Shown here: positions 1-64,000 of the stretch, piece by piece
Layout of the letters: every line of letters starts with the position of its first letter
Numbering within the stretch: the stretch's first letter is position 1
From: Agapetus fuscipes
Taxonomy: Eukaryota > Arthropoda > Insecta > Trichoptera > Glossosomatidae
Assembly: GCA_951799405.1 (NCBI GenBank)
Contig: OX637353.1
Location: 3,100,001-3,164,000, forward strand
DNA: 64,000 nt
Direction: 5' to 3'
The notes under the pieces: model-generated
Told to the model about the DNA's origin: nothing
Database searches by the model: none
The model's input: the letters and a program-made list of their open reading frames with translations, nothing else
Program-made: the position numbers and the translations under genes

Positions 1-93
1 TGATCATCACACACAAAAAAATGGTTTTCAATCAACTTCAGAATTTAAAAAGTAATCATAAACAAGTTGACATTTGTAGCTACGTGACGTGAT

Positions 94-588
94 TAGGGAA
101 TGCAATCTCGATCTTGCGAGATCCCGATATTCCGAGATCTCGCCACATTTTTCGAGATCAATCTCGAAGCATAAAATGACGAGATCTCGACCGAAATTGA
201 CGAGATCGAGCGGCAGTAGTCGGTGATGCATGGCACGTGTTCTCTGCTCGCGAGCGATTCGCTGATTGATGAAGGAAAAGATGGACCGCATACGCAAACT
301 ATCCCGACTATTCCCGAGTATTTACGATGTTGGTCGAGCGGGATAGAAAATAATAAGTCAAGTGAAGTAGTTTTGACTAGACTAAGTTCGAGTGCATGCA
401 GGCACTTGTTTGTTTACAATTGTTTCAGTTGTGCAGTTACTGTCATGGTGTGCTAAAATTATGTATTTTTATGGGTTAATTAAATGAAAATTTGTATATT
501 TTGTTACCATTCGAGATCTCACCGAGATCGAATTTCTGATCCTTCGAGATCTCGACTTAGCGATCTCGTCTCGAGATTGCATTCCCTA
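94..588. mobile_element. hAT-type MITE with CGAGATCTCG-like palindromes
   Basis: The ends are inverted copies of TAGGGAATGCAATCTCGA and are flanked by a perfect 8-bp direct repeat, gacgtgat, at 86-93 and 589-596. An 8-bp target duplication with short inverted ends fits the hAT superfamily. The interior has no transposase and is full of palindromic cgagatctcg-like motifs. The duplicate is at 16644-17131. Confidence 0.8.
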
Positions 589-1080
589 GACGTGATGCAT
601 ACCTACTTTGAAATTGGCTATGTTGGAATCATATTTTAAAAAGTAAAAAGCAGACCGTTCAAAACCATAATTCTCTAGTCGTAACCTTTCCTTTGTAAAC
701 ATAATTTGCTGGTATTATTGAAAGTATTTTCTAGTGAGATCATTTGCAGTGAGATGATTGCGCTGTTCACTCAGTTACTTTGTGAAAGTTGAGAAAGTAT
801 ATTCTCTCACTTGCAGACTATCTATTATCAGTTAGAGGTATAAAAGGCAAAAACTTAACACGCTTGTTGTCTTGTTTCTCCTTTTGGCAATTACAGATAT
901 CTTCAGAACATGATTATCTTGACGAGTTTTTCCAGTCGAACAAAAAAGTTTAATCCATTTTCTGACAGTTTTATTTTCTTACTCTTTTTATAATAAAAAC
1001 TACAGTTCGACCCGGTTATTATTTAGGTTACTTGCTAAAATATATATTTTTAAATGTACTTCGGTACTTACATAAGTAAG

Positions 1081-1401
1081 CAGACCGGTGCGTAGTCCAG
1101 TGGCAACACTTCTGACTTGTAAACGGAAGGTTATGGGTTCAAATCCCGGCGGAACAACAAAAAAAATTCAATTTATATTTTCAAATATGCTCTTCGCTGG
1201 ATCAAAAAATTAATAAAAAAAACCTTTACCAAAGACCGGTCACTAAAAGTCCATACAGCCTTACAGCAACAGGGACTTATTTGAGTATTGGCGCTTTGTA
1301 GCGACGATGAAGCTCGTAAACACCTCTGCGGCACTACAACAAGTGTCCCCTAGAGTCTCTGAAATCTCCCTAGATTCAGTATCCCGCACAGGATTTTTAG
1401 A
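1081..1401 (+). repeat. SINE family B, tRNA-derived
   Basis: The head reads as a tRNA-like promoter (box A 'gtagtccagtggcaacac', box B 'gggttcaaatccc'). It is followed by a body recurring about ten times in the window ('ctcttcgctg', 'accggtcact', 'cagccttacagcaac', 'ctagagtctctgaaatct'). The box B match and the tRNA-unrelated tail mark it as a SINE rather than a tRNA gene. Confidence 0.75.
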
Positions 1402-1594
1402 AAAAAAAAAACATATTTTGAAGACATCTTTGACCTGAAACTTTTATTATTTATTGTTATTAAAATAAAAATATGCTGGTCAAGAATTATTTATTTCAGA
1501 CGCGGTTAGTAAAAAATAAATAAGACAACCTTTGCTAACTGTAAACCATTGCACCCTTGAAAAAGAGCAGCGAAGCTTTTCTGAAAGCACATTA

Positions 1595-1999
1595 CAAAGT
1601 TTATAGCAGTAGGTCCAAGCACCGAACCGTGCACAGCCCAGTATAACTGCTGCAGCGACGCAAAGTTTATAGCAGTAGGTCCAAGCACCGAACCGTGCAC
1701 AGCCCAGTATAACTGCTGCAGCGACGCAAAGTTTATAGCAGTAGGTCCAAGCACCGAACCGTGCACAGCCCAGTATAACTGCTGCAGCGACGCAAAGTTT
1801 ATAGCAGTAGGTCCAAGCACCGAACCGTGCACAGCCCAGTATAACTGCTGCAGCGACGCAAAGTTTATAGCAGTAGGTCCAAGCACCGAACCGTGCACAG
1901 CCCAGTATAACTGCTGCAGCGACGCAAAGTTTATAGCAGTAGGTCCAAGCACCGAACCGTGCACAGCCCAGTATAACTGCTGCAGCGACGCAAAGTTTA
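1595..1999. repeat. 66-bp minisatellite, six units
   Basis: Six near-identical 66-bp units beginning 'caaagtttatagcagtagg', plus a partial unit. Because 66 is divisible by three, the minus strand stays open as 22-residue repeats, but nothing else supports translation. The duplicate at 18139-18279 has only two units. Confidence 0.95.
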
Positions 2000-3444
2000 G
2001 AAATTTTCCCATTTAGTTAATCTGGTTCACCATTTTATTAAAGGCATTCCCATGGTAGCATTGCTGTAACTAACACGCCCATTGTTTTGTTTTCGTTTCC
2101 ATTGTTGAGGAATTCGCTCACTTGTGCTGTTCACAATAATTAGCCTATACTTACGTTAGTGCTTGTCAAACTATTTTTCACATAATAATTTTAATGATGT
2201 CATACGAAAAAACTCCCATATTTGTTAAATTCTAGTTATTATGTATTTTCATTGGAAGCTCCCTCACCATGCGCTTATTATAGGTATCTCTACACAAGTG
2301 CGTGTCCCCTGCAGGTACCTATATTTACGCAAGGAAATTGGAACCGCAAATAAACACTTTTCAAAAGCCTTGGCGCAATGCTTGGCGTCTTTCTTTGAGT
2401 CAGGATCCGAATAAACCTATAGTTTTTTCAGTTTGAATGTGATTCAGAAACGTATAGGTAGGTGTAATGTACTTATCGTATTTCTGTGAAACTGAAGCTT
2501 ATTTTTGGCATCGAAGTGAGCATCTTTCCTAAAGAAAGTAGGTAATGGAGAGTAATAGGTCATAGGATGAGTATTGAGCGTTTTATTGTCCCACAGTTTA
2601 CCAAGCACTGCATTAGCGTGTATCGCAACCAAAACATTTCCAATAAGGCGAGAAAGTTCTGCAACGGAGACAAAAACCCACGCGCAACTTGATGCTCGCT
2701 ATTCACTAACGTTTTCATCTGAAACATTCGCAGGTGTAGGAACCAAACAACAGTTAATTAACGTAGCAATGCGTTATTCTTCTGAAAACAGATGGCTTTT
2801 ACCAACTTACCATGATTTTTCTAAATGCCAATAGTTTTAAAAAAAAATCGTTAGAATGCAAAAGTTATTGATCAATTTAAAATAAATATGTAGTGACCTA
2901 TTTACCCAGTGAAAAGGGATTCAAGGGATCGTAGATCTCTCAAGATTTCCTAAACTCATATATACCTACATAAATACGACAAGCCCACAGAACTGGAGGA
3001 TTCAAAAGCACATACATGCTTCTATCCAGGTTTAACGGTTTCCACACATCAATAATTCCACACTCAGTAACTTTAATTTGAACATATAAAAACACTTTGC
3101 AAGATTCTTATAAGTTTATTACAAGGTGCTTATAGCGTTAAAACTTTAGGCCATTAGTAGGGAATAAACTTCTCCTTGACTTTTAAACGAATTCTTCCCT
3201 GCAATATCTAAATTCTAAACGATCAGCCTTCCTTCCTCCAGGAAGATAAGCGGATTTAAGATAAATACTTAGAAGGGGTGGACTGCAACTGCTATGCAAT
3301 GTCAACGACCACTTGTTTTTTACTAGGTGTTCTGCACTGTCCACATAAGCGCATGCACTGGGTAAAAGCAAATACATTCCAGAATAAATAATTTGCCCTT
3401 TACCTAAAAAAAGGGTCAATTATTATGGTCCAGCAAAAAAATCC

Positions 3445-3600
3445 AGCCTTACAGCAACTGGGTCTTGCTTGAGTATTAGAGCTTTGTAGCAACGACCAAG
3501 CTCGTAAACAACACCTCTGCGGCACTACAACAAGTGTCATAGACCCCTAGAGTCTCTGAAATCTAGGGAGTTTCCCGCACAGGATTTTCTTAAAAAAAAA
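3445..3600 (+). repeat. SINE family B, 3' fragment
   Basis: Matches the last half of family B, from 'ccagccttacagcaactggg' to 'cacaggattttctt'. The tRNA-like head is missing. The same piece recurs in the duplicated block near 19690-19845. Confidence 0.7.
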
Positions 3601-3712
3601 ACATGTATACTGTATGAGATTTACAATAATGTGAATCCCCAATGATACATACGAGTATCTTTGCAACTTAGATTAGATTAGATTATGGATTAGACATACC
3701 TACTGTACATAG

Positions 3713-4421
3713 CTAGGGTGCCCATACTTTTTCTTGAGGAGATCGACCTAGCAAAAATTTTTGAATAGCAGATCGACATTTTAACTGTTTAGCCCACCAA
3801 ATGTAACTCATAAAAGCATAATGTATAAATATTTGTAAAGATATTATGAATATTATGATACATTTTTGAATTTGCCGCGCAGGGCGTTGATTGGAGCAAG
3901 CTGTATTCTCGTGTGATTGGGTGGACGTCGACCATGTTGAAGGACGGCCATGATGTTTTGTTTTTGGAGTGTTAAAATTGTTAGAGTTAAATTTTTAATT
4001 TCATTTATTTATAAAATAGTAACAAAATTAACTTAATTGTAGTTTCTTTGGTTTCAGGTAATTTTGTTTATAATTGATTTGTAAGAGCTTATTTGTTTTT
4101 AGTTTATTTTATGTAAAGTGGTATTTTAAACAAATAAAAACTTTGGTTTCAGAGCAACACGAGGAAGTTTGATTTTGAGAAAAAAAATTAAATAATCACC
4201 TACCAAATCAAATAAGATCCCTTTATAAAACTACAATTAAGTTAATTTTGTTAATTTTGTATTAAGAAAAAAAATAGCATAGGTAAGTAAAACTACATTC
4301 AGTGCAAAATGTGAAATCAGTTTTAAGGTAGATCACTGAAATTTTAGCTATCGTCGGCGATCGACCTTAAAACCTCCCGCGATCGACCAGTCGATCGCGA
4401 TCGACCGGATGGGCACCTCTG
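3713..4421. mobile_element. Probable hAT-type non-autonomous element rich in GATCGAC
   Basis: The left end (ctagggtgcccat) and the reverse complement of the right end (cagaggtgcccat) match at 10 of 13 bases, and CAGAGGTGCC is hAT-like. The flanking 8-mers gtacatag and ctgtatag are only a decayed match. GATCGAC motifs cluster inside both ends. Copy 2 (about 19977-20224) carries a large internal deletion. Confidence 0.5.
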
Positions 4422-4477
4422 CTGTATAGCCTGCCTTTGCCTGTATGGAACGCTGGCCTCTGGTTCGCAACGTAAAA

Positions 4478-4601
4478 AACGCAACTAAGCTACACATATG
4501 GTGTAACTTCTTGCCGCGTTATCCCCGAAGGTGTCGCATGTGGCGATAAGTTGAACCTATTTATTTTTACAAGTAAGGGGGCTGGCCTTATTCCAACTAG
4601 A
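4478..4601 (-). repeat. SINE family A, 3' part
   Basis: On the minus strand this matches the tail of family A, with '..cttacttgtaaaaataaat' followed by a segment ending 'gtgtagcttagttgcgtt'. Full-length family A is at 36985-37318. The duplicate of this fragment is near 20283-20405. Confidence 0.7.
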
Positions 4602-4760
4602 GGTGGCCGTTTAAACGAAAAGCAGTTTAAAATAGCTGCTTTTTATTTTAAGCAACTAAGCGCGCTTACAATTTAAACGAAAAGTCGTTTTTAAAAATAA
4701 GCGTATAAGCGTTTGAAAAATAAGCGTATAAGGGGTGTTATAAATAAAACGAAACTTAAT

Positions 4761-5568
4761 TAAACGAAAGTTGCTTATGCTTATTTTATACGCTTATTTT
4801 TCAAACGCTTATGGCGTGTTATAAAGCTAAATCTGCCGTTTTTGTTTCTTACACTTTATGGTCTTAGCAAAATAGTTACAGTAATGAAAAAAATCAAGCA
4901 TGTTTAATAATTTTTTATCTTAATTACAAAGCTTAAACAAAATATATAACTTAAGAATTGCTACCACAAAAAAATATTTTAAAAAACGCGTTTTTTTTAC
5001 ATTTTTAGCTTTTTTTTCGTGTGTGCTGTATTTTGGATTTTTTTTTTTTGCTTTTTACTTACAGAACTATACATTGTTTAGGTTCAATAGGTACTCAACA
5101 TTTTTTCAATAATGTCAATAGTTTTTGAGTAATTATGGAAAAACTGAAACTACTAAATGAATTAAATTTTAATTAAATCAAAGAACACAGTTTTTCCATA
5201 TTTACTCAAAAACTATTGACATTATTGAAAAAATGTTGAGTATTGAACCTAAACAATGTATAGTTCTGTAAGTAAAAAGCAAAAAAAAAATCCAAAATAC
5301 AGCACACACGAAAAAAAAGCTAAAAATGTAAAAAAAACGCGTTTTTTTAAATATTTTTTTGTGTTGGCAATTCTTAAGTTATATATTTTGTTTAAGCTTT
5401 GTAATTAAGATAAAAAAATAAATAAACATGCTTGATTTTTTTCATTACTGTAACTATTTTTCTAAGACCATAAAGTGTAAGAAACAAAAACGGCAGATTT
5501 AGCTTTATAACACGCCATAAGCGTTTGAAAAATAAGCGTATAAAATAAGCATAAGCAACTTTCGTTTA
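4761..5568. repeat. ~800-bp palindromic foldback element, copy 1
   Basis: Two near-perfect inverted arms of roughly 375 bp surround a ~55-bp loop near 5140-5195. The left arm begins 'taaacgaaagttgcttatgc' and the right arm ends with its complement. It has no coding capacity. The core recurs at 20565-21374 (as part of the duplication) and independently at 34871-35566. Confidence 0.9.
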
Positions 5569-5650
5569 ATCGTTGAATAAGCGCGCTACATTTTTTCAAT
5601 CGTTTTGTAAACGACTTGTCTCGCGCGTGCGGCGTAGTAGATCATTTCTC

Positions 5651-5850
5651 NNNNNNNNNNNNNNNNNNNNNNNNNNNNNNNNNNNNNNNNNNNNNNNNNN
5701 NNNNNNNNNNNNNNNNNNNNNNNNNNNNNNNNNNNNNNNNNNNNNNNNNNNNNNNNNNNNNNNNNNNNNNNNNNNNNNNNNNNNNNNNNNNNNNNNNNNN
5801 NNNNNNNNNNNNNNNNNNNNNNNNNNNNNNNNNNNNNNNNNNNNNNNNNN
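5651..5850. other. Assembly gap (200 Ns)
   Basis: A run of 200 Ns immediately follows the end of duplicated block 1. A round number suggests a scaffold gap of unknown true size. Confidence 0.99.
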
Positions 5851-7500
5851 CCTAGTCTCTTAACAAACCGGTATTGTTTCAAGCTGTTGCGGAAATTGCT
5901 TGTATGGCACAGGTGATAATGATATCGCCTATACTACTGTATCATACTATGTACATATTATAATAATTTATTATCGTTGTGTCATAAAATTCATATTATA
6001 TCCATTGAAAATAATATGTGCCTACTCAAATGTAGTGGGTCTATTCTTCTGTAGGGGTCTGTATTTGCAAGTTCTTTATCTCTCCACAAGGGATGGCCAG
6101 AGTCTCTGCAGAGTTGGCTTTACTCATGAGTCATGCATAATTATCACAAGTCAATACAGACTTCTCAAAATAATTCGTTCAAAGACATCACTTTTTCCAT
6201 AGGTAGGTACACCTGTCTATTTATCTTCATTATTGGTTGTTTCTCGGTCAATTTGTTTACAATGGATAAGTACTTCCACGAGTGTTTTACAGCGTGAACT
6301 GGGGCATCCGTAATTATTTTCGGTTCAAGTAGATAAGTTACGGGATTTTAACCTTTTCATATAAAATTAGGGGATCTCCCTTTTAAACCTTTAAAATTGG
6401 AAAACTACCTACACCTGTATGGCTACGTGTACATAAGTACAGGTATGTATATTTCGCTAATGTATTTACAAAACTGTGAAAGCCTTCTTGATTAATGGAT
6501 GGTAAACAAAATGTTAAATGTCAAAATGCAGGGAAGAGAAATACTCCTTGTACCTGCTTGTTGCTTTTACTCATCATCATCATATTTATCACGGCAACTC
6601 AGATTACACTCTAGCCCTCCTTATCGGCATATCTTGGCGATCCATGCTTATTTACGTGCTTATATAGGGTCTCCTCTCTGTCTTCAAATCTTCATTGTTA
6701 TCATAATCATTCTCTTCAGGCTCTGTTAGTCCATTTGCTGTATGAATCCCAGCCAACATAGTCTTCTGACTTTTTTGACTGAAAATTTCTATTCAGATGA
6801 CTTTTGGATCAATTTGTCAGTCTTAGAGAAGAAAAAACATTCCCTATCGATCTGGGGGGAAGACCGGCAATATTTCGCCACTATTCTAAAACTTCCTCGA
6901 CGACATGTTTGTCATTTACGTCCTACCACTGTCAACACTTATTTTTAGGACACAATATGACACTGTCAACACTTGTTTTTAGAACACATGATTTTCGGGA
7001 GAAATTTGACTTGTCCAGTAACTACCTAGTTGAAATGAATTCCATATTTATTTCTTATATTTTAGATATAGCACCGTGTCACTTCTAAAAATACTTTCCA
7101 ATATTTTTACAGAGATAAAAATATTCACGACCTTTTTGACATACTTATCTGACTATGTGCAGAAGCATAGTAAATTTCCATTGCTTTGGTTTTATTTAAT
7201 GGACGTATTATTTAGTCAATTTTCTTATTTATTTATTTTCAAAAAGGTCCATACACCCCAAAATAAATTGTAAGTTGTATCGACAATATGCAGTCGTATC
7301 CAGCCACTTCTTCTGTCGTCGATACTTACAAACGACAATATAATCATTTAAAATGAGCCCTTAGGTGTTTTAAGATTTTCTGTTGATTTTCAAAATAAAT
7401 AAACCATGGCGCATACTACTAAACCACAAGAATGTAAATAAAATATTTTGAACAGCTCGGTGTGTTTTTATGTAGTAACTACTTTACGTGTATGTTTAAA
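5851..7500. other. AT-rich non-coding stretch
   Basis: Several ORFs of 60-100 codons are open, but none has a recognisable domain, signal peptide or exon-like composition. I see no gene here. Confidence 0.6.
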
Positions 7501-7737
7501 ACTTACATAAAGTCTTCTTCTTCTTCTTCTTTGTGGCAGATTCCCGCGTTCAGCAGGGGCGCCAGTGTCAAGTTGCTTTGTAGGGATTGGGAAAGATGGG
7601 AATAGCTGAGGGAGAGTAATTTGCATTCAAGTGCACAGATCATTCTTTAAACCTTATATAATATAAAGTCATATTTCTGGAATTTAGACAGGATATACCT
7701 AAATTTACATGAGATAATAATAATAATAATAATATTA

Positions 7738-7870
7738 GGATGATTTATTTCGTGAGCGCTGTTTTTGTGTGTATCACACCTCAAGAGCCCTCTGCGAGCT
7801 TGGTCGTCGCTGTAGAAAGCGCCAATTCGCAAGCAAGATCCAGTTGTTGTAAGGTTGGATGGATGAGATG
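7738..7870 (-). repeat. SINE family B fragment
   Basis: Shares 'gagcgctgtttttgtgtgta', 'tcacacctcaag' and 'gcgccaatt..caagca' with the reverse complement of 30660-30790 and with 59120-59260. It lacks the tRNA-like head. Confidence 0.65.
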
Positions 7871-7879
7871 TAGGTGCCT

Positions 7880-9027
7880 ACGTAAACATTCAGTATTACT
7901 TTATTCTTCTACGTTTTGCACACTTTTTTACTAGGTACAGTTTATGCGATGTAAATACAAATAAGTAAGTACATATATATTATGTAAATTATTCTAGTTT
8001 CTACACTTACATAAAGTAATGTGGGCGATTCCTTCGCAGTTGGACTGTAAGGTGAGTGACCCTTCTGTCTCGGTACAAATTGGTCAAACGCTCAGAATGT
8101 CTTTGTAGAGCGGCATTCAGACGAGCACAGAGTAGACAAAGGACAGGCAATAATGGGCTCGGCACAAAATCAAGTCAGACTTTTTTGTCGGCGGGATAAC
8201 CTCACTGGTCTATGTGACTGAGTTCCTTAGTAATCAGTGACAAAATATAAGTGTGGCTTTTCCTTCGGTAATAATTTTGGTGGCTATGGAATTTGTGCCG
8301 AGTTCGTTGAATGCGTGTGGGTGTTTGGAATAGGTATAAATACGCCGTGATCACTCTTGAAATGATAGTAGGTACCCACTGATCGATAGCGAACAGCGAT
8401 ACGATAGCGATTCATCCCTACAAATCGTAAAAGCATGTAGATTCTAATGATAGCCTTATTTTCTTACAGAGCTTTAACTAGTAAGTGAATGTTTCAAATT
8501 TTAAAAACATGCCTTCTGCCTCCGTCAGTATAAATTATAATAAGTGTGAGTTAGTTTTTTGTTATTTACATCCTTTACTGACATTTCAATGGCTACTAAA
8601 AAAAGGTCACTACCGCTCAGCTCTCCGCCATTTAACTCTGCCATTCCTTACATAATATTATATCACATGCAACTGAAACACAGCTCTGAAGTTTATTTCC
8701 TTCATACTGTTTTATATAGGTACACACAAGTTGCGTTTAAAAAGTAAATTAAGGATCGACAAATCATAAACCTTATATGGTTCTAAATCGTTGGAATGAT
8801 TTCAACAGCGTTGAGCGCCAACAATAATTATGGACTTCAGTAAGAAAATTAAGTTTTAGTACTAACTACTAATTACGAATTACAACATCACCAGACAGCG
8901 TCATTGCTAAATTCATCTTCAATAAAATCCGGATTTGATTGGACAAAGACAATATTGTGTCATCACCCCGCCGGGTTGCTAAGCAAAAGGCAAACGATAT
9001 TTTCTTATTGGTTAGTTTTCCTTGACT
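7880..9027. other. Non-coding stretch
   Basis: No supported gene. The sequence is AT-rich with short unmatched ORFs. Confidence 0.5.
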
Positions 9028-9920
9028 TATAGATTGGTATGAGGCTGACCACCCATACTGTAAAAAATGGTTCACTTTGCCAATGTCACCCCTGTGTCAG
9101 GGAAGGTCGGCAAATCAAGCTTGTCAATAACACTGTCTACCAATGGAAGCAAGGAAAGCTTTAGTAAATGCATTTGTGGTATCTAAAATAGATTACTGCA
9201 ATAGCTTATATGCAGGCCAACCAAAATGTCAATTGAATAGGCTACAATTGGTTGTCAATGCGTGCGCTCGCATGATTGCTGGTCAGTCGAAATTTACACA
9301 CATTACTCCTCTTCTCCAGAAGCTTCACTGGCTCCGTATACCGGAGCGCATCGAGTTCAAAGTGTGCACGATGGTCCACAAAGCTTTATTTGGAAAAACA
9401 CCCAAATATCTCGCTGATTTAATCAAACCAGTCACCCTCGGCAAAAAAAACCCAACACTGCGCTCGGCTGAGACTGGAGCCAAATCAAGGATTGAAGAAC
9501 CTATAAGAAGAGTTAACACAATGTTTGGAGAGCGTGCATTTACAGTTGCTGGCCCTCTGGCAACCACCTGCCACATCATGTGAGAGAGCTAGAGGACCAT
9601 GGAAAGTTCCGGAACGCACTGAAGACAAGCAAATTTCTGGCATCGTTTGCACCAGCGCCCTTGGAGTGACTACATCACGAAACGGCGCTACAAAGAAATC
9701 ATCAAATCATCATCATCATCATCATCAAAAGTTGTAGGGCTTATGTGCATTTGAGGTTTGGATTTTATTTGTAAGTACACATTCAGCATTTGTAAGCGCG
9801 ACCTATTTATAATTATTATTATTATTAACTACACGTGCTTGTTTGTGGGCATGCATTTGAGATCTTTAAATGAATACCTGTATATCCTTGCAACATAGAT
9901 TATAGATTATTTATAAATTA
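9028..9920 (+). repeat. Family C interspersed repeat, split by a LINE
   Basis: The 5' half (9028-9112, 'gaggctgaccacccatactg' to 'gggaaggtcggcaa') and 3' half (from about 9730, 'gttgtagggcttatgtgcat' to 'cttgcaacatagattatag') belong to one short repeat. It recurs more than ten times in the window and usually ends in tagat-type repeats. The LINE at 9113-9735 was inserted between the halves. Confidence 0.75.
9113..9735 (+). pseudogene. 5'-truncated CR1/L2-like LINE, reverse transcriptase C-terminus
   Basis: The 146-codon ORF at 9143-9583 has the classic tail of a non-LTR reverse transcriptase ORF: 'SKIDYCNSLYAG', 'LNRLQLVVNACARMI', 'HITPLLQKLHWLRIPERIEF'. These match the CR1/L2-type C-terminal region. 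The catalytic FADD region is absent, so this is a dead 5'-truncated insertion. It ends in an (atc)n run at about 9710-9728, a usual LINE 3' tail, and interrupts a family C repeat. A copy of the 3' end lies in reverse at about 25512-25575. The clade is an inference from remembered motif patterns. Confidence 0.8.
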
Positions 9921-10145
9921 TAGGTACTAAAAACAGCAGTCCCATACAAGACTGATTTAGCTCGCCGAAAAAAAGTTCCAAATTAAAAAATGTTCGGACT
10001 CCATTAAATAACAGTTAGGTAGGTAATTTTTATACTTATTGGTAGGTAATTTTTATACTTATTTTCCGTTTGATGTCTACCTTAGCATTGATTTAGGGCT
10101 CACCTACTCCGAGGTCTTGACAATAGTATAATGTTTTTTTAATTT

Positions 10146-10460
10146 TATAAACGCAACTAAGCTACACATATAGTGTAACTTCTTGCCTGCGATTTGGGAC
10201 CTATTTATTTTTACGGGTAAAGGGGCCGGCCTCACACCAACCCCTTTCAGTTGAAGTGGGGGTTTCCCAGCTCCCGGGGGGGCTTGTTTTTCATTTCTTG
10301 TGAAGGCTAAGTAAACCTTGAGATCGAACCCTTGCTCTCGGCATGGAATGCAAGCATTCTACCAATTGAGCAATCGAACTTTTTACGAGCTTAGTCGTCG
10401 TCCTTCAAAGCGGCAATTCTCAAGCAAGACCCTGTTGCTGTAAGGCTGGATGGATTTTTG
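10146..10460 (-). repeat. SINE family A joined to a SINE family B fragment
   Basis: On the minus strand, family A runs from its tRNA-like head ('cattccatgccgagagc') to the 'gtgtagcttagttgcgtt' tail. A family B piece (10396-10460, '..gctgtaaggctggatgg') abuts the head. The same A-B junction occurs at 29365-29720, so this may be a composite SINE rather than two chance insertions. Confidence 0.65.
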
Positions 10461-10547
10461 GTGACCGTAGGTATAATTATAGATATTATGATAAAGAAAA
10501 AATATGTAATGTAAATACATTGCACATACATTGCGCACTGTACATAA

Positions 10548-10919
10548 TGATATGATTTTACTTGGGTTCTCTTGTAATTAAACTGCAATTATTCACAATT
10601 TACAACAATAATTGACAATCACTGCTTATTGATCTTTCACGGCAAAATACTTGAAGCGACTAATCTGCTGATGCCCTTTTCAGTCCGTAAACATACGTAC
10701 AAAAGAGATCTTTTTCGCATATTCCAGATCATTCTTCGATTTCTTGCTTAACCAGAACGCCGTTCTATGCACTACTCCCACACTATTGTACATGCAAAGG
10801 TGCACGTAGGTACTTTGATTTCATAGCTCGTAACACTACCACCATCACACTAGAGTCAGATTGTTCTATGCACTATGTATGCATGTACAAGCGCACGTAG
10901 GTACTCCCAGTTCGTAACA
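10548..10919 (-). mobile_element. Solo LTR (372 bp) flanked by ATAA
   Basis: It starts tgatatgattttac and ends ttcgtaaca (TG...CA). It is flanked by a perfect 4-bp duplication, ataa, at 10544-10547 and 10920-10923. It is similar along its length to 15867-16307, and its first ~45 bp resemble the LTRs at 53808 and 56416. Strand is set by analogy with that element. Confidence 0.75.
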
Positions 10920-10923
10920 ATAA

Positions 10924-11577
10924 TATGTTTTTATTTATTTATTTTGTTGCTTTGTAAAAGAACAGCAGTACGTACCCATCACCGTAAATTCTAAGAATAA
11001 TTTTCCTTCCTGCGACAGTTTTAAGCGTCTGCTACACTTATTATTATTGCCATGTGCAACACTTGCGACGTGCTAAGAATACCAAGCAGCAGATTTACAA
11101 GCAATAGGACGTTGCCTTTGACAAATAATTATGCTCATAAGACAAATTGTCACTGGCCTTTTGGAATAGGTACATGTAAAAATATTAAGAAAATTACTTA
11201 GTAATATTTCACAAAGAAAAAAAAACAACGATATTTCACCGACTGCCTTATCTCTAGGAGGCGAATTACTTCAATTTTGTCTCACGTCAAATTCGGACGA
11301 CGAAATTATGTAATTTTTTTTGCGCACTATCATTTTTTTATTTATATTTTTTAACATTGTGAAATTCAATTATTTGAGCCGTCGACATAATTATCTACTT
11401 AAATGCAAACAACAATCATAGTTATTTAAAATTATTAGTACCTAGGGTAATCGCATCAATATAAACAAAATGGATTATGAAAACCGATCTATTTGATGAG
11501 CGTCATTGAATTGCTAATTAAATTTATTAAACACTTCCATTATTTAATTAATCATCAAAATTGCATAGGAATAGATG
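10924..11577. other. AT-rich non-coding stretch
   Basis: No gene or repeat boundary is recognised here. Confidence 0.45.
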
Positions 11578-11581
11578 AAAT

Positions 11582-11848
11582 GAGTCGTATAACTGCAAAT
11601 GCCGTCATCTCCAAATTTTATGACTTTTGAGATAATTATTTAATTTGATTCTGCGTAGTGTAACAAATCATTTGCTGTGTGTAATGTGATAAAAACCTCA
11701 CTTAATCCTTCGTAATTTTAATTGAAAAAGTAAGATTTCGTGCAAACGCCGTCATCTCCAACTGGTTCCAAATTGCATTCAAAACACAAGTTTATTTTTC
11801 TCAAAATCATCGCGTAAGGAGTTGACGGCGTTTGCATTTATACGACTC
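11582..11848. mobile_element. MITE with ~25-bp terminal inverted repeats
   Basis: The ends are inverted copies of GAGTCGTATAAMTGCAAA followed by YGCCGTC. They are flanked by aaat on both sides (11578-11581, 11849-11852). The ~267-bp interior is non-coding. The superfamily is uncertain because the 4-bp duplication could be partly fortuitous in AT-rich DNA. Confidence 0.7.
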
Positions 11849-11892
11849 AAATATCCGTATTTATAATACATGTGGTCAGTTTAACCTCTATC

Positions 11893-12005
11893 AGGGTTAT
11901 TCACAACACATTTGGTCCATAGCTGATCCATGAATCATCTTTTTTTGTATGGAAAATTCACGCTAGGTGACGGTTGAGCCAAGGATTCGATGTGTGAATA
12001 ACGCC
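11893..12005. mobile_element. Short MITE-like inverted repeat
   Basis: 'gggttattcacaacacat' on the left and 'gatgtgtgaataacgcc' on the right are imperfect inverted repeats enclosing ~80 bp. It is probably a small MITE. No clear target duplication is seen. Confidence 0.45.
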
Positions 12006-12344
12006 GTATGAGTTTTTGGGTAATCTTGTTGATCTTTTATTTGAAACTGGATAATGTTTTGTTTACTATAATTAACTAGCAGTACCCGGCGTGTTTTACA
12101 ACGCCATTTGTGCATGTGAAATTAATTCATTTCCACAGATAAAAGAGGCAGAATGTACGCAACAACAGAACCACAAAAATATTGTAATCCAATCGGAATC
12201 AAAATTCACAATTCTTTTCTAGATTAATCTTCATATTTTCTGAAAAATTTGTATAAAACTGTTGAGCAGTAAGGCCAGGCATAAGAAACAACAATTGCGG
12301 TGCTTCCACTTATAATTTTAAAATGAGGATACACCCTGCAACTC

Positions 12345-12610
12345 TTCCCGATCTTCCCTGAAACAGAGGTTATATTGGCAAAGTGAACCATTTTCTACAT
12401 CATGGGTGGTGCCGCCAATGTCACCCCTGTTCCAGGGAAGTTCGGCAAGATTTTCAAGGTGTATTTTCATTTGAGATTTGGGTTTTTATATTGTAAGTCC
12501 ACATGCGTCATGTTTAAGAGCGAAGTCATACCTACTTGTCTGCTTTTGAAAATGCATATTATGTGAATCCCTAATGTTACATATCTTTGCAACTTAGATT
12601 AAATCAGAAG
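12345..12610 (+). repeat. Family C repeat
   Basis: Matches the family consensus: 'ttggcaaagtgaaccat', 'caatgtcacccctgttccag', 'gttacatatctttgcaactt'. Confidence 0.65.
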
Positions 12611-12910
12611 GTAATGCAAATGGAGCATATTCCATAGACAGAAAAATTGCGAAGTCGGTCGTCCGCGAAAAGGCAAACCATTGTCAAGAGAATAGCAAAT
12701 TTCTCAATGTTTCGTGGAAGTCGTATTCAATTTCATCATGAAATTTGTATCTTCCATGACGAAGAAGCGCATTTTGTCATGAATCTAATTGTTGTTGCTC
12801 GTGTTTGAAGATTGTAGGTACTTGAGAGGACCTTTGGTAATTCATCAACAGATATCAAAGATGCTCCATCAGATGAAAAAGTTGTTGGACGGTAAATTAA
12901 TATCTTGTAG

Positions 12911-13452
12911 GTCCGGTCGATAGCTCAGTTGGTAGAGTGCTTGTATTATATGCCGAGAGCTCGGGTTCGAATCCCTTCGAGGGTGTCAGAAATGATTTCC
13001 CGTTTCGGTGTTTATTTCAAACTTTTAGGCTGACCACCCATGCTGTAGAAAATGGTTCACTTTGCCAATGTCACCCCTGGTTATGGGAAGGTCGGCAAAA
13101 GTTGCAGGGTGTATGTTCATTTGAGACTTGGTTTCTATATTATATGCTTACTTGCGGCATGCGCAAGCGCGAACTTGTACGTGTAGGTATGCTTGGAGAA
13201 TGCATATTGTAATGTGAATCCCCAATGTTACATATCTTTGCAACTTATTTATAGTTAGTTATAGTTGAATAAAAAAACCGGCAAGGCTTACTCAGCCTTT
13301 AAAAGAAATGAGTACCAGCCCCCTCAGGATCTGAGAAACCCCCACTTCACTGAAGTGGTTGGTGTAAGGCCGGCCCTCCTATTTGTAAAAATAAATAGGT
13401 TCACTCGCAAGAAGTTACACTATATGTGTAGCTTAGTTGCGTTAGTGTTAGT
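12911..13452 (+). repeat. SINE family A interrupted by family C
   Basis: The tRNA-like head at 12911-13022 (box A 'tagctcagttggtagagtgc', box B 'gggttcgaatccc') belongs to family A. The body and tail resume at 13265-13452. Between them sits a complete family C copy (13023-13264). Family C is therefore younger than this SINE. Confidence 0.75.
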
Positions 13453-13456
13453 TGAG

Positions 13457-13830
13457 TAAAAATTCCGGTCGATATCGCAGTTGGTAGAGTACCTTCGTTG
13501 GATGACGAGTTATTCCAAAATAAAATCCCTACAAGACTTACTCAGCCTTCATAAGAAATGAGTACCAGCCCCCCGAGAGCTGGGAAACCCCCACTCTAAG
13601 TGGTTGGCGTAAGGCCGGCCCCCATACATTTTTTAGAGAAGGCCGGCAAAAGTTGCTGGGTTTATGTTCATTTGAGATTTGGATTTTAAATTATAAGTAG
13701 GCACATATGCAGCATTTCTAAGCGCGAACTTACACGTGCTTACTTGATGGCACAAATTTTATATGATTTTTAAATGTTAATATGTCCTTGCAACTTAGAT
13801 TATACATTATACAATATATTAGAGAAGAAT
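13457..13830 (+). repeat. SINE family A joined to family C
   Basis: A damaged family A copy (about 13463-13622) runs directly into the middle of a family C repeat ('gaaggccggcaaaagttgc') that continues to the 'cttgcaacttagattatac' tail near 13810. Confidence 0.6.
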
Positions 13831-13869
13831 ATTATGGCCTTCTTCTATCGAGTGGTTTCAAAATTTACC

Positions 13870-14070
13870 GACCTTGTTGCTGGAAAATTAAGAAAAGGCA
13901 ACCTTTTTTTATTTGATCACCATCAAACTTTACAGGAACCATTCTAAGAATATTTGACATGGTCCCTGAAAATTTCGTCAAAATCGGATTAGCGGTTTAG
14001 GAGTCTATGAAGGCCATACATACATACATACATATGTACATACACACATACATTCTATTTTATAAGTTTA
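13870..14070. repeat. Interspersed-element 3' tail ending in (acat)n
   Basis: Contains 'aaaatcggattagcggttta' followed by a catacata-type microsatellite and a poly-T/A segment. This is a common 3' end of non-autonomous elements in arthropod genomes. Its 5' partner may be the 'agtacccggcgtg' motif near 12080, but that link is weak. Confidence 0.5.
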
Positions 14071-14252
14071 GAAGATTGATAATGTATATAATTGATAATG
14101 TTTTTGGTCAATCACCTTCAATGTAAGCTCAACTTGCGTGGGTCCTCCACAGTACCTACTATGCTTCTTTATAAATAAAGTACTTCCACTTGTGCTGTGT
14201 TCATTACATAATGATTTCTTATGTTTTCATGATTATTGTATTTTGTTTCAGC

Positions 14253-17200
14253 ATGGGCAAGAGTGGCTACACCTGTGTGCGACACGTGTTCTGCTGGCTG
14301 AATCTCATCATATGGGTAAGTGAAGTAAATATGGCATTACGCAACTTAGATTACGCTAATCATACATTCACTTCTTATCAAATCGTATTCTTCACGAATC
14401 ACACTTTTTGTTTGTAAACCTTGTTGATTGTCGTATAAATTTACAATACTGAATGCACTCGTACCACATAAATGTAAAGGTACCTACCTACCTTCCTACA
14501 AAAATGGATAATATTGTCATCATTTTAGCTTTAACTTTTTTTAGCATATTTAGCATATAACATTTATAGTGCAGTGTGAATCTTAGCCTCCTTCATCATC
14601 CTTCTCCAGTCCTACAATTTCCAATCCATCCAGCCACCTTTCTCTGGGTCTTCCCATTGCCCTACAATCCATCCAGCTACCATTCTCTGACTCTTCCCAC
14701 TGCCCTAAAATCCATCCAGCCACCTTTCTCTGCGTCTTCCTTCTCCCCTACATTCCATCCAGCCACCTTTCTCTGGGTCTTCTATCTGTTCTACAATCCA
14801 CCCAGCCACCTTGCTCTGGGTCTTCCCATTGCCCTACAATCCATCCAGCTACCTTTCTCTGGCTCTTCCCACTGCCCTAAAATCCATCCAGCCACCTTTC
14901 TCTGCGTCTTCCCTCTGCCCTACATTCCATCCAGCCACCTTTCTCTGAGTCTTCTCACTGCCCTACAATCCATCCAGCCACCTTTCTCTGGGTGTTCTCA
15001 CTGCCCTAAAATCCATCCAGCTACCTTTCTCTGCGTCTTCTCACTGCCCTTCATTCTTCCACAAATACCCGTTTTCAAATGTTTTTATTTATTTAGTTCT
15101 TACTGGCTCATCCAATCCTAGCTCCACCGTCAACATACGATAACAGCGTCATCCGTCAAAAAAATCACACGAAAGGGGTTCTTGTTTGAAAGTCCTCATT
15201 GCCGGTTGCCTGGGAGCTGATCAAGCAAGGTCTTGATGACGCCCGATGGACAATATGTAAGTTGTTCGTAACTTGAGAATTAACGGTTTAATCTATAACT
15301 GAGTGCTGCGCTACGCTGGCGCTGGTTGAAAATGCCTTTCTTGTGTTCAGTTACAATTTTGGTATTGTTTGTAAGCCACCTTAGCTATTATTGAAACTAC
15401 ACCACAAACTACACATTGCGCACCCGTCGCATGAGGTAGGTACGTCCTACATGCATACCATTGCAGCGCAAAACTGCTGTAAATGAGACCAAACATGTGC
15501 CGGTGTTCGGCACACCACCTCTGTTACAATGCCCTGACCCTCACCCAGTGGTGGGCATGCTTCCAGATCTCCGGCTGCCTGCTGGTGTCTGGGGGCATCT
15601 GGCTGCACGTGCGGCACCCCGGCCAGAGCTCCGCAGTGCCGCAGCTGGCGGGCCGCGGCGCCGACACCCTGCTCATCATCATCGGCTCCATCTGCTTCCT
15701 CACCGCCTTCCTGGGATGCTGCGGCGCCTGGATGCAGTCCAGGTGTCTGCTGGTCACGGTAACTGACGCTATAACATAACTTTAATAAAACTCCAATTAT
15801 CCGAATCAATAGAGACCGCAGACCGGATGTCTTTCGTAGAATTTGTATTTTATTTTACTTATATATTGTTATGATTTTACTGGATTCTCTTTTAATGTAC
15901 CTAACTGCAATTATTTATTTTAACAGAATTTATTTTACACGGTTTGATTCACAATATACAAAAATTGACAATCACTGATTTCTATCTCTTGCTTTTGACT
16001 TTACGGCTGAATGTTTAATCGGCACTCTGGCCTGCACACGATTTCGGCTTACATTTATACTCGTTCATACTGACGTTTCTCGAATATAGTGGATGATTCC
16101 AATACTAGAGCGTTGTTCTACCAGCATGAAAAAGATCACGGATGCACTAATACTACCATGGATCATACTGGACTGTTCTACACACACTATTGTACCTGTA
16201 CAGGCGCGCGTAGGTACTTCGAAGTTCTTAATACTATCATCATACTAGTGCCAGACTGTTCTATGTATGCATGTACAGTCGCACGTAGGTACTCCAAGGT
16301 CGTAGCAATATCATCATCATCTTCTAAAGACATTGCCTTTTTGTGCCAGTACCTAATCAGCTGTTCCGCTTCAAATCCTGGAAGTATGGAGCTATTGGGC
16401 GACCTGTTGTTCGTCTTCTCAAGATTTTTCCTTCAAGATGTTGCTAATAAAGGTGTCGTATCGAGTGTCGTATTAGTTTGGTGTTCCTCTTCAATTTGTG
16501 AATTATACCTAAGCTCTTTTCTTTCTTCTACTCTTGGGAGAGAAAAATGTTGATCATCACACACAAAAAAATGGTTTTCAATCAACTTCAGAATTTAAAA
16601 AGTAATCATAAACAAGTTGACATTTGTTGCTACGTGACGTGATTAGGGAATGCAATCTCGATCTTGCGAGATCCCGATATTCCGAGATCTCGCCACATTT
16701 TTCGAGATCAATCTCGAAGCATGAAATGACGAGATCTCGACCGAAATTGACGAGATCGAGCGGCAGTAGTCGGTGATGCATGGCACGTGTTCTCTGCTCG
16801 CGAGCGATTCGCTGATTGATGAAGGAAAAGATGGACCGCATACGCAAACTATCCCGACTATTCCCGAGTATTTACGATGTTGGTCGAGCGGGATAGAAAA
16901 TAATAAGTCAAGTGAAGTAGTTTTGACTAGACTAAGTTCGAGTGCATGCAGGCACTTGTTTGTTTACAATTGTTTCAGTTGTGCAGTTACTGTCACGGTG
17001 TGCTAAACTTATGTATTTTTAATTAAATGAAAATTTGTATATTTTGTTACCATTCGAGATCTCACCGAGATCGAATTTCTGATCCCTCGAGATCTCGACT
17101 TAGCGATCTCGTCTCGAGATTGCATTCCCTAGACGTGATGCATACCTACTTTGAAATTGGCTATGTTGGAATCATATTTTAAAAAGTAAAAAGCAGACCG

Positions 17201-20200
17201 TTCAAAACCATAATTCTCTAGTCGTAACCTTTCCTTTGTAAACATAATTTGCTGGTATTATTGAAAGTATTTTCTAGTGAGATCATTTGCAGTGAGATGA
17301 TTGCGCTGTTCACTCAGTTACTTTGTGAAAGTTGAGAAAGTATATTCTCTCACTTGCAGACTATCTATTATCAGTTAGAGGTATAAAAGGCAAAAACTTA
17401 ACACGCTTGTTGTCTTGTTTCTCCTTTTGGTAATTACAGATTTCTTCAGAACATGATTATCTTGACGAGTTTTTCCAGTCGAACAAAAAAGTTTAATCCA
17501 TTTTCTGACAGTTTTATTTTCTTACTCTTTTTATAATAAAAACTACAGTTCGACCCGGTTATTATTTAGGTTACTTGCTAAAATATATATTTTTAAATGT
17601 ACTTCGGTACTTACATAAGTAAGCAGACCGGTGCGTAGTCCAGTGGCAACACTTCTGACTTGTAAACGGAAGGTTATGGGTTCAAATCCTGGCGGAACAA
17701 CAAAAAAAAATCAATTTATATTTTCAAATATGCTCTTCGCTGGATCAAAAAATTAATAAAAAAAACCTTTACCAAAGACCGGTCACTAAAAGTCCATACA
17801 GCCTTACAGCAACAGGGACTTATTTGAGTATTGGCGCTTTGTAGCGACGATGAAGCTCGTAAACACCTCTGTGGCACTACAACAAGTGTCCCCTAGAGTC
17901 TCTGAAATCTCCCTAGATTCAGTATACCGCACAGGATTTTTAGAAAAAAAAAAAACATATTTTGAAGACATCTTTGACCTGAAACTTTTATTATTTATTG
18001 TTATTAAAATAAAAATATGCTGGTCAAGAATTATTTATTTCAGACGCGGTTAGTAAAAAATAAATAAGACAACCTTTGCTAACTGTAAACCATTGCACCC
18101 TTGAAAAAGAGCAGCGAAGCTTTTCTGAAAGCACATTACAAAGTTTATAGCAGTAGGTCCAAGCACCGAACCGTGCACAGCCCAGTATAACTGCTGCAGC
18201 GACGCAAAGTTTATAGCAGTAGGTCCAAGCACCGAACCGTGCACAGCCCAGTATAACTGCTGCAGCGACGCAAAGTTTAGAAATTTTCCCATTTAGTTAA
18301 TCTGGTTCACCATTTTATTAAAGGCATTCCCATGGTAGCATTGCTGTAACTAACACGCCCATTGTTTTGTTTTCGTTTCCATTGTTGAGGAAAACGCTCA
18401 CTTGTGCTGTTCACAATAATTAGCCTATACTTACGTTAGTGCTTGTCAAACTATTTTTCACATAATAATTTTAATGATGTCATACGAAAAAACTCCCATA
18501 TTTGTTAAATTCTAGTTATTATGTATTTTCATTGGAAGCTCCCTCACCATGCGCTTATTATAGGTATCTACACAAGTGCGTGTCCCCTGCAGGTACCTAT
18601 ATTTACGCAAGGAAATTTGAACCGCAAATAAACACTCTTCAAAAGCCTTGGCGTAATGCTTGGCGTCTTTCTTTGAGTCAGGATCCGAATAAACCTATTT
18701 TTTTCAGTTTGAATGTGATTCAGAAACGCATAGGTAGGTGTAATGTACTTATCGTATTTCTGTGAAACTGAAGCTTATTTTTGGCATCGAAGTGAGCATC
18801 TTTCCTAAAGAAAGTAGGTAGTGGAGAGTAATAGGTCATAGGATGAGTATTGAGCGTTTTATTGTCCCACAGTTTACCAAGCACTGCATTAGCGTGTATC
18901 GCAACCAAAACATTTCCAATAAGGCGAGAAAGTTCTGCAACGGAGACAAAAACCCACGCGCAACTTGATGCTCGCTATTCACTAACGTTTTCATCTGAAA
19001 CATTCGCAGGTGTAGGAACCAAACAACAGTTAATTAACGTAGCAATGCGTTATTCTTCTGAAAACAGATGGCTTTTACCAACTTACCATGATTTTTCTAA
19101 ATGCCAATAGTTTTAAAAAAAAATCGTTAGAATGCAAAAGTTATTGATCAATTTAAAATAAATATGTAGTGACCTATTTACCCAGTGAAAAGGGATTCAA
19201 GGTATCGTAGATCTCTCAAGATTTCCTAAACTCATATATACCTACATAAATACGACAAGCCCACAGAACTGGAGGATTCAAAAGCACATACATGCATCAA
19301 TAATTCCACACTCAGTAACTTTAATTTGAACATATAAAAACACCTTGCAAGATTCTTATAAGTTTATTACAAGGTGCTTATAGCGTTACAACTTTAGGCC
19401 ATTACTAGGGAATAAACTTCTCCTTGACTTTTAAACGAATTCTTCCCTGCAATATCTAAATTCTAAACGATCAGCCTTCCTTCCTCCAGGAAGATAAGCG
19501 GATTTAAGATAAATACTTAGAAGGGGTGGACTGCAACTGCTATGCAATGTCAACGACCACTTGTTTTTTACTAGGTGTTCTGCACTGTCCACATAAGCGC
19601 ATGCACTGGGTAAAAGCAAATACATTCCAGAATAAATAATTTGCCCTTTACCTAAAAAAAGGGCCAATTATTATGGTCCAGCAAAAAAATCCAGCCTTAC
19701 AGCAACTGGGTCTTGCTTGAGTATTAGAGCTTTGTAGCAACGACCAAGCTCGTAAACAACACCTCTGCGGCACTACAACAAGTGTCATAGACCCCTAGAG
19801 TCTCTGAAATCTAGGGAGTTTCCCGCACAGGATTTTCTTTAAAAAAAAACATGTATACTGTATGAGATTTACAATAATGTGAATCCCCAATGATACATAC
19901 GAGTATCTTTGCAACTTAGATTAGATTAGATTATGGATTAGACATACCTACTGTACATAGCTAGGGTGCCCATACTTTTTCTTGAGGAGATCGACCTAGC
20001 AAAAATTTTTGAATAGCAGATCGACATTTTAACTGTTTAGCCCACCAAATGTAACTCATAAAAGCATAATGTATAAATATTTATTAAGAAAAAAATTAGC
20101 ATAGGTAAGTAAAACTACATTCAGTGCAAAATGTGAAATCAGTTTTAAGGTAGATCACTGAAATTTTAGCTATCGTCGGCGATCGACCTTAAAACCTCCC

Positions 20201-23200
20201 GCGATCGACCGGATGGGCACCTCTGCTGTATAGCCTGCCTTTGCCTGTATGGAACGCTGGCCTCTGGTTCGCAACGTAAAAAACGCAACTAAGCTACACA
20301 TATGGTGTAACTTCTTGCCGCGTTATCCCCGAAGGTGTCGCATGTGGCGATAAGTTGAACCTATTTATTTTTACAAGTAAGGGGGCTGGCCTTATTCCAA
20401 CTAGAGGTGGCCGTTTAAACGAAAAGCAGTTTAAAATAGCTGCTTTTTATTTTAAGCAACTAAGCGCGCTTACAATTTAAACGAAAAGTCGTTTTTAAAA
20501 ATAAGCGTATAAGCGTTTGAAAAATAAGCGTATAAGGGGTGTTATAAATAAAACGAAACTTAATTAAACGAAAGTTGCTTATGCTTATTTTATACGCTTA
20601 TTTTTCAAACGCTTATGGCGTGTTATAAAGCTAAATCTGCCGTTTTTGTTTCTTACACTTTATGGTCTTAGCAAAATAGTTACAGTAATGAAAAAAATCT
20701 AGCATGTTTAATAATTTTTTATCTTAATTACAAAGCTTAAACAAAATATATAACTTAAGACTTGCCACCACAAAAAAATATTTAAAAAAACGCGTTTTTT
20801 TTACATTTTTAGCTTTTTTTTCGTGTGTGCTGTATTTTGGATTTTTTTTTTTTTGCTTTTTACTTACAGAACTATACATTGTTTAGGTTTAATACTCTAC
20901 ATTTTTTCAATAATGTCAATAGTTTTTGAGTAATTATGGAAAAACTGAAACTACTAAATGAATTAAATTTTAATTAAATTAAAGAACACAGTTTTTCCAT
21001 ATTTACTCAAAAACTATTGACATTATTGAAAAAATGTTGAGTATTGAACCTAAACAATGTATAGTTCTGTAAGTAAAAAGCAAAAAAAAAATCCAAAATA
21101 CAGCACACACGAAAAAAAAGCTAAAAATGTAAAAAAAACGCGTTTTTTTAAATATTTTTTTGTGTTGGCAATTCTTAAGTTATATATTTTGTTTAAGCTT
21201 TGTAATTAAGATAAAAAAATAAATAAACATGCTTGATTTTTTTCATTACTGTAACTATTTTTCTAAGACCATAAAGTGTAAGAAACAAAAACGGCAGATT
21301 TAGCTTTATAACACGCCATAAGCGTTTGAAAAATAAGCGTAGGTATAAAATAAGCATAAGCAACTTTCGTTTAAGCGCGCTTCATTTTTTCAATCGTTTT
21401 GTAAACGACTTGTCTCGCGCGTGCGGCGTAGTAGATCATTTCTCACTCAGTTGCAATACTCTGTGCTCAGTTGCTTCCCGGCCATTGACCTGCGTGGATA
21501 TGCGACGCAAAATATTTAAATTAAAATCCTTTTTTTTATCGTATCAACACCCCCCCTACCCCCCCCCGCCAGCGGAAAATTTTTGTGGCTCGATAATCAA
21601 TATTTACAATAAACCCAAAAAACGAAAAAACGCTTTTTAAGCTGCTTATTTTAAAAAGCATAAGCGTTTTTTTTACTAAGCCGTTTTTTCCATCTCTAAT
21701 TCCAACCACTTCAGTTGAAGTGGGGGTTTCCCAGCTCCCGAGAGGGTTGGTACTCATTTCTTGTGAAGGCTGAGTAAACCTTGCCGGTATTTTATTTTGG
21801 GGTTGGAAATAAACAGTGCAACGGGAAATCATTGCTGATACCCTCGGTGGGATTCGAACCCGTGCTCACGGCATGGAATGCAAGCACTCTACCAACTGAG
21901 CTATCGACCGGACCTCTGGTTCACATGTGCGCATTGTCTCACCTTGCAGTACTTCAGCCTGGTGGTGATCCTGCTGTGCACGGAGTTCATAGGCGCGTCC
22001 CTCGCCTTCGTGTTCCGGGACTCCCTGGGTCACTCAGTGCGGGCGCACCTGCAGACCGGCATAGAGAAGCACTACAACAGCTCTGACAACAGCCTGGTGC
22101 CCATCTGGGATCATGTGCAGAACGAGGTAACTCCAACACCACTTCTCTCACATTAACTATACACACTGAAGAAAAAACAAACTGGACTGGGTGGAAAACC
22201 CCTGGAGACACAAGAAAAATGTAATTCACTTCCCACCCGGCACAGAATAGAAAAAACATAGACAAATCAGACAGAATGGGTCTAATGTGTAATGCGGCTA
22301 TAAGGCCTATTTCAGACAAAAACCATTCTGCCTGGATGATTTTGCTTTCACACTAGATTGCATTCTAGATGGCTGGATAGAATGGGTTATGAGACTTATC
22401 TAAAAGTTTGCATACACTACTGCGCACCGGGTAGAAAAACCATAGACAAATTTGGGCAGAATGCATCTAGTGTGTACTTTTTTTTTTAAGAAATCCTGTG
22501 CGGGAGACTCCCTAGATTTCAGAGACTCTTGGGGTCTATAACACTTGTTGTAGTGCCGCAGAGGTGTTTATGAGCTTGGTCGTTGCTAAGAAGCGCCAAG
22601 ACCCTTTAGAGTCCAGTCTTTAGTAAAGGTTTTATGAATTTTTCAACCCAGCGAAGAGCATATTTGAAAATATAAATGGTCTATTTATTTTTGTGCTTCG
22701 CCGGGATTCAAACCCACAACTTTCCATTTACGAGTCCGAAATGTTGCCACTGGACTACGGACCGGTCACTATAATAGCTATATTACACAATATCTTCCAG
22801 TTGAAGTGCTGTGGCGTGCAGAGCTACGAGGACTGGTACCAGATAGTGTCGTGGCCGCTGGAGAAGCGCGTCCCAGACTCGTGTTGCCGCGCTGCAGGGG
22901 AGGCGCGGGAGGGCTGCGGGGCGCGGGGGCTGCCGCACCTCTGGTGGCCTGATGGCTGTGGACCCAAGCTGGCGCTCTGGCTCACCGAGAGGCTGCATCT
23001 GGCCGCCATCATGGCCTTCCTGGTAGCTTTCATACAGGTCAGTCTTCAAAACTCGCCCATCAAATAAGTACTGTGACACTACAAATCGGTCAAAGATCCA
23101 CAGACTGGTTGTTCATGGACAAATCGGTCACACAACAGTTTGTCCATACAATGTTTCTGACAACAACATTTCGACCTTTCAATTACAAGTCCGTAGTGTT

Positions 23201-24330
23201 AACCAGTAGACTGCGAACCAGTTCATTCCCACCTTGCTTATACAGACTGAGAGCAAGTGCATTAGTAGAATGGACATGTCAGGAATGCAGTCATGTGTTT
23301 CTACCAAATTAGAATCATGAATAATATAAAAGCTATCTCATCTCTTTCATGATGCTAATATAATAGTTGTATGTGTGTTATCTGGCGGAGCGGCTGATTA
23401 AATTACTGCTAAAGGGTAATGAGTCACCTGTGTGAGGACATCACTCATCTTTCATCAGCGGAGTCAGCTTGCACAAAACAGCGAGCTAACAGGACGCCGA
23501 CCTTCCGACCTCTCACTTAAACAATTGCCATGATCTTAATACCCACGAGTTTGAGCCGCTTCTTCTCAATACTGTAACAAACTTGATTATGTTTGTATTT
23601 AGTAGTTTACTCTTGTTTTTGTTTCATGAAAATGTCAATTCTTAATAATGTCAGCACAGTGAAATTTGGGCAATAAATTGCTGGAATTCTTCTCATTCAT
23701 TTAAAATTAAAATTTACCAACAACCTACAACTTAAATATAATATTTCCTTTAGTAATTTCTTAACAATTAATGATTACTTCAAGCTCTAAAATCTAGACT
23801 ATTTACTTAAAAATAATTAGCAGATTTGTACCCTTTTAAAATAAGAAATATTACTCATTCAATACACGTATTTTAGTATATTCTGAAGGCTTAGATTTTT
23901 AGTAACTCTGAGTAAGTAGATCCTGAGCTTGATTTCTGCATTTCTAGCATTCTCATTCACAATATCCCGTTAATGCCATACACCCAGTTGAAAATTGACT
24001 CATATTCATTGAATATTACAGTATTGAATAAATGAAATACACATGTTTTTTATAAACCTTTACTTAGTTCATTTGTTATGATTATTTTGTTGTTGTTGTA
24101 GTCATATCAAATTCAATACATAAATATATCAAATTTTATAAAAGTAACAAGAAAATCAATGGCATGTTGATTGCATCATGCAGTAAACTAGCATATTTAT
24201 CATCAGATTATGAAACCTCTATGTGTTTGTGTTCCAGCTGTTTGGCTTGATCTCCTCCATGATATTGTTCTGCACGGTGCGGCACAAGCGCGGCTCTCGC
24301 ACCTACCAGTCCTACCAACCCGCCTCCTGA
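14253..24330 (+). CDS. Tetraspanin, five coding exons, 253 residues
   Basis: Tetraspanins are four-pass plasma-membrane scaffolds that organise integrins and other receptors. Exons are 14253-14315, 15567-15758, 21950-22126, 22801-23037 and 24238-24330. All introns are GT-AG and phase 0, and the TGA is at 24328-24330. The start follows a 'ttttgtttcag' acceptor by one base, implying a 5' UTR intron. TM1 spans residues about 14-34 and TM2 about 54-74 with the LGCCGAW motif at 70-76. TM3 is about 82-106 and TM4 about 211-235. The large loop has CCG at 147-149 followed by Cys 172, 173, 183 and 197, the six-cysteine pattern. The length is normal for the family. The charged tail ends in YQSYQPAS. 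I would compare it first with Drosophila Tsp5D and the vertebrate CD151/TSPAN9 group, but orthology is a guess. Exons are GC-rich against AT-rich introns packed with repeats. A family C repeat (24480-24715) lies just past the 3' end. Confidence 0.93.
14605..15056. repeat. 43-bp minisatellite in tetraspanin intron 2
   Basis: About nine imperfect 43-bp units of the type 'ccatccagccacctttctct' + 'gggtcttcccactgccctacaat'. Read on the minus strand, a unit resembles the GRPR...W.D part of a LINE ORF end, and the flank at 14580 encodes an 'MMKEAK'-like end. It therefore looks like an expanded scrap of LINE 3' coding sequence. Confidence 0.85.
15867..16307 (-). mobile_element. Solo LTR (441 bp) flanked by ATAT
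   Basis: It starts tgttatgattttactgg and ends gtcgtagca, with a perfect 4-bp flanking repeat atat (15863-15866, 16308-16311). It is homologous to the solo LTR at 10548-10919 and related at its start to the LTRs of the 53808-56869 element. It lies in tetraspanin intron 2. Confidence 0.75.
16644..17131. mobile_element. hAT-type MITE, duplicate copy
   Basis: Duplicate of 94-588. It has the same tagggaatgc ends and gacgtgat flanks, with a small internal deletion near 17018. Confidence 0.8.
17634..17950 (+). repeat. SINE family B, duplicate copy
   Basis: Duplicate of the SINE at 1081-1401, with a few substitutions in the tRNA-like head (gggttcaaatcctgg). Confidence 0.7.
18139..18279. repeat. 66-bp minisatellite, two units
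   Basis: Counterpart of 1595-1999 with four fewer units. Confidence 0.95.
20565..21374. repeat. Palindromic foldback element, copy 2
   Basis: Duplicate of 4761-5568. Arms and loop are conserved, with minor indels in the poly-A/T runs. Confidence 0.9.
21708..21914 (-). repeat. SINE family A next to tetraspanin exon 3
   Basis: Minus-strand SINE with its tRNA-like head at the right end ('gagctatcgaccggac', reverse complement of gtccggtcgatagctc). The head ends about 35 bases before the exon 3 acceptor at 21949. Confidence 0.75.
22475..22772 (-). repeat. SINE family B next to tetraspanin exon 4
   Basis: Minus-strand SINE, from 'aagaaatcctgtgcgggaga' to 'tggactacggaccggtcac'. Only ~28 bases separate its head from the start of exon 4 (22801), so the branch point probably lies at or in the SINE. 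Confidence 0.8.
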
Positions 24331-24376
24331 CTGCAGGGAGAGCCACTGCTGGAGGTCTACACGCTCAGTCCAGAGG

Positions 24377-24382
24377 AATAAA
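24377..24382 (+). terminator. Candidate poly(A) signal of the tetraspanin gene
   Basis: AATAAA lies 46 bases after the stop codon. It is the nearest canonical signal. Use cannot be shown from sequence alone. Confidence 0.4.
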
Positions 24383-24479
24383 TATCTCACAACTAGTGGG
24401 GAAGAAATTAAGTAAGTAACAAACACAAGTCTAACTACCATCCTTTACTATCATCATCCCTACTGCAAAGCAGCCCCGT

Positions 24480-24715
24480 CTGATTTAACCGTGCAAGTTT
24501 GAGGATCTAATATGATCTAATCTAAGTTGCTAAGATATGTAACATTGGGGATTTACATTATATGCATTCTCACAAGCAAAACACGTACAAGTTCGCGCTT
24601 GCACATGCCGCATGTGAACCTACAACATAAAAACCCAAACCTCAAATGAACATACACCCTGCAACTCTTGCCGAACTTCCCTGAAACAGGGGTGATATTG
24701 GCAAAGATATCCATA
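24480..24715 (-). repeat. Family C repeat
   Basis: Reverse-oriented family C: 'atctaatctaagttgc', 'cgcgcttgcacatgccgcat', 'ctgaaacaggggtgatattg'. Confidence 0.7.
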
Positions 24716-24938
24716 TACATATAAATATCACTTCTGTTCTGCACAACTTGCAACATATCTTACAGAAAAATAACACTATAATAATAGTAGCAATTTCTCA
24801 GATATTTTTTCTTAGGATTTCATATTTCTCCATTTCGTATCTTCTAATGAGATTCTGCATTAGCAGTAGCGGGTTTTGAGATAACCTTACAGGTTTAGAT
24901 TTTCTAGAGCTAAGTACGGCATTAAAAATATATATATA

Positions 24939-25598
24939 CAGTGATACCTCGAGATACAAGTTTAATTCGTTCCATAACCTTGCTCGTATGTCAATTTGCT
25001 TGCATCTCAAAAAAGTTTTCCCCATTGAAATGTATTAAAATGCCATTAATCCATTCCAGCCCCAAAAATGCTACCCCCAATTGTTTTTGTTATGTGTTTT
25101 TGAATAAGAAAAATGTATTTAAAATTACAAATTTTGTATAAAAACATAATAAAAGAGAATTTAAAGCACAAAAAAGCTGGTTGTTATTAAGTGTTTTTAT
25201 ATCGTATTTTAGTCCCTTGAATACAACTTACACACAACTTAAATGCTACTGTATGCCTCATTTTAGTCACTGCTTTTCTCTTCACTGGTCTTTGCTTTTT
25301 TCATCAGATACAAAAAAAGCTCCAAGGAGGTTTGTTTCTTGCTTAGACCTTTGTAAATGAGTTAGGCAAGTGCCATTAAATAGCTCTGATGCACGACTAG
25401 CTGCAACTTTTTCAGGGTTCTTCTTTTCCTCGTTGCTTGTATCTCAAATTTGCTTGTGTCTCAAAATGAAAATTCGCTCGCTCGTATCTCAAATAACTCG
25501 TATGTTAGGGTTATGATGATGATGATGATTTATATAGCGCCGTTTCGTGACTACCTGTCACTGCAAGGGCGCTTCACTTGTATCTCGAGGTACCGCTG
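24939..25598. mobile_element. pogo/Tigger-like non-autonomous element, TA target site
   Basis: Inverted ends CAGTGATACCTCGAGATACA and (reverse complement) CAGCGGTACCTCGAGATACA are flanked by TA on both sides. TA duplication with CAGTG..ACCTCGAG ends is typical of Tc1/mariner-group pogo/Tigger MITEs. The interior contains several 'ttgcttgtatctcaa' echoes of the ends. A reversed LINE 3' end with (atg)n (about 25512-25575) is inserted near the right end. Confidence 0.75.
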
Positions 25599-25599
25599 T

Positions 25600-27437
25600 A
25601 TTTAAAAAACAGTTAAGGTGTATGTAGGAAATCAAAAATTTATCAATTTTAACCATTATTTATTATTTTGTTTACAGCTCTGACTGGGAATCAAACACAT
25701 TCTTCTTGCATGGCACACCAGATATAGAAACCTATTCATGTTTTTCAATATGCTTTAATCTATTTTAGTACAATACCTAACAATCTAATGCCCAGTATAA
25801 CCAACAACTCTTTAATTTTAAATGTTTAGTTTATGTAAATGGCGGCTAGAACTTTCCATAAATATAAAAACACACATCATGACCCGCAGCTTCACAAATG
25901 AGACTTTAAATATGGGTTTCATTGTAACTTGCATAATTAAAAAACCCCTCATTAAAAACCTTTTGAAATTGGAGAGTTGTCAGAATCAGGCGTTGCTATT
26001 TTTTCATTCCATAATTTTATTAAGTAAGTAGGTATATTCTCTCAATTTCTAAATTTTATGTAAAACCAAAAATATCAGTTTTGATAAAACTGGGAACATT
26101 TTGTTGTGTAGAGATTTTTATAATTAAATTTATTGAAAATACTAGAAACGAAGTAGGAAATATTTTTAAGTACTATTTCATTTAGTTGCCAGGTAATGTA
26201 CACATTTGTTACAAACAAAAGTATTTAGGTAAATAATCCATTCAAATTTCACATATGGTGTTGTTTTTATTTGGAGGCAAATGGAACCGCAGGCGGATAT
26301 ATTTTTTGTGCTTCCATATATTTATCTCATTTAAAAAAAACACTAGATTGCTGCATATGGTTCTATACGACTCTTATTAGAAGCTCATCTGTCTTTCACA
26401 TTATAAAACATTTTCATTCCATTGAATATAATACAGATGGCAGCTATAGAAGAAAATAATCTCATCTCCTATCTATGTTCTTTTAACCTTTATTTAGATT
26501 TATTCAGAATCAATCCAGGTCTAATCTCTCACCTGTTCAGATATGCTTTTTATTCAATCAAAAAACAAAATCTTTTATCGCACCTATGAATGTTGAAGAG
26601 ATGAATGAGATATGTAAGGACAGAAAAAAATAGAGACGCATCTGCGTAAGTACCGGCCACCCCTAGTGGCTCGGTGGTAGGATACAGTACAGTACAATGT
26701 TCTATCTCTAAAATAAAAAGCTATATTGGAATAAGTGATGAAGAGAGTAAATACTGTGATGGACTCTGAATAACACCATGAATGTAACTTATTTTAGTTT
26801 TAGGAGTAAGTAAGTAAGTAGGTATATTTAAAACTGTTATTTATGTGCTTTGTACCTACTTGTATTTTCATAATTTGGAAAATGCAATTTAATATGGAAG
26901 TTTTGTTGTAAATATTATACTTATATATCATGAAGGAATCTCTTTTCAAACTGTAACAAAAAAAAACTATTCCATTTATAAGTCATATTGAACTTATAAA
27001 ACTGTTAAAAAATATGCCATTGATAAATAATATGATTGTATGAATTATTTAGTAATAAGGATTTGTAATACATTTTTGTTAGTGATTCTAGTTATAATTT
27101 TATTTCTTATATTTTTCAACTAGGAATATTATTTTCTATAGACATACCAATAATATGTTAAAATGTATTGTTGTTTTTATTTAAAAATACATATTTATTA
27201 TTCATTTTATTTGAAAATATAACACAGTGTTGCTTAAAAAACAATAAAAAAAACTTTTTTTCCAATAACCATACAATTTTTTTATTTACTATAAAAATCA
27301 ATTCTCCAAGAAATATGCACTTTTAGATTTTTGCAGTCCACTTAAGAAACAAACCTTAACCCCTAGTGTTAAACATCACGTACTTAATAATATTAAAATG
27401 TATGGAATATACAACAGCACCCCGAGTGAGTTATTTA
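25600..27437. other. AT-rich non-coding stretch
   Basis: No gene is supported. Around 26590-26690, 'gaagagatgaatgagatatg...ggccacccctagtgg' resembles 3' scraps also seen near 48725-48815 and 62200-62300, probably the end of an RTE-like LINE. Confidence 0.5.
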
Positions 27438-28573
27438 GATTCATGCCCGCTTTCCACTGCGAGCGGAGCGGACTCCGTACGGACTCCGCTCGACTAGCAA
27501 CAGTAAATTTGATAGAAGTGCTTCCACCGACAGCGAGTCAGCGGAGCGGACTGAGCGAGTACAAAGAGTTACAAAAGTGGTCGCAGAGTTGAGCGAGTTT
27601 CCAGCGGACTCCGTACGGACTCCGCTCGACTAGCAACAGTAAATTTCATAGAAGTGCTTCCACCGACAGCGGAGTGAGCGGAGCGGACTGAGCGAGTAAA
27701 AATGGGTCCGCTGTGTCATGGTCTCGGGCGCTAGTTTTCAACTGACTTCGCTCCCCCGTGCCCCCCGCACCAACCTGCGCAGTTAAGTGACAGCGATAAA
27801 ACACATCATACATGATTTACAAAAACACATCATACATTATTTTATAAATTTGAAAATATTAAAATGTAGGTATGTTTTATTTCAAACATCTACTTTTTAT
27901 GTTTAAAGCAAAATAATACATTACTTCTTATGTTTCGAAACAAAAAAAAGCTCTTTTATTAATAATTAAAACGTTTGATCTGGGCGTAGGCTGCAACAAG
28001 CTGTCACACACTGCACATCATACATTATTTTATAAATTTGAAAATATTAAAATGTATGTTTTATTTCAAACATCTACTTTTTATGTATTAAAGCAAAATA
28101 ATACATTACTTTTTATTTTTGAAACAAAAAAAAACTTTTTTATTAATAATTAAAACCTGATGATGACCTTCTAGGTCGAAAACGTTCGTAATTTTGTTTT
28201 AAAGATTTTAATCTTTTAAATAAAGTCTATAGTGAAAATAAACAGTGTTTTGCTTGAAAAATTTCATCCAAAAATTATAAATTGAAATAATTAAAACGTT
28301 TGATCTGGGCGTAGGCTGCAACGAGCTGTCACACACTGTCTGTGGGCTCCGCTAAGCCCGCTGTAGATGGAAGGCAAACAACTCTTTCATCTGACTCATC
28401 TCATTTCCCGCCTAGCTCACTCCGCCGAGCTCGTTGGCTGTGGAAGGCAAATACCATTATTTTTTAAAACTCGTTCGCAATGGAAGGCCAAAACTATTTC
28501 ACTACGCTCCGCTCAGCTATTTCCCGCTCCCGCTCAGCTATTTCCCGCTCGCAGTGGAAAGCGGGCATTAATC
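27438..28573. mobile_element. PIF/Harbinger-like non-autonomous element, TTA target site
   Basis: The ends are inverted copies of GATT(C/A)ATGCCCGCTTTCC, continuing as ACTGCGAGCGG, with TTA on each side (27435-27437, 28574-28576). A TTA duplication fits PIF/Harbinger. The ~1.1-kb interior has no transposase. It contains an internal duplication of 'ccgtacggactccgctcgac' (near 27475 and 27610) and a near-repeat of 'gatctgggcgtaggctgcaa' (27976 and 28301). Confidence 0.75.
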
Positions 28574-28836
28574 TTATTAACTGTAATATTGACGTGATGG
28601 TGAGAAATTTACATGATGTTTTATACTAATGGTACTTATTACATCTCAAGACTTGACTGGATCATAATTATCATTCCGCTAGATTAAAATAAAAAATATA
28701 TCCAGATAGGAAAGTACCTATACAAGGGTGACCTGTCCTATTATGAGAAATGGCACCCCTGTATCAGGAAAAAGTTTTACCAACCAAGATTATAGATTAT
28801 AAAGTTAAGAAAATATATAATAACCTTAAATTAGAA

Positions 28837-28842
28837 TTTATT
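28837..28842 (-). terminator. Candidate poly(A) signal of the 28953-31603 gene
   Basis: AATAAA on the minus strand, about 110 bases past the stop codon. Confidence 0.4.
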
Positions 28843-28952
28843 TACATCACAGTTCAGACCTCTGTATTAATATAATATTTTGGCCTTGTATTTCATAATC
28901 TGTATGAAGTAGTAAACATTCTTTAATTTGTCCACTTTGACTCTGCATTACT

Positions 28953-31603
28953 CTATAACCCAATGAGTCTGCTCCCCAGGTTGTTTAGCTTGGACGATGC
29001 ACTCCTCGTGATTTCTTTGAAAGTGTCAAAAGGCAACTGTAACAAAAATTAAATATAAAGTAAATTAATCTCTTCAAAATATAGGATGAAAATGTCCATC
29101 TGATAATGACAATAAAAAGATACATCCATAAAAGCAAAAAGTAAACTTAAGTAGGCAACATCTAAGAAATCAACAGAAACTTGGATCCTGACATAGTATA
29201 AGAAACGGAGTGTTGGAGGAATGTGCTAGCAGACCCATGAACGGCTAACCTGACAAAATCTGTATATTCCTACAGCTGGAAGTAGTAGTTCATTTAGCAG
29301 CTCTTCGTCAAAGATGTACCCACATTGTATTCTTTGAGCGTATTTCACTGACAGCTCCTGTAACTTCTTGCCTACATTATCCCTGGAGGAGTCACATATG
29401 GCGATTTGGGATCTATTTATTTTTACCGGCCAACCACTTCAGTTGAAGAGGAGGTTTCTTTGGAGGAGGATCTTGGGCTTGGAATAAACACCGAAACGGG
29501 AAATCATTTCTGACACCCTCGGTGGGGATGAAACCCTTGCTTTTGGCATGGAATGAAACATTCTACCAGCTGAGCTATTAACCGGACTTTTTACGAGCTT
29601 GGCCGTAGCTACAAAGCGCCAATGGTCAAACAAGATCCAGTTGCTGTAAGGCTGGATGAACCTTTGGTGACCAGTCTTTAAGGTAAGTATATCATTTTTT
29701 CAACCCAGCGAGGCTTAAAATTAATTCTATGTAAATGAACTGTACAAATGAAAGAGATTTCGAAACTCAGTGCAGGGGCTGCTGGTAAAGGATCGTCCTA
29801 GCTCTGAGAGCAGCTATATATCCTTGGCTGTTAAGATTTACAACTGGAGAGAATGCAGTGATGGAGTTACTCACATTGATGGCATTGCTGAGGAAGCCCA
29901 TGATGCTCTCGGAGCCTGTCACCAACACTCTGCCCACAGACTCAAACTTATCTCCAGTGTTGCCATACTTCTCCTCTTCTGTGATGCCATCTACAATGGG
30001 CTTAGGCTGAAAATCAAAATTAAGTAATTAAGTACTTGCTAGGATTATTTTAAGCATTTTTTTGTTATTTTTTATTCTTTAAATGTAAGTTGTGTAATGA
30101 ATCAAACTGAATTGAATTTTGTAAGTATTAGATGTGCCACTGACAGCTGTAAAATGATAGAAATAAACACTATTAGATGAAATACTTTACCTGGAATATA
30201 TTGGCAAAGAAAGCTCCCAGGTTTTCTTTCACAGATGATTTCTTGCTTCCCAAGTCCTCGTAGTCTAAAGACGCTGACTCTATTTTCCTGGGACGGTCTT
30301 TGAAATATTTAGCAGGACCAATCTGAAAATAGTATTCAAACATATTGACAGCTGTAAATTGTAATGTACCAAAAAGGACAGCTATTTAATTTGATGTGTT
30401 TTGTTAATGCAGACATTTAATTTTAGCTGAAATCATGAAACATTTGGACTAGTATTTACTTTTTCTTGTACTTTCATGCCCATCGATTGCACATGCCCAT
30501 TCTTGGACCGGTCCGTAGTCCAGTGGCAGCACTTCGGACTCGTAAATGGAAGGTTGTGGATTCGGATCCCGGCGGAGCACAAAAAATATACCATTTATAT
30601 TTCGAATGTGCTCTTCGCTGAGTTGAAAAATTCATAAACCTTTACCAAAGACCGGTCACTGAAAGGTCCATCCAACCTTACAACAACTGGGTCTTGCTTG
30701 AGAATTGGCGCTTTCTACAGCACCGTCCAAGCTCGCAGAGGGCTCTTGAGGTGTGATACACACAAAAACAGCGCTCACCAAATAAATCAGCCTAATTTTT
30801 TTTTTTTTTTAATCGAGAATAATTGCAAGTTATTCAAGTTATTATTTTGTCTATGGTATTATGACAGACTTCTTTGGTTTGAAACTTGAGCCTGTAACTC
30901 AGAAATCTCTACTTATTTAACTATCAACTAGCCACACATACCTACAGCACAAGTATTTTTTTTAAATAATTTTCATTTTAAATACTAAAAAATACAGACA
31001 CAATGAAAATGAAAACTTAAGTTTTACCGCTAATGATCTCGCTTGATCCACTAGTCCGCTAACAGCCTCTGACTTGGCTTGCACGCCGTGAGCAATTCCA
31101 TTAGTGGCAGTCTGCACAAGCGCAGATCCCTGAGCGGCCAAATCTCCAACCACCTCCATCTTCTGCTTGGCCAGACTTCCCACGGCTTCCACTTGCCTGG
31201 TCACTATGTTACTTGCTGCTTCCACTTGCTTGTTCACCACTTCACTGGCCGCTGCCACTTGTTTATTCACCACATCACTAACAGCTTCTACTTGCTCATT
31301 CAACAAACCAGAAGCTGAGTTCAACCCGCTCTTAGCAGTTTCAGATATAGTCTCATACCCAGTCTTGAATGTTTCAGTCACTGCAGAATATCCTTCGTTT
31401 AATAAGCCACCGATCGTTGCTAAATTAGATTCAACCAGGTTATTTATTTGTGTTGCTTTTTGTACTGCTGCGCTGTTTATGGTTTCTATTTTTCCTTTTA
31501 TTTGTGACGGGTCTAATCCAAATCCTACTTTGGAAGGTGCTTCAGTTGGTGCAGCATTGCAACCATGTAGGGCAAGAAGCAGAAGGGGAAAGATCAACTT
31601 CAT
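28953..31603 (-). CDS. Secreted protein with 11-residue amphipathic repeats, 307 residues, four exons
   Basis: I do not recognise a named family. Coding exons in order are 31603-31028, 30322-30191, 30006-29875 and 29036-28953. All junctions are GT-AG and phase 0, and the stop is TAG. A 'ttgttttcag' acceptor at 31619-31620 lies 15 bases before the ATG, implying a 5' UTR intron. Residues 1-17 (MKLIFPLLLLALHGCNA) are a clear signal peptide, so the product is probably exported. Residues 105-159 are five consecutive 11-mers of the type VEAVSDVVNKQ / VAAASEVVNKQ. The 11-residue periodicity is that of amphipathic helices in LEA-like and apolipoprotein-like proteins. Exons 2 and 3 are both 132 bp and each ends in a hydrophobic segment (GAFFANIFQ, GFLSNAIN). 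The last exon starts LPFDTFKEIT. SINEs sit in introns 1 and 3. A lipid- or surface-associated role is only a guess. Confidence 0.85.
29365..29720 (-). repeat. SINE family A plus family B fragment (intron 3 of the secreted-protein gene)
   Basis: A family A copy (about 29365-29588, head at the right) is joined to a family B fragment (29589-29720, 'caagatccagttgctgtaag', 'tttcaacccagcgagg'). It has the same arrangement as 10146-10460. Confidence 0.65.
30505..30790 (+). repeat. SINE family B (intron 1 of the secreted-protein gene)
   Basis: Head 'ggaccggtccgtagtccagt' and box B 'ggttgtggattcggatccc', followed by the usual body. It ends in a region ('tgtgatacacacaaaaacag') shared with 7738 and 59120. 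Confidence 0.75.
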
Positions 31604-31859
31604 GATGAACTGCTTTTTCTGAAAACAAGGAAAATCTCTTTATTACACACAACATATTCTAGAATCTTGTCATTTAATTTTTACTCTTCTATTAAAGCTA
31701 ATGTCTGCCAGAATTTTTGACTTATCAAATTTTCTGTGTGCTACAAAAATGTTTGTTTTCGGATTAAGCATTCATCTTCTTTTTCTTAACTTCCCTATAT
31801 ATGTGAAGGGGTTCGCGGGAGACTCAACGGGGGGCAATGTTGACGTGGAAAAAATGGAG

Positions 31860-31912
31860 GTCCACGAAATTATCTGGTGGTCTATGAGAAAAAAAAAGTT
31901 TGAGAACCAGTG
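31860..31912. mobile_element. Right end of a second hAT-like element
   Basis: The segment ends '..aagtttgagaaccagtg', which resembles a hAT right terminus (inverted CACTGGTTCTCAAACTT). It directly abuts the 8-bp target duplication atctacac of the complete element at 31921. A matching left end was not found upstream. Confidence 0.5.
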
Positions 31913-32012
31913 ATCTACACCAGAGGTTCCCAAACTATGGTACGCGTACCACCAGTGGTACGCGACGCTTCTTGAGGTGGTACGCAAGCAGCCATGGTCA
32001 TAGGACATACAA

Positions 32013-33451
32013 AATAAAGTACGGAAAAGCTCACACAATTGGCGAAGAGCTGTTGTTACCTGCAGCGAAAGACATGGTTACTTGTATGTTGGGTGAAACG
32101 TCAGCTAAAAAGCTAGATCTGATATCACTGTCCAATAATACCGTGCAGCGAAGGATCGAAAGTATGGCATCAGATGTTAAAAATAAAATCATCAATCATG
32201 TCAAACATAGCGATTTCTTTTCGATACAACTCGATGAGAGTACAGATGTAATGAACTACACTCAACTTGTGGTTTACGTGCGGTATATATTATGTACATG
32301 AAAATAATGCACTCAAGGAAGATTATTTATTCTGTGAGGCGTTATCAACACGAACTACTGCGGATGAAATTTTCAATAAACTGAGTGGATTCTTTGCCGA
32401 AAATGGGCTTGATCGGATGAAATGTGTTGGCTTCTGCTCTGATGGCGCTCGAGCTATGACAGAAAGATTCGGAGGTGTAGCCACAAAAGTAAAATCTGTT
32501 GCCAAAAATTGCACTTTCATGCATTGCAGTATACACAGACAAGCGCTAGCAACAAAACGTATGCCTGAACAATTTAAACATGTTCTCCAAGACGCCATCA
32601 AGGTGGTAAATTTTATGAAATCTCGGGCTCTTAACTCTCGTTTATTTTCTGAACTGTGTTCTGAAATGGGAAGTGAATATATTCAGTTGCTGCTACATAC
32701 AGAGGTGAGATGGCTTTCGCGAGGAAAAATGCTGAGCAGATTATTCGAGTTACGTTGTGAGGTGCAGCTATTTCTGATGGGGACCGATTTTGAATTACGC
32801 GATCGACTGACTGACGAACACTGGATTATATAATTGGCTTACTTATCAGATATTTTTAATCGCATCAACGACTTAAATCTAAGTTTGCAAGGTAAAACTA
32901 CAAATCGATTTTCAGTAAATTACAAAATAAAAGCATTTATCAAGAATTTTCAAATGATTAAAAAGAGTGTGTCGAATGAGAACCTGGCATCTTTTCCTAA
33001 TTTCGAAAATTTTGTAACTGAAAATGAACTTACAGTGAGTGAAAATGTAATCAATAACATCAAAAATCACAGCCAAATAATCGTTGAAACATTTGAAGAA
33101 TACTTTAAAGAAGATTATTCAGAGTTCAGTTGGATAAGGAACCCATTCGTTTCGGATCTGGATAATGTTCGTGCAAATTTAAATGTAAGTGAAAAGGAAT
33201 CTCTGATAGAACTATCTTGCGATGGAGGCTTGCAAACGGAATTCAACAATCTGGAGTTGTGTGAATTTTTGCTAAAAGTAAAAAATGAATATCCATCGCT
33301 TTCAGGAAAAGCATTACTGTTTTTAATTCCATTAACTACCACGTATCTCTGTGAGAGCGGATTTTCTGCTATGTTGATAATAAAAAACATATATCGTAGT
33401 AAGCTAAACATAGACCCTAATTTGTGCTTAAAATTAAGTACCTACAACTGA
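32013..33451 (+). pseudogene. hAT transposase (ZBED/Charlie-like), broken
   Basis: hAT transposases cut and paste the element through a D-D-E centre in an RNase H-like fold. The N-terminal BED zinc finger is missing and readable similarity starts near 32013. Recognisable parts are 'IQLDESTDVMNYTQLVVYVR' (first Asp region), 'CSDGARAMTERFGGV', the C..H segment 'MHCSIHRQALA', 'TEVRWLSRGKMLSRLFELR', and the C-terminal 'YLCESGFSAM' with the Glu and dimerisation region. It is inactivated by a frameshift near 32270-32300 and an in-frame TAA at 32831-32833. It cannot make a working enzyme. Confidence 0.88.
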
Positions 33452-33639
33452 GCCAAATATTTCCTCTCTTGTCTCGAAGATGCAGCATCATTTTTCGCAC
33501 TAAGAGTAGGGCCTTTGGGGTGCCACTAAACGGCGCTGTATAAAAAATGACCAATTATTATTATCATTGTATTATTAATAAATAAACGCAATGTTGTTAT
33601 TAAGACTTGTTGCAGTTTTTATTTTATTACCTTTTTGAA

Positions 33640-33778
33640 ACCCCCACTTTAACTAAAGTGTTTGGCGTAAGGCCAGCCCTCTTACCTGTAAAAATAAATA
33701 GGTTCACTCGCCACATGCAACCCTTTCGGGGATAACGTGGCTAGAAGTTACACTATGTGTGTAGCTTAGTTGCGTTTT
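33640..33778 (+). repeat. SINE family A 3' part inside the hAT element
   Basis: 'cccccactttaactaaagtg' to 'gtgtagcttagttgcgtt' matches the family A tail. It inserted into the hAT element or was carried by it. Confidence 0.7.
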
Positions 33779-33869
33779 TTTTTTGCGTTACACTTCAGTG
33801 GTACGCCACTGGTTTATAATTTCGTGAGTGGTACGCGAAATTAAAAGTTTGGGAACCACTGATCTACAC

Positions 33870-34870
33870 TATTTACAGACTTTCAGATTCCACTATTTTA
33901 GTAAGGACCCATACCATAGATTTTGTAGGGTTTGTGTATTCACAGAGTGAAAATTAATACCATTCATTACCCATACCATTTTCATTCTTCTTAAAGCTAA
34001 CCACAGACATACACAGATGGCAGTACCTACGTAAGAAGCGATTTCATAAACCATTTGTTTTTCAACAAAAGTAATGTCTGGTAAAAGCACACCGCATACA
34101 TAATATACAAAATAATGGCAATATAGTCCTCCAATTTTTATCGAATACCCTCAATGTCGAATACTCAAACCGTTTTTGGAATCACAAAAACTTTTGAAGT
34201 ATTTTTACAGCAGGTGTCTACAAATATACCTTGTAAATGTAATGTACCCAAACTATTTATAAGTTTATTCTCTAAACCAGGTCTGTCCAACTCAAAATCG
34301 TGGCGGGCCGGATTTAGTACTTTTGTAATCGTTGCGGGCCAAAAAAAGCGTCGTCGTGGGATTACCATTTTACCCCCTCCTTCCTGAACGAGAAGGGTTG
34401 GAAAAACAAATGTGTAGTATGTTTATCCTATTATCACTAGTAGGTAATGTATGTCGTACCGTATATTTTTACTTTATTTCCATAGCTGATACAACTTACT
34501 TGAAAAGATCATTTTTTATATTTGAAAAAAAAATGACAGCATTCAAAACGCTCCAGGTTTGGAATATTTTTTTTATGCAAAAAGCAGATAATTTATGTGG
34601 AGCATCACCTCTTACTAGTCTCTGCCTGGTAGTGGATGAGGTTATTTTCATAATTTTTTGGGCCTCCTTAAAGAGGCCGCATCCAAAACGCTCCAGGATA
34701 GGAGAAGGCAGACCTGTGAAAAAATCATGTGCTCGATGCAAACTACCTGCCTGAACATGTCTCTGCCGCTGTCGCTGGTAAGGTTTCATACGGTGGGCTC
34801 TTTGACTATACAGCTCAACGTTGATTTTTTTGTTGTTTATGCCCAAGCAAACAACTACATTTGTTTTCAA
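33870..34870. other. Non-coding stretch with a hAT-like terminus
   Basis: No gene is supported. 'caggtctgtccaactcaaaa' at 34278 resembles a hAT left end of the CAGGNCTGTCCAACTC type. I could not identify its partner. Confidence 0.4.
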
Positions 34871-35566
34871 AGCTAAATCTGCCATTTTTGTTTCTTACAC
34901 TTTATGGTCTTAGCAAAATAGTTACAGTAATGAAAAAAATCAAGCATGTTTAATATTTTTTATCTTAATTATAAAACTTAAACAAAATATATAACTTAAG
35001 AATTGCTACCACAAAAAAATATTTTAAAAAACGCGTTTTTTTTTTTTTATTTTTAGCTTTTTTTTCGTGTGTGCTGTATTTTGGATTTTTTTTTTGCTTT
35101 TTACTTACAGAACTATTCATTGTTTAGGTTCAATACTTAACATTTTTTCAATAATGCCAATAGTTTTTAAGTAAATATGGAAAAACTGTGTTCTTTGATT
35201 TAATTAAAATTTAATTCATTTAGTAGTTTCAGTTTTTCCATATTTACTCAAAAATTATTGACATTATTGAAAAAATGTTAAGTATTGAACCTAAACAATG
35301 TATAGTTCTGAAAGTAAAAAGCAAAAATAAAAAATCCAAAATACAGCACACACGAAAAAAAAGCTAAAAATGTAAAAAAAACGCGTTTTATTAAATATTT
35401 TTTGTGGTGGCAATTCTTAAGTTATATATTTTGTTTAAGCTTTGTAATTAAGATAAAAAAAATAATAAACATGCTTGATTTTTTTCATTACTGTAACTAT
35501 TTTGCTAAGACCATAAAGTGTAAGAAACAAAAACGGCAGATTTAGCTTTATAACACGCCTTAAGTA
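34871..35566. repeat. Palindromic foldback element, copy 3, opposite orientation
   Basis: Same arms as 4761-5568, lacking the outermost ~60-90 bp of each. The loop sequence (gtgttctttgatttaattaa...) is the reverse complement of the loop in copies 1 and 2, which is what an inverted insertion of a palindromic element looks like. This copy lies outside the duplicated block, so the element is dispersed. Confidence 0.9.
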
Positions 35567-35988
35567 ACCGGCAAGAGTTTGGCCTTTTCTGTCCTAAAGG
35601 CGCCTGGTAAATAAAAAAAATCGTTAAACATTGTAAAACCACATTAATACAAATGACAATAAATGCTTTTATTTTTTAATTTTAGAGTTGTTTTGATTTT
35701 AACGAGATGATAAAAAATAAAAAAGTTCATTTTTCTGCAATCTCAAACTTTAAACTGCTCTCCTGAACAATTTAGTTTTTGTCGCTTATTGCCTTTTAAA
35801 ACCGTCGATATTTACTTCTAAAAATTTGACCTCCCTAAATATCCTAGGCACCTCTTCGGAATGTGAAACATACAGTATAATATTCCATTCGTATAATTAG
35901 TAATCGTTATTCATCGCCAGATTTCTATCAGTCTTCAACTTTGCTACTTTGCTACTTTGTAGTCTATGTGAACTAAAATGTCAGTGCT

Positions 35989-36694
35989 GGTTTCATAAAA
36001 TGATTAATAATGTACCTATGTCATGAATATTTGAAGCAAGCAGGTACCTACAACTGTACAAGGCGAGTAGGTTTCTTATAAGAAATTGGTCAAGCCACTG
36101 TTTTAGTCTAGTAAATAATGCAGTCTAGTCCGTCGTAAAAATTATGTAACACAAATATGTAACTTACACAGCTTTAATTTCTTAACCCTTAACTTGGCAA
36201 CGTATCTTATTAGATACATCGTTTTTATTTAAATCTGTGACCAAGACTAAAAATATTAAATATTTCAAAATATTTGGATCTTCTTCTTTAGGTTGTATTG
36301 TTTATGGTAAAAAATAATGAACCTGGTTTCATAAAATGATTAATAATGTACCTATGTCATGAATATTTGAAGCAAGCAGGTACCTACAACTGTACAAGGC
36401 GAGTAGGTTTCTTATAAGAAATTGGTCAAGCCACTGTTTTAGTCTAGTAAATAATGCAGTCTAGTCCGTCGTAAAAATTATGTAACACAAATATGTAACT
36501 TACACAGCTTTAATTTCTTAATAATGTACCTATGTCATGAATATTTGAAGCAAGCAGGTACCTACAACTGTACAAGGCGAGTAGGTTTCTTATAAGAAAT
36601 TGGTCAAGCCACTGTTTTAGTCTAGTAAATAATGCAGTCTAGTCCGTCGTAAAAATTATGTAACACAAATATGTAACTTACACAGCTTTAATTT
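35989..36694. repeat. Triplicated ~196-bp unit
   Basis: Near-identical segments at 35989-36184, 36325-36520 and about 36521-36694, each containing 'gaagcaagcaggtacctaca' and ending '..cacagctttaatttc'. Units 1 and 2 are separated by ~140 bp of unique sequence, while 2 and 3 are directly adjacent. Non-coding. Confidence 0.9.
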
Positions 36695-36984
36695 CAAAAC
36701 TAAATGTTGCTCAATATAAAATGTAGAAACAATCAAACACACACACACGACTTTGCATTCAATAAAACATGCTGATGATAAATGCAGCCGCCTTATAAAA
36801 AAAAACCTATTAATAATTAGCTAATTGAATTACTTTACTTTTTATTTCGTAAAATTAAAAACTCCTTGGATACCAAAAAAAGCCTTAACACGTGAGTACC
36901 TACCCACCTACCCTCATTTTCAGAGCTTTTTAAAGAGAAGTTTTAATCAGGTTCACAACGGTTTTGTGGTTTTTACTAAGATAA

Positions 36985-37318
36985 TAGTCCGGTCGATAGC
37001 TCAGTTGGTAGAGTTCTTGCATTCCATGCCGAGAGCTCGGGTTCGAATGCCACCGAGGATGCCAGAAATGATTTCTCGTTTCGATGTTTCTTTCAAATCC
37101 AAAATAAAATACTGGCAAGATTTACTGAGCCTTCACAATAAGTGAGTACCTACCGCCCCCCTCGGAAGCTGAGCCCCCTCAACTGAAGTGGTTAGCGTAA
37201 GGCCGACCCCCTTACCTGTAAAAATAAACAGGTTCGACTCGCCACATGTGAAACCCCTCGGAGATAACGGGGCAAGAATTTTTACTATTTGCGTAGCTTA
37301 GTTGCGTTGCGTTTTTTA
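36985..37318 (+). repeat. SINE family A, full length
   Basis: The best complete copy. Its tRNA-like head has box A 'tagctcagttggtagagt' and box B 'gggttcgaatgcc'. The body has 'gccagaaatgatttctcgtt', then 'aagtggttagcgtaaggccg' and 'cctgtaaaaataaacaggtt'. The tail is 'gcgtagcttagttgcgtt'. It is not a tRNA gene: there is no paired acceptor stem and more than 200 bp of conserved non-tRNA body follow. Confidence 0.8.
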
Positions 37319-37424
37319 ATACAAAATAAAACAGCAAAGGCCTAATATTGGATGTAAACTTTTTGCGCTACAAGGAAAAACTGATATAACACATTATCCT
37401 CGTTCTCGTCACCACGACAAGTGA

Positions 37425-37570
37425 GAGTGAGCCTTGGCCTCCTTCATCAAGCGCTGCCTGCGTCGTCTATTCAATGCTTTATTTCAATGCAACTCAACAG
37501 ACTTCAACCCACCAGCCGCCTTGCTCTAGGATGGGCTCTGGCTCCAGCACTGTCTTGCGCTCTTCAAGGG
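37425..37570 (-). pseudogene. LINE ORF2 C-terminal fragment
   Basis: On the minus strand the end reads RQRLMKEAK, a typical C-terminus of RTE/R1-like LINE reverse-transcriptase ORFs. Similar ends occur at 14580, 41490 and 57370. No catalytic region is present. Confidence 0.5.
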
Positions 37571-37971
37571 TATTGTCACCAGTCCAGTCATCACCCTAAC
37601 TTTTCGAAATTCCGATGGTCCATTACTATGACTATCTTCAATGAAAAAACTTTTTTTTTTCAAAAATGTGTAGACCGAAAACAAAACATGCTGTTATGTT
37701 TAAGCTGGAATTACGGTCGTTTGACATTTACAATTCCTCCTAATTCATAAAAAAGTTTTAATTTTTACACCAGTATAATATCAGATTTCCCATACTAATA
37801 AGCTGGTTTATTTCTGGTTTTGGGTTCAACCAATCTAATGAATCAGGCCGATTAACCACAAATTTAAGTTAGGTTAATTAAACTTTTCGGATATTAGACT
37901 AACCGTTATGGGAGAAATTACATCATTCTCGACGTTTCGTCGGTGACGTAGCCCACTTCTTCAGGAGACAC

Positions 37972-38198
37972 CCTCTCTGCGAGACGACTGAGGATGAACT
38001 ATTTATTTATTTATGGTTAACATAGTGTCACCTAGCGCTATGGACTCAAAACGAAGTAAAAGTGATGATTATTGTGACATACCATATGATAGTACGATAA
38101 TTATTATCTCCGGCCAAGGGTACGCAGTGATTTGTGTCAATTTTTGTCATTAAAAAAACAGTTCATCCTCTGTCGTCATACAGTGAGGGTGTCTCCTG
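37972..38198. repeat. Inverted repeat pair
   Basis: 'aggagacaccctctctgcga' onward at 37972-38010 pairs with the reverse complement of 38160-38198. To the left is 'cgacgtttcgtcgg..cttcttcagg', a motif type seen in Penelope-like and other retroelement termini. Non-coding. Confidence 0.55.
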
Positions 38199-38574
38199 AC
38201 GATATATCTGTTATGGGAGTTTTAAATTCGAGACCGATGGTAGAGGATTGTGTGTGGCTCCCTGCAAATCCAGTAGAGAGATCACGAGCCTCAGTAATGA
38301 GGCAAATGAAAAAGTTTCCCCCAATATTATTACATTAAGAATATCGCCATAAGCTAAACGTTACTTCCTTTATCATGATGCTTAATTTGAATAAGATAGG
38401 TAGAAATAAAAAAAAACCGTTCTGAAAATAAATTATTATATTACATATTACAAAAAACACTATCTAAATTGGACACTCAACGGAATTCTGTAAAGATGTC
38501 AATGCTAGGTCAAGCTACAACAAAATCAAAAAGAAGGAAATGTTTTCTCAATACCTATTTATCTATCTAATCTA

Positions 38575-38805
38575 AGTTGCAAATATATGTAACATTGGGG
38601 ATTCACATTACATGCATTTTCACAAGCAGACACGTACAAGTTCGCGCTTGCGCATGCCGCATGTGAACCTACAATATAAAAACCAAATCTCAAATGGACA
38701 TACACCCAGCAACTCTTGCCGTCCTTCCCTGAAACAGGGGTGACATTGGCAAAGTGAACCATTTTTGCAGCATGGGTGGTCAGCCGCATACCAACCTATA
38801 AGTCA
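38575..38805 (-). repeat. Family C repeat
   Basis: Reverse-oriented copy, from 'tctaagttgcaaatatatgt' to 'catgggtggtcagccgcata'. Confidence 0.7.
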
Positions 38806-39095
38806 AGGTATTTACATATTCAATAAAGTACGTAGGTATATTTTAATAATAACATTAAACAAGTAAACTCAACGTAAAAAAAACTATCAACGAATTATGA
38901 AAAATAAAGTTTTCATTATTCATGAAACCTCTAGAGAAAAGTGTAAAACAAAACTTTTAATCGGAATGTTGTCCTTGTGCGAAAATAAAGATGCGTGTTA
39001 TCCTGTTCATTAAAAGGATTTTAATTACCTACATACATAGGTACATAATGGCTAAAATGTATGACATTAACTTACTTGTTATTTGTTGTCTTCAG

Positions 39096-39259
39096 ATCAC
39101 TGCGTCCCTACTTCACTTGCACTCCGTTCCCACAGTCTGCAACGTCCGCACCTGCCACAGGTGCTGCTGCTGCAAGAGTGGCGCGCACTGCTGTTGCAGG
39201 GAAGCGTAATCCCGCGCAACTTTCACTCGGCGCCGTGCGACCTCCCACTCATACTCGGG
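39096..39259 (+). other. Exon-like segment of unknown gene
   Basis: A 164-bp GC-rich island in AT-rich DNA with a strong acceptor ('ttatttgttgtcttcag') and a strong donor (ggg|gtaagac) on the + strand. In the phase consistent with both, it encodes a protein-like stretch containing LPQVLLLQEWRALLLQGSVI and a following PRNFHSAPCDLPLIL. The minus strand is also open and has heptad-like Gln/Leu content, so strand is not certain. No neighbouring exon could be joined convincingly. Confidence 0.35.
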
Positions 39260-40971
39260 GTAAGACGAGCGAGGGGAGATCCGTGGACAAAATACAGTGT
39301 CTTGAACTAAATCAACAAGTATTCTATTTAAGAAGGAGTAAATAGTTAAAAATTGCTGTCATTGTGAAAGTCAGCAATAATGATTATTTAATTTTTATTA
39401 AAAAAAAAACTTCCCCACAAATTTAAATTTTCCGCATCTTTGTCTCAGGGGCGTGAATCCATGGATTTATAAGGACTGGATAGGCTGAGAAAGCAATCCT
39501 TTGTGAATTAGAAATGCGCTACCCCACTCATCATACAAAAATCCGAATTCAGTCTATCGGTAACCCCCCAACTATTAACAGGTGTGTTTCCTAACTGGAA
39601 AGAAAAATCGTAAAAATGCCAAGCCACACATTTTCCAAATGCACAAACAATACAAGAAATTGTAATAAAAAATCTGGAGTAACTTTTCACTCGTAATTGC
39701 CAGTTAATATTAATATTTAAGTAAATTCTATTGATATTTTATCAGCCGATACCTTTAGCCACAAAACAATAGCCCCGCTGTCAAACCGTCGGCCATTTTT
39801 AGTGATAGAGATGTGATGATGATAAAATATAGTATATATACAAAACCTTTGACAACACTAAATTATGTTGTCAAGGAAAATAACATCAACAATTCGTTGC
39901 TAAGCAACATTACCTGCTTACATAAATTAACGACGGAGTAGAGACACATAACGTGATAGAAAAGGACAACAACAAAAAATGTATGTTGTGCGAGCGAGAC
40001 AAAACAAGGTACAATGTCTGGCGAAATTAGATTTCAGTGACTGTATGGATCACAGTGTTTAGAACTAAATCAAATAAATAGCCTCTCCATTTAATAGAAC
40101 TCCATGCGTGAATCTCATACATGCGCCTAATAGGTAGGAAATATATGGTAAAAAAACGTATTGAAGCTTGATATTGAGATATAAAATTCAAAATTTAAGT
40201 TCGATTGGAGTCATCCTTAGCACTTTATCCAGTATCAAATGAGTTATTTTAAATGAATGGGAGAAAATATGTATTCTGGAATGTATTTGCCTATACCCAA
40301 TGAACACGTCTGCTTTGACTTCCATCCCAACAGGCCTCTGAGAGCTGTCATCGATGGCCGTCCCTTCTCAGTGACTGTGAGGGTGAATGTTTGTTTGTTT
40401 GTGGTTTTAAATAAGCACATCAATGCTCAATTCATTTTTTTTTAATCAGTTGAGACCATGCTCATTTGTAAAAAAAGTCAAAGATACATAGTTCATTTTC
40501 AATATAATCACCCGTAAAAGCAAGACTATAAAAAGGTAGGAGGAATGCGTAGCAATCCATAGATTCCCCCTCAAGAGGTTTTCTTTCTATCCACACTGGT
40601 CTGTATGTCACATGAAATACCTGTTGTCTGTTTAGTGATGCCACTGGTAGGCGTGTTATGTAACAGTAACAATAACACACTTTACCATTTGCACGGATAA
40701 CAAATGGAGCAGATTAGTGGTTTTTAATGAAAAAAATCAATCGGTGCTAAACAGACCTAGGGACATTATCGAAGAGTGTCGATAGAGATTTTTTTTTCCT
40801 CACGTCAAATATTTCTTTACGCGTACGTGTATCTCGGATGAAATTCAACCCTCGAAGTGTTTTCACGTTTATAAAAAAAGTAAAACAGATAATCTCTTGA
40901 GTGTATGAAATATGTTTAAAAGGTACCTATGACTGGTCGGCCTTATAAGAAACGCTACTTAGGCTAAAAAA

Positions 40972-41175
40972 CGCAATTAAGCAACACATATAGTGTAACT
41001 TCTTGCAGCATTTTTCCCAAAGGAGTCGCATGTGGCAAGTGGTACCTAATTATATATACAGGTAAAGGGGCCAGCATCACGCCAACTACTTCAGTTGAAG
41101 TGGAGATTTCTCAACTCTTGAAGAAGCTGGTACTCATTTCTTGTGATGCCGGTATTTTATTTTGGGTTTGAAATA
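40972..41175 (-). repeat. SINE family A fragment
   Basis: Reverse-oriented tail and body ('gcaacacatatagtgtaact', 'ccaactacttcagttgaagt', 'ccggtattttattttgg'). The head is missing. Confidence 0.65.
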
Positions 41176-41849
41176 AGCCCTGGAAAGCAAAGGTACTGTA
41201 AGGTAAAATAAAAATTAATTGTTTTTTAAATAAAATAATTTCTAATTTTCTTAGGGTGTAATGACACTAGAATCTTTGAGAAACGACGTTTGAAAGTGGC
41301 GAATGTAATAACAAAGCATGATTAGTGATTCACGGCGCATTGTTGGCCAGTGATGTGAGCTCAGGTTATGAAAGATGAAAATACACGACACTTTCTCTCC
41401 GCACTGCTGTCCTCTGATGCACCAAAACTACTTACATGAATTTCTTACTTCTGTCGTCATTTTAGCCATCATTATCGGATGTTCTGCATGTTCCAAGCCT
41501 CCTTCATCAACCACTGCCAACGCTGTCTTTACGATGCTTTCTTTCTTCCGATATACTATATATTCACCAAACATGAACAAAGCGAGACCACGACCTCTTC
41601 ATTCTAAGTCTTCAAAAGAAAAATAATTTGGTGGGTTTATGATTCCATATTATTTTATTTCTTATTATGTCTCTTACAACACAGATAAGATAACATTCTA
41701 TGGATTTATTATTTTGTATGCTACTGCTCTAAACATAAACACTCTTGTTAAATCATTGTCGCAAGTTTTCCTGCACAGCTACAATGATCCTTCAAAAGAA
41801 TACAATCCTTCTCCCCTCATCTATAATAAATCTATAATCTATAATCTAA

Positions 41850-42075
41850 GTTGCAAGGATATATTCATTTAAAGCTCTCAGATGTATGCCCACAAACCAA
41901 CAAGTGTAGTTCGCGCTTACAAATGCTGAATGTGTACTTACAAATAAAATCCAAACCTCAAATGAACATAAGCCCCACAACTTTTGCCGACCTTCCCTGA
42001 AACAGGGGTGACATTGGCAAAGTGAACCATTTTTTACAGTATGGGTGGTCAGCCTCATACCAACCTATAAGTCAA
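41850..42075 (-). repeat. Family C repeat
   Basis: Reverse-oriented copy, from 'ataatctaagttgcaaggat' to 'tatgggtggtcagcctcata'. Confidence 0.7.
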
Positions 42076-43189
42076 GTCATCATGTTCTTAAAAGCTAGCG
42101 TAGGCCCTAGGCCCTAGGCTAGAGGTGGTTCTCTTCATTCCTCGAAAGCTTAGAGCACAATAGCTTCCTCTCATTCAAAAGCAACGGAAAGATATTTCCT
42201 TTCGTCCAACAAAACAGTATTAACTGTTGTATGAACAAATTAATTGTTTGAATTAAAGCTTGAAAGAAAATGATATTCAAATTTAAAATGTTTAATTTTG
42301 TATTTTGATAATCCTTGGTCTAAACACTCAAAATATAATAGTATTACATAATCAAGGCTGTTTCACAGGTCAGTGAGGTTCAGCTGCAGCAATGTATGAA
42401 ATGGTTTCACTCTTACAACATTTTCGTTTTTTCTCTTCTTACGTTTTTTTTAAAGTATAAGTAAATACTTATTTTTTTTTTTAAATATAGTAAGTAAATA
42501 ATAATACTGTAAATCTTTTCACATATCGTCTTTTTAATTACAGCTATGAGAAAAGGTATTTCTTAACATACGTAGGTGGTATTTGTTAACTAAAATCTAT
42601 TTCATGTCAATCAAAGTCAGTTGTGCATTTATTGTTTTAGCAATTATTGTTTTCTGTCTATTTCATTGAGTAGCATTGAGTTATATTGAGTAGCTTCTAA
42701 ATTTCATCGATTTTCGTAACTTCTACAAATCATTGATTTTTTGTAAAACATAAAATCTCAATTGGTTTACTTTTGCTAAAATCACCCTGTTTCAGGGAAA
42801 GGCGGCAAGAGTTAAAGGGTGTATTTTCATTTGACGTATGTATTTTTTTTATACATAGGTACTCACCCAACTTGCATGTGTCTGCATTCGACATATTTTT
42901 GCAGACCAGATATGGAAATTAATTCTCTAAAATTACAAGAAATCCTGTATCAATGACTCTCTACATGTAATCTAGAGATCTACGACATAATGGTAAGAGT
43001 GCCGTTGAGGAGATTGGTATGGGTGAGTTGATGTCCCGATCCTTTGAATGGGCTTTATGTTTCCACGACCGATTATTTTCTTTCTAAACGAAGTTTTCGC
43101 TTCTCTTTCTCTTATAAGTGAGGAAGTGTTTGATGAACGACCGACTCTGATTAACATTGTAAGTGAATAATATAAGTAGACATGAACGT
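42076..43189. other. AT-rich intergenic stretch
   Basis: No gene. A decayed piece of family C ('ccctgtttcagggaaaggcg') lies near 42785-42860. Confidence 0.5.
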
Positions 43190-46100
43190 TTAGTTAGGAG
43201 ACGGGTAGAGATGTCCCGGTGCGTTTTTCACAGATGCCGTTGTTTGGAGTAAATTACTGACAGCCTTCAGTACAGCTATCGGAATCTGAAAATTAAAAAA
43301 ATGTTTTTAATAAAAGGATTCCTTCACTAATAGGTTGGTATAAGGCCAACCAGCCATATAGTAAAAATTGGTTGACTTTTACGAATGTCAATCCCTGTTT
43401 CATGCGATGATAGCAGGCGGCATGAGTTGCACAATTTGTATTCATTCCAAACTTCAGTTTCTCTTGTAAGTTCTCGCGTAGATTCATATGTTGGTAAAAT
43501 GTGAGAATATCTTTGCAATTAAGATTATCGATTATAAATTGAATTGTTAAAGAGATTGCAGAAAAATAAATGAATTTCGCTTTATTGAAGTGACATAATC
43601 AATATTGATAAGTCAGTTCCCATAACGGTAAGGATGATGTCGATAACATGCAAGTTTTAGGCCTCATTCACACAGTGTCGATAAAGAAGCCAGTTACCGA
43701 GTCTTTAATTGCTAGCTCGCTAATTTATGTCAATTATATAAACACCGTGTGAAGTGCCGGAGAACATGCAAACCGAGAAATAATATTCATCGTTTTACCG
43801 TTGCACAAATAAAAAGTGCAGTATGTACCAGAATTATAAACTTTACATAATTTGTTCCTAGGCTACACCATGTACGGGAATCAAAATTTTAAATTTCGTC
43901 TGGTCCGGCTTTGTACCTAGACGATAAGTAGTCGCTAGATAAGCCGACGGCGAAATATGACTTGTAAGAACAGCACTGTTCGAACCTATATAAAGTGGAG
44001 CAACCTTGAGCATGCCGCACTAACAAAAATAAATGGTAAATTTCCCAAAAACATCATCGTATCATCATTGACCAATAGGTGAGTATGAAGCTGACTCCCC
44101 ATGCTGTAAAACATTGGTTCACTTTTGCCAATGCTACCCCTGTTTTTAACGATAGATATGATAAAGAATAAAAAAGTTATGCCATTTTTCTGCAATCTCA
44201 AACATTAAACTGCTCTCCTGAACAATTTAGTTTATGTCGCTTATGCCCTATTGCCTTTTAACCGATGATATCTTTTCAGTTTTAATCATTATTGATAGAT
44301 TATAGGTACCTCGAATATGCTGGTGATGACTCTGGAGAAGTAGCTGTGTGGTGGCCTCACAGTGTCCACCCCTACATCAGGGGCCCCCCCCGCGGTGGTG
44401 GGCCTCTCGTCCCCCTCCCCCTCCGCCTCCAGCTCCAGCCTTTGAGACTGGTAAGCAGAGCCCGCCTGGTTGGCGTAAGGCCGGGATTTGAATGTGGAGA
44501 TCTCCGCTTCGGGCAGCACTGCGTTCAGATGCACGTCCGCCGCCGATACCTGGAAAAGACACGTTGAACATTTCAAAATCTGAATGGGAAGGTTGTGGGT
44601 TCGAATCCCGGCGGAGCACAAAAATATACCATTTATATTTTCAAATTTGCTCTTCGCTGGGTTGAAAATTTCATACACCTTTACAAATGACCGGTCAGCA
44701 AAGGTCCATCCAGCCTTACAGCAACTGTGTCTTGCTTGAGTATAGACGCTTTGTAGCGACGACCAAGCTCGTACACCTCTGCGGCACTACAACAAGTGTC
44801 ATAGACCCCTAGAGTCTCTAGAATCTAGGGAGTCTCCCGCACAGGATTTCTTAAAAAAAAAAAGGTTATGGTTCTTATTACAAAGTGAATCTAAATCTAA
44901 GTTGCAAAGGTATATATCTCATTTGAGATTCATTTTAAATGCATTTCCACTAGCAGACACGTATAAGTTCGCGTTAACACATGCCGCATGTGGGCCTACA
45001 ATATAAAATCCCCATCTCAAATGAACATAAGCTGTGCAACTCTTGCCGACCTACCCGGAAACAGAGGGGACATTGGCATAGTGAACCATCTTTTTACAGT
45101 ATGGGTGGTCAGCCTCATACCAACTTTTATAAATGACTTATGTCAAGGAATGCTAATGCAAAAAGCTGTGGGGACAGATGGTTACCGAATAAATTTATTG
45201 AAATCTGACGTGACGATGGTGTGACATAGAAAGCGCAACTAATCGGCGCTTTATACAACTTACCAATCAATATTATTATTATTGTTTTTAAAGCATTTAA
45301 TTAACAATTAAAAATAAATATTTGATTTTTTGGAAAGAAAATGTGGAAAATGGCATTACTATACTAGTAAGTAGGTACTAAGTACCCGACGCGACGGTTC
45401 CATGTATTGTTTATTTTTTAAGTAATGTTTCATATAATTCATAGAGATACAAGTAATCGTACCAAACTAGCGGAATGAATTGTATCTTTTCGAACTGAAA
45501 TTACATTGTTGGCACGCTTTTTACTCAAGTCATTAAAAACGGTCATTAACATAGTATGAAGTAATGAGCATTTTTGAGCTCTACCTACTTCTTTAGCTGG
45601 GAATTCGACCAGCTGGTAGATTAACCAGGCAGGTACCAAATTGAACGTTACAATGTATGGCAGTATTTTTTTATCTCAATGTACCTACATTTAACTTTTT
45701 TCTTGATAAATTTCCATAAACGATGTGTTTAAGTTCACAGAATAGAAGGAAAGCGGAATATGAGAAATCTATTTCAGAATCTGTACACGGAAGATTAAAA
45801 TTCACGGGTTATTTAAAATCAATTGCTTCCTAATTAGGCTCCAAAAAATCTAAATCTAAGTAGCAAAGATATGTATCTTTTGAGATTCATATTAAATGCA
45901 TTCCCACAAGCAGACACGCATAACTTCGCGCTCACACATGCCGCATGTGGATCTACAATATAGAAACCCAATCTCAAATGAACATAAGCCCTGCAACTCT
46001 TGCCGACCTTCCCTGAAACGGGGGTGATATTGGTAAAGTGAACCATTTTTTACAGTATGGGTAATCAGCCTCATACCATAGCTCTCATGTATTTATTTGA

Positions 46101-49100
46101 ATGTAACTTATGCTTTGCACAAAAAAATTATGTATACTTTATGAAATTGAAATGTCTATTTTAATTACAAACGAAGGAAATTTTTGGGCCATTTCATACG
46201 TTTGAGATTATGTGCGATAAAAAAGTACCTAATCTAGTTACACAGACAGTGTCTGTGTAACTAGATCTCAAACGTATGAAATGGCCCAAAAAATTCCTTC
46301 GTTTGTAATTAAAATAGACATTTCAATTTCCGAGACAGGTAGATTACTTTTTTCTTATCACAGCCTGGAAAAGGCAGTTGTGAGGACAGGCCCAAGGGGA
46401 CACAGGATAGTGAGAACTTTCAGATGAAGAGACGCAGTGGAGGCGGACTGAGGAGGAAGGCGCTGGACAGGCAGCGGTGGCTGTGGTTGATCAACAGTGC
46501 CAAACAAACCACCCCGGGTTGTCGAGCCATTGATGACATTGATGACTGGAGCTTATTTTGGTACCGACGCGACCGGTCTTTCGGTTTTCTCTATGGAGAA
46601 GTGATACAGCGAAAGTATTTATATTTTTCATAAAAAAAGGGTAGGTTTTTATTTCCTCATATAAAGCTTTATTATATAATATCAATTTTATATCGATAAA
46701 TAACGCACAAACTAAGTAAAACAATGATATTCAAGAGCCAATATGTTACGTTAGCATTTCATTTTCATGATTCTTCAAAGAAAGTTGTTTTGTATGTATC
46801 GAGAGGTGCAGTTTCAAGCCCCGCCTGAAGGACGCAATTTCTTTTTGGTCTAAAATTCAGAGCGCATACACTTCATGCACAGAAAACTCATGGTTTTGCT
46901 CTTTTAATGTACCTAATATCATGTTCATATTATGTCTCTGCAACTTAAGTTATATTAGATTGCCCATTCTCTGATGACTAATTTAGGAATATTTTTTGAC
47001 AAAATTTAATAATGACAGGAAATGTGGATACCTAATTCAAAAAAATAAATAACACATAATATGTCATTAGCCGAATAAATACTTGTCATTATTCTACGAA
47101 AACAATAACAACATAATGATACTAATTAAAATAAATTAAATGTAAAATGAAACATGGGCAGCTGGCACATGCGGAAATCCGCGCTACCCTAAAGTAGCAA
47201 GAAAAGTAGATCTAAAGATTATTCTTTAATGAGATCTCTAGGTTCTAAAGATATAAAGTAGATCTAAAGATTATTCTTTTGAAGGAATCTCTAGGTTCTA
47301 AAGATCAAGAAAGTAGATCTAAGAATTTTTCTTTAAGGAGATCGAAGGGTGCATTGTTATCTAGTGTGGTGTTCAGTTGTTGATTTTTTAATTGTGAAGG
47401 AATAAGACGATATTGCGGTTCCGTGATGTAGGATGCTCTTGGTGACTTGTGGTTTAGCCATTGAGTTGGTATAGCCCAATATCAATTAAAAAATTTCATT
47501 ACTATAAGATTTATCGTTTCACCTTGAAGTTGCACTAGAAAACTGATCTAGGTACCTACTTGTCTGAGTAGACTCATAAGAATGTAGTAACCTACAGATG
47601 TAGGGCATTTTGATGTAGCAACCTTCGATTGCTAATAAATAATAATTTCAAAATACCTACTCGTATCTACATAAACCTTATCTTAAATGCAAAGATACGT
47701 CTTACGGAAGGCAGCTGGTATATGTAGGTTAGTGTTTTATTTATTTTTAAATTAAGGTTCAATTTAATTAAGTGTTAGATAGGCTCACTAAAACATTACT
47801 TATTATATTCTTTGCCTTTATGGCACAAATTCAAACCTTGCGTTAATATTTGGACGTCTGTCCCCCTGTAAGAATCAGCAAGTCAAATATATGCAGTCAA
47901 TGCGCGTTCTCTTGTAAGTTGTAAGAATATAATATATCTTGTAATGCCTTATGTACTCGTATTTTACTTAATGCAAAAGACAAAAAAAATACCTGCTTGT
48001 TTCTGTATGGGTATATATTATATTAAAGACGTCTTACTGAGGCAACAAAAAATGTAAGTGTGCCAAAATTCATTTAAATAAAATATTATATCCGAAATAA
48101 ATAACACTCAGACGCGTTATTCTTCTAAATTCCTTACACGTTGGATATCAATCCAAGTCGGAGCTTGCTAGCGCTTGCGAAAGAGCTCCGTAGGTATAAA
48201 AAAAATACATTACACCTTATATTTGGACACGAATCGCTATCTCGTCGCGTTTAGATCGTAAGGAATTTAGCAGAATAGCGCTTCAGGATGTTTAAAATTA
48301 CAATATACATCCATGTGTTGGTAGGAATAGATAGGTACCTATTTCTAAAAAATCTTATTTAAGATTTAATATACATTCACTTCCCATACAAAGTAGATAA
48401 TAAAAATGAATAAAAGACCTTGATTATAATTCAGTCAATATAGGTAGGTACAAGTAGATCAAGTTTTTTTTATTCTGTTCGTGAAGGTACAATATTCATT
48501 GTAACATGGTTCAAACATGACAATCTATCTTACAAATCAATACGTCATTAAAAAAACAAAACATAAGTACATTGTAATCTTGATTATTATTGATATTTGT
48601 ATATGTGACCACGGTTTACGTGATGGAAAATTGAAGTAAATTGAGAAAAACATAATATTAAAAGTAAACAGTGAACCCATACCATATAAGTGAGAAAGTC
48701 ATTCATAGGAATCTAGTCAGAAAAACAAGAGCATGCATGAAGAGAGCTAGTTTGTTTATGTACCAAGCTAAGTAGGTACGCTATTTTGAAGGTAATGGCC
48801 ACCCCTAGAAGAATGTGATAAAGTTTTTTAAATAGATTTGTGAAAACGAAATGAAACTCATAAACCTATTTTGATTGACCAGTTATATTATGTAATTCAA
48901 AGCCGATTTTTGATTAGTATAATATCTCAGTCTTACTGAACAATCATTTTTACCGGGCGCGCACTTTACGTACAGGTAGGATCTAGAGACGTTTCTTCGT
49001 ATATAGTAGATATGGCTGAGTATTAGGTAAGTAAATAGCTACATGAGAAGAGAGGTCGTTTACCTTTTCATCTGCTGGTCTCGCGATGGCCTGTAGCGCC

Positions 49101-49138
49101 AACGACAGCACAAATAAGGAAACACACTGGCAATACAT
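43190..49138 (-). CDS. Small secreted protein, 136 residues, three exons
   Basis: I do not recognise the family. Coding exons are 49138-49064, 44549-44310 and 43285-43190. Introns are GT-AG and phase 0, ending in TAA. An acceptor-like 'tttacttgctctag' at 49169-49170 suggests a 5' UTR intron. Residues 1-19 (MYCQCVSLFVLSLALQAIA) form a signal peptide, with cleavage likely before RPADEK. The middle exon encodes an acidic, Gly/Pro/Ala-rich segment (LELEAEGEGDERP, TTAGGAPDVGVDT) ending SYFSRVITSIFE. The last exon encodes the amphipathic IPIAVLKAVSNLLQ followed by a basic/polar tail. The exon plan and final-exon start resemble the secreted genes at 52310-56968 and 28953-31603. Exon 2 is GC-rich. 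A SINE starts 26 bases upstream of its acceptor. Function is unknown; a secreted or cuticle-associated peptide is possible but unproven. Confidence 0.75.
43320..43535 (-). repeat. Decayed family C repeat
   Basis: A weak match: 'aataggttggtataaggcca' at one end and 'tttgcaattaagattatcg' at the other. Confidence 0.45.
44575..44860 (+). repeat. SINE family B next to exon 2 of the secreted-protein gene
   Basis: Box B 'gggttcgaatcccggcgg' and the family B body through 'tcccgcacaggatttctt'. It sits in intron 1 on the strand opposite the gene. Confidence 0.8.
44890..46080 (-). repeat. Two family C repeats
   Basis: Reverse-oriented copies at about 44895-45130 and 45850-46080, both ending at 'tatgggt..tcagcctcatacca'. 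The stretch between them (45240-45290) holds a 'cggcgctttatacaact..attattatt' motif like LINE 3' tails elsewhere in the window. Confidence 0.65.
46143..46330. repeat. Foldback with 65-bp arms
   Basis: The left arm 46143-46207 and right arm 46266-46330 are inverted copies differing at about one position. Between them is a second palindrome 'ctagttacacagacag|tgtc..' at 46234-46264. No coding sequence. It is probably a MITE inside intron 1 of the secreted-protein gene. Confidence 0.85.
46385..46530 (+). pseudogene. LINE ORF C-terminal fragment
   Basis: Encodes LRRKALDRQRWLWLINSAK, resembling the 'ALDR..WR.LI..AK' end of LINE reverse-transcriptase ORFs. An acceptor-like 'ttatcacag' precedes it, but the family signature argues against a host exon. 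Confidence 0.5.
47205..47345. repeat. Imperfect tandem repeat (~60 bp, 2.5 copies)
   Basis: Three 'aaagtagatctaa(a)gatta' units alternate with 'gatctctaggttctaaagat' units. Non-coding, in intron 1. Confidence 0.75.
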
Positions 49139-49168
49139 CTTCCAGTCGTATTACGCCACCTTATATCA

Positions 49169-52100
49169 CTAGAGCAAGTAAAGCAAGCGGTTATGCTCAC
49201 AGAAACTACGGTTCGTGGCCTCCACAACCACTTTCACGACAAAAATGTGTGAAATGAGTAAAAGTTTTATTATTATTACTTATTTAATGCTTGCATTACT
49301 GTTAAAAGAATTTTTTTCATAAGACCATGGAATTTTATTGTAAAAATGAATAAAGAAGTATAAATATACCTACTAAGATAAAGGCGGGTATTATTAACAT
49401 TAACTATTCTTCCAAATAATACTCAAATTAAAAAAAGGTTTGAATGAAAGTGTTAGTTTGACGCTTAGAAATGTTTGACTGATATTTTTTTTAAATTATT
49501 TTGGAGATTAACTCTGTTTTTTATCACTGCTCAAACTAATCGAGAAGAAAAATCTGCATCAGAATATGTAGAGAGTTATTTAAAAAAATATAGAAATAGT
49601 ATTGTTTCTACAGGAAAAAGTACATATATTTTCTTATTTGTTGGTAGGTAACTATTATTTAATATGAATCTTTATATTCTGCAATGTTTACAGCACTGTT
49701 TGAGTTATTTTTTAGTTATTTTTAAGTTTGCCAAAATGAATGTGCACTACCATACAAGTTGAGTTTCCACTGATGACTGGAGAGAGAACTCAGCCTTCCA
49801 TGAACGAAGGCTTTGCGAGAGGAATTATCTAGAATACAGACACGTCTGTTATGTAGCCAACTCTATATTATTGTGTATTTTGTAAGTAATGTCCGCTACT
49901 AACAATCAGTCATACGTGTCATTTTTGCCGTAAGCATTGGCAGCCATACGCTAAAAATCCCAATATAATAATAAAAACAATAGAACTATTATGTATGTAT
50001 TATAGAAATATATAACTATTCTGTCAAACAAGTGCAATTCCATTGCAAGTCGAGCATTTTGTATCCGTTTTTCAGGAATTGTAAAGTCTATCCAAAAAGC
50101 ACAGTTGATTGAATTTTTTTAATTTGTTTTTTGAAATCAGCAAAAAACAGGCTTTTATATTTATTCTATTGGTACAGTGTATGTGTACTCGTATCTTCTG
50201 ACTTCTCTTTATATGGGTCATCTCAGCCCTCGCATTCGCATAGTGTACTTACTACTGGAAATGAACTCCTCCCCCAAAAAGTTTTAATTTGGACCTTTGT
50301 GTTCTGCGGCTCCTTGCGACCTTGACCAGGTCATCCGTTGATCAAGCCGTTCCACATTGCGTCATCTGGAACGCGTTCTCGAGAAGCTTCTTTCCTCATA
50401 CATGCAAAAATGACAACCTTCAATAACCGTCTGCAGCGCAGGTATAATGTCTCTCTCGGAAATGCAGTATGTTGCCCTGACCAGTAAACACGTTTTGAAA
50501 ATAAAATTTATATCTGTGATACTTTTTTAAACATCGATTTAAAATCTGGGGACACAAAATTAATTTTAAAATATACCACAAGCATAAGATAATGAAGCTG
50601 TGACCAAAAATGGATAAAATCTGTGACGTTTGCTCAAGGTTGCACGGATAAAGATAAAAGAGTCTGTTCGTTTACTATGGTCTATGGATCCTAGTTTCGA
50701 AATCTCTAATGAGCTGCATATATTCATTTGTTCTAGTGGTTGCACGAAATTATGTAAGACCCTGGACGTAGTGCTACACCATGGATAAAATAATAAAATG
50801 CATGTGCCACACCGAGGAAAATTAGGAATATTCTGACTCCATTGGAACAGAATTTGAATCGAGGCAATTGACAAAGGAGGCTAACAAAACAACCACACTG
50901 ACAGTGAAAAGCTTAATTAATTAATAATTCCATTAAAAGCACACAATATTTCTGTTTTTGTTTTAAACGAATTGTGGAGAGACTGCAAAATAATCATATC
51001 TGTTTAAAAAAATATATGGTCCGTAGATGAATCGTCTTATTTTTTATAGTACTACAATATTTGCAACTTTTTTAAATCAATTGAAATTTGTACCTACTTC
51101 ATTATTTTAAAAAAATGGTTTTCTTAAAATTATCACAGATATACCAAGATCAACGTTTCTTTAATGAAGTTGTATTCGTTTTAGCCTGCGGATGAGCCAT
51201 AGCTTTTCTGTTTGTAAATAACACAGTTAATTAGTTCAATATAAATCATAAAAACAAGGCTATTTGAATGGTTGTGTGTATCAGAGAAAAACTATTAGAG
51301 ATTGCTTCACTTTTCGAAGATTTTTCTTGCTCACTCTTTTTTATTACCACGTTTTAATGTCACCTTAAGAAAATTATTAGCAAGGTATGGATAATATTAT
51401 TTTTAATTGAGTATTCCATATGCAAACAAACAAAACAAAATTCCTTGAAAAAAACGACGAATGGGCGTGATTAAGAAATAATAGCTCAGAGAAGGAAAAA
51501 TCTTTCCATATATTAGCATCATAATAAGTTAATGCCTAAACAATAAAGTAAATTATTATCTTTGTTTGATGAATACAATATAATTTCATTGCCAAAAAAA
51601 TATTCAGAACTTCTCCGAATCTTATTTCATAGCATCCTTTTTAGTCATTGGTTGAACAATAGTCGTAAGTATAGAGTCAAAGACGCCAATGTAGTTTTTT
51701 TCTGAATGAGATATATTCTCGTATTTATGGAAACCTTCATGGAGACGCATCCTCGACATTTTATAAGTGTTTTCATTCATTTCCGAAAAATTATACATAA
51801 CTGTCTTTGTTTCTATATGATTTATAATAGGGTAAATAAAATGAACAAAAAAAACCATGCAATTTTTTTATTCTTTCCATTTTGACGAATTATTGAAGAG
51901 ATGTTTTTAACTTGAATTCTTATCTTATGGGTCGATTTGATTTTTGAAGTCAACCAATCATGTAAAAGCCTGTAAAATATCAGCACAATGTTGCTTATGA
52001 AAGATGGCTAGAATTGAAAGGGTTATTTACAGTTTCGATTTTCTTTACTTTGGGACATTTCCGTCATTTTTTGGGGCCAACCTTTTTTTAAAGTCCATAT

Positions 52101-52309
52101 CTTATTAAATTTTATTTTATATATTTGTACAACTTCATAAATATACATGGATATATTATGTAGGCACATGTATCACAATATTACAGGAAGGTTTCATTAT
52201 GTACGACATGATTCTGAATTTTCTTTAAAAATATATGTTTTTATCAATACACAGGCTACAATAAAGAAGGTTTACTATTTCAATTGGATTTCCTTTTACT
52301 TTTTTTCAT
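49169..52309. other. AT-rich intergenic region between two secreted-protein genes
   Basis: No gene is supported. A 102-codon minus-strand ORF at 50566-50874 has no domain or signal peptide. The promoter of the 43190-49138 gene should lie in the right part of this stretch, upstream of 49169. Confidence 0.5.
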
Positions 52310-55300
52310 TTATCTCAACTTTGACAGCGACTCTTGTAGTGACGTCAAAATGCCGATCGGGATCTGCAAGAAGAAGAAAAAGAAGGTTTATTTAGACGCA
52401 ACATTTTATTTATTCCATAGATACAGTACCTACTAGTGATTTATTCTGAGATCTAATTTATGAATATTTTCTAAAGTGGAATGGCCATTTAGTAGACGGA
52501 AGAAAAGTCTCATATTCATGTGAAATTTTAATTAATTTTAACTTTAAATTAATTTTAAAATTAACGTCATTGCCACTCCTGTTTCAGAGAATCGCGGCAA
52601 GAGTTGCCCAGCACCTATAAGTTCACTTGAGGCATGCAGCTTGGATAATAACGAACTTGGACCTGTTTGCTTGTGGGCGTGAATTAATTGTTAATATTAT
52701 TTATCTTTGCAACTTACACTACAAGTAACAACTTTACAGTTTTGTTGTAAAATTATGGATGTGTCATCCTCAAAACAAAGCTTTTTATATTTTTTTATAA
52801 AATCAGAAAAGCCAAAATTAGAATATTGGTGTAAATTGTTTTATAAATTCGTCTACTTACTGCCAGGGCTTTTCTGATTTGACTTTGGTCTCTAACAGTT
52901 TCGTCGCTATCCTTGTACTGCAATTAAAGAAAAAAACATTGAAAGGCATTTGAATAGTTGGCTGCTCACTGCTGTTGACATAACATAGTAATTTTCAAAT
53001 CTAAAATGATGAATCAAAAGAAAATCAAGAAACACCTCATCATACACATTTGTTCCTAGAGTGTAATTATTCTCTCTGTGTTGCATAATGTTGCAACAAA
53101 GTTGGATTTCAGTAATCCAACTGGTAAGTGTTTGGATAGGGTTCTTATTGGTTCTTATCCAACAATGCCAATATTAGTTACTCCATAGCGACCCGGCCAG
53201 GTATTATTTTGTGTGATTTGTATTGTGGGATTTTGTGCCTTGCATTGCGAACACAAGTTCAAAGTGCATTTTTATTTGCAACTTCATAATAATATTTAGA
53301 TGTATGTATAATAAATAATGGGTACATTATATTTTAATGTACCTAATGCTGAGGAGAAGGGAAATGTGAAAATTAAAAAGGAACATGTTCGTGAAGATGC
53401 TGTAAGCTGTACCTAAATACCTAATTGATTTCAAATTCAAATATTGGAATTTTAGAATTTATTCCAATATCTAGAAGTACCTACATAACGTTAGCTTAAA
53501 AACGGAAGTTCTGTGAGTTAGGGGACCATGGACGGAAGCGACACAAAATAGAGTCCTGGAGGATTGTGATGCGGGAGGCCATGAACCTTTAGGGCTTGAG
53601 AGCCGGAAAGTAAGCAAGGTATGCTTTATAATAGTATTATTGCGTCCTTGGGTATTATCGATGACGATTAATTATATTACCCTGTCTCCTTGAGCAGCAG
53701 GGAACGCCGTGACTTGGGTATTATCGATGACGATTAAGTATATTACCCTGTCTCCTTGAGCAGCAGGGAACGCCGTGACTTGGGTATTATCGATGACGAT
53801 TAAGTATTGTTACGTTTTTCCTGGGTTCTTTTAATTAAAACACAAGTTTAACACAAGTTAGCCATACAGTTTATTTACACAGACTTTCTTACAATAGATT
53901 TATTTTTAACAGACTTATTCTAACAGATTTATTTTAACACACTTATTTATTTCGTACAGATTACATTTATTTTAAACCTTATTGGTCGCCCTGGCAACTA
54001 GATACTCCTCTGTGTGAGTGCTTCGAAGACTGACTCGCTTCAGCCCATTGTCGCCCTTCTTATAGCGGAACCTAGGGGCCATTCCAGCCTGCCCTAGAAA
54101 CTTCCACTACCACAGTTGTATAGACGATTCTGGACATATTTATTTCATGAAGAGTCCATTTCCTACCTACATACACACCTTACAATTACAATCGTCTGGG
54201 CCAGAACATTCTCTCAAAACACACGTACACCAATAAACATCTACCAGTGTATTTCGTTACATTATCCCCCCCTTAGACTGTTCCGCCCCGGAACAGTCTT
54301 TTCTTTAAGAAGGTACGGGCAGTTTGACCCACAGTTGCATCCAGTGGTCAGGAAAAATGACGTTCCACGGAATTTTCCCCTTAGGGTTTTGCCCGTCATT
54401 GCTGGCTGGTGTGGGGGGGGGTGCTTTCCTCTTGGCGGCCGGCATGGGCGCCTTTCCTTGGCTGGGGGCACCGCTTTGCGTCCCCGGGCGGCCACCGCTC
54501 CTAGGCCCCGCTTGCTCGCCGGCGTCAAAGGATCAGAATCCTTGGTCGTCGGAGCCGCTCTCCTGCTCGGAAGCGAAGTTCTCACTCTCGCTCTCGTCCT
54601 CTGACTCGCTGAGTTGCTTCCTGCCGCGCCATGCTTGGGTCGTCGCTTCTGCTTGCTCTGCTTGGCTGAGCCCCTGCGGGCGGGGGCGCGGCGCCTGCGG
54701 GAGGGAGCGCCCCCCTCCCCCACTGACGGGTCAAAGTCAGAGTCCGCCTCCTGTCCGGAGCCACTCGGGTTGTACGAGCCATCTGAATCCCCTAATTCAT
54801 CCCTGCTGACTTTGGGTCCCCGCACTTTGGTTTCCGGATCTGTTTCATACTCCTCGTTAGAGTAACCTCTCTTGACAATAGCAGCAGCGGACCTTCTGGG
54901 CCTGCCTCCCGTGGCCTCGCCGCGGTCAGTCACCGGCCTCTCCTTCATCAGCCCCCTGGCGTGCGAGGAGACCTGCTTTGGCAGCAGCAGGAAGCCCACC
55001 ACCCTGCTGACCAGCTCCGTGGGCGCGCCCCTCTTGTCCAAGCCCAGCTTCTCGCACAGCGTCCGCAGCTGCTTGGGCTCCAGCTTCTGCACCTCCTCCA
55101 GCTTGGCCTTGTGCTCAGGCGTGTCCTTCTCAAACTCGTAGCCCTTGAACTTCTTTTTGTTGCGCTTGATGAGGTTCGTGCGGCACAATTGATTGTACCG
55201 GAACTTGAGGTCCTCCATCTTGAACCTGGAGATGGCCACCTCCACGTCGGGGATGTGGTCGATGGGGATGCCCCGGCCCGCGGGCACGGGCACCAGCGGC

Positions 55301-56968
55301 TCCACGGCCTTCTTCTTCTTGGGAGCCTTCTCCACGGCCTCCTCCGCCTTCTTCTTGGGCGCGGGCTTCTTCTTCACACTGTTGGCCTTCTTGGCCTTGC
55401 CCTTCTTGTCCTTGGCGTCCTCATCCTCCTCCTTGGCGTCCGTCTCCTCCTTCGCATCCTTGTCAGCCTTCACCTCGGCCGAGTCACTCTTGCCGTTTTC
55501 AGCCGACTTGACATCATCTTTGTCATCTTTGCTGTCAGCTGCGTCCTCAGCCTTGAGCTGGCCGTTGTTTTTGGCCTTCAGGTCTCCCTTCCCCAACTTC
55601 TGAGATGACTCATCCTCAGTTGACATATCGGCCTTTTTGTCATCCTGATTATCACTTAATTTTACACTATCAGTGTCCACCGACATTTTTAAGGCTAGGT
55701 TTTTAGCCATCTCCTCCTTCCAACCAGCTAGGTCTTCCCTCAAGCTCTTGAAGTTGGCAGCCATCTTTGTTTTAAACTCTTCCACGGCTCGCTCGCGGTC
55801 CCCTCCAGACGCCATGACAAAATATGCCGGGTCTTCGCCTGACTGTTCCAAGGCCTCCATGAGGCGTGCCTGTAAGGCCGCCTTCCCTCCTGAGGTCTCC
55901 AGGTCCCTCTCCAGAAGCTCATTCTTAAGCTCATAGACTTTGAGGTCCTTGATGTTCACCTTAGCCATTTTTTATTTTAACAAACTTCAAAACAAAAATA
56001 TTTGCAAATTTATTTAATACGGGTTATGAGTTTTATATATAAAGTTATTTTAAATACGTACTTTAGCAAAATAATAATTTATCTAATTATACTGACGGTA
56101 GGTAGGTACCGCCTTTTAATATTTATTTTTAAATTTCAAATAATGATATTAGATAATGATTATTTACTTTGCTTCGTCATCGGCTAATGAGTATTTACAA
56201 ACACTAACGCAATATTATTAACACGTTATCTATCCACACTTCAATCAAATTTTTAGCGGGTAACCACACGATCGTTTTTAATTCAAGTTTAATCAGTTTT
56301 ATTTAAAACTTTTTTTTTTTATTCATCAGTTTTTTTATGTTGTCCACATATATTTTTCAAAAGTCTCAAGCACAGTTTTTTTGGTACTTGGTTTTAAACT
56401 TCACACCGACACCATTGTTACGTTTTTCCTGGGTTCTTTTAATTAAAACACAAGTTTAACACAAGTTAGCCATACAGTTTATTTACACAGACTTTCTTAC
56501 AATAGATTTATTTTTAACAGACTTATTCTAACAGATTTATTTTAACACACTTATTTATTTCGTACAGATTACATTTATTTTAAACCTTATTGGTCGCCCT
56601 GGCAACTAGATACTCCTCTGTGTGAGTGCTTCGAAGACTGACTCGCTTCAGCCCATTGTCGCCCTTCTTATAGCGGAACCTAGGGGCCATTCCAGCCTGC
56701 CCTAGAAACTTCCACTACCACAGTTGTATAGACGATTCTGGACATATTTATTTCATGAAGAGTCCATTTCCTACCTACATACACACCTTACAATTACAAT
56801 CGTCTGGGCCAGAACATTCTCTCAAAACACACGTACACCAATAAACATCTACCAGTGTATTTCGTTACAGTATATTACCCTGTCTCCTTGAGCAGCAGGG
56901 AACGCCGTGACTTGAGTGGCGATCAGGAGCGCCCCCAGTACCAACAACATCACGCACAGCTTATTCAT
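52310..56968 (-). CDS. Small secreted peptide, 66 residues, three exons, LTR element in intron 1
   Basis: Coding exons are 56968-56879, 52917-52861 and 52363-52310. Introns are GT-AG and phase 0, ending in TAA. A 'tttgcag' acceptor at 56977-56978 lies 8 bases before the ATG, implying a 5' UTR intron. Residues 1-22 (MNKLCVMLLVLGALLIATQV + TA) form a signal peptide. The mature part, FPAAQGDR + YKDSDETVRDQSQIRKALA + IPIGILTSLQESLSKLR, is ~44 residues, acidic then amphipathic, with no cysteine pairs. The 36-bp exon 1 end plus 30 bp of intron is present three times in tandem, giving three equivalent 5' splice sites in one frame. A 3.06-kb LTR element is inserted 9 bases into the intron after the first donor. 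Size and plan suggest a secreted peptide. The function is unknown. Confidence 0.75.
52565..52745 (+). repeat. Family C repeat
   Basis: 'gccactcctgtttcagagaa' to 'atctttgcaacttacac'. Located in intron 2. Confidence 0.55.
53500..53625 (+). pseudogene. LINE ORF C-terminal scrap
   Basis: Translates as KIESWRIVMREAMNL, resembling the 'W..IVREA' end of LINE ORFs. Located in intron 1 of the secreted-peptide gene. Confidence 0.35.
53650..53807 (-). repeat. 66-bp tandem duplication of an exon end and 5' splice site
   Basis: Two full 66-bp units, each carrying a 36-bp copy of the end of exon 1 of the secreted-peptide gene (minus strand caagtcacggcg... ending gacagg) and 30 bp of its intron with the donor gtaatata. 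Donors are at 53680 and 53746. The original unit is at 56870-56914, displaced by the LTR element. The unit adds 22 codons in frame without a stop, except the last, where gtaatataa introduces one. Confidence 0.9.
53808..54261 (-). repeat. 3' LTR
   Basis: 454 bp. In minus-strand sense it has GCTATAAGAAGG as a TATA-like element, a TCAGTC initiator-like motif about 25 bases on, and several AATAAA signals downstream. Confidence 0.92.
54262..54274 (-). promoter_or_regulatory. Polypurine tract
   Basis: AAGGGGGGGATAA on the minus strand, immediately before the 3' LTR. It primes plus-strand DNA synthesis in LTR elements. It also encodes the last codons and the stop of the ORF. Confidence 0.8.
54262..55968 (-). 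CDS. SAP-domain / DEK-like chromatin protein inside the LTR element, 568 residues
   Basis: One intronless ORF, much more GC-rich than its surroundings. Residues 4-40 form a SAP motif (DLKVYELKNELLERDLETSG), and 55-95 look like a coiled coil. A Met at 115 starts an acidic/Lys-rich stretch to ~220. Residues ~225-335 resemble the DEK core: 'IPIDHIPDVE', 'KRNKKKFKGYEFEKDTPEH', 'LRTLCEKLGLDKRG', 'ELVSRVVGFLLLPK'. DEK binds structured DNA and remodels chromatin. A GRPRR-containing basic/Ser tail follows, while the usual DEK C-terminal domain is not seen. The last ~45 residues, with GCNCGSNCPYL and ending GRNSLRGG, are encoded up to and through the polypurine tract, so they are retroelement sequence. 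The N-terminal SAP/coiled-coil part may be gag-derived, which would make this a gag-host-tail fusion. The ATG at 55968 is the first of the frame. A nuclear role is likely, and expression from the LTR is inferred. Confidence 0.88.
   Translation of the reverse strand: MAKVNIKDLKVYELKNELLERDLETSGGKAALQARLMEALEQSGEDPAYFVMASGGDRERAVEEFKTKMAANFKSLREDLAGWKEEMAKNLALKMSVDTDSVKLSDNQDDKKADMSTEDESSQKLGKGDLKAKNNGQLKAEDAADSKDDKDDVKSAENGKSDSAEVKADKDAKEETDAKEEDEDAKDKKGKAKKANSVKKKPAPKKKAEEAVEKAPKKKKAVEPLVPVPAGRGIPIDHIPDVEVAISRFKMEDLKFRYNQLCRTNLIKRNKKKFKGYEFEKDTPEHKAKLEEVQKLEPKQLRTLCEKLGLDKRGAPTELVSRVVGFLLLPKQVSSHARGLMKERPVTDRGEATGGRPRRSAAAIVKRGYSNEEYETDPETKVRGPKVSRDELGDSDGSYNPSGSGQEADSDFDPSVGEGGAPSRRRRAPARRGSAKQSKQKRRPKHGAAGSNSASQRTRARVRTSLPSRRAAPTTKDSDPLTPASKRGLGAVAARGRKAVPPAKERRPCRPPRGKHPPPHQPAMTGKTLRGKFRGTSFFLTTGCNCGSNCPYLLKEKTVPGRNSLRGG
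56399..56414 (-). promoter_or_regulatory. Primer-binding site
   Basis: TGGTGTCGGTGTGAAG begins one base after the 5' LTR. A TGG start complements a tRNA CCA end. The tRNA cannot be named from sequence alone. Confidence 0.7.
56416..56869 (-). repeat. 5' LTR
   Basis: 454 bp, identical by eye to 53808-54261. Transcription of the captured gene would start here. Confidence 0.92.
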
Positions 56969-57184
56969 ACTCGTACCTGCAAATATACATAACAAAACTA
57001 CAGACTTTATTTTCAAAAATATGCCGCAATTTATAAATAAAAAGGGACAGTTAAATTATTACACAAAATTTCAGCATGGACTTGTAACTTGTTCCGCACG
57101 GATATTCAAGTTGTTTTCAGTGGGAAAACGTCAAACAACTGAATAGCTACTGTACTCAGTTGACTTAGCTAGAGACTAAGCAGG

Positions 57185-57432
57185 CTATGATGAGCTGGAC
57201 ATGCGCAGAGATTGCCGTCTTTACGGGGACCAAAAAGGAGCCTTGGGGGACATCCGGGTGGGAAAGGAAGAGTTGGCAGACCTAGGCTGAGATGGGAGGA
57301 TGAGGTGAGGAAGGACGCAATCCAACTACTACAGTTGGCAGACTGGAAAGCCGCAGCGGTAGACAGGAAATGATGGGGGCGAAGGCTGATGGAGGCCAAG
57401 GGGAGATATGGGCTCTAGGGCCATCGAAGAAA
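57185..57432 (+). pseudogene. LINE ORF2 C-terminal fragment with 3' tail
   Basis: From about 57264 it encodes GRPRLRWEDEVRKDAIQLLQ, then DWKAAAVDRK*WGRRLMEAKG, with a TGA at the site of an expected Trp. This is a typical LINE ORF2 C-terminus. It ends 'gggccatcgaagaaaaagat', a LINE-like 3' end. Dead and 5'-truncated. Confidence 0.75.
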
Positions 57433-57442
57433 AAGATATTAC

Positions 57443-57533
57443 TTTATTAGACTTCGCAATGGCAATGCTACTGAGAGACGTCACAACTATTTTGTCCACG
57501 TCAAACGTACAGACTCCACAGTCATCTATAAGG
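57443..57533 (-). other. Possible upstream exon
   Basis: On the minus strand a 'tacttttcag' acceptor and an aaa|gtaatat donor enclose 91 bp. It could be an untranslated exon of the secreted-peptide gene downstream. No homology supports it. Confidence 0.2.
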
Positions 57534-58459
57534 CTGAAAAGTATTCACTTCAGTAACATTTTGCCTCATTTATTTCTAAACAAAGTTTTCCAGGAAACTA
57601 ACAATTAAAAAAATATGTTTCGAAAAAACTCACTTAATTTCTTTACTATTTAACGAAACAACCAGCTGAATTGAAGTGTATTTTTGAACTAACAATTTGC
57701 CTTGGGTTTTCATCTTTATATAATACTTTGATAAAAACAACTTTTTATAACCCTGACGTAAGTTTTTAGCCATAAACAAAGACCATTATAATAAACAATA
57801 ACGTACAAAGATTGTGCTTTTGAATAACAAAACTAGTTTTTTTTAAATCACTCTAGTATGTAAAATACCATTTATCAAATCACAAATGTATTTAAATATA
57901 CACCTATTTACATCCATTTTCTAAATATAGGCGATCTTAGACGCATGTGTGCCAAAGTCTAACCGATTGACCGACATACTGCCTGTAAAGAGCTGTGAAA
58001 ATGTATTGTACCTACATAATGCATTAAAAAAATATTTTTCTTTAAAAACTGTTCAATAGAATATGATAAATGCTAGAAAGGCTGCAAGAAAAAAAATTGA
58101 AACAGAAGGAAAAGGGCTACAAGAGAGAGAAGGCCAATATCATGAAGGGCAGAGTTCCTAGCAAGGGACCGCCCATCAAACGGGCCAAAATAATTCTAAG
58201 GGTTACTTCAATAATAATTAAGTAAGTTTGCAATCAAAAACTAAACTTCCAAATAATAAAATTGCTTACCGAAAAAAAAAGGGTTGAAACTTTATTTTCC
58301 GTGATCTGTGTTTGAAACATATTTCCAGAAAATAATAATATAGTCTCTAATGAAGCACATGTTCAAATTTCATCTCAAAATCACCGTCAACGGGGGGGGG
58401 GAGAGGGTGATAGATATGCTATGTGCAAGATCTTTTTTGACTTTAGATGCTGCGGACTT
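57534..58459. other. AT-rich non-coding stretch
   Basis: No supported gene or repeat. The promoter of the 52310-56968 gene may lie in this area. Confidence 0.4.
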
Positions 58460-58640
58460 GGTGCTTCTGCCGAATCACTGTCATGAAGGAGACGGTACTT
58501 CTCATTTCTCAAAATGTGACCGAAGTACATAAACTTTCTCTCTGCTTCATGGTTGGCAGAAGCAGCTCTTGTGTAGTGCGCATTCGTTGGAAGACTTCTT
58601 CATCCTTAAAAGGGCGTATATGGCGCACTTTTATACATAG
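58460..58640 (-). pseudogene. RTE-like LINE fragment
   Basis: The minus strand encodes VFQRMRTTQELLLPTMKQRE and then FMYFGHILRNEKYRLL. The 'FGHILRNEKY' block is characteristic of the region after the RT domain in RTE-type LINEs. Truncated at both ends. Confidence 0.7.
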
Positions 58641-58691
58641 CCCCCTGAGAGGTCGCCCAGCCGGCACTGATTGTGCTAGATAAATAGGTAT

Positions 58692-58848
58692 GAGGTACCA
58701 ACCACTTCAACTGAAAGTGGTTGGTGTGAGGCCGGCCCCCTTACCTGTAAAAATAAATAGGTCCCGAAGCGCCACATGCGACCCCTTCGGGAACAACGCA
58801 GGCAAGAAGTTAGACTATATGTGTAGCTTAGTTGCGTTGCGTTGCGTA
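58692..58848 (+). repeat. SINE family A 3' part
   Basis: 'accaaccacttcaactgaaa' through 'gtgtagcttagttgcgtt'. Headless. Confidence 0.7.
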
Positions 58849-58892
58849 TGGCTCATATTATATGCAATCTGCGATCATATTGTGTCATCCTA

Positions 58893-59068
58893 ATGGGGCT
58901 TCCACACGCTTGCCAACCCATCACAAGTCAAGCGCACAGTGTGTCGTCTAGAACATGCTAGCTGGACAAAATTTTGTCTAATGGACTAATTTTGTCCAGC
59001 TAGCATGTTCTAGACGACACACTGTGCGCTTGACTTGTGATGGGTTGGCAAGCGTGTGGAAGCCCCAT
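58893..59068. repeat. Perfect foldback element, 81-bp arms
   Basis: The left arm 58893-58973 and right arm 58988-59068 are inverted copies with no mismatch that I can see, around a 14-base loop. They start ATGGGGCTTCCACACGCTTG. No mismatches implies recent origin or ongoing homogenisation. Confidence 0.92.
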
Positions 59069-59119
59069 AAGGCGCCTACAAGAGTTCATTTCAAATCATG
59101 GAAATATTATAATAATATT

Positions 59120-59410
59120 GTTGAGATGATTTATTTGGTGAGCGCTGTTTTTGTGTGTATCACACCTCAAGATCCCTCTGTGAGCTTAGTCGTCGCTGTA
59201 GAAAGTACCGATTCTCAAGCAAGACCCAGTTACTGTAAGGCTGGATGGACCTTTAGTGACCGGTCTTTGGTAAAGGTTTGGAATTTTTCACCCTGCGAAG
59301 TGCAGGGTTTGAGAATATAAATGGTACATTTTTTGTACTCCGCCGGGATTCGAACCCATTTCCTTCCATTTACAAGTCAAAAGTGTTAACCACTAGACTA
59401 CGGACCGGTC
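59120..59410 (-). repeat. SINE family B
   Basis: Reverse-oriented, with the head at the right ('actagactacggaccggtcc') and box B 'gggattcgaaccc'. Confidence 0.75.
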
Positions 59411-59835
59411 CAAATTTTTCTACAAATGACAAGATAATTTTTTATTTTTATTATTTTGTCTCTGAAATTTTCGCGACGTCTATAGCATGTATTTATTACA
59501 AGTTTTTTTCCATATATGCAAACAAACTATAATTAGACTTAAATTAAGACAGAATATAATTTCATTGCGAGTCGCACATCACATCGCAAAGCGAACGGAC
59601 GTGCATCCACTCCTCTTATATAAAATTACGACATCTGGAATTTGTTTTCGTTCTTTTCTTCTGTGTAAAACCTTTAAACCAAATAATTCTAAGCGTTTTG
59701 AAGTGTACATTCTTAATTTGTGTGTTTTTTTGTGTGATTTCTTTTGTGGGTGTGTTTTCTTTATGAAATACTTTCTGTAGAATTGACTGACAAGTTTCTA
59801 ATTTTCTACCTACTTACATTGATTGCAACTTTATC

Positions 59836-61179
59836 ATGGAGATGGAGGTGTCAAGTACACCCCCCATTCCACCGGATCCTCCAGACCTAAAAGGTCGTAA
59901 GAGAGGTCCGCAAAATGACACCGCATCGACCACAACCGGTGGAGCCGAGCGGAGAAGCCTCTGATGCGCCCCCACAACCAATGCACCTGTATAATGCAAT
60001 GTCACCAGGGCCGTACAAAGTATTTGTCCAACACAAAGAAGACAAACCTATCCACCCTTTGGAGTTCGGAAGGTTTGTCTTCAACGAAAAGAGACTGCAA
60101 ATTGTTAATGGTTCGATCCAGGCGGAAGGAAGATTTAAAATATCCGTTGAGCTAAAATCGGCAGATGAAGCAAATAAATTAATAAAGACATTTTCAGAGA
60201 GCCAGAAATTTAAGGCCTTTATACCATCATTCAACATAAGCCGCATGGGCCTAATCAGGGGCGTGTCAGCGGACATACCCGAGGCTGATATAATGACGGA
60301 GATGCGGGCATCCAACGGCAGCAAAATCTTGAAAATTCGGCGTCTAAATTTCAAAAGTCGAACCAATGATATTGTGGAGTGGAAACCATTCAACACAATT
60401 GTAGTAACCTTTGAAGGACAAATTCTACCAAAAAATGCATATCTTTTCACAATTCTTTTGCGGTAGAAACATATTTCTACCCAACAGTACAATGCTACAA
60501 GTGCTGCAAATTCGGGCACACAAAAACAGCATGCAGATCCTCTCCTCGCTGTTACAACTGCGGAGAGGAACATGCAGCTGAAAACTGCACATCACAGAAC
60601 AAAAAGTGCCTGAACTGTAAGGGAGAGCACAAAGCCATAAGTGTTACGTGCCCAGAATTGGAGAGACAGAAAAATATCAAAATGACAATGGCGGCTGACA
60701 ACATTTCGTACTTCCAAGCCTCAAAAATCCACGTATTCACTGGGAAGTCATACGCACAAATGACGGCAACAGCTCATCTAGCTCCTCCAGCTCCTCAACA
60801 AGCAAATACCACCCCTCATCGTATCACAAAAAATATATTTAAATATAGAGTGCCTACCTACCAAGCACAAGGCTATGACCAAGCTGAACATAACCAGCAC
60901 ATCACGTATCCAAATGGATCATCATGGTCAGCAGCTCCTGATGGTTGCGCCTTGGCACACCCACCTAACCAATCTCCATTCCCAATAATAAAAAGACAAG
61001 AAGAAAATGTACAAAATAACGCACCCAATGGGAATAATAATATCCTAGAACTCATGATCACATTGTTAATGCAACTACTATCCTCTCAAACAAACGTACC
61101 GTCCAACGCTGCTAATTTGATTTATGCCCTTAAAAATTTCCTATCCAATAATGACATCACAACCCCGCAAAGACAATGA
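59836..61179 (+). pseudogene. Jockey-clade LINE ORF1 (gag-like), frameshifted
   Basis: ORF1 products of Jockey-type LINEs bind their RNA. Three pieces in different frames are seen. The first is a short Pro-rich start (59836-59964). The second runs from 59915 to 60466, with the pre-knuckle domain 'RGVSADIPEADIMTEM' and 'NTIVVTFEGQILPKNAYLF'. The third, from about 60463 to 61179, has CCHC knuckles 'CYKCCKFGHTKTAC', 'CYNCGEEHAAENC' and 'CLNCKGEHKAISVTC'. The breaks near 59950 and 60465 make it non-functional as it stands. ORF2 follows after 4 bases. Confidence 0.85.
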
Positions 61180-61183
61180 TAGA

Positions 61184-64000
61184 ATGGCCGAACAAGGAAA
61201 TAACCATGCTCTCTCTGTGCTACAATGGAACTGCAGGAGTGCAGTCTCCAATAAAATTGATTTGCAGCAATTGCTATCACAAAATAAAATATACATAGCA
61301 GCCATATCAGAAACTTGGTTCCACCCTCACAATACTTATGAATTCCCACAATACGCATGCATACGCCATGATCGAGCAGACGGTAAAGGAGGTGTAGCCA
61401 TGCTTGTACACAAATCAATTACAGAATTCAAAACTATCAACCTACCCACAATGCCAGAAAACATACAAATGGTTGCAATTAAATCTAATAATAAAGGCCT
61501 CGTCTCAGTGTACATTAAGGAGGGCCACTGATATATGGGAAAAAAAAAATTACGCTGGATTTTAATCTAAGAGTGAAATTATGTTGCTAAATGACGTAAT
61601 TTTATTGTACAGAAAGTTTCATTAGAATCAAACAACAACTTTTGTCTCCAAATCGACATTGAAATAATGAGAAATTGAAAAAAAACACAAAAAAAATATT
61701 TTTACATACTGACTTTAGACCCGATTTTTGAATTTTATTTCTCATGTAAAACAAATGTTTAAGGTATAAAATAACACATTTGAGAGAAAAAAAGTAAATA
61801 ACAGAAAGTAAAATTTTGTTATTGATAACGTAAAAAATCCGTTTTTTTTTTCGAATTTTGGCCTGACACTGCGAAACGTTATTTTAGGTAAAATATTTTT
61901 TTCTAATGTTGATTTAAAAAAAACGTTGCAGAGTCTTTTGTGCTGTTCTTCAAAGACATTTTGCTAGTTTTCGTATGATAAACGCAGATGAGATAAATCC
62001 ATTTGCCCACCGTGTGCTGTGAAAAAAAATGAGATCTCCATCAGATGTCTTTTGAGATGTTAGTGGTTCAGATGTATTTTTCTGCCAATTTGTAATACCA
62101 CAGTAAGTTGCAACAACAAAGTTAATTCATGGAACTTGTAAGAGTCAATTTTCCCACCTTTGCGAATGAATGGAATCTACAGAGTGGAAACAAGAGAAGA
62201 GCATGCATGAAAAGAGTGATGAAATTAGATGAGATGAAAGAAGTATGCAAGGACAGAGTCAAGTGGAGGCACTTGTGTGGAGGTACTGGCCACCCCTAGA
62301 GGAAAGGCGGCAGGAAACAAGACAAGACCAGACAAGCATGATAAGAATTTTTAGAATCTTACGTGTATCTGCGAGGAGTTCACTTAGGTGTTTGTGAAGA
62401 TTCGTAACTTCGCTATCAGTAAGTTTTCTGAATGAGCAAAGCAACTATTTGTTCACTTGGCGCAATTAATTATCATTTTACGTTCTCCTGATGAATATTT
62501 TTAATTTAAATAAACTTCGATAAATGTCGGAAACCATCTTTGCAATAGGATAGCACTTACAGATATCATAAATGTAACTGAACATAGTTAAACTGAAAAG
62601 TAATCATTCTTTTTGAGTATATGTATGTACCTTAAGAAGGTTACTGCTAAAAAAATAAGACATATTATTATAAATCAAGCTGAAGCGTATGCTTGAACAA
62701 CATAATTTTCCAAATTAATAAGTTTTTTAAGGGATCCTAAGCTCTATAGCTCGCGGAATCCACCAAGCATAGGATTTTTTTCCTGGAGTTTTATGGGCTA
62801 AGTTTATGTTTTCTAAGACAAACTTGTATAGATATAATTTATTTGTACTTAAATCTTGTGCGAATAAATCAAAATGGGTATTAAAGGTTTTTTTGAAAAC
62901 TAATTGAACGTTTCACATCTGATACCATGCAGAACTTCTGAAGTTATGAGTGCTGCCACTTTTCCCAAAACTCAATACCTGTAGAAAGTTTTTGCCAATG
63001 TAGAAACATCCAGTAAGCCTTTTTTGAAAAGTTGGCGATGCAGCTTTGGAAATGATTCTTGTGAGACTGGCTGTGGAGATATACATACTCAATGATGATG
63101 GTGTTTTATGTTATTTTAAGATTTAGGCGTGTTCTTTTACCATCAATGTATTTTGGTTCGATTATCTAAGCTTTTTTACGTAGATTCTTTTTTCTATGAT
63201 TTCTTAGTTACTTTATAACGACTATGGCTGTACCTATTTCCAATAATCATTTTCCCTGATGTTTGCTAGTCAGTTAGGAAGCTTCACTCTTGTGCGAACA
63301 CTCCGCAATCTCTATGAAAGGCGCATTGATTTATTTCTTTACATTTACAGGACAATAAATGTAAAACAGCACATTATTCATCATCTTCATCATAAGCCAG
63401 TCTTGGATGGTTTTTTTTTAAACAATATCAGTTGTTTTTGGAGATTTTGACGTTTTTTCGTAATTTTCAAAACATTTCTTGTCCAGTTGTGCAGTTACAT
63501 TACTGCATTAAAAGATACATTTCATGACACTTCATGCTTTCTAAAAGAATAAAACAAATTTTACCAGTCAAAGGGCATTGAAATAAGTTTCGTATTCAAC
63601 TCATGGTGACAACGCGCGGTCACAAATTCTTTGCAAAATAGTGAAATTCGACGCTCTCTCCACCACTCCTACTGATTATTTTGTGAAAAAATAACTTGTT
63701 TATTTGTACTATCGGTGCGAATTACTAAATTTTATGCACAAAAATATAGAAATTACCGTAAAATCTCAATTCCTTATTGTATTATTAGCCCTCATGAAAA
63801 ATGATAAAAATGACATTTTTTCGAAACTTTGAGGCCGATTTGGAGACAGATGATTAATACTTTTACGGAATTTTATTTTACACACGTAATTTGAACTTCT
63901 CTTGGCAACATATTCTTACTATTAGATGACTATTATCCAAAAAAAAAAAAATCGGCCCTCCTTAGTGTACATGGCGCCTAACACTGTATTTGACACTTCG
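61184..64000 (+). pseudogene. Jockey-clade LINE ORF2 (endonuclease N-terminus), interrupted and cut by window end
   Basis: ORF2 starts MAEQGNNHALS and carries apurinic-type endonuclease motifs 'VLQWNCRSA', 'AAISETWFHP' and 'RHDRADGKGGVAML'. At 61515 the frame is broken by a 2.45-kb hAT-type insertion. The same reading resumes at 63973: '..LVSVY' before joins 'MAPNTVFDTS' after. The reverse transcriptase would lie beyond the window. Confidence 0.85.
61516..63964. mobile_element. Non-autonomous hAT-type element, 2.45 kb, inserted in the LINE
   Basis: Perfect 11-bp terminal repeats TAAGGAGGGCC and an 8-bp duplication gtgtacat (61508-61515, 63965-63972) that fits nTnnnnAn. The ends are weakly similar for ~170 bp further in ('tctccaaatcg' on both sides). 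No transposase ORF is seen. A scrap of LINE-like sequence ('ggccacccctagagg') lies near 62290. Confidence 0.8.

Follow-up and report, generated by a model that had tools for sequence, protein, structure and literature searches.

In the window, that is, the whole stretch of 64,000 nucleotides that was analysed, we found a structurally complete LTR element whose only long open reading frame (ORF) is a chimera (Table 1). The ORF begins with a SAP/coiled-coil part, continues with DEK sequence from the apparent start of that protein into its C-terminal half, and closes with sequence abutting the polypurine tract. Very probably, we are dealing with an LTR retrotransposon that is non-autonomous and took up the spliced mRNA of a host DEK gene by transduction. 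Its cargo is homologous to a cellular gene and not to element genes, which is what marks an LTR-transduced host gene. The original prediction had proposed such a capture, and two moth proteins bear it out: similarity to a Scirpophaga protein sets in at residue 95 of the ORF, that to Eumeta DEK covers the core and beyond, and both continue in a shifted frame.

Table 1. Anatomy of the LTR element and of its chimeric ORF (positions of the window)
Feature	Position	Strand	Basis
Complete LTR element, 3,062 bp	53808-56869	-	LTR pair, target-site duplication (TSD), primer-binding-site (PBS)-like motif, polypurine tract (PPT)
TSD GTAT (left)	53804-53807		Empty site equals adjacent 66-bp repeat copy
3' LTR, 454 bp	53808-54261	-	Identical to 5' LTR
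Polypurine tract	54262-54276	-	Sequence; last bases double as ORF stop
Short hairpin, two perfect 10-bp arms, 5-nt loop	54275-54299	-	Sequence and self-match
Leader, 447 bp, between 5' LTR and ORF	55969-56415	-	Base composition, frame stops
PBS-like motif TGGTGTCGGTGTGAAG	56399-56414	-	Sequence, position
5' LTR, 454 bp; TATAAG at LTR position 198, six AATAAA	56416-56869	-	LTR alignment
TSD GTAT (right)	56870-56873		Empty-site comparison
Chimeric ORF, 568 codons	54262-55968	-	ORF listing
Gag-like N-terminus, residues 1-94: SAP domain and predicted long helix	55687-55968	-	SAP match, protein P0003, helix prediction
In-frame DEK-derived part, residues 95 to ~443	54637-55686	-	Alignments with PDB and moth proteins
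DEK-derived sequence out of the ORF frame (DEK frame +3, one stop)	54374-54636	-	tblastn, shuffles
Probable element-derived 3' tail, ~residues 532-568, boundary approximate	54262-54373	-	Position; DEK similarity ends near 54374

The two LTRs differ at 0 of 454 positions and, read in element sense, run from TG to CA. Because they are identical, the insertion is recent. The element sits in a 66-bp repeat array of host exon-like sequence. When the element and one GTAT were cut out, the rebuilt empty site formed a 66-bp unit with 0/66 mismatches to the repeat at 53713-53778 and a single mismatch to the unit at 53647-53712. Since the rebuilt unit is the same as the intact neighbouring repeat, there is no doubt about either the insertion or its 4-bp duplication. 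The polypurine tract (AAGGGGGGGATAA) directly abuts the 3' LTR and holds the stop codon of the ORF, which is the last codon before that LTR. Two identical 454-bp LTRs, a gtat target duplication and a polypurine tract that forms the last codons of the ORF had all been predicted, and each was recovered. A primer-binding site had also been predicted: a PBS-like motif (TGGTGTCGGTGTGAAG) starts 1 base past the 5' LTR, with the PBS-like TGGTGTCGG in the expected place beside this LTR; ARAGORN (bacterial settings) detected no tRNA in the window. The leader has a GC content of 25% and contains stops in all three forward frames. The hairpin listed in Table 1, directly upstream of the polypurine tract, is a possible packaging or priming signal. 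Compared with the rest of the window, the element matched only itself, all other matches being 59 bp or shorter.

The sequence on either side of the insertion (53647-53807 and 56870-56970, minus strand) has a host exon-like start, MNKLCVMLLVLGALLIATQVTAFPAAQGDRVI, with the 66-bp (22-codon) tandem repeat. This repeat comprises three units, one of which is split by the element, and the last unit carries a stop. The whole may represent a signal-peptide exon together with the start of an intron.

Several other features of the window were recorded. The k-mer TACCTAC is found 34 times and GTAGGTA 27 times, whereas base composition predicts 4.3 and 3.5 occurrences. Such an excess is typical of Lepidoptera and, taken with the moth DEK hits, hints at a moth or butterfly as host, without proving it. 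At 58889-59072, two 85-nt arms that are 99% complementary lie 14 nt apart; we read this inverted repeat as a fold-back element or a hairpin precursor. At 59330-59410, a tRNA-like box (gggattcgaaccc) was seen by eye in a SINE-looking stretch, in which ARAGORN (bacterial settings) called no tRNA. Two adjacent ORFs at 32267-33451 (plus strand), the second with a hAT dimerisation domain (E 2e-4), are probably what is left of a hAT transposase, or else a domesticated relative. A 213-residue, secreted-looking protein with helical repeats is encoded at 30962-31603 (minus strand); its apolipoprotein match is weak (E 3e-4) and below Pfam's cut-off. The 168-residue ORF at 1506-2012 (minus strand) consists largely of tandem repeats of INFASLQQLYWAVHGSVLGPTA.

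A single ORF of 568 codons without pol had been described for the element, and this description holds. No other element-sense ORF of at least 80 codons is present, and a domain scan of the ORF frame detected neither pol nor any other retroelement domain at E values up to 10. The protease, reverse transcriptase, RNase H and integrase of an autonomous Ty3/gypsy or BEL element are thus missing from the ORF. Relatives of the whole ORF were sought in the viral_contigs collection, where nine pattern matches were obtained and none was confirmed by tblastn.

The centre of the ORF had been likened to the DEK core, and our searches agree. Residues 229-333 match the SAP-type core of human DEK (PDB 2jx3) with an E value of 1.4e-11, and a human DEK match across residues 170-346 reached 4.2e-12 (both phmmer, PDB). 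Among 7,995 scored database proteins, two passed an E value of 0.001 (2.4e-61 and 1.2e-59). Both are moth proteins with a DEK_C domain, namely an unnamed protein of Scirpophaga incertulas and Eumeta DEK, and together with human DEK they form the basis of all DEK comparisons reported here. A search with residues 226-420 returned only P0002 among 2,458 candidates. DEK also ranked first in the PDB sequence search and in a fold search. The AlphaFold2 model of residues 1-420 had a mean pLDDT of 52, rising to 72-88 for blocks of ten residues between 281 and 330; with this low-confidence model, all five fold matches of E <1 were DEK, the best at 0.017 and none below 0.001.

At residue 95, the ORF has a methionine that lines up with the apparent DEK start (MSVDTDSVKLSDNQDDKK in the ORF, MSGDTDKAKISDNQDEDKK in the Scirpophaga protein). 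From there the two sequences run start to start, MSVDTD..KLSDNQDDKK..STEDESSQ in the ORF against MSGDTD..KISDNQDEDKK..STEDESSQ in Scirpophaga. This match involves the Scirpophaga protein alone, whose gene model extends upstream of the methionine, and the Eumeta model does not include the stretch. We infer that the methionine at residue 95 corresponds to the DEK initiator. It is followed, in this order and up to about residue 443, by a shortened acidic region, the core, which has lost 4 residues relative to DEK, and a conserved post-core motif. No intron interrupts residues 95-443. The DEK_C domain, present in both moth DEKs, is absent from the ORF at E values up to 10.

It is barely conceivable that no host gene was captured and that an ordinary gag makes up the DEK-like middle. 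Gag and DEK are each basic, bind nucleic acids and contain low-complexity stretches. However, the alignment with moth DEK is specific, including the non-repetitive core and the motif GGRPRRSAA...RGYS.EEYETDP.TKVRGPK, the best hits in PDB sequence and fold searches were DEK, and no gag domain was detected in the ORF. An ordinary gag without cellular relatives, which the original prediction had named as its refutation, is accordingly disfavoured by the moth and human matches.

Near residue 443, the DEK similarity shifts frame; it then crosses one stop and ends near position 54374, before DEK_C. In tblastn searches with low-complexity filter and composition adjustment off, the out-of-frame match (frame +3) had an E value of 3e-10 with one moth protein and 6e-7 with the other. 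This match lies in low-complexity sequence. It was compared with shuffles of the ORF from residue 424 onward. The frame +3 score was reached by 0/500 full shuffles for either moth protein, and by 2/500 and 23/500 ten-residue block shuffles, respectively. For the same stretch in the ORF's own frame, the corresponding numbers were 56/500 and 2/500 full shuffles and 242/500 and 67/500 block shuffles. The last ~37 codons are not DEK-like, and no relative of them was found; from their position beside the polypurine tract, they are the probable 3' end of the element. A 17-base DNA pattern from the side of this tract had no match in viral_contigs. One correction applies to the retroelement end that had been claimed for the ORF: the tail fits by its position, but most of the last ~120 residues are, according to these alignments, out-of-frame DEK. 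The onset of DEK similarity at residue 95, the frame switch near residue 443 and the lack of DEK_C go beyond the original prediction.

A gag origin had been suggested for the N-terminal part, and here the outcome was mixed. Residues 6-41 form a SAP domain (E 5.6e-10, domain search), and the model predicts a helix at 58-102, mostly within residues 1-94. The single match among 196 candidates was P0003 (E 9.4e-7, 59% identity over 57% of 95 residues), a metagenomic, 349-residue protein of a 1.3-kb JGI contig. It consists of a SAP domain, a helix of ~180 residues (a long coiled coil) and a helical stretch with KPPQFDGTSSWNNYLMQFE...ALRGQATDVLQTL, which by motif recognition we take to resemble Ty3-type gag. 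The claim thus gained one SAP/coiled-coil relative but no gag label, as Pfam, PDB sequence and Foldseek searches returned no gag match for P0003. A Pao retrotransposon peptidase hit in P0003 (E 0.1) was far below the cut-off, fell in the coiled coil and is not meaningful. In viral_contigs, tblastn confirmed 0 of 3 pattern matches for residues 1-94, 0 of 13 for P0003 and 0 of 38 for a 64-residue piece of it; in genome_contigs (bacteria, archaea), residues 1-94 gave 56 and the P0003 piece 319 pattern matches, again with none confirmed.

We regard it as supported, albeit not proven, that residues 1-94 are the N-terminus of the element's own gag. Very unlikely, in our estimation, is a start of other origin, with the element having captured a host SAP-DEK fusion or a SAP-domain gene. 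The SAP domain is widespread among cellular proteins, its human representatives do match the ORF, although weakly (E 0.035 and 0.085, PDB), and the gag identity of P0003 lacks Pfam or fold support. Against this stand the composition of P0003, the only match, with SAP domain, long coiled coil and a gag-like stretch at its end, and the finding that Pfam detects no SAP domain in either moth DEK. Moreover, residue 95 coincides with the apparent DEK start, as expected for a fusion at the 5' end of DEK.

Over residues 226-420 (193 columns), the ORF shares 59-60% identity with the moth DEKs, compared with 84% between the moths, and the donor may therefore not have been a typical moth DEK. In these columns, 56 differences are specific to the ORF and 8 and 9 to the individual moths. 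Fast evolution inside the element, as these counts might imply, is not required by a human-rooted quartet, in which the branches measured 0.385 for the ORF and 0.373/0.323 for the moths; the branch ratio ranged from 0.37 to 12.4 (5-95% of 40 bootstrap replicates). Tajima counts were 10 vs 7 and 15 vs 8, and the ORF agreed with human DEK against the common moth residue at 4 of 105 sites. The human-rooted tree does not distinguish fast evolution from a deep-branching donor. Had all 56 differences arisen neutrally, residues 226-420 should have acquired 2.5 stops (P of none 0.08), and residues 95-430 would, at this rate, have acquired 4.7 (P 0.009). As part of the differences trace to the donor or to the moths, the missing stops are only suggestive of selection on the ORF. 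Sites conserved with human DEK had changed in 10 of 35 cases and other sites in 23 of 53, which is not a significant difference (Fisher P 0.18).

On balance, we favour the view that capture preceded the present insertion by at least one replication cycle. The cargo has undergone a frameshift, is interrupted by a stop in the DEK frame and lacks 4 codons of the core, yet the LTRs are identical; capture is for this reason probably the older event. The loss of frame, which is not expected of a functional parental DEK, is accounted for either in this way, the chimera having replicated at least one more time, or by a damaged parental paralogue, and the cargo losses might already have been present in a degenerate paralogue of this kind. 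The latter possibility belongs to a reading that shares the capture itself and that we consider possible, though clearly the less probable one: capture and insertion were one event of LTR-mediated retroposition, the resulting chimeric retrocopy has never moved since, and the DEK sequence in it is a passenger whose source, a DEK paralogue, had diverged or was partly broken beforehand. The identity of the LTRs agrees with one recent event, and the quartet branches call for no acceleration. Third-position GC (GC3) reaches 0.95 in the core, as against 0.73 for the acidic part, 0.68 for the post-core part and 0.65 for the gag-like part; total GC is 0.37 in both LTR and window and 0.25 in the leader. 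The high core value is a coding signature that favours the capture as such, and it also speaks against prolonged neutral decay once the gene had been captured. Template-switch chimeric retrocopies are, moreover, described in Drosophila and a moth in the available text of PMC5408686 and PMC9674220. A single event, however, requires that frameshift, DEK-frame stop and core deletion all arose in the parent or within one cycle.

For the preferred reading, a transduced DEK mRNA, we propose the following course, which is modelled on the structure of the element and on published cases of trans-mobilisation and template switching. RNA of an autonomous relative and DEK mRNA would have been co-packaged. 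Reverse transcriptase would then have switched template twice, just upstream of the DEK ATG and again before the DEK_C region, thereby replacing the remaining gag and all of pol. Two such switches fit better than read-through, because the DEK piece starts at about the ATG, ends within the coding region and has element sequence on both sides. The chimera keeps LTRs, PBS-like motif, leader and polypurine tract, so it would be transcribed from its LTR. As pol is absent, proteins are needed in trans, and movement would depend on those of the autonomous relative.

SAP (gag-type) and DEK core families bind DNA or chromatin. As a first guess, the predicted product may tether the RNA or the particle of the element to chromatin; the null expectation is that the DEK cargo may be a passenger without benefit to the element. 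It seems improbable to us that the element belongs to a multi-copy family whose members have been replicating for a long time with a working Gag(SAP)-DEK, a host chromatin-binding protein then being a functional part of a retrotransposon. In that case, Gag(SAP)-DEK could, for instance, anchor particles or RNA on host chromatin, direct integration, or protect the element from silencing. A protein of chromatin would plausibly serve an element that has to enter chromatin and persist there. As the element is young and its ends are intact, source gene, switch points, copy number and expression should be readable from the host genome. With such a cargo, one can test whether chromatin factors of the host are put to use by insect retroelements or just travel with them.

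In the gag-onc fusions of acute transforming retroviruses, a gag start is followed by a host coding middle that replaces pol and by a viral 3' end, and these viruses depend on a helper. The element described here resembles them in layout, with gag-like start, host middle in place of pol, probable element 3' end and a predicted need for helper functions; it differs in being an insect endogenous element without env. With the DEK chromatin protein, the ORF shares the core, the acidic region and the protein start, whereas DEK_C is absent, the C-terminal part is frameshifted, the acidic region is shortened and a SAP start has been added.

In plants, LTR elements are well known to capture host genes, and animal cases are documented. 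For rice and sorghum, 672 and 1,343 captured genes, respectively, are given in the available part of PMC3726574. Maize Bs1, as portrayed in the accessible text of PMC13317346 and PMC5408686, is likewise an LTR element with host-gene segments in a chimeric ORF; it is a plant element with pieces of three different genes, whereas a single animal chromatin gene is involved here. A template-switch model for joining host mRNA to an LTR element is described in the part of PMC5408686 that was available, citing Tan et al. (2016), and is applied to a moth in the corresponding part of PMC9674220. As far as these citing papers convey it, LTR-mediated retroposition in metazoans (Tan et al., 2016) has in common with our element that host mRNA is joined by template switching, leaving an intronless partial copy. 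In the present case, by contrast, LTRs, TSD, PBS-like motif and polypurine tract are all present, the cargo is DEK in frame with a gag-like start, and further replication is likely, though unproven. The Pxyfem retrocopies of Masculinizer in Plutella xylostella provide a parallel, in that a lepidopteran gene fragment is fused to gag pieces of LTR elements, which is attributed to template switching (PMC9674220, available text). According to the same text, Pxyfem occurs in multiple W-linked copies in which no LTRs have been identified, and it acts through small RNAs, whereas here a complete element with a long ORF is found. Among the matches listed in our search of open-licence literature by title and start of abstract, there was no report of DEK in an LTR element. 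Nor did the literature matches listed, a scope outside which Tan et al. (2016) lies, include a second insect LTR element that is structurally complete and in which a host gene is joined to a gag-like start. Distinctive here are the unusual cargo, DEK, and the complete element anatomy.
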